DNA of 64,000 nt from assembly GCA_021234155.1 (NCBI GenBank), contig JAJEKV010000004.1:959813-1023812 (forward strand), read 5' to 3'. Positions 1 through 64,000 of the stretch are shown in pieces (the first letter of the stretch is position 1; every line of letters begins with the position of its first letter). Source of the stretch: Isoetes taiwanensis (taxonomy: Eukaryota; Streptophyta; Lycopodiopsida; Isoetales; Isoetaceae). Under the pieces are notes generated by a model. It saw nothing but the letters and a program-made list of their open reading frames with translations. It was not told the DNA's origin and did no database searches. The position numbers and the translations under genes were made by a program.

Positions 1-746
1 ACCCCATTTCTCCTCATCCTCCATTCTTTATTTTTTACAGAAAATCCCCATGTTATAAATTGCAGTCCCCTTATTACTCCCTCAGTACCCCTAACATAGA
101 ACTAAAATCCTCTTCTTCTTAAAAAATTATTCTTTGCTCGCCAATCCCCCATTTCCAAAAGGGGGTATTTTAAGGAGGATGTGGGCATCATTTTTGATGT
201 GTGTTACGATGGAGCTTGGTGGGATATCCTTCTTACTTCCCTTGGGCATAAAACTATGCTTCCTTTGTCAAATTGTACCCCACAAATCAATTACGGCAAA
301 ATCCCCTTCACACAAGAAATTGCTCCTTTCTCAATGGTGTCGTTCTTTACCGACGATCACCAATACCAATGGTAACAACTCCAATGGTGTCGTTCTTTAT
401 CGACGATAACCAATACCAATGTTCTTGCCGATCAATGGTCTATCGAGCACCGTGGTCGCCAAATTGTTAGAGCCTGAACTCTAACCTTGCAAGAAGGATG
501 AAAAACCCAACAATCCAAGCTCAATCTATCAGATCAAGGCAATGCACAACACAAAGAATCATCATCTCCATAGCTAGATCAAGCAAAACACTCTCCCTCA
601 ATACACCGTCTCTCTGTTCTTCCCTCTCTGCTCAGACAATACAATGGTGATCATGCCTCCACAATGCATACGTGCAAATATCTTGCACGCGTGCATGTGC
701 GTATGTCCCTCCATATACGGTATACAATCTCCTATACCACCTCAAT

Positions 747-831
747 AGTGGTGACTGTGGTGTGTGGTGACAAGCGTGGTGAGTGGTGACGAGTGTGGTG
801 AGTGGTGACCAGTGTGGTGAGTGGTGACCAC
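747..831. repeat. Minisatellite, 19-bp unit
   Basis: GT-rich direct repeats of the form AGTGGTGACCAGTGTGGTG. Two clean units lie at 782-819, with degenerate units to the left and a partial unit to the right. No gene is visible around it. Confidence 0.8.
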
Positions 832-2219
832 CCCAACAATACCATAAAGACAAAGAACAGAAGGGTTAACTGGGGCGAACAAAAGTGGCATACGCAAGAA
901 CTACAAAAGCGGGTGGAGCACAAATAAGATTGCAAGGATCCATAGGAAGAAACATGACAATTGGAACTAGTACTACAAACAACAAAGCAACCATTGAAGA
1001 GACTCACATACTATAAGTGACAAATGGAGAAATAATAGACAACTAAAACTAAAGTATGTGATGGGCGAGATAGAACGAAGAAAAGGAATAAGGCAATGGA
1101 AATAAATGAGATAAAAAGAGATTGAAGGCGCATGTGTTTTAGAGTAGTTGTAACACCAACAAGAACCAAACCACATAAGAGACACATATAAACCACTATG
1201 CATATGGGAAAAAATTAGATCAAGCAATGAGCACTCTGGAGGAAAAACAAACTAGTCAACGAAAATAACATCCATGCGACAAGAAACATACCACATAAGA
1301 GAAAACATAAAAAAGATAGATGCACTATATATAGCAAATATCAGTGCATCATGAACCAAACATATCACATACATATAACAAATACTGATGCAACATGAGA
1401 TATGAAACAAACTAAGGCCAACTGTTATCCATGTCAAACATAACATATACATGCTCGATATAACATGCTTGCCAAACCATGAGAATACTCATGCATAACC
1501 CCATGCCAGACATCATGTCCAATACACATAATTTGAATATGTGCATGTCTACTACAGGTTATAGTTTTCATGAGAAACCACACAATTTTGGAGCCCTAAA
1601 AACATGCATCATGTCAAAACTCAAAATGTAGGAAGTTAAAATATCAAACCATATAAAACTAGAGAAAAACAAGTCCAATATCACTGCTGTTAAATATATA
1701 AAAAAAGATTAGTTCAAGCAATGTGAGCACTTTGGAAGAAAAATAGATTAAAGTATGAAAACAAGCTCCATGTCGGATAGGCGAGGTTTGGGAGGTGAGT
1801 ATTGCCTATACTGGCCACTTTTTGATATGAGGTGATGTTCTAGCGCAAACCTTTATAGAGGCAAGAAATCGTGTCTCTTCTGGGGACTTTACTTCAAGTG
1901 CTTTAGTCAGAAAGGCCTTTTAAACCTATTCCAAGTCTTTCTAGGTAGCAAATGATACTATTGGTCCCCGCGCTTCCACTCCATATAGACAAAAATGGGC
2001 TCCACCAAGACCCCGAACAAGTGCGACTAGCGGGCACAGTCAAAAAGCTCTGTGTTATAATTCTTGTTTTGCATTCCATATAGGGCCTTCCAGCCTGGTG
2101 TCACTCGTTGCCAGAAGAAGTGTCCCAAATTATGGTAGTATTAACTCTTAGGTACTTGTAGGCAGGCACAACCTCCAAATTTTAACCTTGATAAGTGAAG
2201 GAAGATGGCCTTGGCTAAC

Positions 2220-2668
2220 GTGAAGACGAGATGAGGAGCATCCTAGACTACCACAGTCGTCAGATTCGTCTATCCTACGGCCCAAATCGTATGTTGGGGC
2301 CTGTTAGCACCTCTCGTTTCGCTTATAGTCATTTATGATTGGAGGCGCCTATGATTTTGAAATATGAAATACGATTTCGCCTAAGATTTTGAGGGAATAT
2401 CGAACCTCTATACGGCTTTGCCTAAGATTTTAGAATATGAAATACGGGGGCTCGAACCTCTATAAAATAACTTAATGTCCTAATAAGACTACTTTAACCA
2501 ATATACCCACTAAACTAATGTGATTATTTTTTATCTTGAATTTATGTTTTTTTTTTTTTATAATAACCCATTCAATCGTTTTAGGGATATATCTATGGTT
2601 TCAGAAATTATTATTTTTTACATCCATATCAGATCCCCCTGGAATCCCCTGTTATTTTGCTACATATT
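2220..2668. mobile_element. 449-bp non-coding element, monomer copy
   Basis: This is a single copy of the ~445-bp unit that is tandemly repeated at 48.16-50.38 kb. It shares the blocks 'TTATGATTGGAGGCGCCTA', 'GATTTTGAAATATGAAATA' and the end 'CCCCTGTTATTTTGCTACAT'. It lies inside a LINE remnant and is flanked by CTTGGCTAA (2211-2219) and CTTAGCTAA (2669-2677), a putative 9-bp target duplication with one mismatch. I see no terminal inverted repeats, no poly(A) and no ORF. The 9-bp duplication hints at MULE-type mobilisation, but the class is unassigned. Confidence 0.65.
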
Positions 2669-3114
2669 CTTAGCTAAACTGATGCCATTCTAGTGACTTG
2701 GCAGAAGGTATCTAGGGGCATTTAAAGGTTGTTGCATGTCAGCCAGAGCATAAGCTAAGGGGAACATATTGTCGGTGTATTTTGCAAGATGCTGGGTGCA
2801 TGAGCTGAGCCCCTCTATCCCTACGATGAACAAGCCAACCCTCTAGCTGATCAATGTACGTGCCAAATAACGAGAGAGTGGGCATCCATGGCGGACCCAT
2901 ATACTACTGTCCACAAGTTGGTCTAATGGTGTCATTCGAACTGAGCATGTTTCGTACAACTGGTATACTATGTTTTGCAATTTTCGAGGGATTCATAACA
3001 GCATCAGTCTCTCGCGACATGAGTTATTGAATACGACGTTCGTGGGCTTGTTGGGGTCATACTTCCAGGAGGTTATATATACACGGACTCAGTTGTGTCC
3101 TCGGGGACAGTATT

Positions 3115-3292
3115 GAATTGTCCTATACAATTGTACAGTGCACCAGCATACTTATTACTGCTAAGGTTTTTCCCTCGAAAACGCTTCAAGGAGGGGGTTA
3201 ATCCCCGATGTCACGCTTTGCTGGTCTCTTTTTATTTGGGTCCCATAGGCCAATTGGTCTCCGTGGATGATAAAAAATCTATTTTATTCTCA
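3115..3292 (+). repeat. SINE-like interspersed repeat, copy 1
   Basis: It shares two blocks with copies at 8622-8805 and 54110-54275: 'TTATTACTGCTAAGGTTTTT' and a terminal 'GGGTCCCATAGGCC...TTGGTCTCCGTGGATGATAA' followed by A/T-rich tail sequence. It abuts LINE reverse-transcriptase sequence on its right. No ORF is present. It could be a SINE or a short 3' end of a LINE. Confidence 0.6.
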
Positions 3293-4299
3293 TAGCTTCT
3301 CCCTAGGTACGGTATGAAAAGCTTCCGCAAACTCGGCAAAGTAGCAATAATAGAGGTCTTGCTGGTGATTACTGCTATCTATCAAGGCCTGCAATGTGAA
3401 AATATGATCAATGGTAGAGTCTTTGAGGCCTGAACCCCTGCCTATATATGGGCCCGGACCTCTACTTCTTTTGCTCATACCATCAATTGGTGCGCCAGAA
3501 TGCCAACCAACAGTTTTGCAAAGAACGAGCTGACCATGACCGTGCGGTCGTTGGCTGGACAGTGAGGATCTCTTGCCTTATAGACAAAGTATAAGTTAAT
3601 AACCTCCTTAATCTTAATATATGCATTTGGTTTGGCTATAGGTGCACGAAATTCCTCTAATTTTTAACTATACTTTGGCTACATTTTCTATAAAATATAA
3701 GCAAAACATTAGCCAAAAGAAAAATATTCTGGAAAATTGTAGATATAAACGACGAATCTCTCAATATTTGACGAGCCTCATTTATATTTGGCTAGATTGT
3801 TTTTTATTTCTTGAGATTCTTATCCTATTAAAAATTGCCAAAACCCTAATGGTCAAGCCCAAATTTTAGCCAAATGGCGAAGAATAGCCACTAAATTATA
3901 TCATGCTTAGAGATTGGAATTGCTCTGCTGGTGATCTACTATAGGGAAAAGCCTTCCCGAGTGCCCTATTAAAAAATCCATAGGAGGGGGACCATCTACG
4001 CCCCTGCCCACTTGAGCAGCTCTGCCTGCATGCCATCTAAGTCATTGGTGAGATGTTACAAGTCTTGAGTGATCCCTGCCTCTGTGATTACTAGTGTCGG
4101 CCCCATCTAAGGGGCAACTAATATGAATATGGTAGCTTGGGTGTGTGACCTCAGATGTTGGTCTTGGTGGACTATCATGGAAGTATAGAATCGAGCATGG
4201 ATCATGATGTTTTCTACAAGTACAATTTCTTACCTCATTCTGCACTAGTGTTCGTTATATGTGGGGGGTCTGTTTTGTTCATGATGCATGGTTATTTGT

Positions 4300-5940
4300 T
4301 TTATATACTTGATATATCTTATTTTCTATAGGTCTCTGCTGCTGGTATGTTTTTGGTCGGTGTTACAGCTACCTTAAAACTGATATGCCCCCATCAATTT
4401 TGTATCTCGTTTATTATTCCATTACATTATTCGTTGTCTTCTCTTTGAATCACCCCTCACGTCCTCTAGTTCTATCGTCCTTATTGCTCCATTGTCTCGT
4501 AGTTTATGTGTCTTTTTAGTGTTTGCCCTGGTGTTGTACTTATTCTGTTTGTCCCATTTCTTCCTATGGTTTTTATAGTCCTACTTATGCTCCATTTGCT
4601 TCGATTTCTTGTTTACGCCAATTTTGTTCATACAAGTTGTCCCTTATGTCCTATTCCTTCATGAAATTCTTGTCTTCTCTGTTGCAGTTTGTTCGTGTCT
4701 TTCAATTGCCGGATTTGCTCGTCTTGCCTTTTCAATTCTTCCTATAGACTCCTCATTTCTACTTGTACTCCATTTGCTTCCGTAGTTCGTGTTATGCTTT
4801 TTCTCACTCATTCCCCCCTTATTCCTCCAAAGTTGACCATCTGAGATCTGACACTTTCCTTCTTGGAGTGTTTTCTATATGAGTCTTTCAGTTGGCGTTT
4901 ATTCTAATTGCCCAATTTGTCCCTCTTGGCCTTCCATGTCTAGCGGTCGGTTTCTATCGCCTTTAATCATATTTGTGTCATCTTGCTTTGCTTGCTCCAT
5001 GGCTGGTTGATTGAATTTGTTTGTTTTGGGTTTGTTATTTTAGTCTCATTATTCTTGTTTGGCTTTGTTGTTTCATTTTCCCTTGCTCATAGTTCCATTG
5101 CTAATCTTCTTGACCGTCGACTTTATTTGTTCTATTGGCCTTGCGAGCCAGACATTCATTATCCTTGTAGCTGTCTTTCAGTTGCCTGATTCATTAGAGT
5201 CTATTTTCATCACTTTGCTCTGTTACTATCATTTTCTATGTTATTGTTTGGTTCCTTGCACACCGCTCAGTTCTAGTGTCGTGTTGGTCCTTAATATTTC
5301 TTTGTCTCGTCAGTTTGTTGGGTTCTATTCATCTTTTATCCCTTATGGTTCCATTTTGTTTCTTTTAGGTCTTACCATGTTTTCAATTATGTTCAGGCTA
5401 TGGAGAGTCACCTTGTATTTCTTATCCTTTGCTGAAGCGTCACTTTTCAACTTATCGTCGTTAGCTCCTTCTTGAGATGTCATTCTGTGTCTGTACCTTA
5501 GTATCCTAGCCTTCTTTGTTCAGCCTATGTTCGTCACCAGGCTTTCCTTTTATCTATATGGTTCTTCGGCTTTTTCAGTTTCATAGCTCATATCTATTAT
5601 TTTGGTTGATTCCTCATTGCTTTGTAGTCTGACTAATCCATTTTGTTGTGTTAGTTTTAGTTGCTCTTTGTTTGCACTGATTCCTTGGGCCTCATGTTGC
5701 TTTTCTCTATTTATTCACGGTTGGCACCCATTGCTTTTTTTGTTGTCTTTACTATACCTCCTTGTTGCCATGTTACTCCTTGGCTCCACTGCTTCTGCTT
5801 TATTCTTTATCCTTTTATCTCAGTTCTTAGGGTAGTCCCAATTATCTCCTCTATACCTTATCGTCCCTCATACCTTCGGCCTTTGTTGAGTTTGAGATCG
5901 TTTCTCTTCTATCAGATGTTGATGTTTTGTGCATAGGACC
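4300..5940. other. Pyrimidine-rich strand, no gene recognised
   Basis: About 1.6 kb in which the plus strand is dominated by T and C. Open frames of 70-138 codons occur on the plus strand, but they encode only Phe/Leu/Ser/Val-rich low-complexity peptides, as expected from base composition. I see no conserved motif, splice-bounded exon or repeat unit. Confidence 0.5.
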
Positions 5941-6267
5941 TGTCCCAAGAATGCAATGGTTCTATTCAGCAAGAATAGATCCATCATTCTTGGGAAAAGG
6001 ATGCCTTCTTTAGCTTAGGCCTCATTTGGCCGCTCTCTCTCTCTTATATATACGATGTTCTCTCTCTCAGTTCTCATTGGCGTTCTCTCTGAGCTGGAGC
6101 TTTGATTCTTGGTGTCAACTTCCCTCCCTATTTGTGTTTTGATCGATGTTGCTTGCATAGGGAGGATCTATGTATATGTGGATGCTCAACCCTCTTTGTT
6201 CTAACAGTTGTTGTTATGATAGGTTTGGGTCGTGGATTGTGGACTTGGTTCAAATTGAGGGTGTGAA

Positions 6268-6640
6268 GAAGCCTTCACAGAAACAGGAACCTGGACAGGA
6301 GCAAGATCAAGAAGAGGAACACAAGCAGGAACAGGAGCAGGAGCAGGAGCTCATCTAGAACATGGTCAGAACTGAGACATGAACTGAAGTAGAGATAAGA
6401 GCCGAATCAGGGCGTAGAGCTTAAACATGAACTAGAATATCAGCAAGAACGGAATCAAGAGCCCACGATACTATACAAACTAAAGTAGATGTTGCAGAGG
6501 CCTAAACAGCAGATGAACTAGAACTAAGGCTAGAACCTGCAAATCGAAAAGATCTAGTACGACAATCAATCTGTGGGTTATGTAGCTTGAACCAAGGCAA
6601 ACCCAAAACTACTAGTGCATGTGGACTAGAAAGAAATGCT
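6268..6640 (+). repeat. Purine-rich degenerate repeats (Gln/Glu-rich if translated)
   Basis: CAGGAGCAGGAG-type hexamers at about 6285-6350 would encode a short Gln/Glu run ending in TAG at 6356-6358. Degenerate GAACTRGA-like words continue to about 6540. It sits next to a gag remnant on the other strand. I see no evidence that the short frame is a gene. Confidence 0.45.
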
Positions 6641-7760
6641 ATAAAAAGCTCCCTTGAATAAAACCTAAAGAGGTGCCCGAGGAGATCTTTCGTCCATCAA
6701 TGACACCGACGGAACTGGGATGCTCAATCTTGCTTCTAGAGATAACATGCATGGTAGCGAATGCACTATCTATAAAGCAAGCATTTGCACCACTATAAGT
6801 TGTGCCAGTACTATCAGGTCGCGCCAAAACTTTCAACCTTTTAACTTCTGATTCCAATGATATAGAGATAAAAAATTCCTTAGTGACCTTATCTGATGAA
6901 ATAAATCTATCTTGGAGTATGGAAAGAGTCTGAGAAATGGCGGCCAGCCAATGAAAGCCTCTACTTGGACTAGCTCCTGGAGTTTTCTGACTGATTTGGG
7001 CGCTACACATGGTATCCACGAGCAATATGACCAGCTCCTCCACAGTAGAGACATAGATTGGTCTCTCTCTAACGTTGTTTCTTGGCAGCAGACAAGTGCC
7101 CTCGGACCGCAAGATCAATTTGCATGGGCTCAGGTTCGGACCTGCTTGATTCTACAGATGAGACTGAGGCAGGCGTAACTACAGGCACCTCTGGGATTGG
7201 AAAGATCCGACTACGTCTTTCTTGCCTACGTTCGAAGAGTCGATTATCACGCTGAATTGTAAATTTGATGGCTTCTTCTAGAGTCTTAGGGTCCTCCATA
7301 GACAACAATATATCTTTAACATCCTCATGAAGGCCTCTCCAAAAAGAATCACGGAGAGCAGCATCATCCCAGGCAGTATTAATTGCAATTTGACGGAATT
7401 CAGACGCATAAACTGAAGCTGGACGTGAGCCTTGTCCGAGATTGCAGAGTTTTGTGACTGCTATTGTGTGATGCCGATCATTGTCTCCAAAGCATGCCTT
7501 GAGCTCTGTAGTGAATGCAGCAAAATCTTGCAACTCTGGTGCTCTTTTCTCCAAGAAAGGAGCAAACCAATTTAGAGCTGGCCCTGTGAGGACCAATCAA
7601 TCCAACTTGTTCCTGGGCCGTGGAATATCTATGAGGATGGAGCTGGATCACAAGCCTGATCTGATTCAAAAAACCACAAAGCTTGGATCAAGTGCCGTCA
7701 AGCTTCTCGGACAAGCTAATTTTAGGCTCCAATGACCTCAATCCAGAGCTAGAAGCAGAT
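6639..7760 (-). pseudogene. Ty3/gypsy gag-protease remnant
   Basis: On the minus strand the frame 7596-7069 encodes a Retrotrans_gag domain (LTGPALNWF, then a conserved helix with AVTKLCNLGQG and DSFWRGLHEDVKD). The gag frame continues upstream to about 7750 after a frameshift. Downstream is a zinc-knuckle relic (CLYCGGAGHIARGYH, in which the last Cys of the CCHC pattern has become Tyr). An aspartic-protease-like block follows, in which the expected DSGAT appears as YSGAN, so the catalytic Asp is lost, followed by CFIDSAFA. No reverse transcriptase, integrase or LTRs were recognised. The element is inactive and heavily deleted. Confidence 0.8.
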
Positions 7761-8088
7761 TCATGCGAAGCAACCCGTTCTCTGAGCTCTTTATTGTCCA
7801 ATTTCAATTGTTGACATACTTAGACAAGCTGTTGAACTACTTGTCTCTACAGAGATAAAAATACCAAATATGAGCAAAAAAAAACCCTTAGGATCAGAGC
7901 AGGCAAGAACAGGTAAGGGATTTTGGTTCAAACTGTCATGAACCTACACGAAAACAAGGAAAATATGTGAAGAATATGCAAGAAATATCGAAAAAATATG
8001 CTTAGATCAACAAAGAATCTGATATATGATGAAGAAACAAAAATGGCATGAAGGCAAGCAGGAACATGAAAGAGATGCTTAGAAAGCT

Positions 8089-8290
8089 CAAGACTGGCGT
8101 TGAACTGGAAAACCCATGCTAGTGTCAAAGGGCCCTAAAAGGCTCAAGACTGGCATTGAACCGAAATGATTTGACAAGAAGAAGGTGGCTCTATATATAT
8201 CTGGGCCAACGGTCAGGATCGCGCAAAGTGTCATGCATGCACGTAGGTCAGGATGGACGAGATCATGCCAAGTGTCATGCATGCATGTAG
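8089..8290. repeat. Short local duplications
   Basis: GCTCAAGACTGGCRTTGAAC occurs at about 8089 and 8142. AGTGTCATGCATGCAYGTAGG occurs at about 8227 and 8271. Both pairs are short direct repeats in non-coding sequence next to the gypsy remnant. Confidence 0.6.
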
Positions 8291-8349
8291 GTATTCTAGA
8301 CCTTCCTATAATCAGCTCTGGATATGAAAAAATATATGACGGAATGTCT

Positions 8350-8445
8350 TTAACAAGTATCGGTAGCACACTTGGCAAAGGTGGATGACTCGCAGTTAGG
8401 AGGTTGCGAGTTTAAACCTTGTCTAACTACCTTTTTGCATCCATG
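8350..8445 (+). repeat. tRNA-like SINE head
   Basis: GGTAGCACACTTGGCAAAGG resembles a Pol III A box, and GAGTTTAAACC, about 50 bases later, resembles a B box. The arms do not fold into a good tRNA, so I read this as a tRNA-derived SINE head and not a functional tRNA. Confidence 0.45.
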
Positions 8446-8621
8446 TCATGACCATCTTTTGTACATATGAGTAGAATACTTGTATGGCATGAATACCCAT
8501 ATGGTCGTCATACCCCTCACCATCAACTGCTCCATGTGAGTTGCACAATGTTTCAATGGAGATACTAGAATCATATCTCTAGGAGGTGATGGATATGTTT
8601 AATCAATTGTGTCTTCTGACA

Positions 8622-8805
8622 CTCCATTGGTCTGTATCATTGTGCAGTTTTCAGCACGCTTATTATTGCTAAGGTTTTTCCCCCGAAATCTCGATGGGGG
8701 GCTTTTCATCCTGGGCAATAATATGTCTACTATGATCTTTATTTGGGGTCCTATAGGCCCTATTGGTCTTCTGGACGATAAACACCCATTCAATTCAATT
8801 CTTGG
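8622..8805 (+). repeat. SINE-like interspersed repeat, copy 2
   Basis: Same family as 3115-3292: 'TTATTATTGCTAAGGTTTTT' near 8660 and 'GGGGTCCTATAGGCCCTATT' near 8743. It ends in GACGATAAA and a TTCAATTCAATTC tail. The ORFs seen on both strands here are composition effects. Confidence 0.6.
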
Positions 8806-9434
8806 AAAACAATTATATATGCCCATGGACAAAGCCCCAAAGACCATAGTTTGATGCTAGCATGATGTATTTTGATAAGATGCCTTGCTGACCTTCTAGC
8901 AATATAGTGGTTACAAAGTTACTTATTTCTGTTCCTTCTCTTCTCTTGTTGAATTTCCCCCTTTGCTATATAAATTCATTGATCATTATGACATATACCA
9001 TAATTGTCCAGAAACTTATTGTTGGAGCTCATTAAAGCAACAAATCATCAGAAAAAGACAAGTCTAATTTTAAAGGCCATTTTGATATCAAACATGCCTA
9101 ACTGAGAAGAATTCGTTTTGGAGGTCGTCTAGCCATGTTTTAGAAGAAAATAGAATTGTTTTAGACAATGTTTCATGCATCACAATCAATATAATTAGAT
9201 TATATGATTTACAAATGAATTAATGTCACCATGAGTTTGTTTCTATCAAGATGGAATTTGGAATATGAGATCTGTATACATCATAACAGAGCCTAGAAAT
9301 TCAAGGCCATTCATTATAATAGTCTTCTAGAGCCCCTCAGAGGCTGCTCAGAATTGCATTAAATGTAAGGTTGGTTGGCAGCAAGACCCAATAAGCAATG
9401 TTGATGTGATGTGCGTGTCATATGTCAAAGGAAT

Positions 9435-9510
9435 GCTGTGCTTTTTTTGTTTGAGTCCCTTAGGCCATTTGGCTTCCTTAGATGATAGGATTCAAATTCA
9501 ATTCAATTAA
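9435..9510 (+). repeat. SINE-like repeat, copy 3 (3' end only)
   Basis: Only the 3' block is present: GAGTCCCTTAGGCCATTTGG, then a GATGATAGG-like block and the tail (ATTCA)n at 9490-9508. Confidence 0.55.
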
Positions 9511-9519
9511 TACATTTGC

Positions 9520-9757
9520 AACTGCACTTCGATGCATGGTCTAGCGCTAAAACATTAAACACAACACACTCGAGGTCGGGGTTCAAGTACGACCAAAACT
9601 AGTTTAGCAATGGAGATTCTAAAATCCATTGCTTTGAGGTCACAGGGTTAGAACTGGTCATTTGTAATTCACCATTACATGAAGCTACTCCAGATTGGCT
9701 TCTTGTGGTTCATGTAATGTACTTGTGATGAATAAAATGACTTATGTCATAGTATAA
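9520..9757 (+). mobile_element. Candidate tRNA-derived SINE
   Basis: ATGGTCTAGCGCTAAAACA (A-box-like) and GGGGTTCAAGTACGACC (B-box-like, close to GGTTCRANNCC) are spaced as in a tRNA-derived head. An unrelated body follows, ending near an A-rich stretch at about 9750. The body has an internal hairpin around 'TTACATGAAGC...GGTTCATGTAA'. I could not identify target duplications. Confidence 0.5.
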
Positions 9758-9763
9758 AAAAGA

Positions 9764-9808
9764 AGAGAGAGAGAGAGAGGCAGGGAGGGAGAGAGAGAGA
9801 GAGAGAGA
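9764..9808. repeat. (GA)n microsatellite
   Basis: An interrupted GA run between the SINE candidate and the pentanucleotide tail of the neighbouring LINE end. Confidence 0.9.
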
Positions 9809-9847
9809 ACACTTGCAATACAATTAGAAAAGTGAAATATCAGGAAT

Positions 9848-10370
9848 ATTAGAATCGAATCGAATCGTAATCGAATCGAATCGAGAATCGAAATCGTAAT
9901 CGAATCGAAATCGAATCGAATCGAATCGTAATTATTGTCCCTAGTGCCTTGAGGCCCCTGGACTGATGTAGCATGGGCGAGCTCCCTCAGGTGGATGCTA
10001 CTAGAGCATCATGCTGGTTTATTGTAGCCCTTTCAGAGGGCTTATCTTATTTTCTATTGATACCTGCAAATTATGAACCCTCAGTTTTTGGTGCACCAAA
10101 ACTCGAATGTGGAAATAGAACACCAGCCGGCGGGTTGTGCCCGCTCTATCCTGGTGGTCGGTCGAAGGTCCCTCACTGTCCCGACACTTAGCTCCTTTCC
10201 TTGTTCTACAATTATTGTGCATACTCTTGGTGCCCAATAGTGGTGCCCAACGGCAACAAAGTCACACTGGCCTGGACTACATTAGTGACGCCGATTACTA
10301 TCAGGATTAAAAAACTCTGCCCCGAAGGGTTTTCGAGGAAAAACCTTAATAGTAATGGGCTCATTAATGC
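9848..10370 (-). mobile_element. LINE 3' end with hairpin and (GATTC)n tail
   Basis: Reading the minus strand, 10070-9935 is closely similar to the 3' UTR of the LINE at 53.65-53.79 kb. Shared blocks are CTACAATAAACCAGC and GAGCTCGCCCATGCTACA, then CCAGGGGCCT. A short stem-loop (GCCCTTTCAGAGGGC on the plus strand, 10027-10041) sits at the same relative place. The copy ends in a pentanucleotide array, (TCGAA)n on the plus strand (9850-9930), which looks like the reiterated 3' terminus of the LINE. The distal part (10370-10310) shares the 'CTATTAAGGTTTTTCCTCG' block with the SINE-like repeats. No coding region remains. Confidence 0.65.
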
Positions 10371-10384
10371 CCAACATTATTATC

Positions 10385-10580
10385 AGATCCTTTTCATATC
10401 ATTCTGGATTTTGGATTTTTCCCGCTGCCACATCCTTTTTCCATCGTGTGGATTTTGGATTCCCTGCTGCCATTCATCCTTTTTCCATCATTCTGGATTT
10501 TGGATTTTTTCCGTTGCTACTCATCCTTTTCCCATCACATGGATTTTGAAATTCTCCCGCTGCCACTCATTCACAAGTGT
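10385..10580. repeat. Minisatellite, ~52-bp unit
   Basis: Four degenerate copies of a unit containing 'CATTCTGGATTTTGGATTTT', 'CCCGCTGCCA' and 'CATCCTTTTTCCATC'. Overlapping ORFs in two frames simply reflect the repeat. Confidence 0.75.
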
Positions 10581-12147
10581 ATATTTCTATCCTGTTATGT
10601 AATATTCTGGCCCCTCCATCTATATCAAAGTAGCAATTGGAATCAAGGCAGATCCCTTGAGTTTAAAACGGCTGCCATTTCCCCCAGATGCCGCTTTTTA
10701 AAGCTGCTTTTTAAAGCACAGGTCAGCACTAAATAGCATCAAATGCATTTCAAGATACTTAACTGTGCTACCAAATATCTCTGAAACTAAACTGAATCCT
10801 GCATTTTTTGATACAAGACGTTGGATCCTCTTGAATAATCCTCTATAGCCAGTGCAATCATCATGCCACAGTGAGTGCAACACGCTGCAGTGGCAGCATC
10901 TGCTGCTCTTCCAAAATCTGCCATAGCTATCATGTTTTTTCCCCTTCTTTGTTGTTGCTTTGAAGAGCTTCCTGCAGAAAGCCTAAGATCGTTACAGAAG
11001 CCGATGAATGCCTTTGCGGATTTTCATACTAACTATCTAAATGTCCAATCCGTCCACAGCATAGACGAGCACTATCATTAGGCTGCAAAAACCCTAAACT
11101 AGACTGGTTAGAACTGATTAGAGCTCCATTCCGGAGCTATGAATATGTAGTGATTACTGGCAACATAACATCAAGCATCCAGAGGTCCATGTTTAAAACT
11201 CATCTTGAAATATTCTAAATACACTATGCTAGCACAATCTACCAGCTTCAAATATAGCAATCTCTGATAAATGCTAAATCCAGTTTTCTCTCATAAATCC
11301 AGTTTTCTATCATGATCATGATCCATGTGCATGCCAAAACCACCTGGTATCAACCTACCATAGCCAAGACATGCCATATGATCTGCTATGCCCTGTATTA
11401 ACAATATGCATTCTCCACTAGTGCAGCCAGAAGCAAAACAAGACGATAACCAAGCACTAGCAAATCTAGCTAAGAATATACAACAACAAAACCGACTACA
11501 TAAGAGCACTGGCAAAGCAACCTAAGCATGTAGCAGGTAACATAGGGCACGGAAATTATGGAAAGCAAACTAACGCCAAAGCACATAAGGCAACCAACAG
11601 ATATCTAAGCAGCAAGCAGCCAGCCTGTAACTCATTTTCGTGTGTACAGGAACAACATAGCCAGGGGATTATTTATTATTAATACACAGAACGCTGATAT
11701 GCAGATATCTAGCACTAGAGATTTAAAGATTCAAGGAATACAGTGCGTAACAAGTAATCTTAGAACAAAACAGATTTTTACTCATCATTTCAAATCTGAA
11801 CTATACAAAATATCCACAGGTCTTATCTGATAAATAAGCTATGATCTAACAGTAACGGAAATGCTTCATAAGCAACATAGTAATGGACACAAATTATATT
11901 CGAAGTATCATATTTGTCTAACAGGCTATTCAACAGACTTATCTCTGAATATGGCCCTAATCAAACAATAGCGGAAATGTCCAGGAGACCCTTTAGCAAA
12001 GATTCGGCATGGTTCTTCTGGCTGCTTGGATGCATCGCCTATGTTGGACGCAACGCTTGGACCTTGACGCACCTATAAAAGTGAAATATAATATTGTTAT
12101 AATATCTTTATATCAGCCACACCTTCGATGATACAAGCTACCGTATT

Positions 12148-12995
12148 CTAAACGAGATGTGCTCTAGATTACTTCCCTCATCGGATCTGTCAATTTTGTA
12201 GCCCCCAAACCGTATAGGGCTTGGTTATCTCATGTTTTGATTATGGTCATTTGTGATTATGATTTTGAAATATGAAATACCAGGACTCAAAGCTCTATGT
12301 AGGTTCGTCTAAGGTCTACAAATATAAAATATGGGGACTTGAACCTCTATCAAATATGGGGTATCAAAATACTTCAGTGTCTTAATAAAAATGCTTTAAC
12401 CAATACAACCAGCAAGCTAAAGTGATTACTTTTTCTATTGAAAATCTCTCTCGCTCTCTCCCTTCCCTTTTTTCCCTATGATTTCGGAATGTATGCATTC
12501 ATATCGAGTCCCCCCAGAATCCCCTGTTATTTTACTACATATTTTTAAGCGAGGTGCACCTAATTAATGCAATCATTGCATCCATCGATCCTATGGCTCA
12601 GATTGCATGTTGGGGCCTCTGGGCACCTCTGGTTTTGTTTATGGCCATTTTTTATTGAGAGCGCCTAAGATTTTGAAATATGAAATATACGTTTGCCTAA
12701 GACTTTAGAATATAAAGTATGGGTATTCAAACTTTATACGAGTTCGCCTAAGGTGAATATGGGTTTGCCAAATATGAATTGGAGAGACTTGAAACTCTAT
12801 CAAATTAAATGCCCTAATAAAAATACTCTGACCAATACAACTAACTTAGCCAATGTGGCATGACATTCTATCTATCTATTGGACGTATAATTTTTATTTA
12901 TAACAACCTATAAGATGTTTTAGGGGTATTATAGTTTTAGGAATAGTCATTTATACATCCATATGAAATCTCCCTAGAACCCCTGTTAACGTTAC
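12148..12995. mobile_element. Degenerate tandem dimer of the 449-bp element
   Basis: Two diverged head-to-tail copies, about 12148-12545 and 12546-12995. Each starts with a CTAAACGAG/TAAGCGAGGTG block, contains ATTTTGAAATATGAAATA and 'GGTTCGTCTAAGG'-like segments, and ends near CCCCTGTTATTTTACTACATA. Divergence from the 48-kb array is much greater than within that array. Together with the monomer (2.2 kb) and the pentamer (48 kb) it shows that this unit tends to form tandem arrays. Confidence 0.65.
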
Positions 12996-13340
12996 ATATT
13001 GTAATGAAAGAAAACTGGAATTGATAAATATTATAACTCATGCAATGCTTCGACATCAACTCCTCTTATAGATCCAATCCTCATATGGCTCAAGCCTTAT
13101 ATGGTACAGACCTTCTTTGGCTCATTCTCCCATAAAGCACTGTTGTTTCTTGTATTCTTCATTGGCGTTTCCTCTGAGCTGAATCTGTGATGTTGTACGG
13201 AGTCTTGGGCATAAGCATGCTGCAGTATCTACTTTTGGAACCTACCAGAGTACCTTCACTAGGTATTTCAAAAATAGGTATTGTTTTCTTGTTCGTTCTA
13301 TCAAAGCTACTTTAAAAGTTCAAAATAAGTGTCAAAGGCA

Positions 13341-13870
13341 TGCTAATTTTTTTTTTGAAGGACGAAAGCCAAAAAGTTTATTAATCAGATAAAAAGTACA
13401 AAATTCACATGCCATAGGAGCACGAGCCTAGCGCACAATGTATTACTTCAGAATAGGAGACTAACGATAAGAATCAATTTGAAGATACTGAATCCAGATG
13501 CATTCTGTCATTTCTGACTCAAGGGAGGAACACTCGTAAGCTGTCACTATCTTTTTCTGGGCCACCGTAATAATACCTCGTGCAGATGAATGAATGTCCT
13601 GAAAGATGTGGTGTCTGTGACGCTCCCATATCGACCACAAGAGCCAACCAGAACCAAGATGGAATGCCCTCTGTTTAGCTGGGCCATGCATTGGGATAGG
13701 ACGCCAAGAGGATGCATCAGCAGTGCAATGTACTGTGAAACAAACCTTGTAGCCAGGGCCTTGTTCAAAAGCATGTTAATATTGAAGGTCAAGATAGAGA
13801 CAATACTATTGGAGGTGCAAATGAATGAATCCAATTTAATACTTATTAATTATTGCGGCATCATATAAGT
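13341..13870 (-). mobile_element. L1-type LINE 3' end
   Basis: The minus strand ends in TTAATAAACTTTTTGGC...TTC and a short poly(A) (T run on the plus strand at 13349-13357). Upstream, an ORF fragment contains WLLWSIWERHRHHIFQ, resembling the 'ilW.iW..RN..iF' string at the C-terminus of plant L1-type LINEs. Frames are short and broken, so the copy is 5'-truncated and inactive. Confidence 0.6.
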
Positions 13871-15879
13871 ATCGAGTACCTAGTGTGAGATATTTTTTTA
13901 ATGTAGTTGTAGTTTTATGGTCTCTAAATAATACTCTTTTTAGGTGCATTGTAGCATGCTTATCTCCCCCCTCCCCTCCCGGGGTTTTGATTGAATAGCA
14001 TTGTGCCAGTCTTGTGGTTATAGCTCTTTGGTCTTTTTGCAGTCTGTATGGCCTAGTCCGGTTGTGTTTTGTCCCCTGTGAGCTAATGGTTGTACGATTA
14101 CTATCAGGTGAATTTTTCAGTTGGCTAATGGGCCCCTGCATTCTTTCCAACTACTTGTCGCTTCTGAAGGGCATCAAGGGAAAGCCCCCCTTAATCGAGC
14201 CTGTACATTGGAATTCTCGATCTCGGCATGGCTTCCGAGGATCCTCTTAGATCTTATCTCCTTTTCCTTGGATCATTTCTTCATTATGATACGGTGATTC
14301 TTGTATATTGGATCCAGCTTTATGGTTTGCTGACACATGACCCATGGGTGGCTCCTAACCCTTTCACATTTGACAGTTAGTGCGTTGTTATTTTTTGCGG
14401 TAATGGAGCTCTGACATTACTAGCGCTTATAGAATGGCGTGTCTTGCCAAGCTGCCAAGGTGGTCGCGTGGAGTTTTGATGTGACAACCTTAGCGGGCCA
14501 TGTTGGGGCACAGCTTGGATGGATGGCAGTACCACACTGTAGCTGTTGGGTTCGAAGGAGTGAGACTGCGGTCTTCTAGATTCCTTTGACTTGACATCCT
14601 ATTTGGGGATCTATAACCTCATTATGAATGATTGTGTGTTACTCTCGGGGTTGTCTATACGATCGGGGTATTGATTTATTTTCTTCACTCATTTGGAGTT
14701 CGTTATTGTATTCCTCTATAAGTGTTTTTATTCATGGAACACCACTTCATAGAACCTCCCCAATATGCCTTGCTCAACAACTCGCATCAAAATAAATACT
14801 AACCATCATGCCATTGGGCAATCCATAATGGTACCTAGATATAACTGAAAGATAATATGATATAGTTGTATCACAAACCAATATTTCTACATATGCTAAT
14901 TGGTGGCTTTCGTGCATTTTGGTGCTTCAATAGAATAGATAGATAGTATGGAAATTGGTTTCAACATTCTTGTCTTTTGGTTAACGTTGCCTCTTTGTGA
15001 CACATCTCATTTCCTTTCTAGTGGGCCTCTGGTTGTTGCAAAATGGAAGACCCATCCCATACTTTCTCATTAAAGCAGGTTGTAACACCTAGGAACATCA
15101 AGTAGTATCACATCAAAGGAAATGACTAAAATGGAGAAAACATTAGGCCTGATATTATGGGGGCAATGCTACCACATATGTAACGTGTACAAAGGTAAAT
15201 ATACATATCATACACTAAGACCTACTATGAAAAAAAAAAGCCAATGTAGTATTTATATAGGCAAACAGCATAGGAAGTATCTAGAAGAGTAGACGCTGAA
15301 GAGTATTTTTGCATCTAGAAGAAAGCAATTGGTAATGGGATGTAGCAATATCGCCATTACTACAAGAATTAAAGACCTTTGGAAAAAATTTCAAAGAGAA
15401 AAATGCCATATTAAGGAAGCAATGAATGTTTTAAACTAGCTTCTTGAAGACTATAGCTTGAAGTTATGGGCTATAATTTGATAATCATTGTTACTCTAGA
15501 ACTCAGACTTGTTGTTGAGCTTTGGAAAACTTTTTTACCCATTTGCTCTTATCCAAGGGAGCACTGTTCTCTTTTATTTCATTGACATCCATGGTGGGTG
15601 ATGTTGATTAACCTTATTTTAAGGAATGCCAGAGTGGGAAAGAAAAAGCATAACAATCTAAGGAATGGATTTCTATCTTGCTAAGATGGGGTTTTCTTAT
15701 AATAAAACAGGGAGTCTAAGGGCCGAAATGGGCAAGAAATTTAGACTCTAAAGGTAAGGTTATCAGTCTGGCCTAGGAGGATAACCAAAAATGCGTGACT
15801 GAGGTTGTATGTCCGAGGCCAGATATTTGGCATATGAAGGCCAATAACCACCTTATCGGTCTTATATGGGTGAAATCCT

Positions 15880-16344
15880 CTAGTACCGATAACGATAACT
15901 AGTTATCAGCCTACACCAATAGCCTACACCAATAGTGATAACCAAAAAAACAAAGACTCTCCCTTTTCAGTGAAGAGTCCGATAAGGACAAGGGGTCTAA
16001 ACCACTGTTGGGCAAATTCCGGGCTACAGAAGGTTTGTTCCGGTTGAAACTAAGAATTTCCGGTTGAGTTAGCGCATTGCAGGAAAAATTCCGATAGATT
16101 TTTATGTATATTTGTATAAGAGTAATACAAATTTCCGATTGGGAACTGAAAATACCTGGCTATTCGATGAAAGAGTAGGCAAATTTCGATTGGGTTTAAA
16201 AACTTTGCCCAATACTGGTCTAAACTTTGAAGAAAGTGCGGTGTAAAATAAAGCAACACAAAAAATCTATGTAGGCTAGGTGATATTTGAGCAGGGACGT
16301 GGCAGACGGGGAGCCTATTTGCTGGGGATAAGTTAGTTGCAAAA
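15880..16344 (+). promoter_or_regulatory. Upstream region of the SOUL gene with repeated short motifs
   Basis: The perfect palindrome GATAACTAGTTATC lies near 15894. AGCCTACACCAAT follows twice in tandem, and between 16015 and 16200 a word close to AATTTCCGRTTG occurs about five times. No clear TATA box could be assigned. The repetition may be regulatory or simply decayed repeats. Confidence 0.3.
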
Positions 16345-17429
16345 ATGCAAGGCAAGGCGATGGCGATGGCGCTGGCGATGGTGGCAATTGCAGTGAGTGT
16401 GTTAGTGGCGGGAGCGTATGGGCGGGAGTTAGAATTGGATGGAGTATTGAGTGTGTCCACAGATTTAGATTTGCTGCTCCAAAGTGGAGCGCAGGACGAA
16501 TACTGTGGACCGGAGCTGTCCATCGAAACCGCCCAATGCACAGTCCTCAAGAAGACCCCCTCCTACGAAATCCGCCAGTACCCCGCAGGCCAGGTTCGCC
16601 CATTTCTTGCCCTTTTCTGCCCTTTGCTTTTCCCCCATTTCATCTTCCATTTTTTTATTTTTTATTTTTTTTTTCCCCACAGATTTGGGTTTCCACCCTT
16701 GTCAATGCCTCCTTCGATGAATCCAAATACACTGGTTTCTATCGGCTCTTTTATTTCATCTCTGGGAAGAATTCACGTGCCGAGAAGATTGAAATGACCG
16801 CACCTGTCCTCATTTGGCCCGAACCCAATCACCATGGTTATGTTATCTCATTCTTTGTCCCGCACAGGTTAGTTCTTATCTCTCGATAATCAGATAATCA
16901 ATTCAGTTCAATTCAATTCAATTGGGTTGTCTTCATCTAGGAACTAGAATTTACTAGATTGATAACATAGGAAGGGGCTTTGAAAAATCGAGGTAGCCAA
17001 ACAAACTTATAAACATTGCTCTTTGCCTTTGATTGAAGTGAGTAGCTGCTAGCTCTTTAACTATATTCAAATAGGATGTGTGTTTATAAACTTTTTTAGC
17101 ATTATGGTGAATATAATACTTTATCTTTCCCTCTATTTTTTATGTGTTTGCTTCTTGCAACCAGGTTTAAATCTGTTGAAGACTTGCCCAAGCCGCTAGA
17201 TAGTACCGTCTTTTTCCATGTAGAGGAAGAAGTAAATCGTGCAGTGGTTGGTCCTTTTGGTGGTTTTCCAACATTGTCTGACTATCAAGAGAAGTGGAAA
17301 CAATTGAAGGGAGTCTTGGATAGAGATGAAGTGAAGTATAATGAATTGTCTGTTACATATCTTGGATACAGTAGCCCTTTCCAATTTGTGGGGAGGAAAC
17401 AAGAAGTCTTTGTCAACTTATCCACATAG
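16345..17429 (+). CDS. SOUL family heme-binding protein with signal peptide
   Basis: Three exons: 16345-16593, 16683-16867 and 17165-17429. All introns are GT-AG; the phases join in frame and give 232 residues, a normal length for a plant SOUL protein. The product starts with about 10 residues containing Lys, then a hydrophobic Ala/Val-rich segment (residues ~6-25), consistent with a cleaved secretory signal peptide. The SOUL domain follows from about residue 55 to the C-terminus. Recognisable SOUL strings are YEIRQYP (residues ~74-80), EKIEMTAPV, ISFFVP and the 'LP.P.D..V' block (DLPKPLDSTV). Known SOUL/HBP proteins bind heme or other tetrapyrroles. The signal peptide suggests endomembrane or vacuolar rather than plastid location (inference). 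The first Met precedes the signal directly. It is the only intact host gene here; a TRIM lies 208 bp downstream. Confidence 0.93.
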
Positions 17430-17637
17430 AGGTGCTTACTCAAGACCTTATATACTACGGTATGTACAATAAGAATGCATATACTACTATATTTACCTGC
17501 AAACATATATTCAAGTGTCTCGAGCGACCCACCTTTTGCATAAAATATTGGTATACATCGACAATGAGCTTGCCTTAGTAGGTAATAATCATCTTGCTAT
17601 ATATAACTAGTTTGTTGATATAAACCTTTGTGCAAGT

Positions 17638-18556
17638 TGATAAATTACAGAAATGAAGGAGATGAATTGATCAGAGTGGCTGGAAAAACCCCAGCCGTGG
17701 TTTACAATATATAGATTTATGAACAGACAAAAATGAAACGACATAACTGTATATTGGTGTCGATTCATGTGGATTGCCCTGCTGGCAGATCCATTCCATT
17801 GATCCAGGATGTATGATCATCCTTTCCTCAACACTCCCCCTTGATCAGCATCCGATCAAGCGTCCTAGGAGTTCTAACCTGCTCCCCCTTGCTCTACAAT
17901 CCCTTCTGGATTGCAGGTGTGCACATAGCCATGCACCCAAGCCTCTTATGGGCTTCTTCTGATTCACTTCCTGAACCAGGCTCCAAAGGGAAAAACAACT
18001 TAGTGACAGGAAATGCATACCAACAAGATTTGATTCTCTGCAATTTGCTTCCATGCTCTGCATCTGATTTGTGGGGACTCTGGTGCTCCGCTTTGAGCAA
18101 ATTTTTCCCCATCGTCTCACAGAACAGAAGCAAATCTCGACTGCAGCATATCCCAAGATGCATGCAGGCATCTAGGTCTTCAATACATGGATTTGGAATG
18201 AAAAGAATAAGGAAATAATACCTCCAATTTCTTCAATTCTAATTTGGAGCTCTTGGTCTTCATTATCTACACATTAATCTCCGTCATAGCAGGTCCCAGG
18301 GCTGCTCTACAGCAGCCACGAATCCTTCAGATCTTCTAAGCCATCTCTGACTCTGATACCATGATAAATTATAGAAATGAAGGAGATGAATTGATCAGAG
18401 TGGCCGAAAAAACCCAGCCGTGGTTTACAATATATAGATGTATGAGCATACAAAAATGAAACGACATAACTGTATATTGGTGTCGATTCATGTGGATTGC
18501 CCTGCTGGCACATCCATTCTGTTGATCCAGGATGCGTGATCATCCTTTCCTCAACA
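17638..18556 (-). mobile_element. Complete TRIM (miniature LTR retrotransposon)
   Basis: Two ~195-bp direct repeats (17638-17833 and 18362-18556) begin TG and end CA. They flank ~530 bp with no retrotransposon ORF. On the minus strand the left end of the internal region is TGGTATCAGAGTCAGAGATGG (18361-18341), the classic primer-binding site for initiator tRNA-Met, directly abutting the LTR. At the other end AAGGGGGAG (17842-17834) is the polypurine tract, directly abutting the 3' LTR. The target duplication is CAAGT (17633-17637 and 18557-18561). Size and lack of coding capacity define a TRIM. The two LTRs differ at only a few per cent of sites, so the insertion is fairly recent. Confidence 0.93.
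18341..18361 (-). promoter_or_regulatory. Primer-binding site (tRNA-iMet) of the TRIM
   Basis: On the minus strand it begins TGGTATCAGAG immediately after the 5' LTR. This is the standard plant LTR-retrotransposon PBS complementary to the initiator tRNA-Met 3' end. Confidence 0.93.
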
Positions 18557-18883
18557 CAAGTGAGGCCAAGCTCATTGTTGTTTGTATGCCATGTCCTATT
18601 ATGTCATTCACATCTTATACCATGTCGAAATGTGTTTTCATGTCCTCACCCTCCATGTCATGTGCCTCTATGTCACTCACATTCCATATCATTTTATTAC
18701 ACGTCATAGGAAATAGGATGCACGTGCATTTCACCATTGCCTTTATCATTAGCTTTTGTCTAGTCACCAATATTTGTTTATTATTAGTTGTTCCCTAGTT
18801 TGTCAATCATTAGTTTTTGCTTGATTAATGAATTTTCCTATCACCTTGTCAAATCACCAAATAAGCAATGATCATATGGCAAA

Positions 18884-19135
18884 GATGGTTTTTTTATCTC
18901 TTGTTTAAAGGATGCAAAAGTTTATTAATCAACAGAAATAACATACACAGATGAAGGATTGAAAACTCAGTAGAGAAAATGTGCACTAGAGCAGAACCAC
19001 TCGCCACCTTTGCAGCACGCATGGCTTGGACATGAAATGACAATAAGACATCTAAAAGCCAAAGTTGCTTCCACATGATGAGTTGGACAACTTTTGAAAT
19101 ATGACATGTCAGATCTTTCTTTGCATTTCTCATGC
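18884..19135 (-). mobile_element. Fragment resembling an L1-type LINE 3' end
   Basis: On the minus strand the sequence ends TTGATTAATAAACTTTTGCATCC...AAAAAAA, matching the terminal architecture of the copy at 13341-13870. The upstream frame contains a WLLDVLLSFH-like string. No target duplication found. Confidence 0.4.
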
Positions 19136-19561
19136 CTAGTTGGCTAATTTGACATGTTACTTTTTGTCATACTTGATGTGTCTTTGAATTGTCTCCTTTT
19201 CTTGGTTCATAATATGGAAGGTGACTTGTTGGGTTGGGATTGGTATTGTCCTCGTGCAGGCACGTTATAGGTTGGTGTATCATGTGGATGCAATTGTTGT
19301 GCCTGACTTCTGTCGGTCGGTCCGTCCGTCCGTCATGGCTAGAACTTCTCATGGTGATAGTTGAAACTCTCCCTCTCGCGCTCGACAATATGTGTCAAAG
19401 TTGAAATCAACCCCCAGTTTTTCCATGGTTTGGAGAGTAGAGTTCATTTGGGTTGCTATGCGACTTAAATGGTTGCTTATGAAGTCTCCATTGGTCTCAT
19501 TGTTATTACTGCATTAATCTGTGTAGGTTCTTGTAATTTCAGTGAGATTGTCAGCCATTGA

Positions 19562-19822
19562 CCTAGGGAATACATAGAAAAGTCGCCTCAAGATCTGTCT
19601 TCTCAGGCTTACCGTACCAGCTTTAGCGCCTTTGGCTCCAATAAATATGAAGGTCGCCTCTCCTGTGTTGTTCTGGCCACCCCCACTGTTGAAACTAAGA
19701 ATGTTATTAGTCCTGAACCAGAAGAGGAAGCCTTGTTCTATTCCACTAGTTCAGTTGCTATCTACCCTGGTGAAGAAAGAGAATTGCCTGAAGCTGTGCG
19801 TGATAGATATTCTATTATATAG
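19562..19822 (+). other. Open frame without ATG, possible exon fragment
   Basis: An 87-codon frame runs from a TGA just upstream to TAG at 19820-19822. The translation is of normal composition (YRTSFSAFGSNKYEGRLS; EPEEEALFYSTSSVAIYPGE) and does not look like random non-coding translation. A possible acceptor (TTTCAG, about 19541) lies upstream. I do not recognise the protein. It ends where the 3' end of the adjacent minus-strand LINE begins, so it could be the exon of a gene truncated by that insertion. Confidence 0.35.
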
Positions 19823-20290
19823 AAGGAAGAAAGGAAGGAAGTATATTTTAACATCCGCGGAGGGCAAACCGGCCTATGAGACGGTATACGCACTAACAAA
19901 GAAGATAAAAACCACACCGAAAATACAAATGCTTCTATACAATGTGTCGCTACTACTGGGATGAAAAAACCCCTATGTGGGAGGAAAAAACCTGGTAGTA
20001 GGCTCTCAGATCCCCTGTCCCGTAATAGATACTACGGTAGACCTGCAAATTGTAGGACATGAGACATGCAAGCATCAACGATGCCAGCAAGTGATACAAC
20101 GGTGTCTCGGAGCATCTAAGATCAGCAGTGTTGCTCGGATGTGCATATATGTCGGACACTCCTGCAGAGCATGGTGCTCATCCTCTACTATTTGCATGTG
20201 GCAACACTGGCATATTCTCTCATGCCGGGGGATTCTCTACGCTTCACCCGTACTCCAGCGACGTGTTCCAATTCTGAGATGATGGGACCC
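19823..20290 (-). pseudogene. LINE #1, C-terminal part (zinc-knuckle) and 3' tail
   Basis: On the minus strand this encodes the conserved LINE ORF2 C-terminus: a GSH.LRI block, RW, then a C-x2-C...H-x4-C zinc-knuckle-like motif (ICQCCH, VEDEHHALQECP). It is colinear with the LINE at 53.26-53.40 kb (MGSHDLRI; ICRICDTGEVEDENHMINACP). An in-frame TAG precedes the knuckle. The segment is separated from the rest of the LINE (27511-28366) by the composite LTR element. The last 5 bases (GACCC, 20286-20290) are the target duplication. Confidence 0.88.
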
Positions 20291-22770
20291 TGTTAGCCTA
20301 AAACCTGGAATTTTAGTCTAACCTCAAAGGAAGTGCAAACAAACTGGTCAGGACCTCCAGATCACTTAGGGTGATCAATCCTCGATCATATAAAGCAAAA
20401 GAACTCAATTTGAAATGCTAGATTTCTCAAAATCACTACAGTCCCTGAAGCAAAAAAAACTGTCAGAACAAAAATCAGTTTAGCAGTCACACCCTTTAAG
20501 ATTTTTGAGTTTTGATTTTTGGTATGGTTTATAGACAAGTGGAGGAAGCTACTGGTGAAAGTCTGACTCGATTTGGATAGAGGAAGGCCAAGAAAATCTA
20601 TGTCAAAGTTCAGTAAAAAATTGGTCAATGCCAAAACAGAGAGCCAAAATTTGCAAATATAGTTTGGTGATGAATCTTGAGTTGGAATTTGTATAAACAG
20701 CTTCAAAATAAACTCTAGATCATGTGCATAAGGTTTTCTTGACAAGCAAACACTATGATATTTACTGAGATGGGCCAAAGTCTCGATTTCTGTCACAGTT
20801 TATGACAGTTATGGAAAAAACTATTTTTTCTTTGTTTTCTTTACATATAAGCAATACTCAAACCTTTTAAAGAATGGGACACGACTATTTAATTTGGATT
20901 CTACTTTAAATATCTGGTTTCTATTAGTTTAGACAGGCAGAACAACTTGAAACAAAAGAAGATGGAAACACTATTTGTCCAGGCAATGAATATGCATTCA
21001 AATCATAAGATATCACAGGAGTTTAGAATTCTCAGCAAGTAATACCCAGGATAATGCTTGAGAACAGATCCCAAGGCATTGTCAACTTCTGAAAACCCAA
21101 AAATTATCAGAAAGAGAAAATAATAAGATAATTTGAGTAGCAGTAGGAGTTTTGATGTCAAATAAGTCACAACAGAGTCGGTCTTCAATCAAAATACAGT
21201 CAATCTTCAATCTCGAGCAGGATTAGCAGAATTTGAGGTAGAACAGATCAAGAGAATATCAGGAATATAGAAATCGCCCAGATCACAGAGGTATATCTCC
21301 GAGGGGGGTGATGATTTGATCTGTGATGCTGGCTTAAGAACTGTTCTTCCCCAAAACTAGCTCGGCCGAGTGATTTTAGGCCTAATTTGAGCAATTTCTA
21401 TCAAACCAAGTGCCACAGAGGATCACCGAGGTCTCGGAAAAGGTTCAGGAGCTGATTTCGGGAGAAAATTGGCGGGATTCAATCAAGTTATGGCACGAAT
21501 TGGCCAGATTTAGCAGGTTCCCCTATTTCTTAGGGTTCATCGAAAAATTCTTGAAGGCCATATATCCCACAGGCTAAAATGATTCTGGAGGCTCATGTAT
21601 ATAAGGCTTAATGCTGACCCAGCTAATAACTGTGCGTGCCACGCAGAGGGGACACCCAGCCCGTGTCTGGCCCCCACGCCCTGCTGCCACGTGGAAATGA
21701 GAATGGAAATGGGGGGGGTGACGTGGAATGATGTAGAAATAGATAGGGTAAATAGGCTAGAATAGGTTTTTTCTTTTTTATTTTTATGGCACGCATCCCA
21801 AGAAATAATATTTGAGGAATTTTCCAAAGTCTTTTTTGAATTTTGGAAAGGCCAACATAGCTATTTTTTGCCAAGCTCCAAATCTAGAGTGTTTTCAAGT
21901 CAAATTGAGATACTTGAAATTTTGCCCATTTTGACCATGGTCAATGAGTTTTCAACCTTGGGAATGGTGAAAAAATCATAGGAAGAGGGTGAAAAGATAG
22001 GAAAAAAAAAAAAAAAAAAAGCTATGGCGGGATTTGGGGAAATAAGATGAAAGTAAAATTCAAGCCTCCTTGCTCTTGAAGTTTTTCATGATCTCTTGAG
22101 AGCAATTCACAAGTGGAGGTGAGGCCAATAAAAATATAGGTAGTGAAGTAATGAAAGAAGGCATGACAAGGTGGAAATGGGGTATAAAAAAGATGAAAGG
22201 AAAGTGGATATGGAATGGATGAAATGGATAAAGGATGGAAACCCCTCAGTAGCACATGATCTTATCTCCAAAGCTCAAATCATACCTCATAACTTTGCTC
22301 AAGGCCCTAGGGTCTTCCAAACTTCTAAAAGGTCTTCCAATCTTCAAGGCCTAAACAAGAGCAAAATTCACCTTTAAAGTGACATCTTCATAGGTGTGAC
22401 TTCCAAACCATTGGTGCAACTCCATTTAGCTCCATATGAGTAAATATGAGCAACATGCTTATAACTCCTTGTATAGCTTGCTATATCCTTTGCCTGGTCT
22501 TCAAGAAATAAGAATGTAACTAGAAAATTTCCTCAAAGGAAAGAATTAGGCTATACAACCAAGATCCCAAGGGTCTTCCAAACTTGAGCCAATTTCTTCC
22601 AAACTCTAGCAGGATCAAAATAACACTAACTCTTACCATATGAGTAATAGGAAAGTAACTTAAGATGAAACCTCAAAAGAAACCACAAGTCTTCCAAACT
22701 CTGACAAGTATCTTCCAATCTTGAAACTCTAGGTATCATGATGGTCCATGTTGCCCAAAAAGGGGCAACA
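20291..22770 (-). repeat. LTR-A, inverted copy (left palindrome arm)
   Basis: 2480 bp, near-identical in inverted orientation to 23046-25498. On the minus strand it starts TGTTGCCCC and ends GGCTAACA. It carries an A20 tract at 22001-22020 (about T10 in the other arm) and a GC-rich patch (21630-21700) where the arms disagree. A TATATA box lies on the minus strand near 21600. A 136-codon frame (20796-20386) is identical in both arms but resembles nothing known. Confidence 0.9.
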
Positions 22771-23045
22771 TCTTTATATGTAGAGGTTCATCCACTTTGA
22801 TTATCATTGTCATATGCAGGTTCATCCACTTCTTCTCCATATTCACCTGTCTTGAGTTGTCCTACCCTCCATTTGATCTTATTTTCTTATCACTCTCTCC
22901 ATTACCTTATACTCTGCCTCATATTTCCCACCACTGCAGAGTAATTCTATTCCCTCCACCACTTGTTGATATTTTGAAGACCTTCAGTTAGCATTTCTTT
23001 CCTTTGAGGCTGAGGGGACCAGCCTCATTCTTTCCTTTGAGGAGA
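22771..23045. other. Spacer of the palindrome, with polypurine-type hairpin
   Basis: Unique 275 bp between the arms. Near its right end a stem GAGGCT/AGCCTC (23006-23026) holds a GAGGGGACC loop. It is followed by pyrimidine-rich sequence and GAGGAGA just before LTR-A. The same loop on a different stem precedes LTR-B. No ORF is of interest. Confidence 0.7.
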
Positions 23046-25498
23046 TGTTGCCCCTTTTTGGGCAACATGGACCATCATGATACCTAGAGTTTCAAGATTG
23101 GAAGATACTTGTCAGAGTTTGGAAGACTTGTGGTTTCTTTTGAGGTTTCATCTTAAGTTACTTTCCTATTACTCATATGGTAAGAGTTAGTGTTATTTTG
23201 ATCCTGCTAGAGTTTGGAAGAAATTGGCTCAAGTTTGGAAGACCCTTGGGATCTTGGTTGTATAGCCTAATTCTTTCCTTTGAGGAAATTTTCTAGTTAC
23301 ATTCTTATTTCTTGAAGACCAGGCAAAGGATATAGCAAGCTATACAAGGAGTTATAAGCATGTTGCTCATATTTACTCATATGGAGCTAAATGGAGTTGC
23401 ACCAATGGTTTGGAAGTCACACCTATGAAGATGTCACTTTAAAGGTGAATTTTGCTCTTGTTTAGGCCTTGAAGATTGGAAGACCTTTTTAGAAGTTTGG
23501 AAGACCCTAGGGCCTTGAGCAAAGTTATGAGGTATGATTTGAGCTTTGGAGATAAGATCATGTGCTGCTGTGGGTTTCCATCCTTTATCCATTTCATCCA
23601 TTCCATATCCACTTTCCTTTCATCTTTTATACCCCATTTCCACCTTGTCATGCCTTCTTTCATTACTTCACTACCTATATTTTTATTGGCCTCACCTCCA
23701 CTTGTGAATTGCTCTCAAGAGATCATGAAAAACTTCAAGAGCAAGGAGGCTTGAATTTTACTTTCATCTTATTTCCCCAAATCCTGCCATAGCCTTTTTT
23801 TTTTCCTATCTTTTCACCCTCTTCCTATGATTTTTCACCATTCCCAAGGTTGAAAACTCATTGACCATGGTCAAAATGGGCAAAATTTCAAGTATCTCAA
23901 TTTGACTTGAAAACACTCTAGATTTGGAGCTTGGCAAAAATAGCTATGTTGGCCTTTCCAAAATTCAAAAAGACTTTGGAAAATTCCTCAAATATTATTT
24001 CTTGGGATGCGTGCCATAAAAAATAAAAAAGAAAAACCTATTCTAGCCTATTTACCCTATCTATTTCTACATCATTCCACGTCACCCCCCCCATTTCCAT
24101 TCTCATTTCCACGTGGCGGCGGGGGCGGGGCCCTGGCGGGGTGTCCCTCTCAAGGGCACGCATGCTATTAGTCGGGTCAGCATTAAGCCTTATATACATG
24201 AGCCTCCGTAATCATTTTAGCCTGTGGATATATGGCCTTCAAGAATTTTTCGATGAACCCTAAGAAATAGGGGAACTCAAACCGGCCAATTCGTGCCATA
24301 ACTTGATTGAATCCCGCCAATTTTCTCCCGAAATCAGCTCCTGAACCTTTTCCGAGACCTCGGTGATCCTCTGTGGCACTTGGTTTGATAGAAATTGCTC
24401 AAATTAGGCCTAAAATCACTCGGCCGAGCTAGTTTTGGGGAAGAACAGTTCTTAAGCCAGCATCACAGATCAAATCATCACCCCCCTGAGATATATACCT
24501 CTGTGATCTGGGCGATTTCTATATTCCTGATATTCTCTTGATCTGTTCTACCTCAAATTCTGCTAATCCTGCTCGAGATTGAAGATTGACTGTATTTTGA
24601 TTGAAGACCGACTCTGTTGTGACTTATTTGACATCAAAACTCCTACTGCTACTCAAATTATCTTATTATTTTCTCTTTCTGATAATTTTTGGGTTTTCAG
24701 AAGTTGACAATGCCTTGGGATCTGTTCTCAAGCATTATCCCGGTATTACTTGCCGAGAATTCTAAACTCCTCGTGATATCTTATGATTTGAATGCATATT
24801 CATTGCCTGGACAAATAGTGTTTCCATCTTCTTTTGTTTCAAGTTGTTCTGCCTGTCTAAACTAATAGAAACCAGATATTTAAAGTAGAATCCAAATTAA
24901 ATAGTCGTGTCCCATTCTTTAAAAGGTTTGAGTATTGCTTATATGTAAAGAAAACAAAGAAAAAATAGTTTTTTCCATAACTGTCATAAACTGTGACAGA
25001 AATCGAGACTTTGGCCCATCTCAGTAAATATCATAGTGTTTGCTTGTCAAGAAAACCTTATGCACATGATCTAGAGTTTATTTTGAAGCTGTTTATACAA
25101 ATTCCAACTCAAGATTCATCACCAAACTATATTTGCAAATTTTGGCTCTCTGTTTTGGCATTGACCAATTTTTTACTGAACTTTGACATAGATTTTCTTG
25201 GCCTTCCTCTATCCAAATCGAGTCAGACTTTCACCAGTAGCTTCCTCCACTTGTCTATAAACCATACCAAAAATCAAAACTCAAAAATCTTAAAGGGTGT
25301 GACTGCTAAACTGATTTTTGTTCTGACAGTTTTTTTTGCTTCAGGGACTGTAGTGATTTTGAGAAATCTAGCATTTCAAATTGAGTTCTTTTGCTTTATA
25401 TGATCGAGGATTGATCACCCTAAGTGATCTGGAGGTCCTGACCAGTTTGTTTGCACTTCCTTTGAGGTTAGACTAAAATTCCAGGTTTTAGGCTAACA
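23046..25498 (+). repeat. LTR-A, direct copy (right palindrome arm)
   Basis: 2453 bp, starts TGTTGCCCC and ends AGGCTAACA. A TATATA box near 24190 fits plus-strand transcription. It is preceded by a purine-rich hairpin (like a 3' LTR) and followed after 4 bases by a PBS-like sequence (like a 5' LTR). This fixes its U3-R-U5 orientation as plus. GC-rich 24112-24175 differs from the other arm. Confidence 0.9.
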
Positions 25499-25502
25499 TT
25501 TA

Positions 25503-25520
25503 TGGAGGTCCTACCGAGAT
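25503..25520 (+). promoter_or_regulatory. Primer-binding site, probably tRNA-Gln
   Basis: TGGAGGTCCTACCGAGAT begins with the TGG expected opposite tRNA CCA and lies 4 bases after LTR-A. From memory it is complementary, with about one mismatch or G-U pair, to the 3' end of plant tRNA-Gln. This needs alignment to a tRNA set. Confidence 0.6.
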
Positions 25521-26528
25521 ATAATCTTCCCCAAGATCATTCTTGGTGCTGTTTTCATTCTGCCATTGTTTTCATTCTGCCATGTTTATCACACTCTGTT
25601 TCTTTCCATTGCCTTGAGAACAAAGAAAAAGTCGTTGTTGAAGATGCTACAGAAAGAATACCCTGAAGAAAGAATGCATGAAGATGCTGCAGATAATGCT
25701 TCTTGAATATTTCAGGAAAGCCAGCAAGAAGCCAGCCCTCCACGAATTTCAAACCTTTTTTTTGTTCCCTGCCATAAAAATCAACTCTTTTATCTATTTC
25801 TTGCGTTTCTTGCTAGCTGCCAAGACCCAACTGTGACAAAAAGCCTGCATACAAAGCCTGCATACAGAGTTTGCAGAGGAAAGAAAGCAGAAAGAAATGT
25901 GAATGCCAAGCCCGCTAGCTCTGTGTTTGCGCTGAACCTGCAAAAGAGCAAGAAAGCAAGGAAATGGGAAGGAGAATAGAAGCAAAATGCCTGTTGCCGA
26001 TCTACAGAAGAAAGGAAATCAAGAATAAAAACCGTGTTGAAGAAGAGCCATCCGCCATAGCCGCTGTTCTCGTTGCCGCCCGCTTACAGAAATAGAGAGA
26101 AAAATATTTTCTGCCCTTTCTTGAAAATTGCCACGTCCACCTTTTCCACCATAATTTCCCTTTTTCACTCTCCTTTGCCCACGTTTAATTTTGCCTTGCT
26201 TTTCCCTTTTGCTTTTTGTTTTGCCACACTCCAAATTTTCCTCCACGTTGCCCCATTTGCCCCTTGTTATTTTTACCTACTCTCTTATTATGCCTTATCC
26301 ATCTACTATAGCCTACCTTACCTTGCACACATTATTACCATTTTTTGCACCTTCACACATTTTGTTTGGGCGTGCCCATCTCTCTAAGACCATTGCCCCA
26401 TGCATTTCAGCCGTACCCCAAGGCCAAACTTATCATTACTCTTCTATATCTTTCTCATGGCACATATCATTATGGTGTTGTTACATAGTATAGATGTATG
26501 CTTATGTACACACTACAAGTTATATTTT
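25521..26528 (+). other. Internal region of composite element, no gene
   Basis: No gag or pol similarity. Open frames up to 104 codons are Phe/Leu/Pro-rich and overlapping in several frames. The region carries only non-coding sequence between the PBS and the minisatellite. Confidence 0.6.
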
Positions 26529-26800
26529 GGTGTTGGAGTACACCCTAAAACCTCCAAGTATTATTATCATTTTATGGTGTTGGAGTACACCCAAAAACCT
26601 CCAAATATTATTATTATTCTATGGTGTTGGAGTACACCCTAAAACCTCCAAATATTATTATCATTCTATGGTGTTGGAGTACACCCTAAAACCTCCAAAG
26701 TTTTATTATCATTCTATGGTGTTGGAGTACACCCTAAAACCTCCAAAGTTTTATTATCATTCTATGGTGTTGGAGTACACCCTAAAACCTCCAAATTATT
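26529..26800. repeat. Minisatellite, 47/48-bp unit
   Basis: Six copies of a unit starting GGTGTTGGAGTACACCC, at 26529, 26576, 26623, 26670, 26718 and 26766. Each contains a small GGTGT/ACACC stem. The first three intervals are 47 bp and the last two are 48 bp. Confidence 0.9.
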
Positions 26801-26834
26801 GTACTCAAATGGAGAAGAAGAAGTTGAAGCATTT

Positions 26835-26853
26835 GGGCCGAGGGGACCGGCCC
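26835..26853 (+). promoter_or_regulatory. Polypurine-loop hairpin before LTR-B
   Basis: GGGCCGAGGGGACCGGCCC: a stem GGGCC/GGCCC presents the purine loop GAGGGGACC about 18 bases before the LTR. The homologous hairpin before LTR-A has the same loop but a different, still complementary stem. Confidence 0.65.
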
Positions 26854-26871
26854 ATTTTTGTTTACATGAGA

Positions 26872-27510
26872 TGTTGACCGGTTTTTGGCATTCCCGTCAA
26901 CATGGTAAAACCATGTAATCTTGTATGCTTAAAAGTGGAAGGGGGGTCAATTATAAAGCCCAAATGTTGTAAAGGTCTAAGGCACCAAAAAATTAAAGGG
27001 CCTAGATCTAGTTTAAATTTAAGGGCTTCTAAGATTTTTTGTTAGTGGTTGAAGAGGGGTACATTATCTAAGGCTAGGATGAAGAGGCAGAAATGAAGGG
27101 TAAAGATGAAGAGGCAAAAAATGATGGTGGAGATGAAGTGGTTGAGATGGATGGATGAGATTAAGGGGCAAGAATTATAAAAGAAAAATGAGGAGCACGA
27201 GCTCCTCCTCTCTCCCTGATCCACGATTCTTGAGAGGGTTCAGAGACCTCTCTTGATCATGGATTCAGAGGCCCTCCATGTTTCAGAGGCATGGAGGGCT
27301 ATTTACATTGTATTTCCTTCTTTTGTTCTTATAGATTGAAGATTATTTTGGGCCCAAGATTTTTCTTTATTTCTTGCTTCTGTCCAATCCATTCTAATCC
27401 ATTCTGTTTTGCATTGTAGCAGCCCTCTCATTCTTTATCTTGCAGCATCAAATCTTGATTCTTGCCTCTTGAGGCCACTTGTTGGGGATTGTGGGGAAAA
27501 TCCGTCAACA
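26872..27510 (+). repeat. LTR-B (3' LTR of composite element)
   Basis: 639 bp, TGTTGACCGG...TCCGTCAACA, with 9-10-bp terminal inverted repeats. It has a TATAAAAG box near 27176 and T-rich 3' sequence. Its first ~50 bases are related to LTR-A (TGTTG, a GT-CAACATGG hairpin), but the rest is not. It is followed directly by the GACCC target duplication. Confidence 0.85.
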
Positions 27511-28366
27511 GACCCCGTCCTCACGGAGGCAATAGCTCTCAGTTTCTTCATAGATATATGAGCTTTCAAGTACTGGTGTGGGCCATGTTCCAGTGATGTA
27601 TTAACCTACGTGCGATAGTGCTCTGTCTTAGGCTTCACAAGAGTGGCTACATTCCACAGAGTGGTAGCAAAGCGCTCATTCAGGTGCGCCTCCTGTCCCT
27701 CGGCATCAGGCATAGCCACAATCTGTTGGTAGTCGATAGACCATGTTGCGAACCACCCCTTACAATGCTCTCGCCATACTCTCTTCAGCCATTGTAGCCC
27801 TTGTGCCAATAACAAAGCCCTAGGGGAGAAGACGATGTGCGTCCATGCTATTGACCTTATGGAATATGCAAGATGTCTGCTCATAGCGGAATGTTGCCGG
27901 GGCCAAAAACTAGTCTCATAAAGCAAAATTTGATAAGGCACCGTGTCCTTTACACCTAGGTTGTATGTCAAAAAGGCCTTTTGCACCGTCTCTAGCTTAT
28001 CCCAGGTGTTCTTGCTAACCGCTGAACCCCAGATCTCTATCCCATACAACAGTACTGGTACAACGAGTGCTCTGAACAGGTGTGCTCTACGTGCCCAATC
28101 GCAGAGGCCTATTCTGTAGCAGCTATTCTGCATAGCATAGAGAGCTTTCCATCCTGTGCTGACCCTTTTTCCCACACAGTCATCCCATAGCATGCTAGTG
28201 GAGAAGTCGATTCCCAGATACTTGAAGGTTCTTACGACATCCACCTTCTGCCTCTGTAATAGAGATCTGGGATATCATGCTGCGAGGAGAGGATTGCCAG
28301 GAGCTTAGTTTTCTGCAGGTTCACTAGTCGATACCAGCCAGAGTCCCTTTCACTTATGGGTTAGGA
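27511..28366 (-). pseudogene. LINE #1, RT thumb and post-RT part
   Basis: The minus-strand frame 28244-27606 (212 codons) encodes LINE ORF2 sequence after the RT palm: FKYLGIDFS, GWKALYAMQN, VVPVLLYGIEIWG, QKAFLTYNLGV. Just upstream VNLQKTK (28320-28290) is the conserved block before it. The frame ends at TAG (27603-27605) but continues readable to the insertion point of the composite element. It is 5'-truncated at about 28366, so palm, fingers and endonuclease are missing. Its C-terminus lies at 20285-19823. Confidence 0.88.
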
Positions 28367-28731
28367 CATCGTCTTTTTTTATTCTTTTTGAAGCAAAATC
28401 TTATGTTTTATTAGACTAGGTTTTTGGGTGCCCATATATGCCTAGTATTTTGAAATTAAAGTTCCTTAAGCAAGCGATTTAGTTTTATGTGGATCTGGAA
28501 TTTGCATCCATACTGTTGTGGTTGTTATTCTTGGCTTCTAGGTGACTGTGTCTGGCCAATTTTGTCACAGCATCTATATTGGGTGCGCGTGCTCGTGGCA
28601 CACTTTTCCTTGGCCACTTGACCTTGATTCCTTGGATTCTGGCTATCTTGGAGCTGTGTTGCAATTATCTGGGAGATGCATATGCCTTTGTCCCGTATCT
28701 CTTTGTTCTTTGCTATATTGTTTGTTGATTG

Positions 28732-29412
28732 TGTTGTTTGGGTGCAGGGTAGAAGCACAGAAGGGTGGCTAAAAAACAGGACACCTAGTTTACAGTTACA
28801 TTATGTAAAATGTAAGTTACCAAAATGCTTAATACACGTGATTAACAAAAATAATTTTGATGTTATCGTTTACAAGCATAGGAAATGGTGGTATTACAAA
28901 GTGAACAAATGTAAAAATAAATATACATTAATTTACATTTTCCTATTGTAAATGTAAAAAAATATAGTAATATGGGAAAATATATATTTTCCCATATTAT
29001 AGTATCCATGATGTATTTTTACATTTATGCTTGAATAGAATAACAAAGATCAAAATTCCGTTTAAAAATGTAATACGTTTACATCAATTTGCAAGAAATA
29101 TGAGATACCCTTCTGTGCTTCTACCCTGCATATTCACATGGGGGGTGGGTCCGGGTATTGAGAGTTGTTGGATGGGCATATTTGCAAATTATTCTTCGAT
29201 TTAGGCTGTAGACCTCGTTTGTGGGGTATGCTCGTACAAGTTTGGGTATATTGTATAGCAAGGCTTGTGAAATACTATAAGGTTTGAGGTAATATACTAA
29301 ATGGTGTTGATTTCATACATAAATTATACGATTTTAGGGATTACAAAAAGGGTTCTTGCTACCCTACATCACCCCTCGTGTGAATATGCACCCAAGCCAA
29401 AGGGGATTTCAG
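28732..29412. mobile_element. Small TIR element, copy 1 (split by a MITE)
   Basis: Without the MITE it is about 295 bp. The ends GTTTGGGTGCATATTCACA and TGTGAATATGCACCCAAGC are inverted. Its interior (GTGGGGTATGC.CGTACAAGTTT; AATACTATAAGGTTTGAG; CTACCCTACATCACCCC) matches the outer parts of the element at 47916-50604. Here the interior is continuous, whereas the larger copy has five tandem 445-bp units at the corresponding place. Confidence 0.75.
28747..29126. mobile_element. 380-bp MITE
   Basis: Terminal inverted repeats GGGTAGAAGCACAGAAGGGT (28747-28766 and complement at 29107-29126), flanked by TGCA on both sides (28743-28746, 29127-29130). AT-rich interior with a 30-bp palindrome centred near 28987. 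It has no coding capacity. The insertion splits the left TIR of the surrounding element. The 4-bp duplication does not assign a superfamily securely. Confidence 0.8.
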
Positions 29413-29965
29413 ATTATGTTAAAAACATTTACTCAAACATGTAGCTTGAATATAGGCATATTACAATATAACTAGTCCATAATATCCCATATCCTCTATA
29501 TCTTCGAGAACCTATAAGGTAGCAACATAAAGCAACACAACATATATGATAAAGCTTCAAATGTAGAACAATGTTCTTTGTTTGAAAAAAAGAACCACAA
29601 TCCATGAAACATCAAAATTACAAAGTTACATGTAACATAAAAGCTTACCTTAAATTGCTTATAACATAGAAGCTTACGTTTAATTTGACAACAAAATATC
29701 TTACAACAAGAATATTTTATACCAATCTGCAAATGTAAATATTGAAATTATTGTCCTCCATATTTTCCTCTTACAGAACCTAGCTTCCAACTTATCATTG
29801 TTTTCCCCTTTCTTGGAGGAAAACTAGTTAACAATATAAAAATGATTGGCCAAAATAACTGACTTTTATGAGGTGATAACCTCCTTCATTAAACCATTTT
29901 TCATAATCGACATAGGTATTTTTAAGTCTTCTTTTGCATGATTTCATGGTACAGATTTCTTAGCG

Positions 29966-30110
29966 GTGACCCCTCTAATCACTCAGAGATTTGGAAGTAG
30001 AGACTATGTAGCACCAGTCATAGCACTAGTCCCTCTAAGCCCCCAGAGATTTGAAAGTAGAGATTTTATAATACCGATTGTTTATGCGCATAAGAATATG
30101 TACATAAATG
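29966..30110. repeat. 68-bp direct duplication
   Basis: CCCTCTAA.C..CAGAGATTTG.AAGTAGAGA occurs at about 29970 and 30032. The flanking 30160-30400 shows no recognisable gene. Confidence 0.5.
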
Positions 30111-30624
30111 TTTATCCAAAAGCCACAATAGAAGCTACTATAACACCACCATAAAAACAATTGGTGTGGTAGATAAAGAGATGATGTTCCATGTGATCCC
30201 AATTTTTGGCAACTACCATTTTCCCAAGTTTCATTGATGACTTTTAATAATTTATGGTTATTTCAAAACCTCTACAGCAAGAATCACGTTATAGAACTAG
30301 CACTTGTGAGGGACATCAGGCTAACGGGTCTGCTTTATTGGTAGATGGCATAGTGTGTAATGTCCACCTAACCATATTGTGACAGACACTGCATAGAACG
30401 ACACAACTATGCCATATGTTGCTGGAACAAGTGCATGTGCTATAGCTTCCAATGCGAATGAGACCGTTGCTATTGGTGCAACCCCTGGCGGTATTGCTGA
30501 TGCAAGAGCAGTCTCTGCTGTTGGAACCCCTCGGGGTGTCGTTGATGCAAGTGCAATTGCTGGTGCTACAACACCCAAGTTGTTGCTACCTCAAGTGCAC
30601 ATGCCACCACTTCTAAGTAGGATG

Positions 30625-31802
30625 TGCCTATGTACGGTCTCCTGGAATTGTAGGGACTCACTATGGTAGAAGGGAGATAACTTGATCTTATAGCCAGGGA
30701 TACATGCTTCATTTTCCATGGAAACATGAGAATATACTGGTCGGAGGATCATAGATCTGCAAAAATATCAACACTACTTACTGTTCAATGAATGCACATG
30801 CAAGCGGGGTGCATGGCGGCATAGCCTGTTATTACAAGACATCCTTGACATATTTGGTTTCATTATACAAGGCAGATAGGTAAAAAGCTTTCATCACATT
30901 ACATTGCAGAACAACAATGTGAAATGTTTTATGTTCTTGATCGCCACCCTAGAACATTCTAAAGGAGAGTATTACATAAGCTTATGCAGCCTCTTGGCAA
31001 CATTTCTTTAGACCAGTAGGTGCAATACATGGTGCATCTGTATGATCCTAATATGGTCCAAAACATAGTGCCATCGCAATCTGATCCCTCGTTGACTATA
31101 ATGGAGGCAGATGTCATCCACTGCTTCTTACGGCTCATAAATGGCAAGGCAACAAATCTAGATGGCAGAACTATTAAAGTGGGTTGGATCTCAGATCGCC
31201 CCTAGACTAGTTTGTTCAATAGAGCCCTACATGGAGGCTTCCCTACGCAATGGACCGTCAGCAGAGTATTCCAATATTTAAAGTAGGGGATCGATATTGT
31301 CCTGCCAATTACCATACGATTATGTTCAATTCTTTGTTGACAAAATTGTTTGCAAAAATCGTTGAAGACATGTATATGCGCACTTGGACAGACCGGTTTT
31401 TGACATAAGCATTCTGTAGTTGATTGTTACATTACGCATCCTACTAGAGGACAACAAAATTAGAAGACAGGATATGTACTGCTGTTTCATGGATTTTGCA
31501 AAGGCTTTTGACACTGTACCTAAGGAAAAGATGTGGGAGAGATTATCATAGTTGGGCATTTCACACGAACTCCAAAATGCAATATACATGCTATATGAAA
31601 TAGTCACGGGTCAAATGCCTCCATCATGTCACCCTATGGACAATAGTGTCAGAGTGCGTCAAGGATGTCCACTGCCTTCCACACTATTTGAATTGTATAT
31701 TAATCAACGAAAAAAATGGCTTGCCTTCTATAAAGGGGGAGGGGCTCAACCCACTAATTACCGCATTAGATAATTGATATATGCAGATGATATGGACCTA
31801 TT
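30625..31802 (+). pseudogene. LINE #2, endonuclease remnant to RT palm
   Basis: VSWNCRD at about 30637-30657 is the start of an AP-endonuclease domain, with HGGIACYY (~30810) further on. Decayed RT blocks follow: FLRLINGKA, NYHTIMFNS, DFAKAFDTVPKEK (31491-31530), RQGCPLPSTLFELYI and YADD (31779-31790). Stops and frameshifts occur throughout. Alanine/glycine-rich open sequence just upstream (30409-30600) could be the end of ORF1. It is split immediately after the catalytic YADD by a poly(A) retrocopy, whose removal restores the frame. Confidence 0.82.
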
Positions 31803-32817
31803 CCTTGGAGTAGCTTCGCGGCGGATCCTTCCAGGTTTTGTGTTATGCCACTAACGTGGCTTTTCTCCTCTTTGCTTCCCAAAGCATAATGTTTTCTGTT
31901 CTGGAATGAGAAGAATCAAGCAAATCCGACAGCCCTTACTTCCATTTCCATTTTTCAAACGGTTCTTGGGGAGGCAGATTCTTTTCCTTTCATGCAGAGA
32001 CACACCAAAATGGCGAATCTTGGCCTATAAGGTGGAGTAGATATGATACTATCCTGGTAAGATAAGCTGCTTCTGGTTTGAGCATCAAAATTCTTAATTT
32101 TGAGATTTTGTCCTATGAGGCAGCTATTTTCTTCTCTTGTACTTTCTTACTAGCAGAAAGATTCAGGTTTACCAAGTTTGATCAGATTTTTCTTTCAAAT
32201 CAGAAGGTTTATTGTGGGATTTCTTAGAAGTATTAAGGATTGAATCGAAGTTGTATAATACTGTATGCCAGGGCAGAAAATAGCTTCTTCAAGTGCTGAT
32301 GCTTGATTTAAATTTCCAAAAATCTGGAGCTTTCTCAAGTAATCATACTTGGATAGCCGCTCAAATACTGATGTTTGAGTGTAAGATTTTGGTACTGATA
32401 AGCCAAATTACAGGTTTCCATTCTAAGTACTGATAAGCTTGGAATAGGTGCACTCGATACTGCTATGTCGAGATGCTTGGAATTTAATGCTATACTGATG
32501 CAGATGTATAACTCCATCCACTTCTTATTACTTCTGGATTTTATGCTGTGAATCTTCATACATTGAAAGAATTTTCGGGAGCCTTCTTTCCTAGCATCAT
32601 CTTGGCTACTCTACAGGAGGATCTTATGCTATCAAGACTTATTTGCTATCAGAGCAGTATTTGGGCTTCATGTATATCAGTAAGCTTGTGTTAGTAGAAA
32701 ATGAAGATGTCGAGATTACTCCTGTAGTAATTCTCTACTAACATCAAGCATTGTACTTCTTTATTTATATATAATATAAAAAATCTCTTACCTTCAAAAA
32801 AAAAAAAAAAAAAAAAA
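31803..32817 (+). mobile_element. Polyadenylated retrocopy inserted in LINE #2
   Basis: Nearly 1 kb of non-LINE sequence ends in a 22-base poly(A) (32796-32817), with AATATAAA about 20 bases before it. ATGGACCTATT flanks both ends (31792-31802, 32818-32828), an 11-bp target duplication. Joining across it restores the LINE frame YADD-M-D-L-L. It is therefore a target-primed reverse-transcription product of an RNA. I see no long ORF and no Pol III boxes at the 5' end, so it looks like a processed copy of a non-coding transcript or a 3' UTR. Confidence 0.9.
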
Positions 32818-33490
32818 ATGGACCTATTAGCTCATACTCTAGCAAGTGTACAGAAGCATCTGGACGCACTGAGCACTTTCTGTCAGGACACTGGAATGCA
32901 GTTCAACTGGCAAAGACCATGGAACTCCTGGTATCATCTCCTAGACATCATAAACACCTTACTTGACTTAACAAGATCAAATACATACATACAAATATTT
33001 TAAAGTAGAGCTCACTACCACCACATGGGACACCTATATCCAACAATGAGTAATGGCAGGTTGGAAGGCACTTTATGTCATGCAGAACAATTGCTACAAA
33101 GCATAGCTCTATGATTGGTTCCATCAGACATACTTGTTGAGGGTCTTGATGGAACCAGTTCTTTTATATGGAATGGAAGTATAGGGACCAGTGATACCCC
33201 TTGCCAGTTGGTAAGTTTGGAACCAGTCTAGGATGTCTTTCTGACTCCAGTTTAGGAGTCAAGTCCATAGTTCTGTATCCACTTCTTCTAAGAAGCAAGA
33301 TTCTTGCCTCTATAGCATGACGCTCCGGAGCAAGGCATGCTCTATTGCCAGAAGGTAGCGAACATGAAAGACACCCGACTTTCAAAATCTAGCCCACACA
33401 CTGGCCATGGGTCCACACACAGTAACTCGACATATGTTTCCTTAGTAAACCTTAGGATGCCAGTGCTCTAGAAACGGTCAAAATAGCACA
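32818..33490 (+). pseudogene. LINE #2, C-terminal remnant
   Basis: Continuation of LINE #2 after the retrocopy: MDLLAHTLASVQKHLDAL, GMQFNW, GWKALYVMQN, VLLYGMEV. It decays through several stops to about 33480. The right part no longer has an open frame. Confidence 0.75.
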
Positions 33491-33519
33491 CTACAAAGGC
33501 CAGATTAATCCCATACTAG

Positions 33520-35124
33520 CCCTTGACCCACCCCAGTACTTCTTATCATCTTTGTTATATGGTCGTCACACGGGAAAAGTATAGTGAACTATGTGATTAT
33601 GAATGGCCAAGCAGTGAAAATCGTCATAGGATTTATGCTGTTAGAATGGACGACTGGGAAAAGGGAAAGCCACAGACCCATACAGTTAATACTCAAAGGG
33701 GGCGAGCCGACACAAGTTGATAACACACAGGAAAAGGAGAAAGAGGAAGCGAAGATGAAAATACATTTTCAGGAAAAGTATGCAGACACATTCATACAAT
33801 CGATCATGGCAGAAATGGGAAAATGGGAATGGGGAGAGCATAAGGCAGATGAGAACAGCAACATCCTTAATGACATTATGGTTAGAGTGGCAACAGAGGT
33901 ATTCGGAAAAAGAAAGAGACCCGGGAAGAGCAATGCTTTTAAGGCCTCTATATGGTACGATGAGGAATGCAGGGAGCAAAAAAGAAAGGTCAAAGAGCAT
34001 ATAGGAAAGGAGACATATCAGGCGGAAAGAGCGGCATACTTAAGACTATTGAAGTTAAAACGGAACAGAATTTCTGGTACAGCATCAATGGGGTCTGGCC
34101 AAATTGCTGAAAAGGCAACCCCGAAATTTTTGGAAGGGATTTAAAAGGAAGGGAGATAGGAATATGAAAACCGAGAATGAGCAGGACACCATTGGAGCAG
34201 CCGGATGGGAGAAATACCTAGAGAAACTATACAGGATGGGACCATCCCCAATGCCAATACCCGCACTGCAGAATATGGATAAATCGTGCTTCAGCATACA
34301 GGAAGTAATGATAGCGCTAAACAAGATGGCCAATCACAATGCCCCAGACCTCTACGGACTAACAGTGGAGTTACTAAAGTGAAACAGCAATAGGGAAACA
34401 AGTCACCGACATCTTCAATGGCATAATACATACAGGGCTCCCAGGCAGGTGGACATACAACAGGGTCATACCTCTACACAAGGGGGGAAGCAGACAGGAA
34501 CCCGGAAACTATGGGACAATAATGGTGAGCTCGATCTTCACAAAATGGTTCGAAAAAGTCCTGGATAGCAAATTGAAACAATGGGCAGAAGCGGGAAATC
34601 TGAGGGCACAGGGACAAGCAGGCTTCAGACCGGAACACTCAACCACAGACCTTCGAGTAACCCTCCGTATATTAATAGAGCAGAACAAAGCCCAGGGAAA
34701 GAAAATAATATGCTGCTTTGTAGATTTTAGGAAGGCATTCGACACAGTCCCAAGGGAGAAGCTCCTACAAAGGCTGATAGATATGCAAGCACCAAGAGAC
34801 ATGGTGGGAGCGATTGCAAGACTGTATCACAGGGTATACGCGAAGATGGAACAGGAAGGACAGGCAATAAACTATGATACAAGCGTTAAACAGGGGTGTC
34901 CCCTATCTCCGACTTTATTCGGAATATACATAGATGCATTGCAGGGTTACATAGCAAAACAACAGGGTGACACACACGCCCCTATATTAGGAGATACCAA
35001 AGTACCTATTATGCTGTACGCTGATGATCTGAGCATGATGGCCACAAAGAATAGAGGGATGCACAGATTATTAAAGATACTAGAAACCTTCTGTGAAAAA
35101 ACAGGGCTAACAGTAAACCTGGCA
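33520..35124 (+). pseudogene. LINE #3, endonuclease C-end and reverse transcriptase
   Basis: The first frame (33584-34144) includes the endonuclease end motif SHRPIQL and a Lys/Glu-rich linker. A frameshift and a TGA (34381) separate it from the RT, which is open from about 34390: FVDFRKAFDTVPREKL (~34720), KQGCPLSPTLFGIYID (~34890) and YADD (~35018). It ends at VNLA where a CACTA element is inserted. The frame continues KTKIV at 47894, then VFGHKN at 52489. This is the best preserved RT in the window, with all catalytic Asp residues present. 5' truncated, no ORF1. Confidence 0.9.
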
Positions 35125-35144
35125 CACTACAAAATTAAAGCCCT

Positions 35145-35530
35145 GTTACGACGTCTATTACGACGTCCAGACGTCGTTTAGACGTCGATGATCGACGTCA
35201 AAACGTCGATAAACGACGTCTATTTCGACGTCGGAGCGTCGATAAACGACCTTTATGCGTCGCTATACGCGTCGCAACCGCGGCGTCTTAAAGCGACGAC
35301 CTGACGTCGTTCAACGACGCCACGTACACGTGGCTGCCACGCGGCCGGGCGGCCAGCGTGGCGTCGGCGAGCGGGTTGCTGACGTGGCAGCCACGTGTTT
35401 GACGTCGTTAAACGACGTCACGTACACGTGGCAGCCACGCGGTCGGGCGGCCAGCGCGGCGTTGCCAGCGCCGTTGCTGACGTGGCAGCCACTTAAGCAA
35501 CGTCGTTTAACGACGTTGCTTACGTGTATT
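35145..35530. repeat. CACTA left subterminal repeats
   Basis: Dense CGACGTC/GACGTCG words in both orientations, e.g. ACGTCGTTTAACGACGT near 35503. Also two ~120-bp copies of a block with CACGTACACGTGGC.GCCACGCGG. Such repeats are typical transposase binding sites in CACTA elements. Confidence 0.85.
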
Positions 35531-35546
35531 AAAAAAAAAAAAAAAT

Positions 35547-35582
<36 letters not shown>
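35531..35582. repeat. A14/T36 homopolymer boundary
   Basis: Runs of A then T separate the left subterminal repeats from the interior. A mirror arrangement (T run, CCC, A run) sits at the right boundary, 47317-47363. Confidence 0.85.
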
Positions 35583-35585
<3 letters not shown>

Positions 35586-36539
35586 GAAAAAAATAATAAT
35601 AACACATTTATTATGAATGAAGTTAATACATTTAATTTAAAGCCTATAAAATGAATTTAACCAATAAAGAAATATAAGATTTTAACGTCATTAAATGATG
35701 TCGCTTAAATATATTAAAAAAATACAAAAATAAATGAAGCCCCAATTTTTTTAGCTAAATACAACGCATTTGCTAGGAGTGTACATGCAAAACAATAAAT
35801 TCAATGATTAGTAAAATATTAGTATAAATAAACAACTTAAAGGAAAAAAAAATATGGAAAATCAATGGGGGAGGGGTGGTTTCAATGACGTCCCCTTCTT
35901 GGATAACAATTTAACCTAAATAAAGCATTAGTATTTTATTAGCGTATTGAAAAAACTAAATCCTTACCTGGAAGAGGTGCCAACTTGTTTTGCAAGAACA
36001 ACATATTTTGCTAGGAGTGTACATGCAAAACAAAAAATTCAATGATTAGAAAGAAATAGTATAAAACAACTAATAAGGAAAAATTTTGGAAAGAAGAAGG
36101 GTCTCGTCTTTTAACGACGTCTTCTTAGATGGGAAAAAAATTAGAAGAAGAATGGAAGAATTCCAAAGAAGAAAAGGCTAAGAAGAAGAGGAGGAACCCG
36201 AAAATGGGGAGGAAGAATACAAAGAAGATGAAGCGCAAGAGGAGGATTAAGAGTAAGAATTTGAATAAGAGGAGGAAGTAGTGGTATAAGAGGAGGAAGA
36301 ATCGAAGAAGAAGATGACAAAGGGAATGGAAGAATATGTATGGAAGAAGGATGCAAGAATGGAAGAAGAAGAATGAAGGTTGAAGGAAGAACAAACAACA
36401 AATACAAAAAGCCCTAAATCTACCCAAAACAAGTTTAGATTCAAAAACGAGTTGGTTGATCCGCGCACATACCTTATGAAGCTTGTCTTACACTTAGAAT
36501 AGACCCCAAAGTAGATCCGCGCCCGAAAATCGCCTCAAA

Positions 36540-36685
36540 AATGCTCCTCCATAAGCTTTGCTTGCTCGAAAATAAGCGCGGATTGCCGCCGCTTTTCGAT
36601 TTAAATCACAGTCGCCGCTTAAGCGACGCCGTGGACGCCGTTAAACGGCGACAAAAAACGCCGCTGAACGACGCTTGTAACGACG

Positions 36686-36720
<35 letters not shown>
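36540..36720. repeat. Internal GCCGCTTAAGCGAC-type repeats and T run
   Basis: AAGCGACGCCGTGGACGCCGTTAAACGGCGAC and related words, followed by a run of about 30 T. It resembles the right subterminal region (GCCGTTAAACGACG) more than the left. It may be the buried end of an older related element. 35600-36540 between is AT-rich without a gene. Confidence 0.55.
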
Positions 36721-36722
<2 letters not shown>

Positions 36723-37027
36723 AGTATAGAATGCATGTACACTTGATACATGGGTTTATTTAACCGGATAGGGTTTATTTGACTTGCTACACCCGTTAAA
36801 GTTATGAAATATACCACCATAAAAATGTTCAATGTTTTGTGGTACATCCGTTGAGCTATGAGGTATATAATACGATGATGATAACTAGTAATACCTTACC
36901 TGCTACGATAACTAATACCTTACCAACATGCAAAGATGTAGTTTATCTTAAAATTTTATTTTGTTAGATTTAAAAAGGTTAGGTTTCCACCAATAGTATA
37001 TGTAGCTACGTGTTCGCTTGTTACGAC

Positions 37028-37144
<117 letters not shown>

Positions 37145-37320
37145 TTTCCTTTGCCTAGGGTCTAATCTAGCCAAGTCCATACTCCTAACTTGGTCACTTA
37201 ACCGAAGCTAGAGAAATTCTGTCCTGGCACTACCCAGGCCCTAAACCAAATGAGTCCAACAAGAATACTAAATAAGCTCAATACTTGTCTGAAGCTGTAC
37301 ATTACTTTCACATTCAGGCT

Positions 37321-37500
37321 ACCTAGTAGAGGGCTGATTTCTCAAGCCCCAAAACTATGTGTCCTTAATGAAAAACTGTTACAAGCAATTCTTAAGCATA
37401 TCTCAACACTTAACATTTAGGGATATTTAGTCGAGGGCTGATTTCTCAAGCCCCAAAACTATGCATCCTTAATGAAAAGTAGTTGAGACAAATTCTAAAG
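37321..37500. repeat. ~110-bp direct duplication
   Basis: AGGGCTGATTTCTCAAGCCC...ATCCTTAATGAAAA occurs at about 37329 and 37434. Confidence 0.8.
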
Positions 37501-37904
37501 CATACGTACAAAGTAGAGAGCAAATTGCAAAGTAGACTTATCTTGAAAGTGTATAGTTTAAACAATAACTTGTAAAACGATAGCATACGCTTACATTTTT
37601 TCAGAATTCCATAACCTTCCATGTTAACGCCGACCTTGGTAGCAAAAAAAGAGACAATTGAGGAGAGAACCCGCACTGCAGCCAATCATGCAAACGTTAG
37701 CAAAGAATCCCAGAACGATGCAAGGGCCAAAGGTACATTGGGTCTCTCGCTTTATCACCGATCACCAATTGTATCCTTTTGCCCCGAGTAAACGTTAACA
37801 AGAAAGAGAAATGGAATTAAAACTTGAGATTTTTCTTAAATCCCAAAAATTGCAGTTCAAAATATAATAGTATAATCAAAATTACCGATAGCCTCCAAAA
37901 AGTA

Positions 37905-39050
37905 GACGGAGAGCTACATAGTTTGTTATCTAAATGACAATAGCAAGAGATATAAGCAACCAAACTTCTCAAGAATAGAAGCAAAAGAAGCTCCTTTTCT
38001 GAGTCTACATTTTGACTTAGGTGCATCTCTCTGAAATTTTAAGTCTAAGCATGTCAAAATGAAGAATAAGTATTTGCTGCCATGAAATAACAGCCCGCAA
38101 GACACGAAACCGCCATAACTCTTAGCACAAAGACTCGCTTTTTTTATTAATTATATGTTTCGAAACGGCATGATATGCTCTATCCTCTCAAGGAAAAACA
38201 GTCAAGTTTTGAAGAGATTTGCTATGTCAGAAAACGATTTCTGAAATCCGACCTAATGAAATCTGCAGCTTTTTATTATGAAACTTTTGCTTCAAAGTTT
38301 CTTTTCGTGATTTTCTACTCCATAACCCGGAGATATACAAAGTAGAACATAACTAGTTCAAGAATAATTTAGCCTATCAATGAATTATCTCAGTTATGCA
38401 TTTGCATTTTAAGAAACATTATTTCAAAGATGTATTTACATTACGCCTTATTTGGGTAGTTTCCAAGTTCTCAAATTAGATCATTATTTTAAGAACTACC
38501 ATTGATCTTAAAATCAGATCTGTAAGATAGTTTCAATCTTGATAAAGAGTGCCAAAGACGCTGGCTTTTGCTCCAAGCCCATAGCTTAGCACCGCTTGCA
38601 TTGAAAATCATATGTAAAGCTACATGATTTGTTAGTTAACTGACGATAGTAAGAGATATAAGCAACCAAACGCCTTGAGAATAGAAGCAAAAAGAAGCCC
38701 CTTTCTTAAGTCTATATTTCATCTTAGGTGCATCTCCATCAAATTTTAAGTCTAAGCTTGTAAAAATGGAAGATAAGTACTTGCTGCCATAAATTGACAG
38801 CCCCTAAAAAAAGGCATAGCTCTTAGCACAGAGCTCTTTTTTTATTAATTATATGTTTCGGAAATGGCACAGTACGCTCTATCTTTTCATGAAAAAACAG
38901 TCAAGTTTTGACGAGATTAGCTATGTCAGAAAACGATTTCTGAAATCCGACCTAAATGTGATCTGCAGCTTTCTTATGAAGCTTTATTCTTCAAAGTTTC
39001 TTTCTGGGATTTCCTACTCCATAACTAGAGGATTTACGAAGTAGAATAGA
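37905..39050. repeat. ~440-bp segment duplicated 705 bp apart
   Basis: 37905-38350 and 38614-39050 share long blocks (AAGAGATATAAGCAACCAAAC; TATTAATTATATGTTTCG; GTCAGAAAACGATTTCTGAA). Divergence is about 10-15%. Non-coding. Confidence 0.8.
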
Positions 39051-39750
39051 ATGTAAGACACACCTGATATGTGTTCTTTGTGTGGCTTTGTATCGGTCGT
39101 GATAGAATCTTCTAGCTTCATCAAAGATGAGCAATGAGCATAAAATCCGAGATCTGGAGCTTTGTTTGCCATATCCGAATCTTCTGGGTTGGTAGCAACC
39201 AGCTAGGTTGGTAGCAACCAGGCGGTCGTTTGGCGCCCATGCCCTAAACCAATTTACATGATTGACATGAAAATTTTAAATGTCAAAATTATACTTATTA
39301 ATTTTGTATGGCATTAAGCCATTTTTCATGTTTTTGTCAATTTTGTTTAACAAAGCCTAAGCATATAGCCAAGGTCTCCAAACTATTTTTCTTGCCATAC
39401 TCATTGCAAAGATGCAAGGCAAGGGAGCATTCCTACCTCGACAAGTCCGGCAATTACTATCATCAATTTTGTTGACCCTAGCCAAGATGTGCATGTAATG
39501 GCCAATGTCTAGGTGACCATAAATATTCAAGGAAAGTCTCCTTTAAATAAAGTCCAAGCGCTATGCAAAAGCTCCCGTGATAAAACATAGCTCTAGTACT
39601 TTGAGCTGCATGCAATAAAGGAGACTACACACTCTTAGTATTTTGAGCCGGTGTTGTGAGAGTACTTGACATCTCCTACAAATGTATGAGCTTCACAAGT
39701 GTCAGAATTAGCTCTTATGTTGCAAACTGCCTCCAACCTGTTATATATAT

Positions 39751-39870
<120 letters not shown>

Positions 39871-39948
39871 TTTTTAATTTTGTCCCCGCTATGAGAACTT
39901 ATACCCTACCAACATGCTAAGATGTAGTTTATCTCAACAAGCTAGTCG

Positions 39949-42900
39949 ACTTAGGAAGCTAGCCGACAAAAAAAATCGAATTTAAGTCCGGTACTATGCA
40001 TTAATTACGAATTTACGAATGTCTTGCTACCGCAAAAGCGGCCTTGACTTCTAACCGCCACAACGGAGGAGTACAGTCCAAACTCCATTCCGCTCGGGTC
40101 CGCTTGCTTCGCTTCTCAATCGCATGTGATTGGCCACGCCCCAAGCGCCAAAGACCAAAAAAGGCACCCAAAACGCAAAACCCCGCTAGAACCCGCAACT
40201 CATGTGGTTTACGCTTTGGAGGCTCTATGCTTGTCGATTTGACTAGGACCTTGCGCTCGTGTCTTGAGTAGAGGGGGGGGTGTTGACGCCTTGAGCACGG
40301 ATCCTAAAACCACCCCTGAAGCGGCTTGCCCCAAAAGTCCTCTCCCGGCCACCCGGGCGGACGGGCAACTTCCCCTCTCCGGAACCGTGATCTGTCTCTG
40401 CCAATGGACTCAGAACGTCAACATTGCCCTAGGGACCAAGTTTTGTGGCCAGAAGCCCACCCCTTCTCGAAGAAGCGCCAAACTATCTCATGTGCAACGC
40501 ACTCGTAGTCAATTGGCCTAGGAGGTGGCTGCTGAATACTACAATGTAGGGCGTAAGTGTTTCTTTCTTTTGCAAAACTGACTGTGTAACTTGGTCCCTA
40601 GGATAATTTTGGCATTCCGGACGATGTGGCAAAGTCGGATCGGCATTTCGGAGCCTCCGCAATGTCCGAACGACAAAACACTTTGGTTTCTACACTGTCG
40701 CCCGCAGGACGCTTCGCGGTTTGATATGTTCTCCCGGACGGATGTTGGATTTTTTTGGACCTTCTCGGACCAGGTTCCTGGAACAAAGGATTCAACGGTC
40801 GGATACGGGAACCGAGATCCGGGAGTGTGGTCTTTAGCGACGCCCCCGGCTGAGCCGCTGCCGAAAGGCTGCCTCGGGGAAGCTTTTTGGGGCTCGCCTC
40901 CGGGTTCTGACTCTCCCCTCTAATGAAGAGGCCTTGCAAGGTCCTGGCCTTGTTTGACTTGGGCAAGTGTGCTACCTCTCGCTGCCCAACAACAAAGTCG
41001 CCTTGACCGTTCTAGTGCAAACTATTTGATCTAAACCATATCCAAAATTTTTGAAAGTTGGCCTCAGAGTGTTGGCGATGACTTAGGAAGCTAGCTGACA
41101 AAAATCAGAATTTAAGTCCGTACTATGCATTAATTACGAATTTAATGTCTGTCTTCTACCGCAAAAGGCCCTTGACTTCTAACCGCCACAACGGGAGGAG
41201 TACAGGTCCAAACTCCATTCCGTCAGTTCCCCTTGCTTCGTTCTCAACTGCATGTGATCGGCCCACGCCCCAAGTGCAAAAGACCAAAACTCGGCACCCA
41301 AAACGCAAACCCTGCTAGAACCTGGCAACTCATAGGGTTTACGTTTCGGAGGCTCTATCCTTGTCAGATTTGACTAGGACCTTGCGCCGTGTCTTGACGT
41401 AGAGGGGGGGTGTTGACGCCAGAGCACGGACCCTAAAAACCACCCGGAAGCAGCTTGCCCCAAAATTCCTCTCCCGGAAGGCCACTCGGCGACGGACGGG
41501 CAACTTCCCTCTCCGGAACCGTGATCTGCCTCTCGCCAATGGACTCGGAACGTCCGACATTGCCCTAGGGACTAAGTTTTGTGGCCAGAAGCCCACCCCT
41601 TCTCGAAGAAGCGCCAAACTATCTCATGTGCAACACACTCGTAGTCAATTGGCCTAGGAGGTGGCTGCTGAATACTGCAATGTAGGGCGTAAGTGTTTCT
41701 TTCTTTTGCAAAACTGACCGCGTAACTTGGTCCCTAGGGTAATTTTGGCATTCCGGACGATGTGGCGAAGTCGGATCGGCATTTCGGAGCCTCCGCAATG
41801 TCCGAACGACAAAACACTTTGGTTTCTACACTGTCGCCCGCAGGACGCCTCGCGGTTTGATATGTTCTCCCGGACGGATGTTGGATTTTTTTGAACCTTC
41901 TCGGACCAGGTTCCTGGAACAAAGGATTCAACGGTCGGATACAGGAACCGAGATCCGGGAGTGTGGTCTTTAGCGTCGCCCGGGCCGGAGCCTTCCAGAA
42001 AGGTCTGTCTCGGGAAGCTTTTGGGGCTCGCCTCCCCGGGTTCGGACTCTCCCCTCTAATGAGGAGGCTTTGCACGGTCCCCGGCCTTGTTTGACTTGGG
42101 CAAGTGTGCCCATTTCGGCTGCCCAACAACAGGCTGCCCGGACTGTTCTAGTGCAAACTATTTGATCTAAACCTTATCCAAAATTTTTGAAAGTTGGCCT
42201 GTATGTTGGCGATGACTTAGGAAGCTAGCTGACAAAAAATCAGAATTTAAGTCCGTTGCTACTGCAAAAGCGGCCCTTGACTTCTAACTGCCACAACGGG
42301 AGGAGTACAGGTCCAAACTCCTTGCTTCGCGTTCTCAACTGCATGTGATCGGCCACGTCCCAAGTGCAAAAGACCAAAACTCGGCACCCAAAACGCAAAC
42401 CCTGCTAGAACCTGGCAACTCATAGGGTTTACGTTTCGGAGGCTCTATCCTTGTCAGATTTGACTAGGACCTTGCGCCGTGTCTTGACGTAGAGGGGGGG
42501 TGTTGACGCCAGAGCACGGACCCTAAAAACCACCCGGAAGCAGCTTGCCCCAAAATTCCTCTCCCGAAGGCCCTGGCGACGGACGGGCAACTTCCCCTCT
42601 CCGGAACCGTGATCTGTCTCTGCCAATGGACTCAGAACGTCGACATTGCCCTAGGGACCAAGTTTTGTGGCCAGAAGCCCACCCCTTCTCGAAGAAGCGC
42701 CAAACTATCTCACGTGCAACACAATGTAGGGCGTAAGTGTTTCTTTCTTTTGCAAAACTGACCGTGTAACTTGGTCCCTAGGGTAATTTTGGCATTCCGG
42801 ACGATGTGGCGAAGTCGGATCGGCATTTCGGAGCCTCCGCAATGTCCGAACGACAAAACACTTTGGTTTCTACGCTGTCGCCCGCAGGACGCTTCGCGGT

Positions 42901-45900
42901 TTGATATGTTCTCCCGGACGGATGTTGGATTTTTTTGGACCTTCTCGGACCAGGTTCCTGGAACAAAGGATTCAACGGTCGGATACGGGAACCGAGATCC
43001 GGGAGTGTGGTCTTTAGCGTACGCCCCCCCGGCGGAGCGCTGCCAGGAAAGGCTGCCTCGGGAAGCTTTTTGGGGCTCGCCTCCTGGGGTTCGGACTCTC
43101 CCCTCTAATGAGGAGGCCTTGCACGGTCCTGGCCTTGTTTGACTTGGGCAAGTGTGCCCACCGCGCCCAACAACAACGCTGCCCTGACCGTTCTAGTGCA
43201 AACTATTTGATCTAAACCATATCCAAAATTTTGAAAGTTGGCATGTATGTTGGCGATGACTTAGGAAGCTAGCCGACAAAAAATCAGAATTTAAGTCCGT
43301 ACTATGCATTAATTACGAATTTACGAATGTCTTGCTACGCAAAAGCGGCCCTTGACTTCTAACCGCCACACAACGGGAGGAGTACAGGTCCAAACTCCAT
43401 TCCGCCGGTTCCGCTTTTGCTTCAGCGTTCTCAATCGCATGTGATCGCCACGCCCCAAGTGCAAAAGACCAAAACTTCGGCACCCAAAACGCAAAAACCC
43501 CGCTAGAACCTCGCAACTCATAGGGTTTACGTTTGGGAGGCTCTATCCTTGTCGATTTGACTAGGACCTTGCGTAATGTCTTGAGGTAGAGGGGGTTGAC
43601 GCCTGGGGCACGGGACCCTAAAACCACCCGGAAGCGGCTTGCCCCAAAATTCCTCTCCGAAGGCCACAGCGACGGACGGGCAACTTCCCTCTCCTCGAAC
43701 CGTGATCTGTCTCGCCAATGGACTCGAACGCCGACATTGCCCTAGGGACCAAGTTTTGTGGCGTAAGCCCACCCCTTCTCGAAGAAGCAAACTATCTCAT
43801 GTGCAACACACTCGTAGTCAATTGGCCTAGGAGGTGGTCACTAATAATCTTTACAATGTAGGGCGTAAGTGTTTCTTTCTTTTGCAAAACCGACCGTGTA
43901 ACTTGGTCCCTAGGGTAATTTTGGCATTCCGGACGATGTGGCGAAGTCGGATCGGCATTTCGGAGCCTCCGCAATGTCCGAACGACAAAACACATTGGTT
44001 TCCACACTCACGCCCGCGACGCCAGCGATTTGATATGTTCTCCCGACGGATGTTGGATTTTTGGACCTTCTCTGACCAGGTTCCCGGAACAAAGGATTCA
44101 ACGGTCGGACACGGAACCGAGATCCGGGAGTGTGGTCTTTAGCGTCACGCCCGTGAGAAGCCCGCCGAAAAAGGCTGCCTCGGGAAGCTTTTTGGGGCTC
44201 GCCTCCGGGTTCGGACTCTCCCCTCTAATGAGGAGGCCTTGCATGGTCCCCGGCCTTGTTTGACTTGGGCAAGTGTGCCAATTTGGCTGCCCAACAACAA
44301 AGCCCGGACCGCTTCTAGTGCAAACTATTTGATCTAAACCATATCCAAAATTTTTGAAAGTTGGCCTCAGATGTTGGCGATGACTTAGGAAGCTAGCTGA
44401 CAAAAAATCAGAATTTAAGTCCGTACTATGCATTAATTACGAATTTACGAATGTCTTGCTACCGCAAAAGCGCCCTTGACTTCTAACCGCCACAACGGGA
44501 GGAGAGTACAGGTCCAAACTCCATTCCGCTGGTTCCGCTTGCTTCAAGCGTTCTAAACCGCATGTGATCGCCACGCCCCAAGTGCAAAAGACCAAAACTC
44601 TAAGACTCCAAAACGCAAAACCCCGCTAGAACCCCGCAACTCATAGGGTTTACGTTTCGAGGCTCTATCCCGTCGATTTTGACTAGGACCTTGCGCCATG
44701 TCTTGAGGTAGAGGGGGGTGTTGACGCCAGAGCACGGACCCTATAAACCACCCGAAGCAGCTTTGCCCCAAAATTCCTCTCCCGGCGTTCCACAGCGACG
44801 GACGGGCAACTTCCCTCCCGAACCGCGATATGTCTCTCGCCAATGGAGTCGAACGTCGACATTGCCCTAGGGACCAAGTTTTGTGGCCGAAGCCCACCCT
44901 TCTTGAAGAAGCGCCAAACTATCTCATGTGCAACACACTCAGTAGTCAATTGGCCTAGGAGGTGGCCGCCCGGTCGCAATGTAGGGCGTAGTGTTTCTTT
45001 CTTTTGCAAAACCGACCGCGTAACTTGGTCCCTAGGGTAATTTTGGCATTCCGGACGATGTGGCGAAAGTCGGATCGGCATTTCGAGCCCTCCGCAATGT
45101 CCGAACGACAAAACACTTTGGTTTCTACAATCGCCGCCGCAGACGCTTCGCGTTTGATATGTTCTCCCGACGGATGTTGGATTTTTTGGACCTTCGGACC
45201 CGTGTTCCCGGAACAAAGGATTCAATGGTCGGATACGGAACCGAGATCCCGAGTGTGGTCTTTAGCGCATCGCCCCGGCCGAGCGCCCGCCAAAAGGCTG
45301 CCTCGGGAAGCTTTTTGGGGCTCGCCTCCCCGGGTTCGGACTCTCCCCTCTAATGAGGAGGCCTTGCACGGCCCTGGCCTTGTTTGACTTGGGCAAGTGT
45401 GCCACCCTTCGCGCCCAACAACAAAGCCGCCCGGACCGCTCTAGTGCAAACTATTTGAATTAAACCATATCCAAAATTTTTGAAAGTTGGCCTTTGTGTT
45501 GGCGATGACTTAGGAAGCTAGCTGACAAAAATCAGAATTTAAGTCCGTACTATGCATTAATTACGAATTTACGAATGTCTTGCTATTTTTGCAAAAGCGG
45601 CCCTTGACTTCTAACGCCACAACGGAGGAGTACAGGTCCAAACTCCATTCCGTCAGTTCCGGGCTTTTGCCAGCGTTCTCAATTGCATGTGATCGCCACG
45701 CCCCAAGTGCAAAAGACCAAAACTCGGCACCCAAAACGCCAAACCACCGCTAGAACCCGGCAACTCATAGGGTTTACGTTTGGGAGGCTCTATCCTGTCG
45801 ATTTGACTAGGACCTTGCGCGGTCTTGAGGTAGAGGGGGTGTTGACGCCGCAGCACGGACCCTAAAACCACCCGGAAGCGGCTTTGCCCCAAAATTCCTC

Positions 45901-47300
45901 TCCGGCGGGCCACGGCGGCGGACGGGCAACTTCCCCTCCCGAACCGCGGATCTGTCTCGCCAATGGACTCGAACGCCGACATTGCCCTAGGGACCAAGTT
46001 TTGTGGCCGAAGCCCACCCCTTCTTGAAGAAGCCAAACTATCTCATGTGCAACACACTCGTAGTCAATTGGCCTAGGAGGTGGGCTGGCCATAACCGCAA
46101 TGTAGGGCGTAAGTGTTTCTTTTTGCAAAACCGACCGTGTAACTTGGTCCCTAGGGTAATTTTGGCATTCCGTGACGATGTGGCGAAGTCGGATCGGCAT
46201 TTGAGCCTCCGCAATGTCCAACGACAAAACACTTTGGTTTCTACACCGCCGCCCGCAGACGCCTTCAGCGTTTGATATGTTCTCCTGGACGGATGTTGGA
46301 TTTTTGGACCTTCTTGGACCAGGTTCCCGGAACAAAGGATTCAACGGGCCGGATACGGAACCGAGATCCTGAAGTGTGGTCTTTAGCGCACACCCCCTTG
46401 CGGAGCGCCGCCAGAAAGGTCGCCTCGAAGCTTTTGGGGCTCGCCTCCTCGGGTTCGGACTCTCCCTCTAATGAGGAGGCCTTGCAAGGTCCCGGCATTG
46501 TTTGACTTGGGCAAGTGTGCCAGCTCGGCTTAACAATAGGCTGCCCTGGACCGTTCTAGTGCAAACTATTTGATCTAAACCTTATCCAAAATTTTTGAAA
46601 GTTGGCCTCAGATGTTGGCGATGACTTAGGAAGCTAGCTGACAAAAAAAATCAGAATTTAAGTCCGTACTATGCATTAATTAGGAATTTACGAATGTCTT
46701 GCTACCGCAAAAGCGGCCCTTGACTTCTAAACCGCCACAACGGAGGAGTATGTCCAAACTCCATTCCGCCAGGGCTCCCTTTGCTTCAAGGCTCTCAATC
46801 GCATGTGATCGGCCACGTCCCAAGTGCAAAGACCAAAATCCGGCACCCCAAAACGCAAACCCCGCTAGAACCCGGCAACTCATAGGGTTTACGCTTTGAG
46901 GCTCTATCCTTGTCGATTTGACTAGGACCTTGCGCCGTGTCTTGAGGTAGAGGGGGTGTTGACGCCGAGAGCACGGACCCTAAAACCACCCGCAAGGCGG
47001 CTTGCCCCAAAATTCCTCTCCCGGCGGCCCCCGGGCGACGGACGGGCAACTTCCCTCCCCGAATCGCGGATCCATCTCGCCAATGGACTCGTAACGTCGA
47101 CATTGCCCTAGGGGACCAAGTTTTGTGGCCGTAAGCCCACCCCTTCTCGAAGAAGTGCCAAACTATCTCATGTACAACACACCCTAATCAATTGGTCTAG
47201 AGGTGGTCTGCTAACACCGCAAATGTAGGGCGTGGGGTGTCGCGTTTTTGTAAACCGACCGGTAACTTAGTCCATAGGGTAATTTTGGCATTCCAAACCA
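39949..47300. repeat. ~1.1-kb satellite array inside the CACTA element
   Basis: Six full units and a partial one. The landmark CTTAGGAAGCTAG occurs at about 39949, 41083, 42210, 43259, 44382, 45508 and 46626. The landmark TTGACGCC recurs at intervals of 1090-1130 bp. Units share GGTAATTTTGGCATTCCG and GTCGGATCGGCATTTCG. Differences between units are mostly small indels in GC-rich stretches. Open frames of 60-180 codons occur on both strands in several frames but are not conserved between units, so I do not call genes. Not recognised as rDNA. Confidence 0.93.
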
Positions 47301-47309
47301 TAAGCGCCA

Positions 47310-47363
47310 AGATAATTTTTTTTTTTTTTTTTTTTTTTTTTTCCCAAAAAAAAAAAAAAAAAA
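47310..47363. repeat. T33-CCC-A19 boundary
   Basis: Homopolymer pair between the satellite array and the right subterminal repeats, mirroring 35531-35582. Confidence 0.85.
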
Positions 47364-47880
47364 GGTGACGCCGTTAAACGACGTTGCTTACGCGGCGCTC
47401 TGCCGACAATAGCGCGGGCGCGCGACGATCCGCCACGCCAAAACCGCCGCCACGCCGATATTCTAGGCGCCGCTTAACGACGCCACGCCGACGCAGCAGA
47501 CACTTTGGCGTGCCGGCATGTCGCCAAGCCCCGGCCGACCGGGTCACGCCAGATTTTTTAGTCGCCGCTCAACGACGCCATGTCGACGCGGCGTAACATG
47601 GTGGCGTGGCCACCGGCATGTCGCCAAGCCACGCAGCCCGGATGTGCCACGCCGATCCACGAGACGACGCGTTAAGCGGCGTTTTGTGCGGCGGCACGAC
47701 ACGCACGCTTGCCGCCTTTTGGCAGCCAGCCACCATGCCACGCAGCCAACCGACACGCCACCGAGAAACGTCGTTGAACGGCGTCCGAACGACGTTAATG
47801 CCGTTGAACGACGATGTCGTCGATATTCGACGACAACCCGTCGTTCTTCGACGTCGCGACGTCGTTGGACGTCGACTATC
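47364..47880. repeat. CACTA right subterminal repeats
   Basis: GCCGTTAAACGACG, GCCGCTTAACGACGCC and CGTCGTTCTTCGACGTCG words in both orientations run up to the terminal CTTGTAGTG. Motif composition (GCCG-rich) differs from the left end (GTCG-rich). Confidence 0.85.
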
Positions 47881-47890
47881 CCTTGTAGTG

Positions 47891-47908
47891 GCAAAAACCA
47901 AGATAGTC
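47891..47908 (+). pseudogene. LINE #3, 18-bp island
   Basis: GCA target duplication followed by AAAACCAAGATAGTC, encoding KTKIV, the conserved block after VNLA. It continues in frame at 52489 (TTCGGGCAT). Confidence 0.85.
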
Positions 47909-47915
47909 ACAAACC

Positions 47916-50604
47916 AAGATAACAATTAACACATAACTACTATTATAACATTAATTCACACAAATCATTACATCTAACAATTTTAAATTAAAATCTCCCT
48001 GAAACCCCCTTTGGTTTGGATGCATATTCACACGGGGGGTTACTCCGGGCAATGAGAGCTGTCGGATGGGCATATAACCCCTTTATTCCAAGATCTGGAC
48101 CGTACATAGCAATCCTCATTTGTGGGGTATGCATGTACAAGTTTTTGTATAGTGTACATATTCTAAACGAAGTGCACCCTGGACTGTCACAATCGTCGGA
48201 TTCGTCGATCCTACGACCCAGAATATATGTTGGGGCCTCTGCGCACCTTTCGTTTCGCTTATAGTCATTTATGATTGGAGGCGCCTATGATTTTGAAATA
48301 TGAAATACGATTTCGCCTAAGGTTTTCAGGGAATATCGAACCTCTATACGGCTTTGCCTAAGATTGATTCGAACCTCTACCAAAATAACTCAATGCCCTA
48401 ATAAGACTATTTTAACCAATGTAACTAATGAGCTAATATGATTATTTTTTATGTTGAATCTATGTTTTTTTTTTTTTTTTTTTTTTTTTATAACAACCTA
48501 TTCAATTGTTTTAGGGATATATAGTCTATGATTTCAGGAATTGTTATTCTTACATCCATATCAAATCCCCCTCGAACCCCCTGTTATTTTGCTACATAGT
48601 CTAAACGGCGCACCCCTCGATCACGATTAAAATATTCGTCGATCCTACGACCCAGAATATATGTTGGGGCCTCTGCGCACCTTTCGTTTCACTTATAGTC
48701 ATTTATGATTGGAGGCGCCTACGATTTTGAAATATGAAATAATGATTTAAAAGCTAAGGTTTTGAGGGAATATCGAACCTCTATACGGCTTTGCCTAAGA
48801 TTATAGAATATGAAATATGGGGATTCGAACCTCTACCAAAATAACTTAATGCCCTAATAAGACTATTTTAACCAATATACCTAGTGAGCTAATGTGATTA
48901 TTTCTTATGTTGAATCTATGTGTTTTTTTTTTATAACAATCTGTTCAATTGTTTTAGGGATATATAGTCTATGGTTTCAGGAATTGTTATTCTTACATCC
49001 ATATCAAATCCCCCTGGAACCCTCTGTTATTTTGCTACATAGTCTAAACGAAGTGCACCCTGGACTGTCACAGTCGTCGGATTCGTCGATCCTACGACCC
49101 AGAATATATGTTGGGGCCTCTGCGCACCTTTCGTTTCACTTATAGTCATTTATGATTGGAGGCGCCTACGATTTTGAAATATGAAATACGATTTCGCCTA
49201 AGGTTTTGAGGGAATATCGAACCTCTATACGGCTTTGCCTAAGATTATAGAATATGAAATATGGGGATTCGAACCTCTACCAAAATAACTTAATGCCCTA
49301 ATAAGACTATTTTAACCAATATACCTAGTGAGCTAATGTGATTATTTCTTATGTTGAATCTATGTGTTTTTTTTTTATAACAATCTGTTCAATTGTTTTA
49401 GGGATATATAGTCTATGGTTTCAGGAATTGTTATTCTTACATCCATATCAAATCCCCCTGGAACCCTCTGTTATTTTGCGACATATTCTAAACGAGGTGC
49501 ACCCTGGACTGCCACAGTCGTCGGATTCGTCGATCCTACGACCCAGATTGTATGTTGGAGCCTCTGCGCACCTTTCATTTCGCTTATTGTCATTTATGAT
49601 TGGAGGCGCCTATGATTTTGAAATATGAAATATGATTTCGCCTAAGGTTTTGAGGGAATATCGAACCTCTATACGGCTTTGCCTAAGATTTTAGAATATG
49701 AAATATGGGAATTCGAACCTCTACCAAAATAACTCAATGCCTTAATAAGACTATTTTAACCAATGTACCTAGTGAGCTAATGTGATTATTTCTTATGTTG
49801 AATCTATGTGTTTTTTTTTTTTTATAACAATCTATTCAATTGTTTTAGGGATATATAGTCTATGGTTTCAGGAATTGTTATTCTTACATCCATATCAAAT
49901 CCCCCTGGAACCCCCTGTTATTTTGCTACATATTCTAAACGTGGTGCACCCTGGACTGCCACAGTCGTCGGATTCGTAGACCCTATGACCCAGATTGTAT
50001 GTTGGAGCCTCTGCGCACCTTTTGTTTTGCTTATAGTCATTTATGATTGGACGCGCCTATGATTTTGAAATATGAAATACGATTTCGCCTAAGGTTTTGA
50101 GGGAATATCGAACCTCTATACGGCTTTGCCTAAGATTTTAGAATATGAAATATGGGGATTCGAACCTCTACCAAAATAACTCAATGCCTTAATAAGATTA
50201 TTTTAACAAATGTACCTAGTGAGCTAATGTGATTATTTCTTATGTTGAATCTATGTGTTTTTTTTTTATAACAATCCATTCAATTGTTTTAGGGATATAT
50301 AGTCTATGGTTTCAGGAATTGTTATTCTTACATCCATATCAAATCCCCCTGGAACCCCCTGTTATTTTGCTACATATTTAAGGTTTGCAAAATACTATAA
50401 GGTTTGAGAGAATGCACTTAATGGTGTTAATTTTGTACATGTATTATAAGTTTTTAGGGGCTCTCGCTGCCCTACATAACCCCCCCGTGTGAATATGCAC
50501 CCAAACCAAAGGGGGTTTCAGGGGGATTTTAATTCAAAATTGTTAGATGTAATGGTTTGTGTTAATTAATGTTATAATAGTAGTTATGTGTTAATTGTTA
50601 TCTT
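47916..50604. mobile_element. 2.7-kb TIR element carrying five tandem 445-bp units
   Basis: Inverted repeats of ~125 bp (47916-48040 and 50481-50604) start AAGATAACAATTAACACATA and differ at only a few sites. The outer interior matches the short copy at 28732-29412. No transposase ORF. Copies of the 445-bp unit fill 48160-50380. Confidence 0.85.
48160..50380. repeat. Pentameric array of the 445-bp unit
   Basis: CGTCGATCCTACGACC landmarks at 48203, 48637, 49084 and 49528, degenerate at 49976 (spacing 434-448). Units 3 and 4 are almost identical; unit 2 has a scrambled start. Each ends CCCCTGTTATTTTGCTACAT. The ORFs beginning MIISYVESMCFFF recur with the repeat and are not independent genes. 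Confidence 0.93.
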
Positions 50605-52488
50605 AAAAAAAATTTTGGGCCCTTCGGACCCTAACAAAAACAAACATTTATCTATGTGCACTTAGTTACACATTGACCAAATTGCTAAAGAATACAACTT
50701 TGCATACATAAAACACAAGTATTTAGAAAACACCGTTGTTATTCTCGTCCTTGTCAACTTCAAATTTAAGAATGTGAATTAGCATTCTCACTAGTTTCCA
50801 CCCCTTACTCCAAAACTATAGCGTTGTACAATGTTCACAATAAAGGATGCCATTCCCAAGGTAAACAAACCACTATAACGTTGAACAATGTTGACAATCA
50901 AAGGCACTTGTAGCTTCATCCAACAAAAGTATGCACGGATTTCTAATAAACTGTAAGCTGAAAGCATTACAATCCATAATATATTCTTCATATATATGTT
51001 ATGAAACATTGCATGGGCATCCTGCAGAGCTCCAAATTTACCATATATCTGAGCAAGCTAGTTTCCTAAGAACCTATCTCAGCCTCCAAATATAGAGAGC
51101 ATCAAGATTCCAACTTTTGCCTGTAACCTTGACAGATCCATCCTTTGTTGCAATTCCTAAATGATGGCAGGTCCTAAATGCAAAGCTGAAACATATCCCT
51201 TTTCGAAGTTGAGATAGATTCCTTACAATCTGGAATAGCTTTTGGCTAAGAGACCAAAAGTCTGGTTAATGAGTATATGATATAAGAAGGAAAAAAATCC
51301 ATATACCCATAGCAGAGTATTCCATCCTGAAGAAGAATAACCAGCACCATGGTTAGAGCCGTAGTTACAGAGCAATCAAAGACAAAACAGAATCACTGAA
51401 CAGACAAGAACTCATAAAAAATCAGACTCTTCAGATTTTCGGAACTCAAAAAGCAAAACTAATCGCCTAATTTTAGACATCCCTCATGTCATCCCCAAAA
51501 CAATGGCTTCCGTCTCGTTTTTTTACCAATGTGCCTTTGTTTGATATGGCAAAAATGTTAAATTAAAGCAAACAACCCCGGCTTGCATGGTGGCCTCAAC
51601 GGGAAAAAAAACTTCTGGTAATCCTATAATGCAGATACTGCGTTTCCGATCCTGCAAATATATCTGGCTTCTTAAGCTTCCGGCAAAAAAAGGCATCCCA
51701 CAAAGCCGGAGAAGCTTTCTGAAACGACAGAAAACATTCCACCCACAGCTGGATAGCACCTGCAATATAAAATTGACACCTTAATTCAGTCGTTTTCAAT
51801 TTTTAAGCAAAATTTCAATTAAAAGACGACTTCCTGGTAGAGTCTTTTTGCAGAAAGGCCATCACCCGACCAAAATAGCCCCATGCTGCAAAAATCTAAT
51901 GAATCTGAATCCGACATTAACAAATCTCTCCCAATTCCATCACATTGATCTACACCGGCATAATTTAATTCATTGATCTACACCGGCATAACTTAATTAG
52001 AATCAAGCTTTTCTTCCTCCCCTTTTATAGATTTGAAACAAGAATACAGAATCAGAAGATGAAAACGATGCAAGCTTTTCAAGAAATAAACCATCAATCT
52101 AAGCTTAGATGTGCAACCTCGCAAACTTCATGAATGAAACACTGCTAGTTGGTAATTCCGATGCCGCTTTGAAAGCCCAAAGGCCGCAGTCGGCCTCCTC
52201 TGTACCCAAATCCGGTGAACATCCTAACTGGCCGAAAGCCCAAAGGTCGAAAACCCTAAAAATCCTAAAACATAGGCCATCAATGGTTTCATGCATTGTT
52301 TGAAATTTAAAAAATCTAGCAACCGTTAGATTGTTTAACCTAATCTAAATCAACGCTCCAAAAAAGACGCACTCTAGAAATACTTTTTAGTATCCCCCAA
52401 CGAATACAACACCAAAATCATAGAAAATCCATAGCGAAAAGTGTATAAAATTACAAAAAAACCCCTGTTATAATGCTAGATATTCATC

Positions 52489-53791
52489 TTCGGGCATAAG
52501 AACAAGCATAGACCTTTCAGGTATATGGAGACAGAAATAGAGGAATCAACAGAATACAGGTATCTGAGGTATGATGCACACATCACGGGGAAATGGGCTA
52601 AGGGTGCAGACACGAGGTTTCAATCAGCCATTGGGAGCTATTTCAATATGAAAAATTTCTGCAATAGAAGTAGAATAATTGATTGGGACATCAAATGTTA
52701 CTTATTCAGTGCAGTAGTAGCCACGACGCAACTATATGGGGCTGAGGCTTGGGGGCCAGTTTAACAGATAAAAAGTGGGACAAACATGAAGGAATCCTCA
52801 GACAATGACACAAACAGGAATTTAAGGTACGGGCAAATACACCACTAACATTCATGATACTCGAAACTGGGCAGAAACCAATGGAGGTGAGAGCATGGGA
52901 GAGGACTATCAGATACCTAATAAAGGACAATGCAGGGGATCACCAAGGGAAGCTGTCAAGTATTACAATCATCGAGTCAGCAAAATCACACATTCTCATA
53001 GGCAGCAGGTGGTTTAAGGATGTAGCAAGGTGGACCAGAGAAATGGGAATGAATCTGAGTGACCTAATAAACGAAGGGAAGTGGAATGAAGAATTGGCAG
53101 ACAGAGCTACAAGAGCATGGCTGCAAAAACACTCTGGCCCAAGACACTCTGGCTCATGACAGTCTTCAATCCAGAACAGCAGATAGGACATCAGATGTAT
53201 CGAGATAACCTGCTAGGAAAGTCCAGAAGAGACATCTTGGCAAGATTTAGGATGGGAAGTCACGATCTAAGAATTGAAAAGGACAGGTGGAGGGGAATAG
53301 AAAAGGAGGACCGGATATGCAGAATCTGTGACACTGGGGAAGTGGAGGATGAGAACCACATGATCAATGCGTGTCCCATATACGGAGACATCAGAGACAA
53401 ATACAGAAATATAAGATGGGGTCAACCAGTACACACTCTGATGATAAGGACAGAAACAATGAGAGACATGGCAGACGCAATCCAGGGAATGACGATCAGA
53501 CACCGAGAAATACACAAAGAAAGAGGGATTATAATATGAACCGCACAAGAGGCGATTCATAAACCCCCCACAAATTGTTCAGTTAAAAGCTGATTGATAA
53601 CGACGCACCACCGCACGGTCATGACGCCGATGCAAAGCGGGGTGCCGGTACTAATAGAAAAAAGAGAGCCTTCAAAAAAGGCTACAATAAATCAGCGTGA
53701 TGTGCTAGTAGCGCCCTTTCAGAGAGCTCGCCCATGCTACACAAGTCCAGGGGCCTGAGGGCACAAGGGCCATAATTTCTATTCTATTCAA
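52489..53791 (+). pseudogene. LINE #3, C-terminal part and 3' UTR
   Basis: VFGHKNKHR and then TEYRYLRYD (52489-52570), followed by LYGAEAWGP. A frameshift near 52760 and a TGA near 52808 follow. The frame 53117-53539 encodes ARFRMGSHDLRI and the Cys/His knuckle (CRICDTGEVEDENHMINACP). The 3' UTR has a stem-loop AGCCTT...AAGGCT (53667-53683) and ends near TTCTATTCTATTCAA. Homologous to the LINE end at 9848-10370. Confidence 0.88.
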
Positions 53792-54109
53792 TCTTTGCCC
53801 ACGAGGAGGTGTATAACAATTGCGTTTATTCGTATTGGTGCACACTGACACAAAATTGAAACATATAGGGAGGCATAATATGATATCTGAATGTTGCCAG
53901 ATATGAGCCAATGAATATGAATGCCACACTCTTTAGACTTGTCCGATGTTTGTAACTAGTCAACCATGATATATGGACCTGATTGCGCAGTTGATATGCC
54001 GCTACATTTGCTCTTGCAAATGCCTACAGTAATGACATTATCATACTTTATCTTGTAGATTCTCGACATGGAAGATGAAATAAATCATGCATCATTACAT
54101 TCATATGCA

Positions 54110-54275
54110 CAAATGTGCAATAATACAGATTCTCGAGTCTATTAATGTTAAGGTCTTTTTCTTCAAAAACCTTGCGGGGCTGCGTTATCTTAATCCTTGT
54201 GCTATTTCTTGTATGGGGTCCCATAGACCTTTTGGTCTCCATGGACGATAAAAGTCAATTCAATAATTAAAAAAA
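54110..54275 (+). repeat. SINE-like interspersed repeat, copy 4
   Basis: CTATTAATGTTAAGGTCTTT at about 54137 and GGGGTCCCATAGACCTTTTG at 54217, ending GACGATAAAAGTCAATTCAA. Same family as 3115-3292. Confidence 0.6.
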
Positions 54276-54402
54276 GAGTTTAAGTTATAGTACAAGCAAG
54301 ATTTTATTGTCACCACCCTAAAGTTTCTGTACTTTGGTGGCAAGTCCTACATAGGTGTTTGCATGTAAACACCGGCTCAGGATACTTTTACCCTTGATTC
54401 GG

Positions 54403-55243
54403 TGATCCCGGAGATAAATATACCGTCCTCCGGGATCCCGGGCCGCTCTCGACGGGGTCCGTTGGGGAGACCCCGTTCTGACGTATGGGCACACGCCATG
54501 TCGGCCCGGTCCATCCCCGTCGTCCAAACCCCCGTGCCATCGCGGCCGTCCGCGCCTCAGAGATCCCCGCCTCCGGGATCATCCAGGCGATCCCCTCCTC
54601 CGGGATCCCCACAGTCGGTGGCTGTTAACGGCGAACGTTATCCGCCGTGATGATCCCGCCCTCCGGGATCCCCGGGCATGAGCATGTGGATCCCCTCCTT
54701 CGGGATCACCCGCCCGTGGCTGATAACGGCGGACGCTATCCGCCGCGGTGATCCCCTCCTCCGGGATCCCCGGCACCCCGGACGTGGATCCCGTCCTCCG
54801 GGATCACCCGCCCGTGGCTGATAACGGCGGACGCTATCTGCCGAGGTGATCCACTCCTCCGGGATCCCCGGCACCCCGGACGTGGATCCCCTCCTCCGGG
54901 ATCACCCGCCCGTGGCTGATAATGGCGGATGCTATCCACCGAGGTGATCCCGACCTCCGGGATCCCCGATCGGGTGACGTGGATCCCGTCCTCCAGGGTC
55001 ACCATTAGATGCAAACCGAGGTGGTTTGCCGATAGCCGTTAGATCCGGTGATCTATACCGTCCTCCGGGATCACCACGTCATTTGCACCTGTGATTCCGG
55101 AGGCCAGTATATGAGAACGTTTGGACGGTGGAGATAGCGGCGTGGACTAAACAGGTGGTCCAAGTTTGAATTTTGCCAGCCCATGCACGGACAAACCAAT
55201 ACAATGAAAACACGTGGACGTTCTGAGACCACCCTCCGGGATC
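54403..55243. repeat. Hairpin array 1 (GATCCC...GGGATC), upstream of transposase
   Basis: About 12-13 copies of the 19-bp palindrome GATCCCGTCCTCCGGGATC and variants. Most lie in ~98-bp units (54615-54985) that hold two palindromes plus a GGCGGACGCTATCCGCC stem. Single copies continue to 55243, just before the transposase start. The short minus-strand ORFs across it are repeat artefacts. It is probably the subterminal region of a transposon. Confidence 0.88.
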
Positions 55244-55296
55244 ACCATCTGAGTGTGGTTCTTCCCTGTTGCGTGTTGATGTCGATGTAGCGAGAC

Positions 55297-58182
55297 ATGG
55301 AGGAGGAGCGGAATATGGCTATGGCTGCGGCAGCTATGGACGAATTAGAGGAGAAGAGAGAAGAGGTAAGTATTCTTTTTCATTCATAGCAATCTTCAAG
55401 GGCTGTAAACAAGCATTGTCATTTTGTGTTTAATGTTTTTTTTCTCAGCTTAGGGCTGAAATACAGCCCGAATCACCTCCAAATGGCCTGTTTGATCATG
55501 ACAACTTACATTAGTATCCTGAAGAGCATCAGGTACCTGATATTCAAGGGGGTGGCCAGATGCTTGTTTGGACTTGCTATATCCATACAGACCGCGTCCA
55601 AGATTTCGTTCTTGGGGAGCAGAGGAATTGTGAAGCACCTGCCAATTTCTATCTAAGAAGTTCAGTGCCTGAGAGAGTGTTAAAAAGACCCTACAAGGAT
55701 TCCTATATGACGTTGAAGAGGTATTGGTTTGATTCATGTGTTTGTGTTTTAAATCATGAGTCCAAGGTCCAATAGGGCCATCCAATAGGTTATGTGTTTG
55801 ATTATAATTCTTGCTTTTTTAAGTCATTTGATGTGCTTGTCATTAGGATTACACCTAGTAGATCAAAACTAACTTGTAATACAGATATTGGTGTTCATAT
55901 GGACCTCAAGACAAGACAACAAACACTCATGTGGTTGAGGATAGACCACGTCCACCGGGCACACGTAGGAAAAGGGTTGAGAGGGGAGAGGGCATACGTA
56001 GGGGCTGCCAGTGCCATTTCACAATCAGGCAACTCTATTTCCTTCCAGAATTTTCACATATCACTTATTATGGGTTTGATCACAAGAATATCCAAGGTTT
56101 GCCTTGCCATGGTAGGTTTGTTGACCCATCCTCTGGAGTTAAGTTCAAGCTAGCACCCTGGATCTCACAAGAATTGAGGGAATGGGTAAGAGAGAAGCTT
56201 GTCCAATAGCACACGCCACGTAGTGTCATGAACATGCATGAAGAGAGGTGGAGGTTGAGACTTGAAGTGAATGGACAGGAAAGCATGTGTAGGGATGATG
56301 TGTTGAAAATTCGGGACGTGTACAATATTGGAAAGGGAGTTGTTCGTAACACATGGAAGCTACATGAAGATCTTCCCACTAGCATTGACATGTGGGTTCA
56401 ACAACACCAAGATTCTGTGTTCATGTATGAGCAAGGAGACTTGTTTCAATTAGGAGTTATGACTCCAATCCGAAGGGAGTCCATGTTGAGATGTGGCAAG
56501 AACAGAGCCATTTGCATGGACTCTACTTTCAAAACAAATGACAAGAGGTGCGGTTCTTCCTCAACTTTTATTGTGTGTGCTCCTGGTAGGTTGAGTTGAT
56601 TTGATTATTGTGTATGGTTTAATGCAGGTTCTATCTTTTCACACTTATCGCCTTTGATGAGTATTCCAATGGTTTACCATTGGCTTACGTTATTACCAAT
56701 TCTCAAAAGAGTGGAGCTATAACAAAGTGGATGCAAGAACTAAAGGAGTCCTTATGCCAAGATGATCCTGATTGGCAACCTTCTTGCATCATTATAGATG
56801 ATGCCCATGCTGAGATAAAGGCCGTGAAAAAAGTAACTTGTCAAACTCTAATCCTTGGAAGCATTCTATATGTACTAACATTGTTTATTTGCATAGGTTT
56901 TTCCTAGTGTGCCCGTGCAAATTTGCATATGGCACGTGAGGAGGGCTTGGATCACGTGGTTGCAGAAGAACATCAAGAACAAGGTGGCACGTAACGATCT
57001 GTTCAAGGAACTTGGTTACATTATGTACAGGACAGAAGGTCCTCTAGGGGACAATGTCTACGGTGAAGAGTATAGGGAGGCAGTAAAGAGGGAGGCAACT
57101 AAGAAATTGGAAGACTTGGTGAGGAAGTATCCTCAATACCCCAAGTTGGCGGCTTACATGAGTAAGGAGTGGACCAAAAATATTTGCCAATGGGTATTGG
57201 CTTCAAGGATGTACCCTCACTCCAACCAAGAGACTAATGCAGCCATAGAGGCATGGCATTGTGCCTTGAAAAGGCGCCTGGGCATTTCAAAACGAGCACT
57301 CCGAGGACGGAGGATTGATTGGCTGCTCTACATTCTAACCAACAATGTGGAGACACACATGGCATACATCAGCTATAACTTCTAATCATCTTCTCTAGTC
57401 TATTTTGATTTTGCAAGTACATAATTCTCTTGTCATCTAGGTCCATGAAGGAAGCAGGGTTTGTGGTGAACACCTCCCAGGAAGAGATAACACAGTATGC
57501 CATACTGGGTGCAAGGAAGATTGCTGATGAACAGGTCACATTCACTAACTTCGAAGAAGGTGAGGCAGAAGTGCAAAGTGAACGCACTCTAGGGCAAGGA
57601 CCATACTTTGTGAACGGGGCACACAAGAACTGGGCATACTGTGACTGTCCCTGGGGAGCCAAGGGCAACTTATATAAGCACCAAGTTAAGGTCATGCAAA
57701 TGTTGGGCAACTACAGGGATCAAGATCTTTTACAGGTGCTTGGATCCCAATATGGGACAATTGGTGGAGGCATGGACCACTTGAGGCCATGTGAGGATCT
57801 ATTTCATGGGGCCTTTCATGGGGAGGAAACCACATATGAAGATGTGGCTGAGATTGTAAGCTTGGACGAGTCTCCCTCTCAAAAGGAGACAAGGATTAAC
57901 CTGGATAAGACAAGGAGATCCTTACAAGAAGTCATTGCTAGAGTGATGTCAAGGGCAGAAAAAGATCCAGGCATGCTAATTGCAACTGATTCACTCATGA
58001 GACAACTCGACACGCGGCTTGAAAGAATGGACAGAACCATAACATGTATCCCCACTAATGCAGTCGAAGAGGAGTGTGGTAATAGTTTGGCAAGGCTCAA
58101 GCCTCTGATAGAAATTGGGAAGAGGAAAGACAAGGAAACCAAGAAGAGTTGGAAGCAAGTTGAGATGGAGGGCCTATTGTGA
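55297..58182 (+). pseudogene. MULE-type transposase with SWIM finger (spliced, damaged)
   Basis: Predicted exons: 55297-55365, 55449-55720, 55885-56547, 56628-56832, 56897-57382 and 57441-58182. The first four junctions are GT-AG and join in frame; the fifth is unresolved (TAA at 57383). An N-terminal Cys/His region (YWCSYGP; GCQCHFTI; GLPCHGRF) looks DNA-binding. The MULE DDE core follows: CMDSTFKTN (first Asp, ~56515), IIIDDAHAE (second Asp), CIWH (CxxH) and NQETNAAIEAWH (Glu). The SWIM motif CDCPWGAKGNLYKHQ (~57640) has Tyr where the third zinc ligand (Cys) is expected. In-frame TAG codons lie at 55512 and 56207. A Lys/Glu-rich C-terminal helix follows. Hairpin arrays flank it on both sides. 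Confidence 0.85.
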
Positions 58183-58299
58183 GAATGGCATTGTGAGTTT
58201 GTTGTTGTTTAATGCTCATTGACACCTTTTGAAGCCACTCATGAGCTTCATTGTCTTGTTAATTGTTCAGGTCAAGTTTCGAGTTTACCTATGTCCTCC

Positions 58300-58520
58300 T
58301 TATAAAAAATAGGTATAAATAAATCAATATTTACCTATTTACTAATTACTTAACCTATTGATAAATATTGTTAATGTTATCAATATTTATGTTTAAACCT
58401 AACTTATCTAGCATAGGATAAGTAGATAAGTAAATATTAAACCTAACTTACCTAGCATAGGATAAGTTAGGACCTAGAGTTTAATGTTTAGAGTTTAGAC
58501 CATAGGATAAAAAAGTAATA
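58300..58520. other. AT-rich spacer with short repeats
   Basis: AACCTAACTTATCTAGCATAGGATAAG occurs twice (about 58396 and 58441, with small differences), plus inverted AATATTTA words. It lies between the transposase stop and hairpin array 2. Confidence 0.6.
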
Positions 58521-58525
58521 AAAAA

Positions 58526-58886
58526 ACGTACGGGATCCCCTCCTCTGGGATCCCGCGTCTGCCTGCTTGGTGATCCCATCCTCCGGGATCACACACTAAT
58601 TAAAACGGGATCCCGCGTCCGCCTGCTTGCTGATCCCGTCCTCCGGGATCACAGAGTAATTAAAACGGGATTCCGTCCTCTGGGATCCCGCGGCCCGCCT
58701 GCTTGGTGATCCCGTCCTTCGGGATCACACAATAATTAAAACGGGATTCCGTCCTCGGGGACCCCGCGTCCGCCTGCTTGGTGATCCCGTCCTCCGGGAT
58801 CACAAAGTAATTAAAATGGGATTCCGTCCCCCGGAATCCTGCGGCCCACCTGCTTGGTGATCCCGTCCTCCGGGATCACAGCATTG
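58526..58886. repeat. Hairpin array 2, downstream of transposase
   Basis: Nine palindromes in ~76-bp units with landmark GCCTGCTTGG (58561, 58621, 58697, 58772, 58848) and ACA.TAATTAAAACGGG linkers. Variants include GATTCCGTCCCCCGGAATC, in which both stem sides have changed together. It is followed by CATTGAATAT.TTA, also found after array 3. Confidence 0.9.
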
Positions 58887-60210
58887 AATATCTTATATTA
58901 TAATGTTATTAGGTAAGTATGTCGTCAACGAAACCCTAACCCTATTTTCGACATTTAGGGTTTTCATGTATCGGGCCCGTTTTCTTTGTCAAGGTGGCCA
59001 GTAATGGAAGCGGCCACCGTTATGGCCTCCTCCGCCTTCCATCATTCTTGGGTGAAGCAAGAGGAAGCAAGAGCGGAACTAGCTCCATTAGGGCAGCTAT
59101 GTATCTAGCTCCGTTAACGCAGCTATGGGTGTTAGAATTTGCCCTCGATATTCTTCTCCCTTCTTTGCTGCTCAACCAGCCTAGACCCATTCATTCTTCT
59201 CCAAAACTAGGTCGCATTCTGGAATTCTGGAATTTGGAGATGGATGTTTAGCCACGTGGTCTTGAAAATTTAATCCGCTTCAAATTTGGAGAGAGTATCA
59301 CGACAGAGAGTTTACTAGCAGGTAACTCACAAACAGACAAAGAATGTCTTAAGACTAAAACTGCATTGGGGTTTTGCACAATGGTTTGCGTTGATTTGCC
59401 TTCTTTAGTGCAGATATAGTAACCATAGATTTACATTTTTTATATTGTTTGCATTTGGTTTTAACACATTTGTTTGTCCTATGTGCAGTAGACATAGAGC
59501 TTGGCGGTGCTTGGAACTTAGACAGTTTTTCAATGGTAATAGATTTTATTCTTTTTAATTGTTTGTTGCATTCCAAATAGATGCATCCAGGACATAGGCA
59601 TCTCCCAGGAGGTATGCAATATGGCTAGAAATCTTTGCAAGTTGGTTAATGTAATACAAGCATCCCTTAGGCACTGCAGGAGAAACAGAGATTGGCATAA
59701 CTCTGACTCCAACATGGGCTGTTGCTATTGTCTGTGCAGTTCATTGACCATGGAGCGGAGTATTCACTGGTTAGGAAATGTGAGCAATCTTGACCTCTTT
59801 TACGTTGTTGTTTGAAACTTTTCTGGGTCTATGCAATAGGAGGTTAGTTAGATTGTTCTTGCATTGAACCATTTCGGACCCCAGGTAACCCCTCTTAACA
59901 AACAGTTGTACCGCAGCTAATCTACCTGCCTCTGCTTCATTGACAACTGAATCTGCGGTTTGTGGAACAGTTGATCTCATTGAAGTAGGATGTAATATCT
60001 GGAACTAGATCTTCTGCAGATCTCGAATGTAAAAATCTGTAAGTCTATATCGTGTAAGGAAACCTATCTCCATTTACCTTATCACCCTGGCCAGTGTTGC
60101 TTCAACCTCCCAGAATCCTCATATTATCTAAGCTTTTATGCTCCTCTACATCCGTCTGCTTAAATGAGTTCATTGATTCTGTCCCTATGGGATGATCCTT
60201 CAAATGCTAG
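58887..60210. other. No gene recognised; telo-box-like motif
   Basis: ACGAAACCCTAACCCTATTTT (about 58928) resembles a plant telo-box, as found in promoters of translation-related genes. The short open frame 58994-59251 downstream has no recognisable domain. The rest is AT-rich with broken frames. Confidence 0.4.
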
Positions 60211-61240
60211 AACAGTTTCTTAATATAAATCAAATGTTTTTCATGTAGTTGTAGGACTGTCAATATATATGGTAATTATGCTTCTTTAGCAGTGGTTCAT
60301 TTGCTAAACAGTGGTTCATTTCCTAGCTATTCTTTCTCAACCCTTTTCATTGTTTGTAGTGGTTCATCAGAACAAAGAGAAAGCCTTTGTATGCAGCGTT
60401 GCAGAAAATCAAAGAAGGTAAAAAATGATATGACGTAAATAATGCACCTCCTCCTTCCTCAGTATATGTGTAAATGCTGGGTTTAGCTTTGTTAAAGTGT
60501 TCACTGAAAAGACAAATTGAACAACCTTGGGTATGCACATAAGGACAAGTTAGCTTTGCAGCAGAATGTTTCAAAAGCATGCACCAAGATGGCTTAATGC
60601 CAAATATGCAATAATTTAGCAGACCATTAGACCATTAGCGGAGATGAAAGATTAAGATAGTTTAGCGGTTGATGCATCAACCAGAAGTTGGGCTTTGCCA
60701 TTTCAAAGGTAAGCAACAGTTTCTTAATATAAATCAAATGTTTTTCATGTAGTTGTAGGACTGACAATATATATGGTAATTATGCTTCTTTAGCAGTGGT
60801 TCATTTGCTAAACAGTGGTTCATTTCCTAGCTATTCTTTCTCAACCCTTTTCACTGTTTGCAGTGGTTCATCAGAACAAAGAGAAAGCCTTTGTATGCAG
60901 CGTTGCAGAAAATCAAAGAAGGTAAAAAATGATATGACATAAACAATGCACCTCCTCCTTCCTCAGTATATGTGTAAATGCAGTATATGTGTAAATGCTG
61001 GGTTTAGCTTTGTTAAAGTGTTCACTGAAAAGACAAATTGAACAACCTTGGGTATGCACACAAGGACAAGTTAGCTTTGCAGCAGAATGTTTCAAAAGCA
61101 TGCACCAAGATGGCTTAATGCCAAATATGCAATAATTTAGCAGACCATTAGACCATTAGCAGAGATGAAAGATTAAGATAGTTTAGCGGTTGATGCATCA
61201 ACCAGAAGTTGGGCTTTGCCATTTCAAAGGTAAGCATTTC
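60211..61240. repeat. Tandem duplication, ~504-bp unit
   Basis: 60211-60714 is repeated at 60715-61240 with few substitutions. The second copy has an extra 17-bp internal duplication of CAGTATATGTGTAAATG. The minus-strand ORFs starting MLLKHSAAKLTC are the same frame in the two copies; no domain recognised. Confidence 0.92.
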
Positions 61241-61649
61241 ATATGTTTGTAGTTTGATCTGCTCTAGATTATACTGGGAGGTGCTGGGTCTTATTGGATA
61301 TGTCCTACCGTGTGCATTCTCGATTCAAATGGAGAGCTACACAATATGATTGCTAAAATCGTTATGTTTGTTTTGTTTATTTCACACCTGCTAGAGATAG
61401 AAATGAATTGCCTGCCTAATGCTCCACGAAATAGTAGGCTTTGCAAAACCATGTAGAACTTATGACATTTCCTTACACAAATCCAATACATTTTTTGAAC
61501 ACGACCAACGAATTATGGATTATTGGAACAAAACAAACCATATTGTTATGGGCACTTTGCTACATAGAAGCAAACTCTAAAGTCTTGGATGGAATAATGG
61601 CACAACATCCCTAACACCAACACAAAGGAAAACAGGGAGGATTTGCAAT

Positions 61650-61750
61650 AGCTGGAGCAACACCTCAATATCATTACTGCCTTAGCATTTATAGGTTTTC
61701 AACAACACCTCAATATCATTACTGCTTTAGCATTTATAGGTTTTCAACAT
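61650..61750. repeat. 45-bp tandem duplication
   Basis: CACCTCAATATCATTACTGC and the following TTAGCATTTATAGGTTTTCAACA occur twice. Confidence 0.85.
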
Positions 61751-61770
61751 ATGCACAGCAATGCTGGGCA

Positions 61771-62040
61771 CCGTTACTAGTGTTAATATATTATTTATCA
61801 TAGCCCTTAACCATTGAAATATGTCTTGGAATAGTGGAAACATTGAAGTATTACTTTTAATAAGCTTTGAAACATTAAACTTTGGTGCATTGAGCCATTG
61901 CACTTTTATAAACCAATACAATTACACTAACTCAAAAGCCAAAATCACATTGAAGTGTTCAAGTGTTCACATTAAAGTCTTCAAGAAAATATTCACATTC
62001 AAGTGTTCAAGAAAATATTCACATTCAAAGTGGTCTCTTG
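61771..62040. repeat. Shared 3'-flank repeat, copy 1
   Basis: TTATTTATCATAGCCC... to ATTCACATTCAA. It is nearly identical to 63137-63385 and contains internal GTTCAAGAAAATATTCACATT repeats. Each copy lies just downstream of a minus-strand gene (62139-62700 and 63413-64000). Confidence 0.88.
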
Positions 62041-62138
62041 CCATTGTTTCAATGGTTTAATTCTATTCATTTGCATGGTTGAATGTTTCAAATGGATCAT
62101 AAGTTACAATGGCTTAAAACTGACATTCTAATTCAGAA

Positions 62139-62690
62139 TCATTCTGAATCAACATCAAGCACTGTTGCCATGCCTTCTGCCCGGACGTCCTCAACAGTTA
62201 CATCTGGCACACCGCAGGGTAGTCTCCACATCATGTGATCGAAGATATCGCATAGGTATGGATCAGACCCCTCTAGGACTTCCCTGATCAGAACCTTCTT
62301 TCGCAGCCTCCGTGCAGCATACATTTCCTCGAAGCAGGCTTTTAGGGTGTTGCCTTCCCAGACAACATCCGTAGCTAGCAAATACTTCAAAGCCTTGCCC
62401 TGGATAATACACCTCTTCAATTCAGCCAGCAATGCCCTATGGGTTGGCCTGTTAAGGTCAGAGTCGAGAGGCCTAGGGGTCTCTCTGAATTCCCCATTCT
62501 CCACGGTCTCTGCATGAACCATGAGGGGATCATGAAAAGATTAATATGAAAGTAGAACATGAATATGAAGGAAGACAACAACATGCTTACTTTTGAATGT
62601 TTTGATGCTGTTAGGTTGGGCGAGATTTAGCCCCACATCCTCCTGAATTTCATTCAAGTGGACGAGAATATCCTCAAGACTGTGGGCATT
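62139..62690 (-). CDS. Unrecognised two-exon gene fragment
   Basis: Exon 62591 to about 62690 (AHSLEDILVHLNEIQEDVG) joins exon 62139-62509 through a GT-AG intron with matching phase. The open sequence is ~155 residues, ending in a TGA-type stop at 62139. The translation is charged (LKRCIIQGKALKYLL; RRLRKKVLIREVLEGSD; C-terminal EDVRAEGMATVLDVDSE) and clearly not random, but I recognise no domain. A start codon was not identified; upstream exons may exist. It lies between hairpin array 3 and the duplicated 3'-flank repeat. It could be an accessory gene of the same transposon. Confidence 0.5.
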
Positions 62691-62940
62691 GATGGCACTG
62701 TTGTCGGGTCCTCACCATCTGTCACTTGGCTTGAACAGTAAGCAAATGAACTCGACTGCTACTGAACTCAATTGAAACCAACTAACTTTCTACCAAGAAC
62801 AACTAACGCAAGGGTATATATAGACTCATGAATCAACCGTTGTACTATCCATTGTACAACAGTTAAGCCATGATTTCAATTTCTAAGGGTAAAGTCGACT
62901 TTTTCAATGGCTAGCTAATTCTATTATTTTTTTTGGCTGT

Positions 62941-63125
62941 CTGGGGATCCCGGAGGACGGAATCTCCTCCTGCATCCCGCCTGCTTGGTGATCCCGTCCT
63001 CCGGGATCACACAGTAATTAAAACGGGATTCCATCCTCCGGGATCACAGGATAATTCATACGGGATCCCCTCCTCCGGGATCCCGCGGCCACCCGCTTGG
63101 TGATCCCGTATTCCGGGATCACAAC
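62941..63125. repeat. Hairpin array 3, next to the Ulp1 gene
   Basis: Five palindromes of the same family (about 62946, 62989, 63026, 63063, 63101). The first is in reverse orientation (GATCCCGGAGGACGGAATC). It ends with ACATTGAATATGTTA like array 2. Confidence 0.88.
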
Positions 63126-63136
63126 ATTGAATATGT

Positions 63137-63385
63137 TACTATAATTATTTATCATAGCCCGACCTTAACCATTGAAATATGCCTTGAAATAGTATTACTT
63201 TTAATAAGCTTTGAAACATTAAACTTTGGTGCATTGAGCCATTGCACTTTTATAAACCAATACAATTACACTAACTCAAAAGCCAAAATCACATTCAAGT
63301 GTTCAAGTGTTCACATTAAAGTCTTCAAGAGAATATTCACATTCAAGTGTTCAAGAAAATATTCACATTAAAAGTTTTCAGATTA
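63137..63385. repeat. Shared 3'-flank repeat, copy 2
   Basis: Second copy of 61771-62040. It follows hairpin array 3 and abuts the 3' end of the Ulp1 gene. Confidence 0.88.
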
Positions 63386-63412
63386 TCACATTCACAGATT
63401 TTTACCAGAATG

Positions 63413-64000
63413 TCAAGGACCATGAACCAGCAAGCGGGTCTGGGGTCTACTATTACCCGTGCCATCCTGGGGTAAGTGAAAGGTGGACTTCCCTGCAGCC
63501 AAGCAATCTTGCAGTTTCTGGAGCATTATCTTGTAGCCTGACCTCATGCAATCTATGTCTTCTTTTTTGAACCAATCACGGTTAATCAGAACCTGCATTA
63601 AAACATGCATTTATCCATGAACTGATATCATGCACACACAAAAAAGAAACAACAAAATTACATAGACTCACATTATCCTCCTTGCCACTGATGTCTCTAA
63701 CAAATTTCTTCACATAATTTATGACATACACACCACAGTCCGAATTATTGTGTTGTTGGGGAGTTTCTAATGGAATGCAGGGTGCATTATGAAATGCACT
63801 TTCCTCATGCCTCCACCTCTTAAACACGTCTGTGAGGAATCTGCGAGTATCAATAACAAATTAGCTTAAATCATAAGGCAAAATATTAAATAATTCGAGA
63901 TAGAGAGGAATACTTACAGTGTGACAAATTCTCGGGTAGATGCATGCAAGGGATCATAGGAATCAAGGTGCAGAATGCAAGGGCAAGGCCATCAGTTATT
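63413..64000 (-). CDS. Ulp1/SENP-like cysteine protease, 3' part
   Basis: Minus-strand exons 64000-63918 (runs off the window), 63840-63672 and 63592-63413, with in-frame GT-AG junctions. The first exon holds the LDSYDPLH segment, as after the catalytic His/Asp region of C48 peptidases. The second holds PQQHNNSDCGVYVINY, with the oxyanion Gln and catalytic Cys of the family. The third encodes the C-terminal helix (LINRDWFKKEDIDCMRSGYK) and stops at TGA. The catalytic His would lie beyond the edge. Ulp1-type domains are often carried by plant MULE elements. Here the gene sits beside a hairpin array shared with the MULE transposase 5 kb away, in convergent orientation. A host SUMO protease gene is the alternative. 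Confidence 0.85.

Follow-up and report, generated by a model that had tools for sequence, protein, structure and literature searches.

Introduction

An integrated LTR retrotransposon is usually recognized by outer LTRs that are direct copies of one family, by one U3 end and one U5 end, and by a target-site duplication whose length is fixed and which flanks both termini. The element described here occupies positions 20291-27510 (7220 bp) of a stretch of 64,000 nucleotides from Isoetes taiwanensis (contig JAJEKV010000004.1, positions 959,813 to 1,023,812), referred to below as the window. It is flanked by GACCC at both termini, its outer LTRs are an inverted LTR-A on the left and a direct LTR-B on the right, and both of its outer ends are U5 ends. 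How could such a molecule be made and inserted?

The genome was searched as an assembly of 1.66 Gb in 1110 contigs. The genome counts given below are lower bounds, and a feature said to occur “only” at one place does so among the best ~40 candidates scored in each search. Elsewhere in the window there are two tandem arrays, at 39970-47310 (unit ~1.12 kb, GC-rich) and at 48042-50385 (unit 444 nt), and an open frame at 17100-17429 that matches a SOUL haem-binding protein (E 3.1e-12).

Results

Architecture of the element

From left to right, the element is composed of an inverted LTR-A, a filler, a piece of A interior, a direct LTR-A, a primer site, a B interior and an LTR-B:

20286..20290, unstranded: target-site duplication GACCC, left copy, abutting the left outer terminus
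20291..22770, minus strand: LTR-A, inverted (locus L002), U5 terminus outward and U3 inward, with neither a purine tract before U3 nor a primer site after U5
22771..22795, unstranded: filler of 25 nt, starting with TCT and holding a copy of AGGTTCATCCACTT
22796..23045, plus strand: 3' end of the A interior, 250 nt, including a purine-rich tract, preceding the direct LTR-A
23046..25498, plus strand: LTR-A, direct, with a purine tract before it and a primer site after it
25499..25520, plus strand: linker TTTA and 18-nt primer-binding site TGGAGGTCCTACCGAGAT, complementary to tRNA-Gln(CTG) plus CCA
25521..26871, plus strand: B interior (small element), containing a minisatellite of 47-48-nt units and, ahead of LTR-B, a purine-rich hairpin
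26872..27510, plus strand: LTR-B, direct, its U5 terminus being the right outer end
27511..27515, unstranded: target-site duplication GACCC, right copy, abutting the right outer terminus
27516..28274, resuming at 20290 downwards, minus strand: host LINE-like frame split by the element, its putative family suggested by a motif

These parts, their polarity, both joints and the duplication can be read directly in the sequence. The U5 outer termini of A and B both end in AACA. A preliminary description of the locus had treated it as one LTR element, which did not survive, because LTR-A and LTR-B belong to two element families; the reading that holds is of an A/B hybrid of two LTR families with U5 at both outer ends.

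Target site

The outer flanks read GACCC/TGTTAG on the left and CAACA/GACCC on the right, i.e., the duplication of GACCC claimed for the element's ends is present as exact copies on both sides. A 5-nt flank match is expected by chance in 0.15% of cases (200,000 random 7220-bp segments of the same 64-kb window). When the element is cut out together with one GACCC, the minus-strand host frame reads ASVRT followed directly by GSHHLRIGTRRW, with a cysteine-rich stretch further on, and the joined frame presumably represents a LINE C-terminus, which it resembles. This frame had been offered as proof of the ends. The join does give the expected reading; the LINE identity is putative, and a Pfam search of the right-flank frame gave no family at E 0.1. 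The open length across the join is 47 aa with one GACCC removed and, when both remain, 65 aa in one frame. Because stops belonging to the LINE frame itself occur on either side, this length cannot decide on the insertion.

The flanks also bear on the possibility that a normal A or B element was altered after insertion, by an inversion, gene conversion or a second insertion. Events of this kind are common for LTR elements (PMC1950507), but here both outer termini abut GACCC exactly, and no ordinary starting element has U5 on both sides. Nor does either LTR-A copy carry a 5-nt flanking repeat of its own, a check that had been named for LTR-A copies arriving as separate later insertions. We consider such a rearrangement very improbable.

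Family A and the polarity of its LTRs

A query with LTR-A returned at least 45 genome matches, of which 35 extend over the whole LTR or nearly so; among the full-length matches, the window pair is the only close pair in opposite orientation. Five A elements have LTRs of the same orientation 9.64-9.67 kb apart, start to start, which together with the 2.45-kb LTR-A gives an element of ~12.1 kb. Pieces downstream of the 5' LTR match Retrotrans_gag (PF03732, E 8.5e-08, in L006) and the CCHC knuckle (PF00098, E 1.4e-04, in L011), i.e., A has the gag domain and knuckle of a Ty3/gypsy-type element, as seen within at most 1.5 kb beside the LTRs. All five of the A elements in which both LTRs were read carry 5-nt duplications (GGTCT, CCTCC, AACCC, ATGCT and CCTAC), and a solo LTR-A (L028) has TATGC on both sides; these repeats are of the same length as GACCC.

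The polarity of LTR-A was determined from 30 loci read with 1.5 kb on each side, 28 of which lie outside the window. A primer site follows the U5 (AACA) end in 12 of the 28, and a purine-rich tract ending in GAGGAGA precedes the U3 (TGTTG) end in 14 of the 28, while the reverse polarity was found in none of these 28 copies. Because the 12 and 14 copies agree and none is contrary, both outer ends of the window element are U5 ends, of two families. The original assignment of orientation from a primer-binding-like site after LTR-A and purine hairpins before LTR-A and LTR-B is thereby borne out, as are the reading of the left end as the U5 end of an inverted LTR-A and of the right end as that of a different LTR-B; intact relatives with LTR-A in the opposite polarity, proposed as a check, did not appear among the 28. 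The right LTR-A of the window is the only one of the 30 loci with both a purine tract before it and a primer site after it, as expected of an inner LTR in a complex.

Two of the 28 copies, L028 and L018, have neither signal. L018 is an LTR-A with unmatched flanks, and is perhaps another rearranged insertion.

Family B

The B interior (25499-26871) has one full-length relative among the best ~40 candidates, at C1028:433842-435204. This copy (L032) has an interior of 1.37 kb, lies between two LTR-B copies that are alike at 638/641 positions, and is flanked by the duplication AGCCA/TGGCT. Apart from length changes in repeats, the window interior is identical to it at 1292/1314 positions, and the window LTR-B is identical to its two LTRs at 629/637 and 633/638 positions, respectively. 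A query with LTR-B gave at least 44 matches, several of which form direct pairs at distances of 1.9-2.8 kb. These pairs and the full copy between two LTR-Bs identify B as a small element of its own. In the window interior no retroelement open reading frame was recognized among stop-to-stop frames (longest 127 aa), and B presumably depends on A. The minisatellite of 47-48-nt units lies at 26526-26805, and the number of units differs in the C1028 copy.

The shared primer site and the A/B joint

The primer site occurs as TGGAGGTCCTACCGAGAT and as a variant with GGTTC. A first, stricter tRNA pattern had no match in the genome, and a looser one found three places (L065-L067), all of which are tRNA-Gln(CTG) genes according to ARAGORN. 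Two of these genes end in GGTAGGACCT and one in GGTAGAACCT; with CCA added, these ends exactly complement both primer-site variants seen in A and B. An RNA-family search of the window gave no hit that reached the gathering score.

A 191-nt probe across LTR-A, primer site and B finds a full match only at the window among 40 scored candidates. On contig C161, probe positions 1-145 match at 92%, and the other 38 candidates match only over 1-111, i.e., the end of LTR-A plus the primer site. The switch between A and B is located within the interval from the end of the LTR to the 3' edge of the primer site. Next to the LTR, the linker is TTT or TTTT at A sites and mostly AAA at B sites (TTA in 4/16), and the TTTA of the window was seen in no other site read. 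Among 16 distinct B sites (L061, a repeat of L032, being excluded and a site present in both L044 and L053 counted once), 11 have GGTTC and five have GGTCC, the variant found in A sites. Because TTTA is ambiguous and the B sites are mixed, the exact border from A to B is not given by the linker or the primer site. An assignment of linker plus primer site as clearly A-type was dropped on account of this 11/16 to 5/16 mixture.

The C161 locus is a second A/B recombinant. It was read at 149900-150320, 152600-154800 and 161300-165000 (L062-L064), and is composed of an LTR-A (150253-152721), a B-type interior, an LTR-B (from 154055), a primer site with the start of A gag and, further on, the 3' end of the A interior, a purine tract and an LTR-A that ends at 164292. 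It is an A/B complex of three LTRs, and a 5-bp duplication of its own, CTATT, flanks it on both outer sides. Its joint from LTR-B to A is complete only there among 40 scored candidates. Only the two ends of its B interior (55 nt at the start, 42 nt at the end) match that of the window, which identifies it as belonging to another B subfamily. An A/B joint of the same kind at a second locus supports strand switching between A and B. In both insertions, a minus strand at its primer site would have run on along the LTR of the other element and, beyond U3 and the purine tract, entered the interior of that element; at C161 it would have passed through the whole of B and then ended normally.

The inverted arms

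Positions 20291-22773 pair with 23043-25498 in collinear blocks around a centre of 269 nt. Complementarity of the blocks is mostly 94-100%, apart from a GC-rich stretch in which one block of 27 nt reaches 78%. The “palindromic core” of the preliminary description is thus a real inverted repeat of LTR-A, but an imperfect palindrome: the two copies are separated by 275 nt, i.e., 25 nt of filler and the 250-nt 3' end of the A interior.

The arms are 2480 (left) and 2453 (right) nt long and differ by 36 substitutions at 2451 aligned sites and by 14 gaps; the LTR pairs of five ordinary A elements differ at 48, 85, 90, 101 and 115 sites. In the U5-ward half, the arms are 99.35% alike, and the best of 12 relatives chosen from the 28 read reaches 96.9%. 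The arms are at least as alike as ordinary LTR pairs, which fits one reverse-transcription event. Of the 36 substitutions, 23 fall in LTR positions 1031-1300. Each of the six LTR pairs compared has 18-38 differences in this stretch, which is therefore variable or noisy everywhere. This GC-rich stretch (window 24076-24345 and its inverted mate) is either hypervariable or badly assembled.

That the GC-rich stretch differs in every pair, and that the consensus may be noisy there, can be brought forward for an artefact of assembly or library preparation, such as a fold-back read. From a fold-back one would expect no exact target-site duplication where the reversed LTR ends and no unique filler, and the arms differ in both length and sequence, which makes an artefact exceedingly unlikely.

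Near-identical inverted arms would also result if a strand had folded back at the end of LTR-A and copied itself into a palindrome, and a perfect 8-bp hairpin at the U3 terminus of A could have promoted such folding. Fold-back at the hairpin predicts a loop of 6 nt rather than 275 nt with a one-sided 250-nt piece of A interior. Furthermore, the copy would not stop at the U5 terminus but continue beyond it through the primer site to B. The earlier proposal had been template switching or self-primed cDNA; the former is favored here, and simple self-priming is very improbable. The hairpin of A lies at window 23046-23067, and the U3 terminus of the B copy L032 has a 12-bp hairpin (window counterpart 26872-26902).

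The inner joint and its filler

The inner end of the left LTR-A is its U3 terminus plus 3 nt. The filler that follows starts with TCT, a 3-nt match to the complement of AGA, the trinucleotide found just before U3 in A elements, and contains a 14-nt copy of AGGTTCATCCACTT, which recurs 34 nt downstream. A search for other genomic copies of the inverted-A/A/B structure, as had been suggested, found the joint (22711-22870) complete only in the window among 40 scored candidates; the 39 other loci carry both halves, with the A interior leading into U3 as is normal. We rejected autointegration of the U3 end of LTR-A into the A interior, because positions 22774-22795 are unmatched in these 39 loci, and the site was therefore not an ordinary A target.

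Discussion

Origin of the composite element

The best explanation, and in our view the probable one, is that A and B were reverse transcribed together, with template switching, and integrated through two U5 ends. The RNAs of the 12-kb A element and the small B element would have been packaged in one particle, as we infer, and copied together. Minus-strand DNA of B, having reached its primer site, would then have been extended along the plus strand of A by means of the shared tRNA-Gln primer-site sequence, through LTR-A, the purine tract and then 250 nt of the A interior. Because these 250 nt were copied, the plus strand of A would have begun upstream of the usual purine-tract start. The growing strand may then have stalled and repeated a short local sequence, which would account for the filler, before it switched at the boundary between purine tract and U3, over the 3-nt match, onto minus-strand DNA of another LTR-A. 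The reversed strand would have copied U3, R and U5 to the natural strand end. The product would be a linear DNA that ends in U5 of A on one side and in U5 of B on the other, and integrase could have joined both ends into the host LINE with a 5-nt stagger, leaving GACCC twice. The order of the switches and the enzyme behind the inverted joint are inferred in this scheme.

The inner joint could also have been made by end joining. Here, a DNA composed of LTR-A only, with both natural ends, would have been joined by the host, before integration, to an A/B hybrid with a break 250 nt into the A interior, and integrase would then have used the two remaining U5 ends, a possibility that we regard as rather unlikely. 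A 25-nt filler with a local repeat, a 14-nt copy taken from 34 nt away, fits end joining equally well, as do the 3-nt match at the joint and an inner end of the left LTR-A that falls at the U3 terminus plus 3 nt, and joined LTR ends are described for circles of LTR elements (PMC9694575). However, end joining requires an LTR-only duplex plus a second, independent break, and it leaves unexplained the joint of LTR-A, primer site and B, which needs switching by reverse transcriptase anyway. A single switching process covers both joints more simply, and on the sequence we favor switching by reverse transcriptase over end joining of cDNAs.

Implications

With an origin by template switching, the locus would be a natural record of one reverse-transcription accident, fixed by integration. 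If this is true, the integrase of a retrotransposon is able, in a living genome, to bring together two U5 ends that come from different families, and a large element and its small partner were copied in the same particle. As a tentative generalization, A particles may regularly make A/B chimeras at the tRNA-Gln site, and the A integrase may not need a U3 and a U5 end together, in which case two-U5 insertions would be recurrent but overlooked. Annotation programs would miss them because they search for direct LTR pairs; the locus is thus a warning that finders demanding such pairs miss or misread these insertions. The C161 complex offers a second A/B recombinant for gauging the frequency.

Comparison with known systems

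In soybean, LTR swapping between autonomous and nonautonomous elements was reportedly described by Du et al. in 2010, and there, as here, a large element and a small partner would have exchanged LTRs; an inverted LTR or two U5 ends are not known to be part of that case. Among the titles listed by a search of largely open-access full texts, none described an integrated element with two U5 ends.

Among the elements Angela, Squiq and Opie of grasses there are complexes with several LTRs and one target-site duplication, attributed to switching between co-packaged RNAs (Sabot and Schulman 2007, PMC1950507). The window element shares with them an extra internal LTR, here LTR-A, the involvement of more than one element and a single duplication, GACCC. 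In the grass complexes, all LTRs are direct, the outer LTRs are alike and the ends are U3 and U5, whereas the window element has outer LTRs from two families, one of them inverted, and U5 at each end; the grass complexes also have two complete cores, and the window element has only 250 nt of the A interior. The C161 locus is, judging from its sequence, a template-switch complex of the published kind, but from two families.

An intermolecular second-strand transfer has been proposed for recombinants of HIV-1, and there, as here, the primer site is where the LTR of one template meets the interior of another; the transfer yields ordinary proviruses, without inversion (PMC5651808). Autointegration products and end-joined circles of LTR elements are likewise aberrant cDNAs with LTR ends joined elsewhere, but the forms described in PMC9694575 are circles, whereas the window element would derive from a linear molecule integrated through two U5 ends, and its inner joint is found in no contiguous A sequence among the 39 other loci. 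In vitro integrase assays work with short DNAs of one end type, consistent with PMC11054761. Set beside these systems, the element is a single, rare product that adds to template-switch complexes the feature of two U5 ends of different families.
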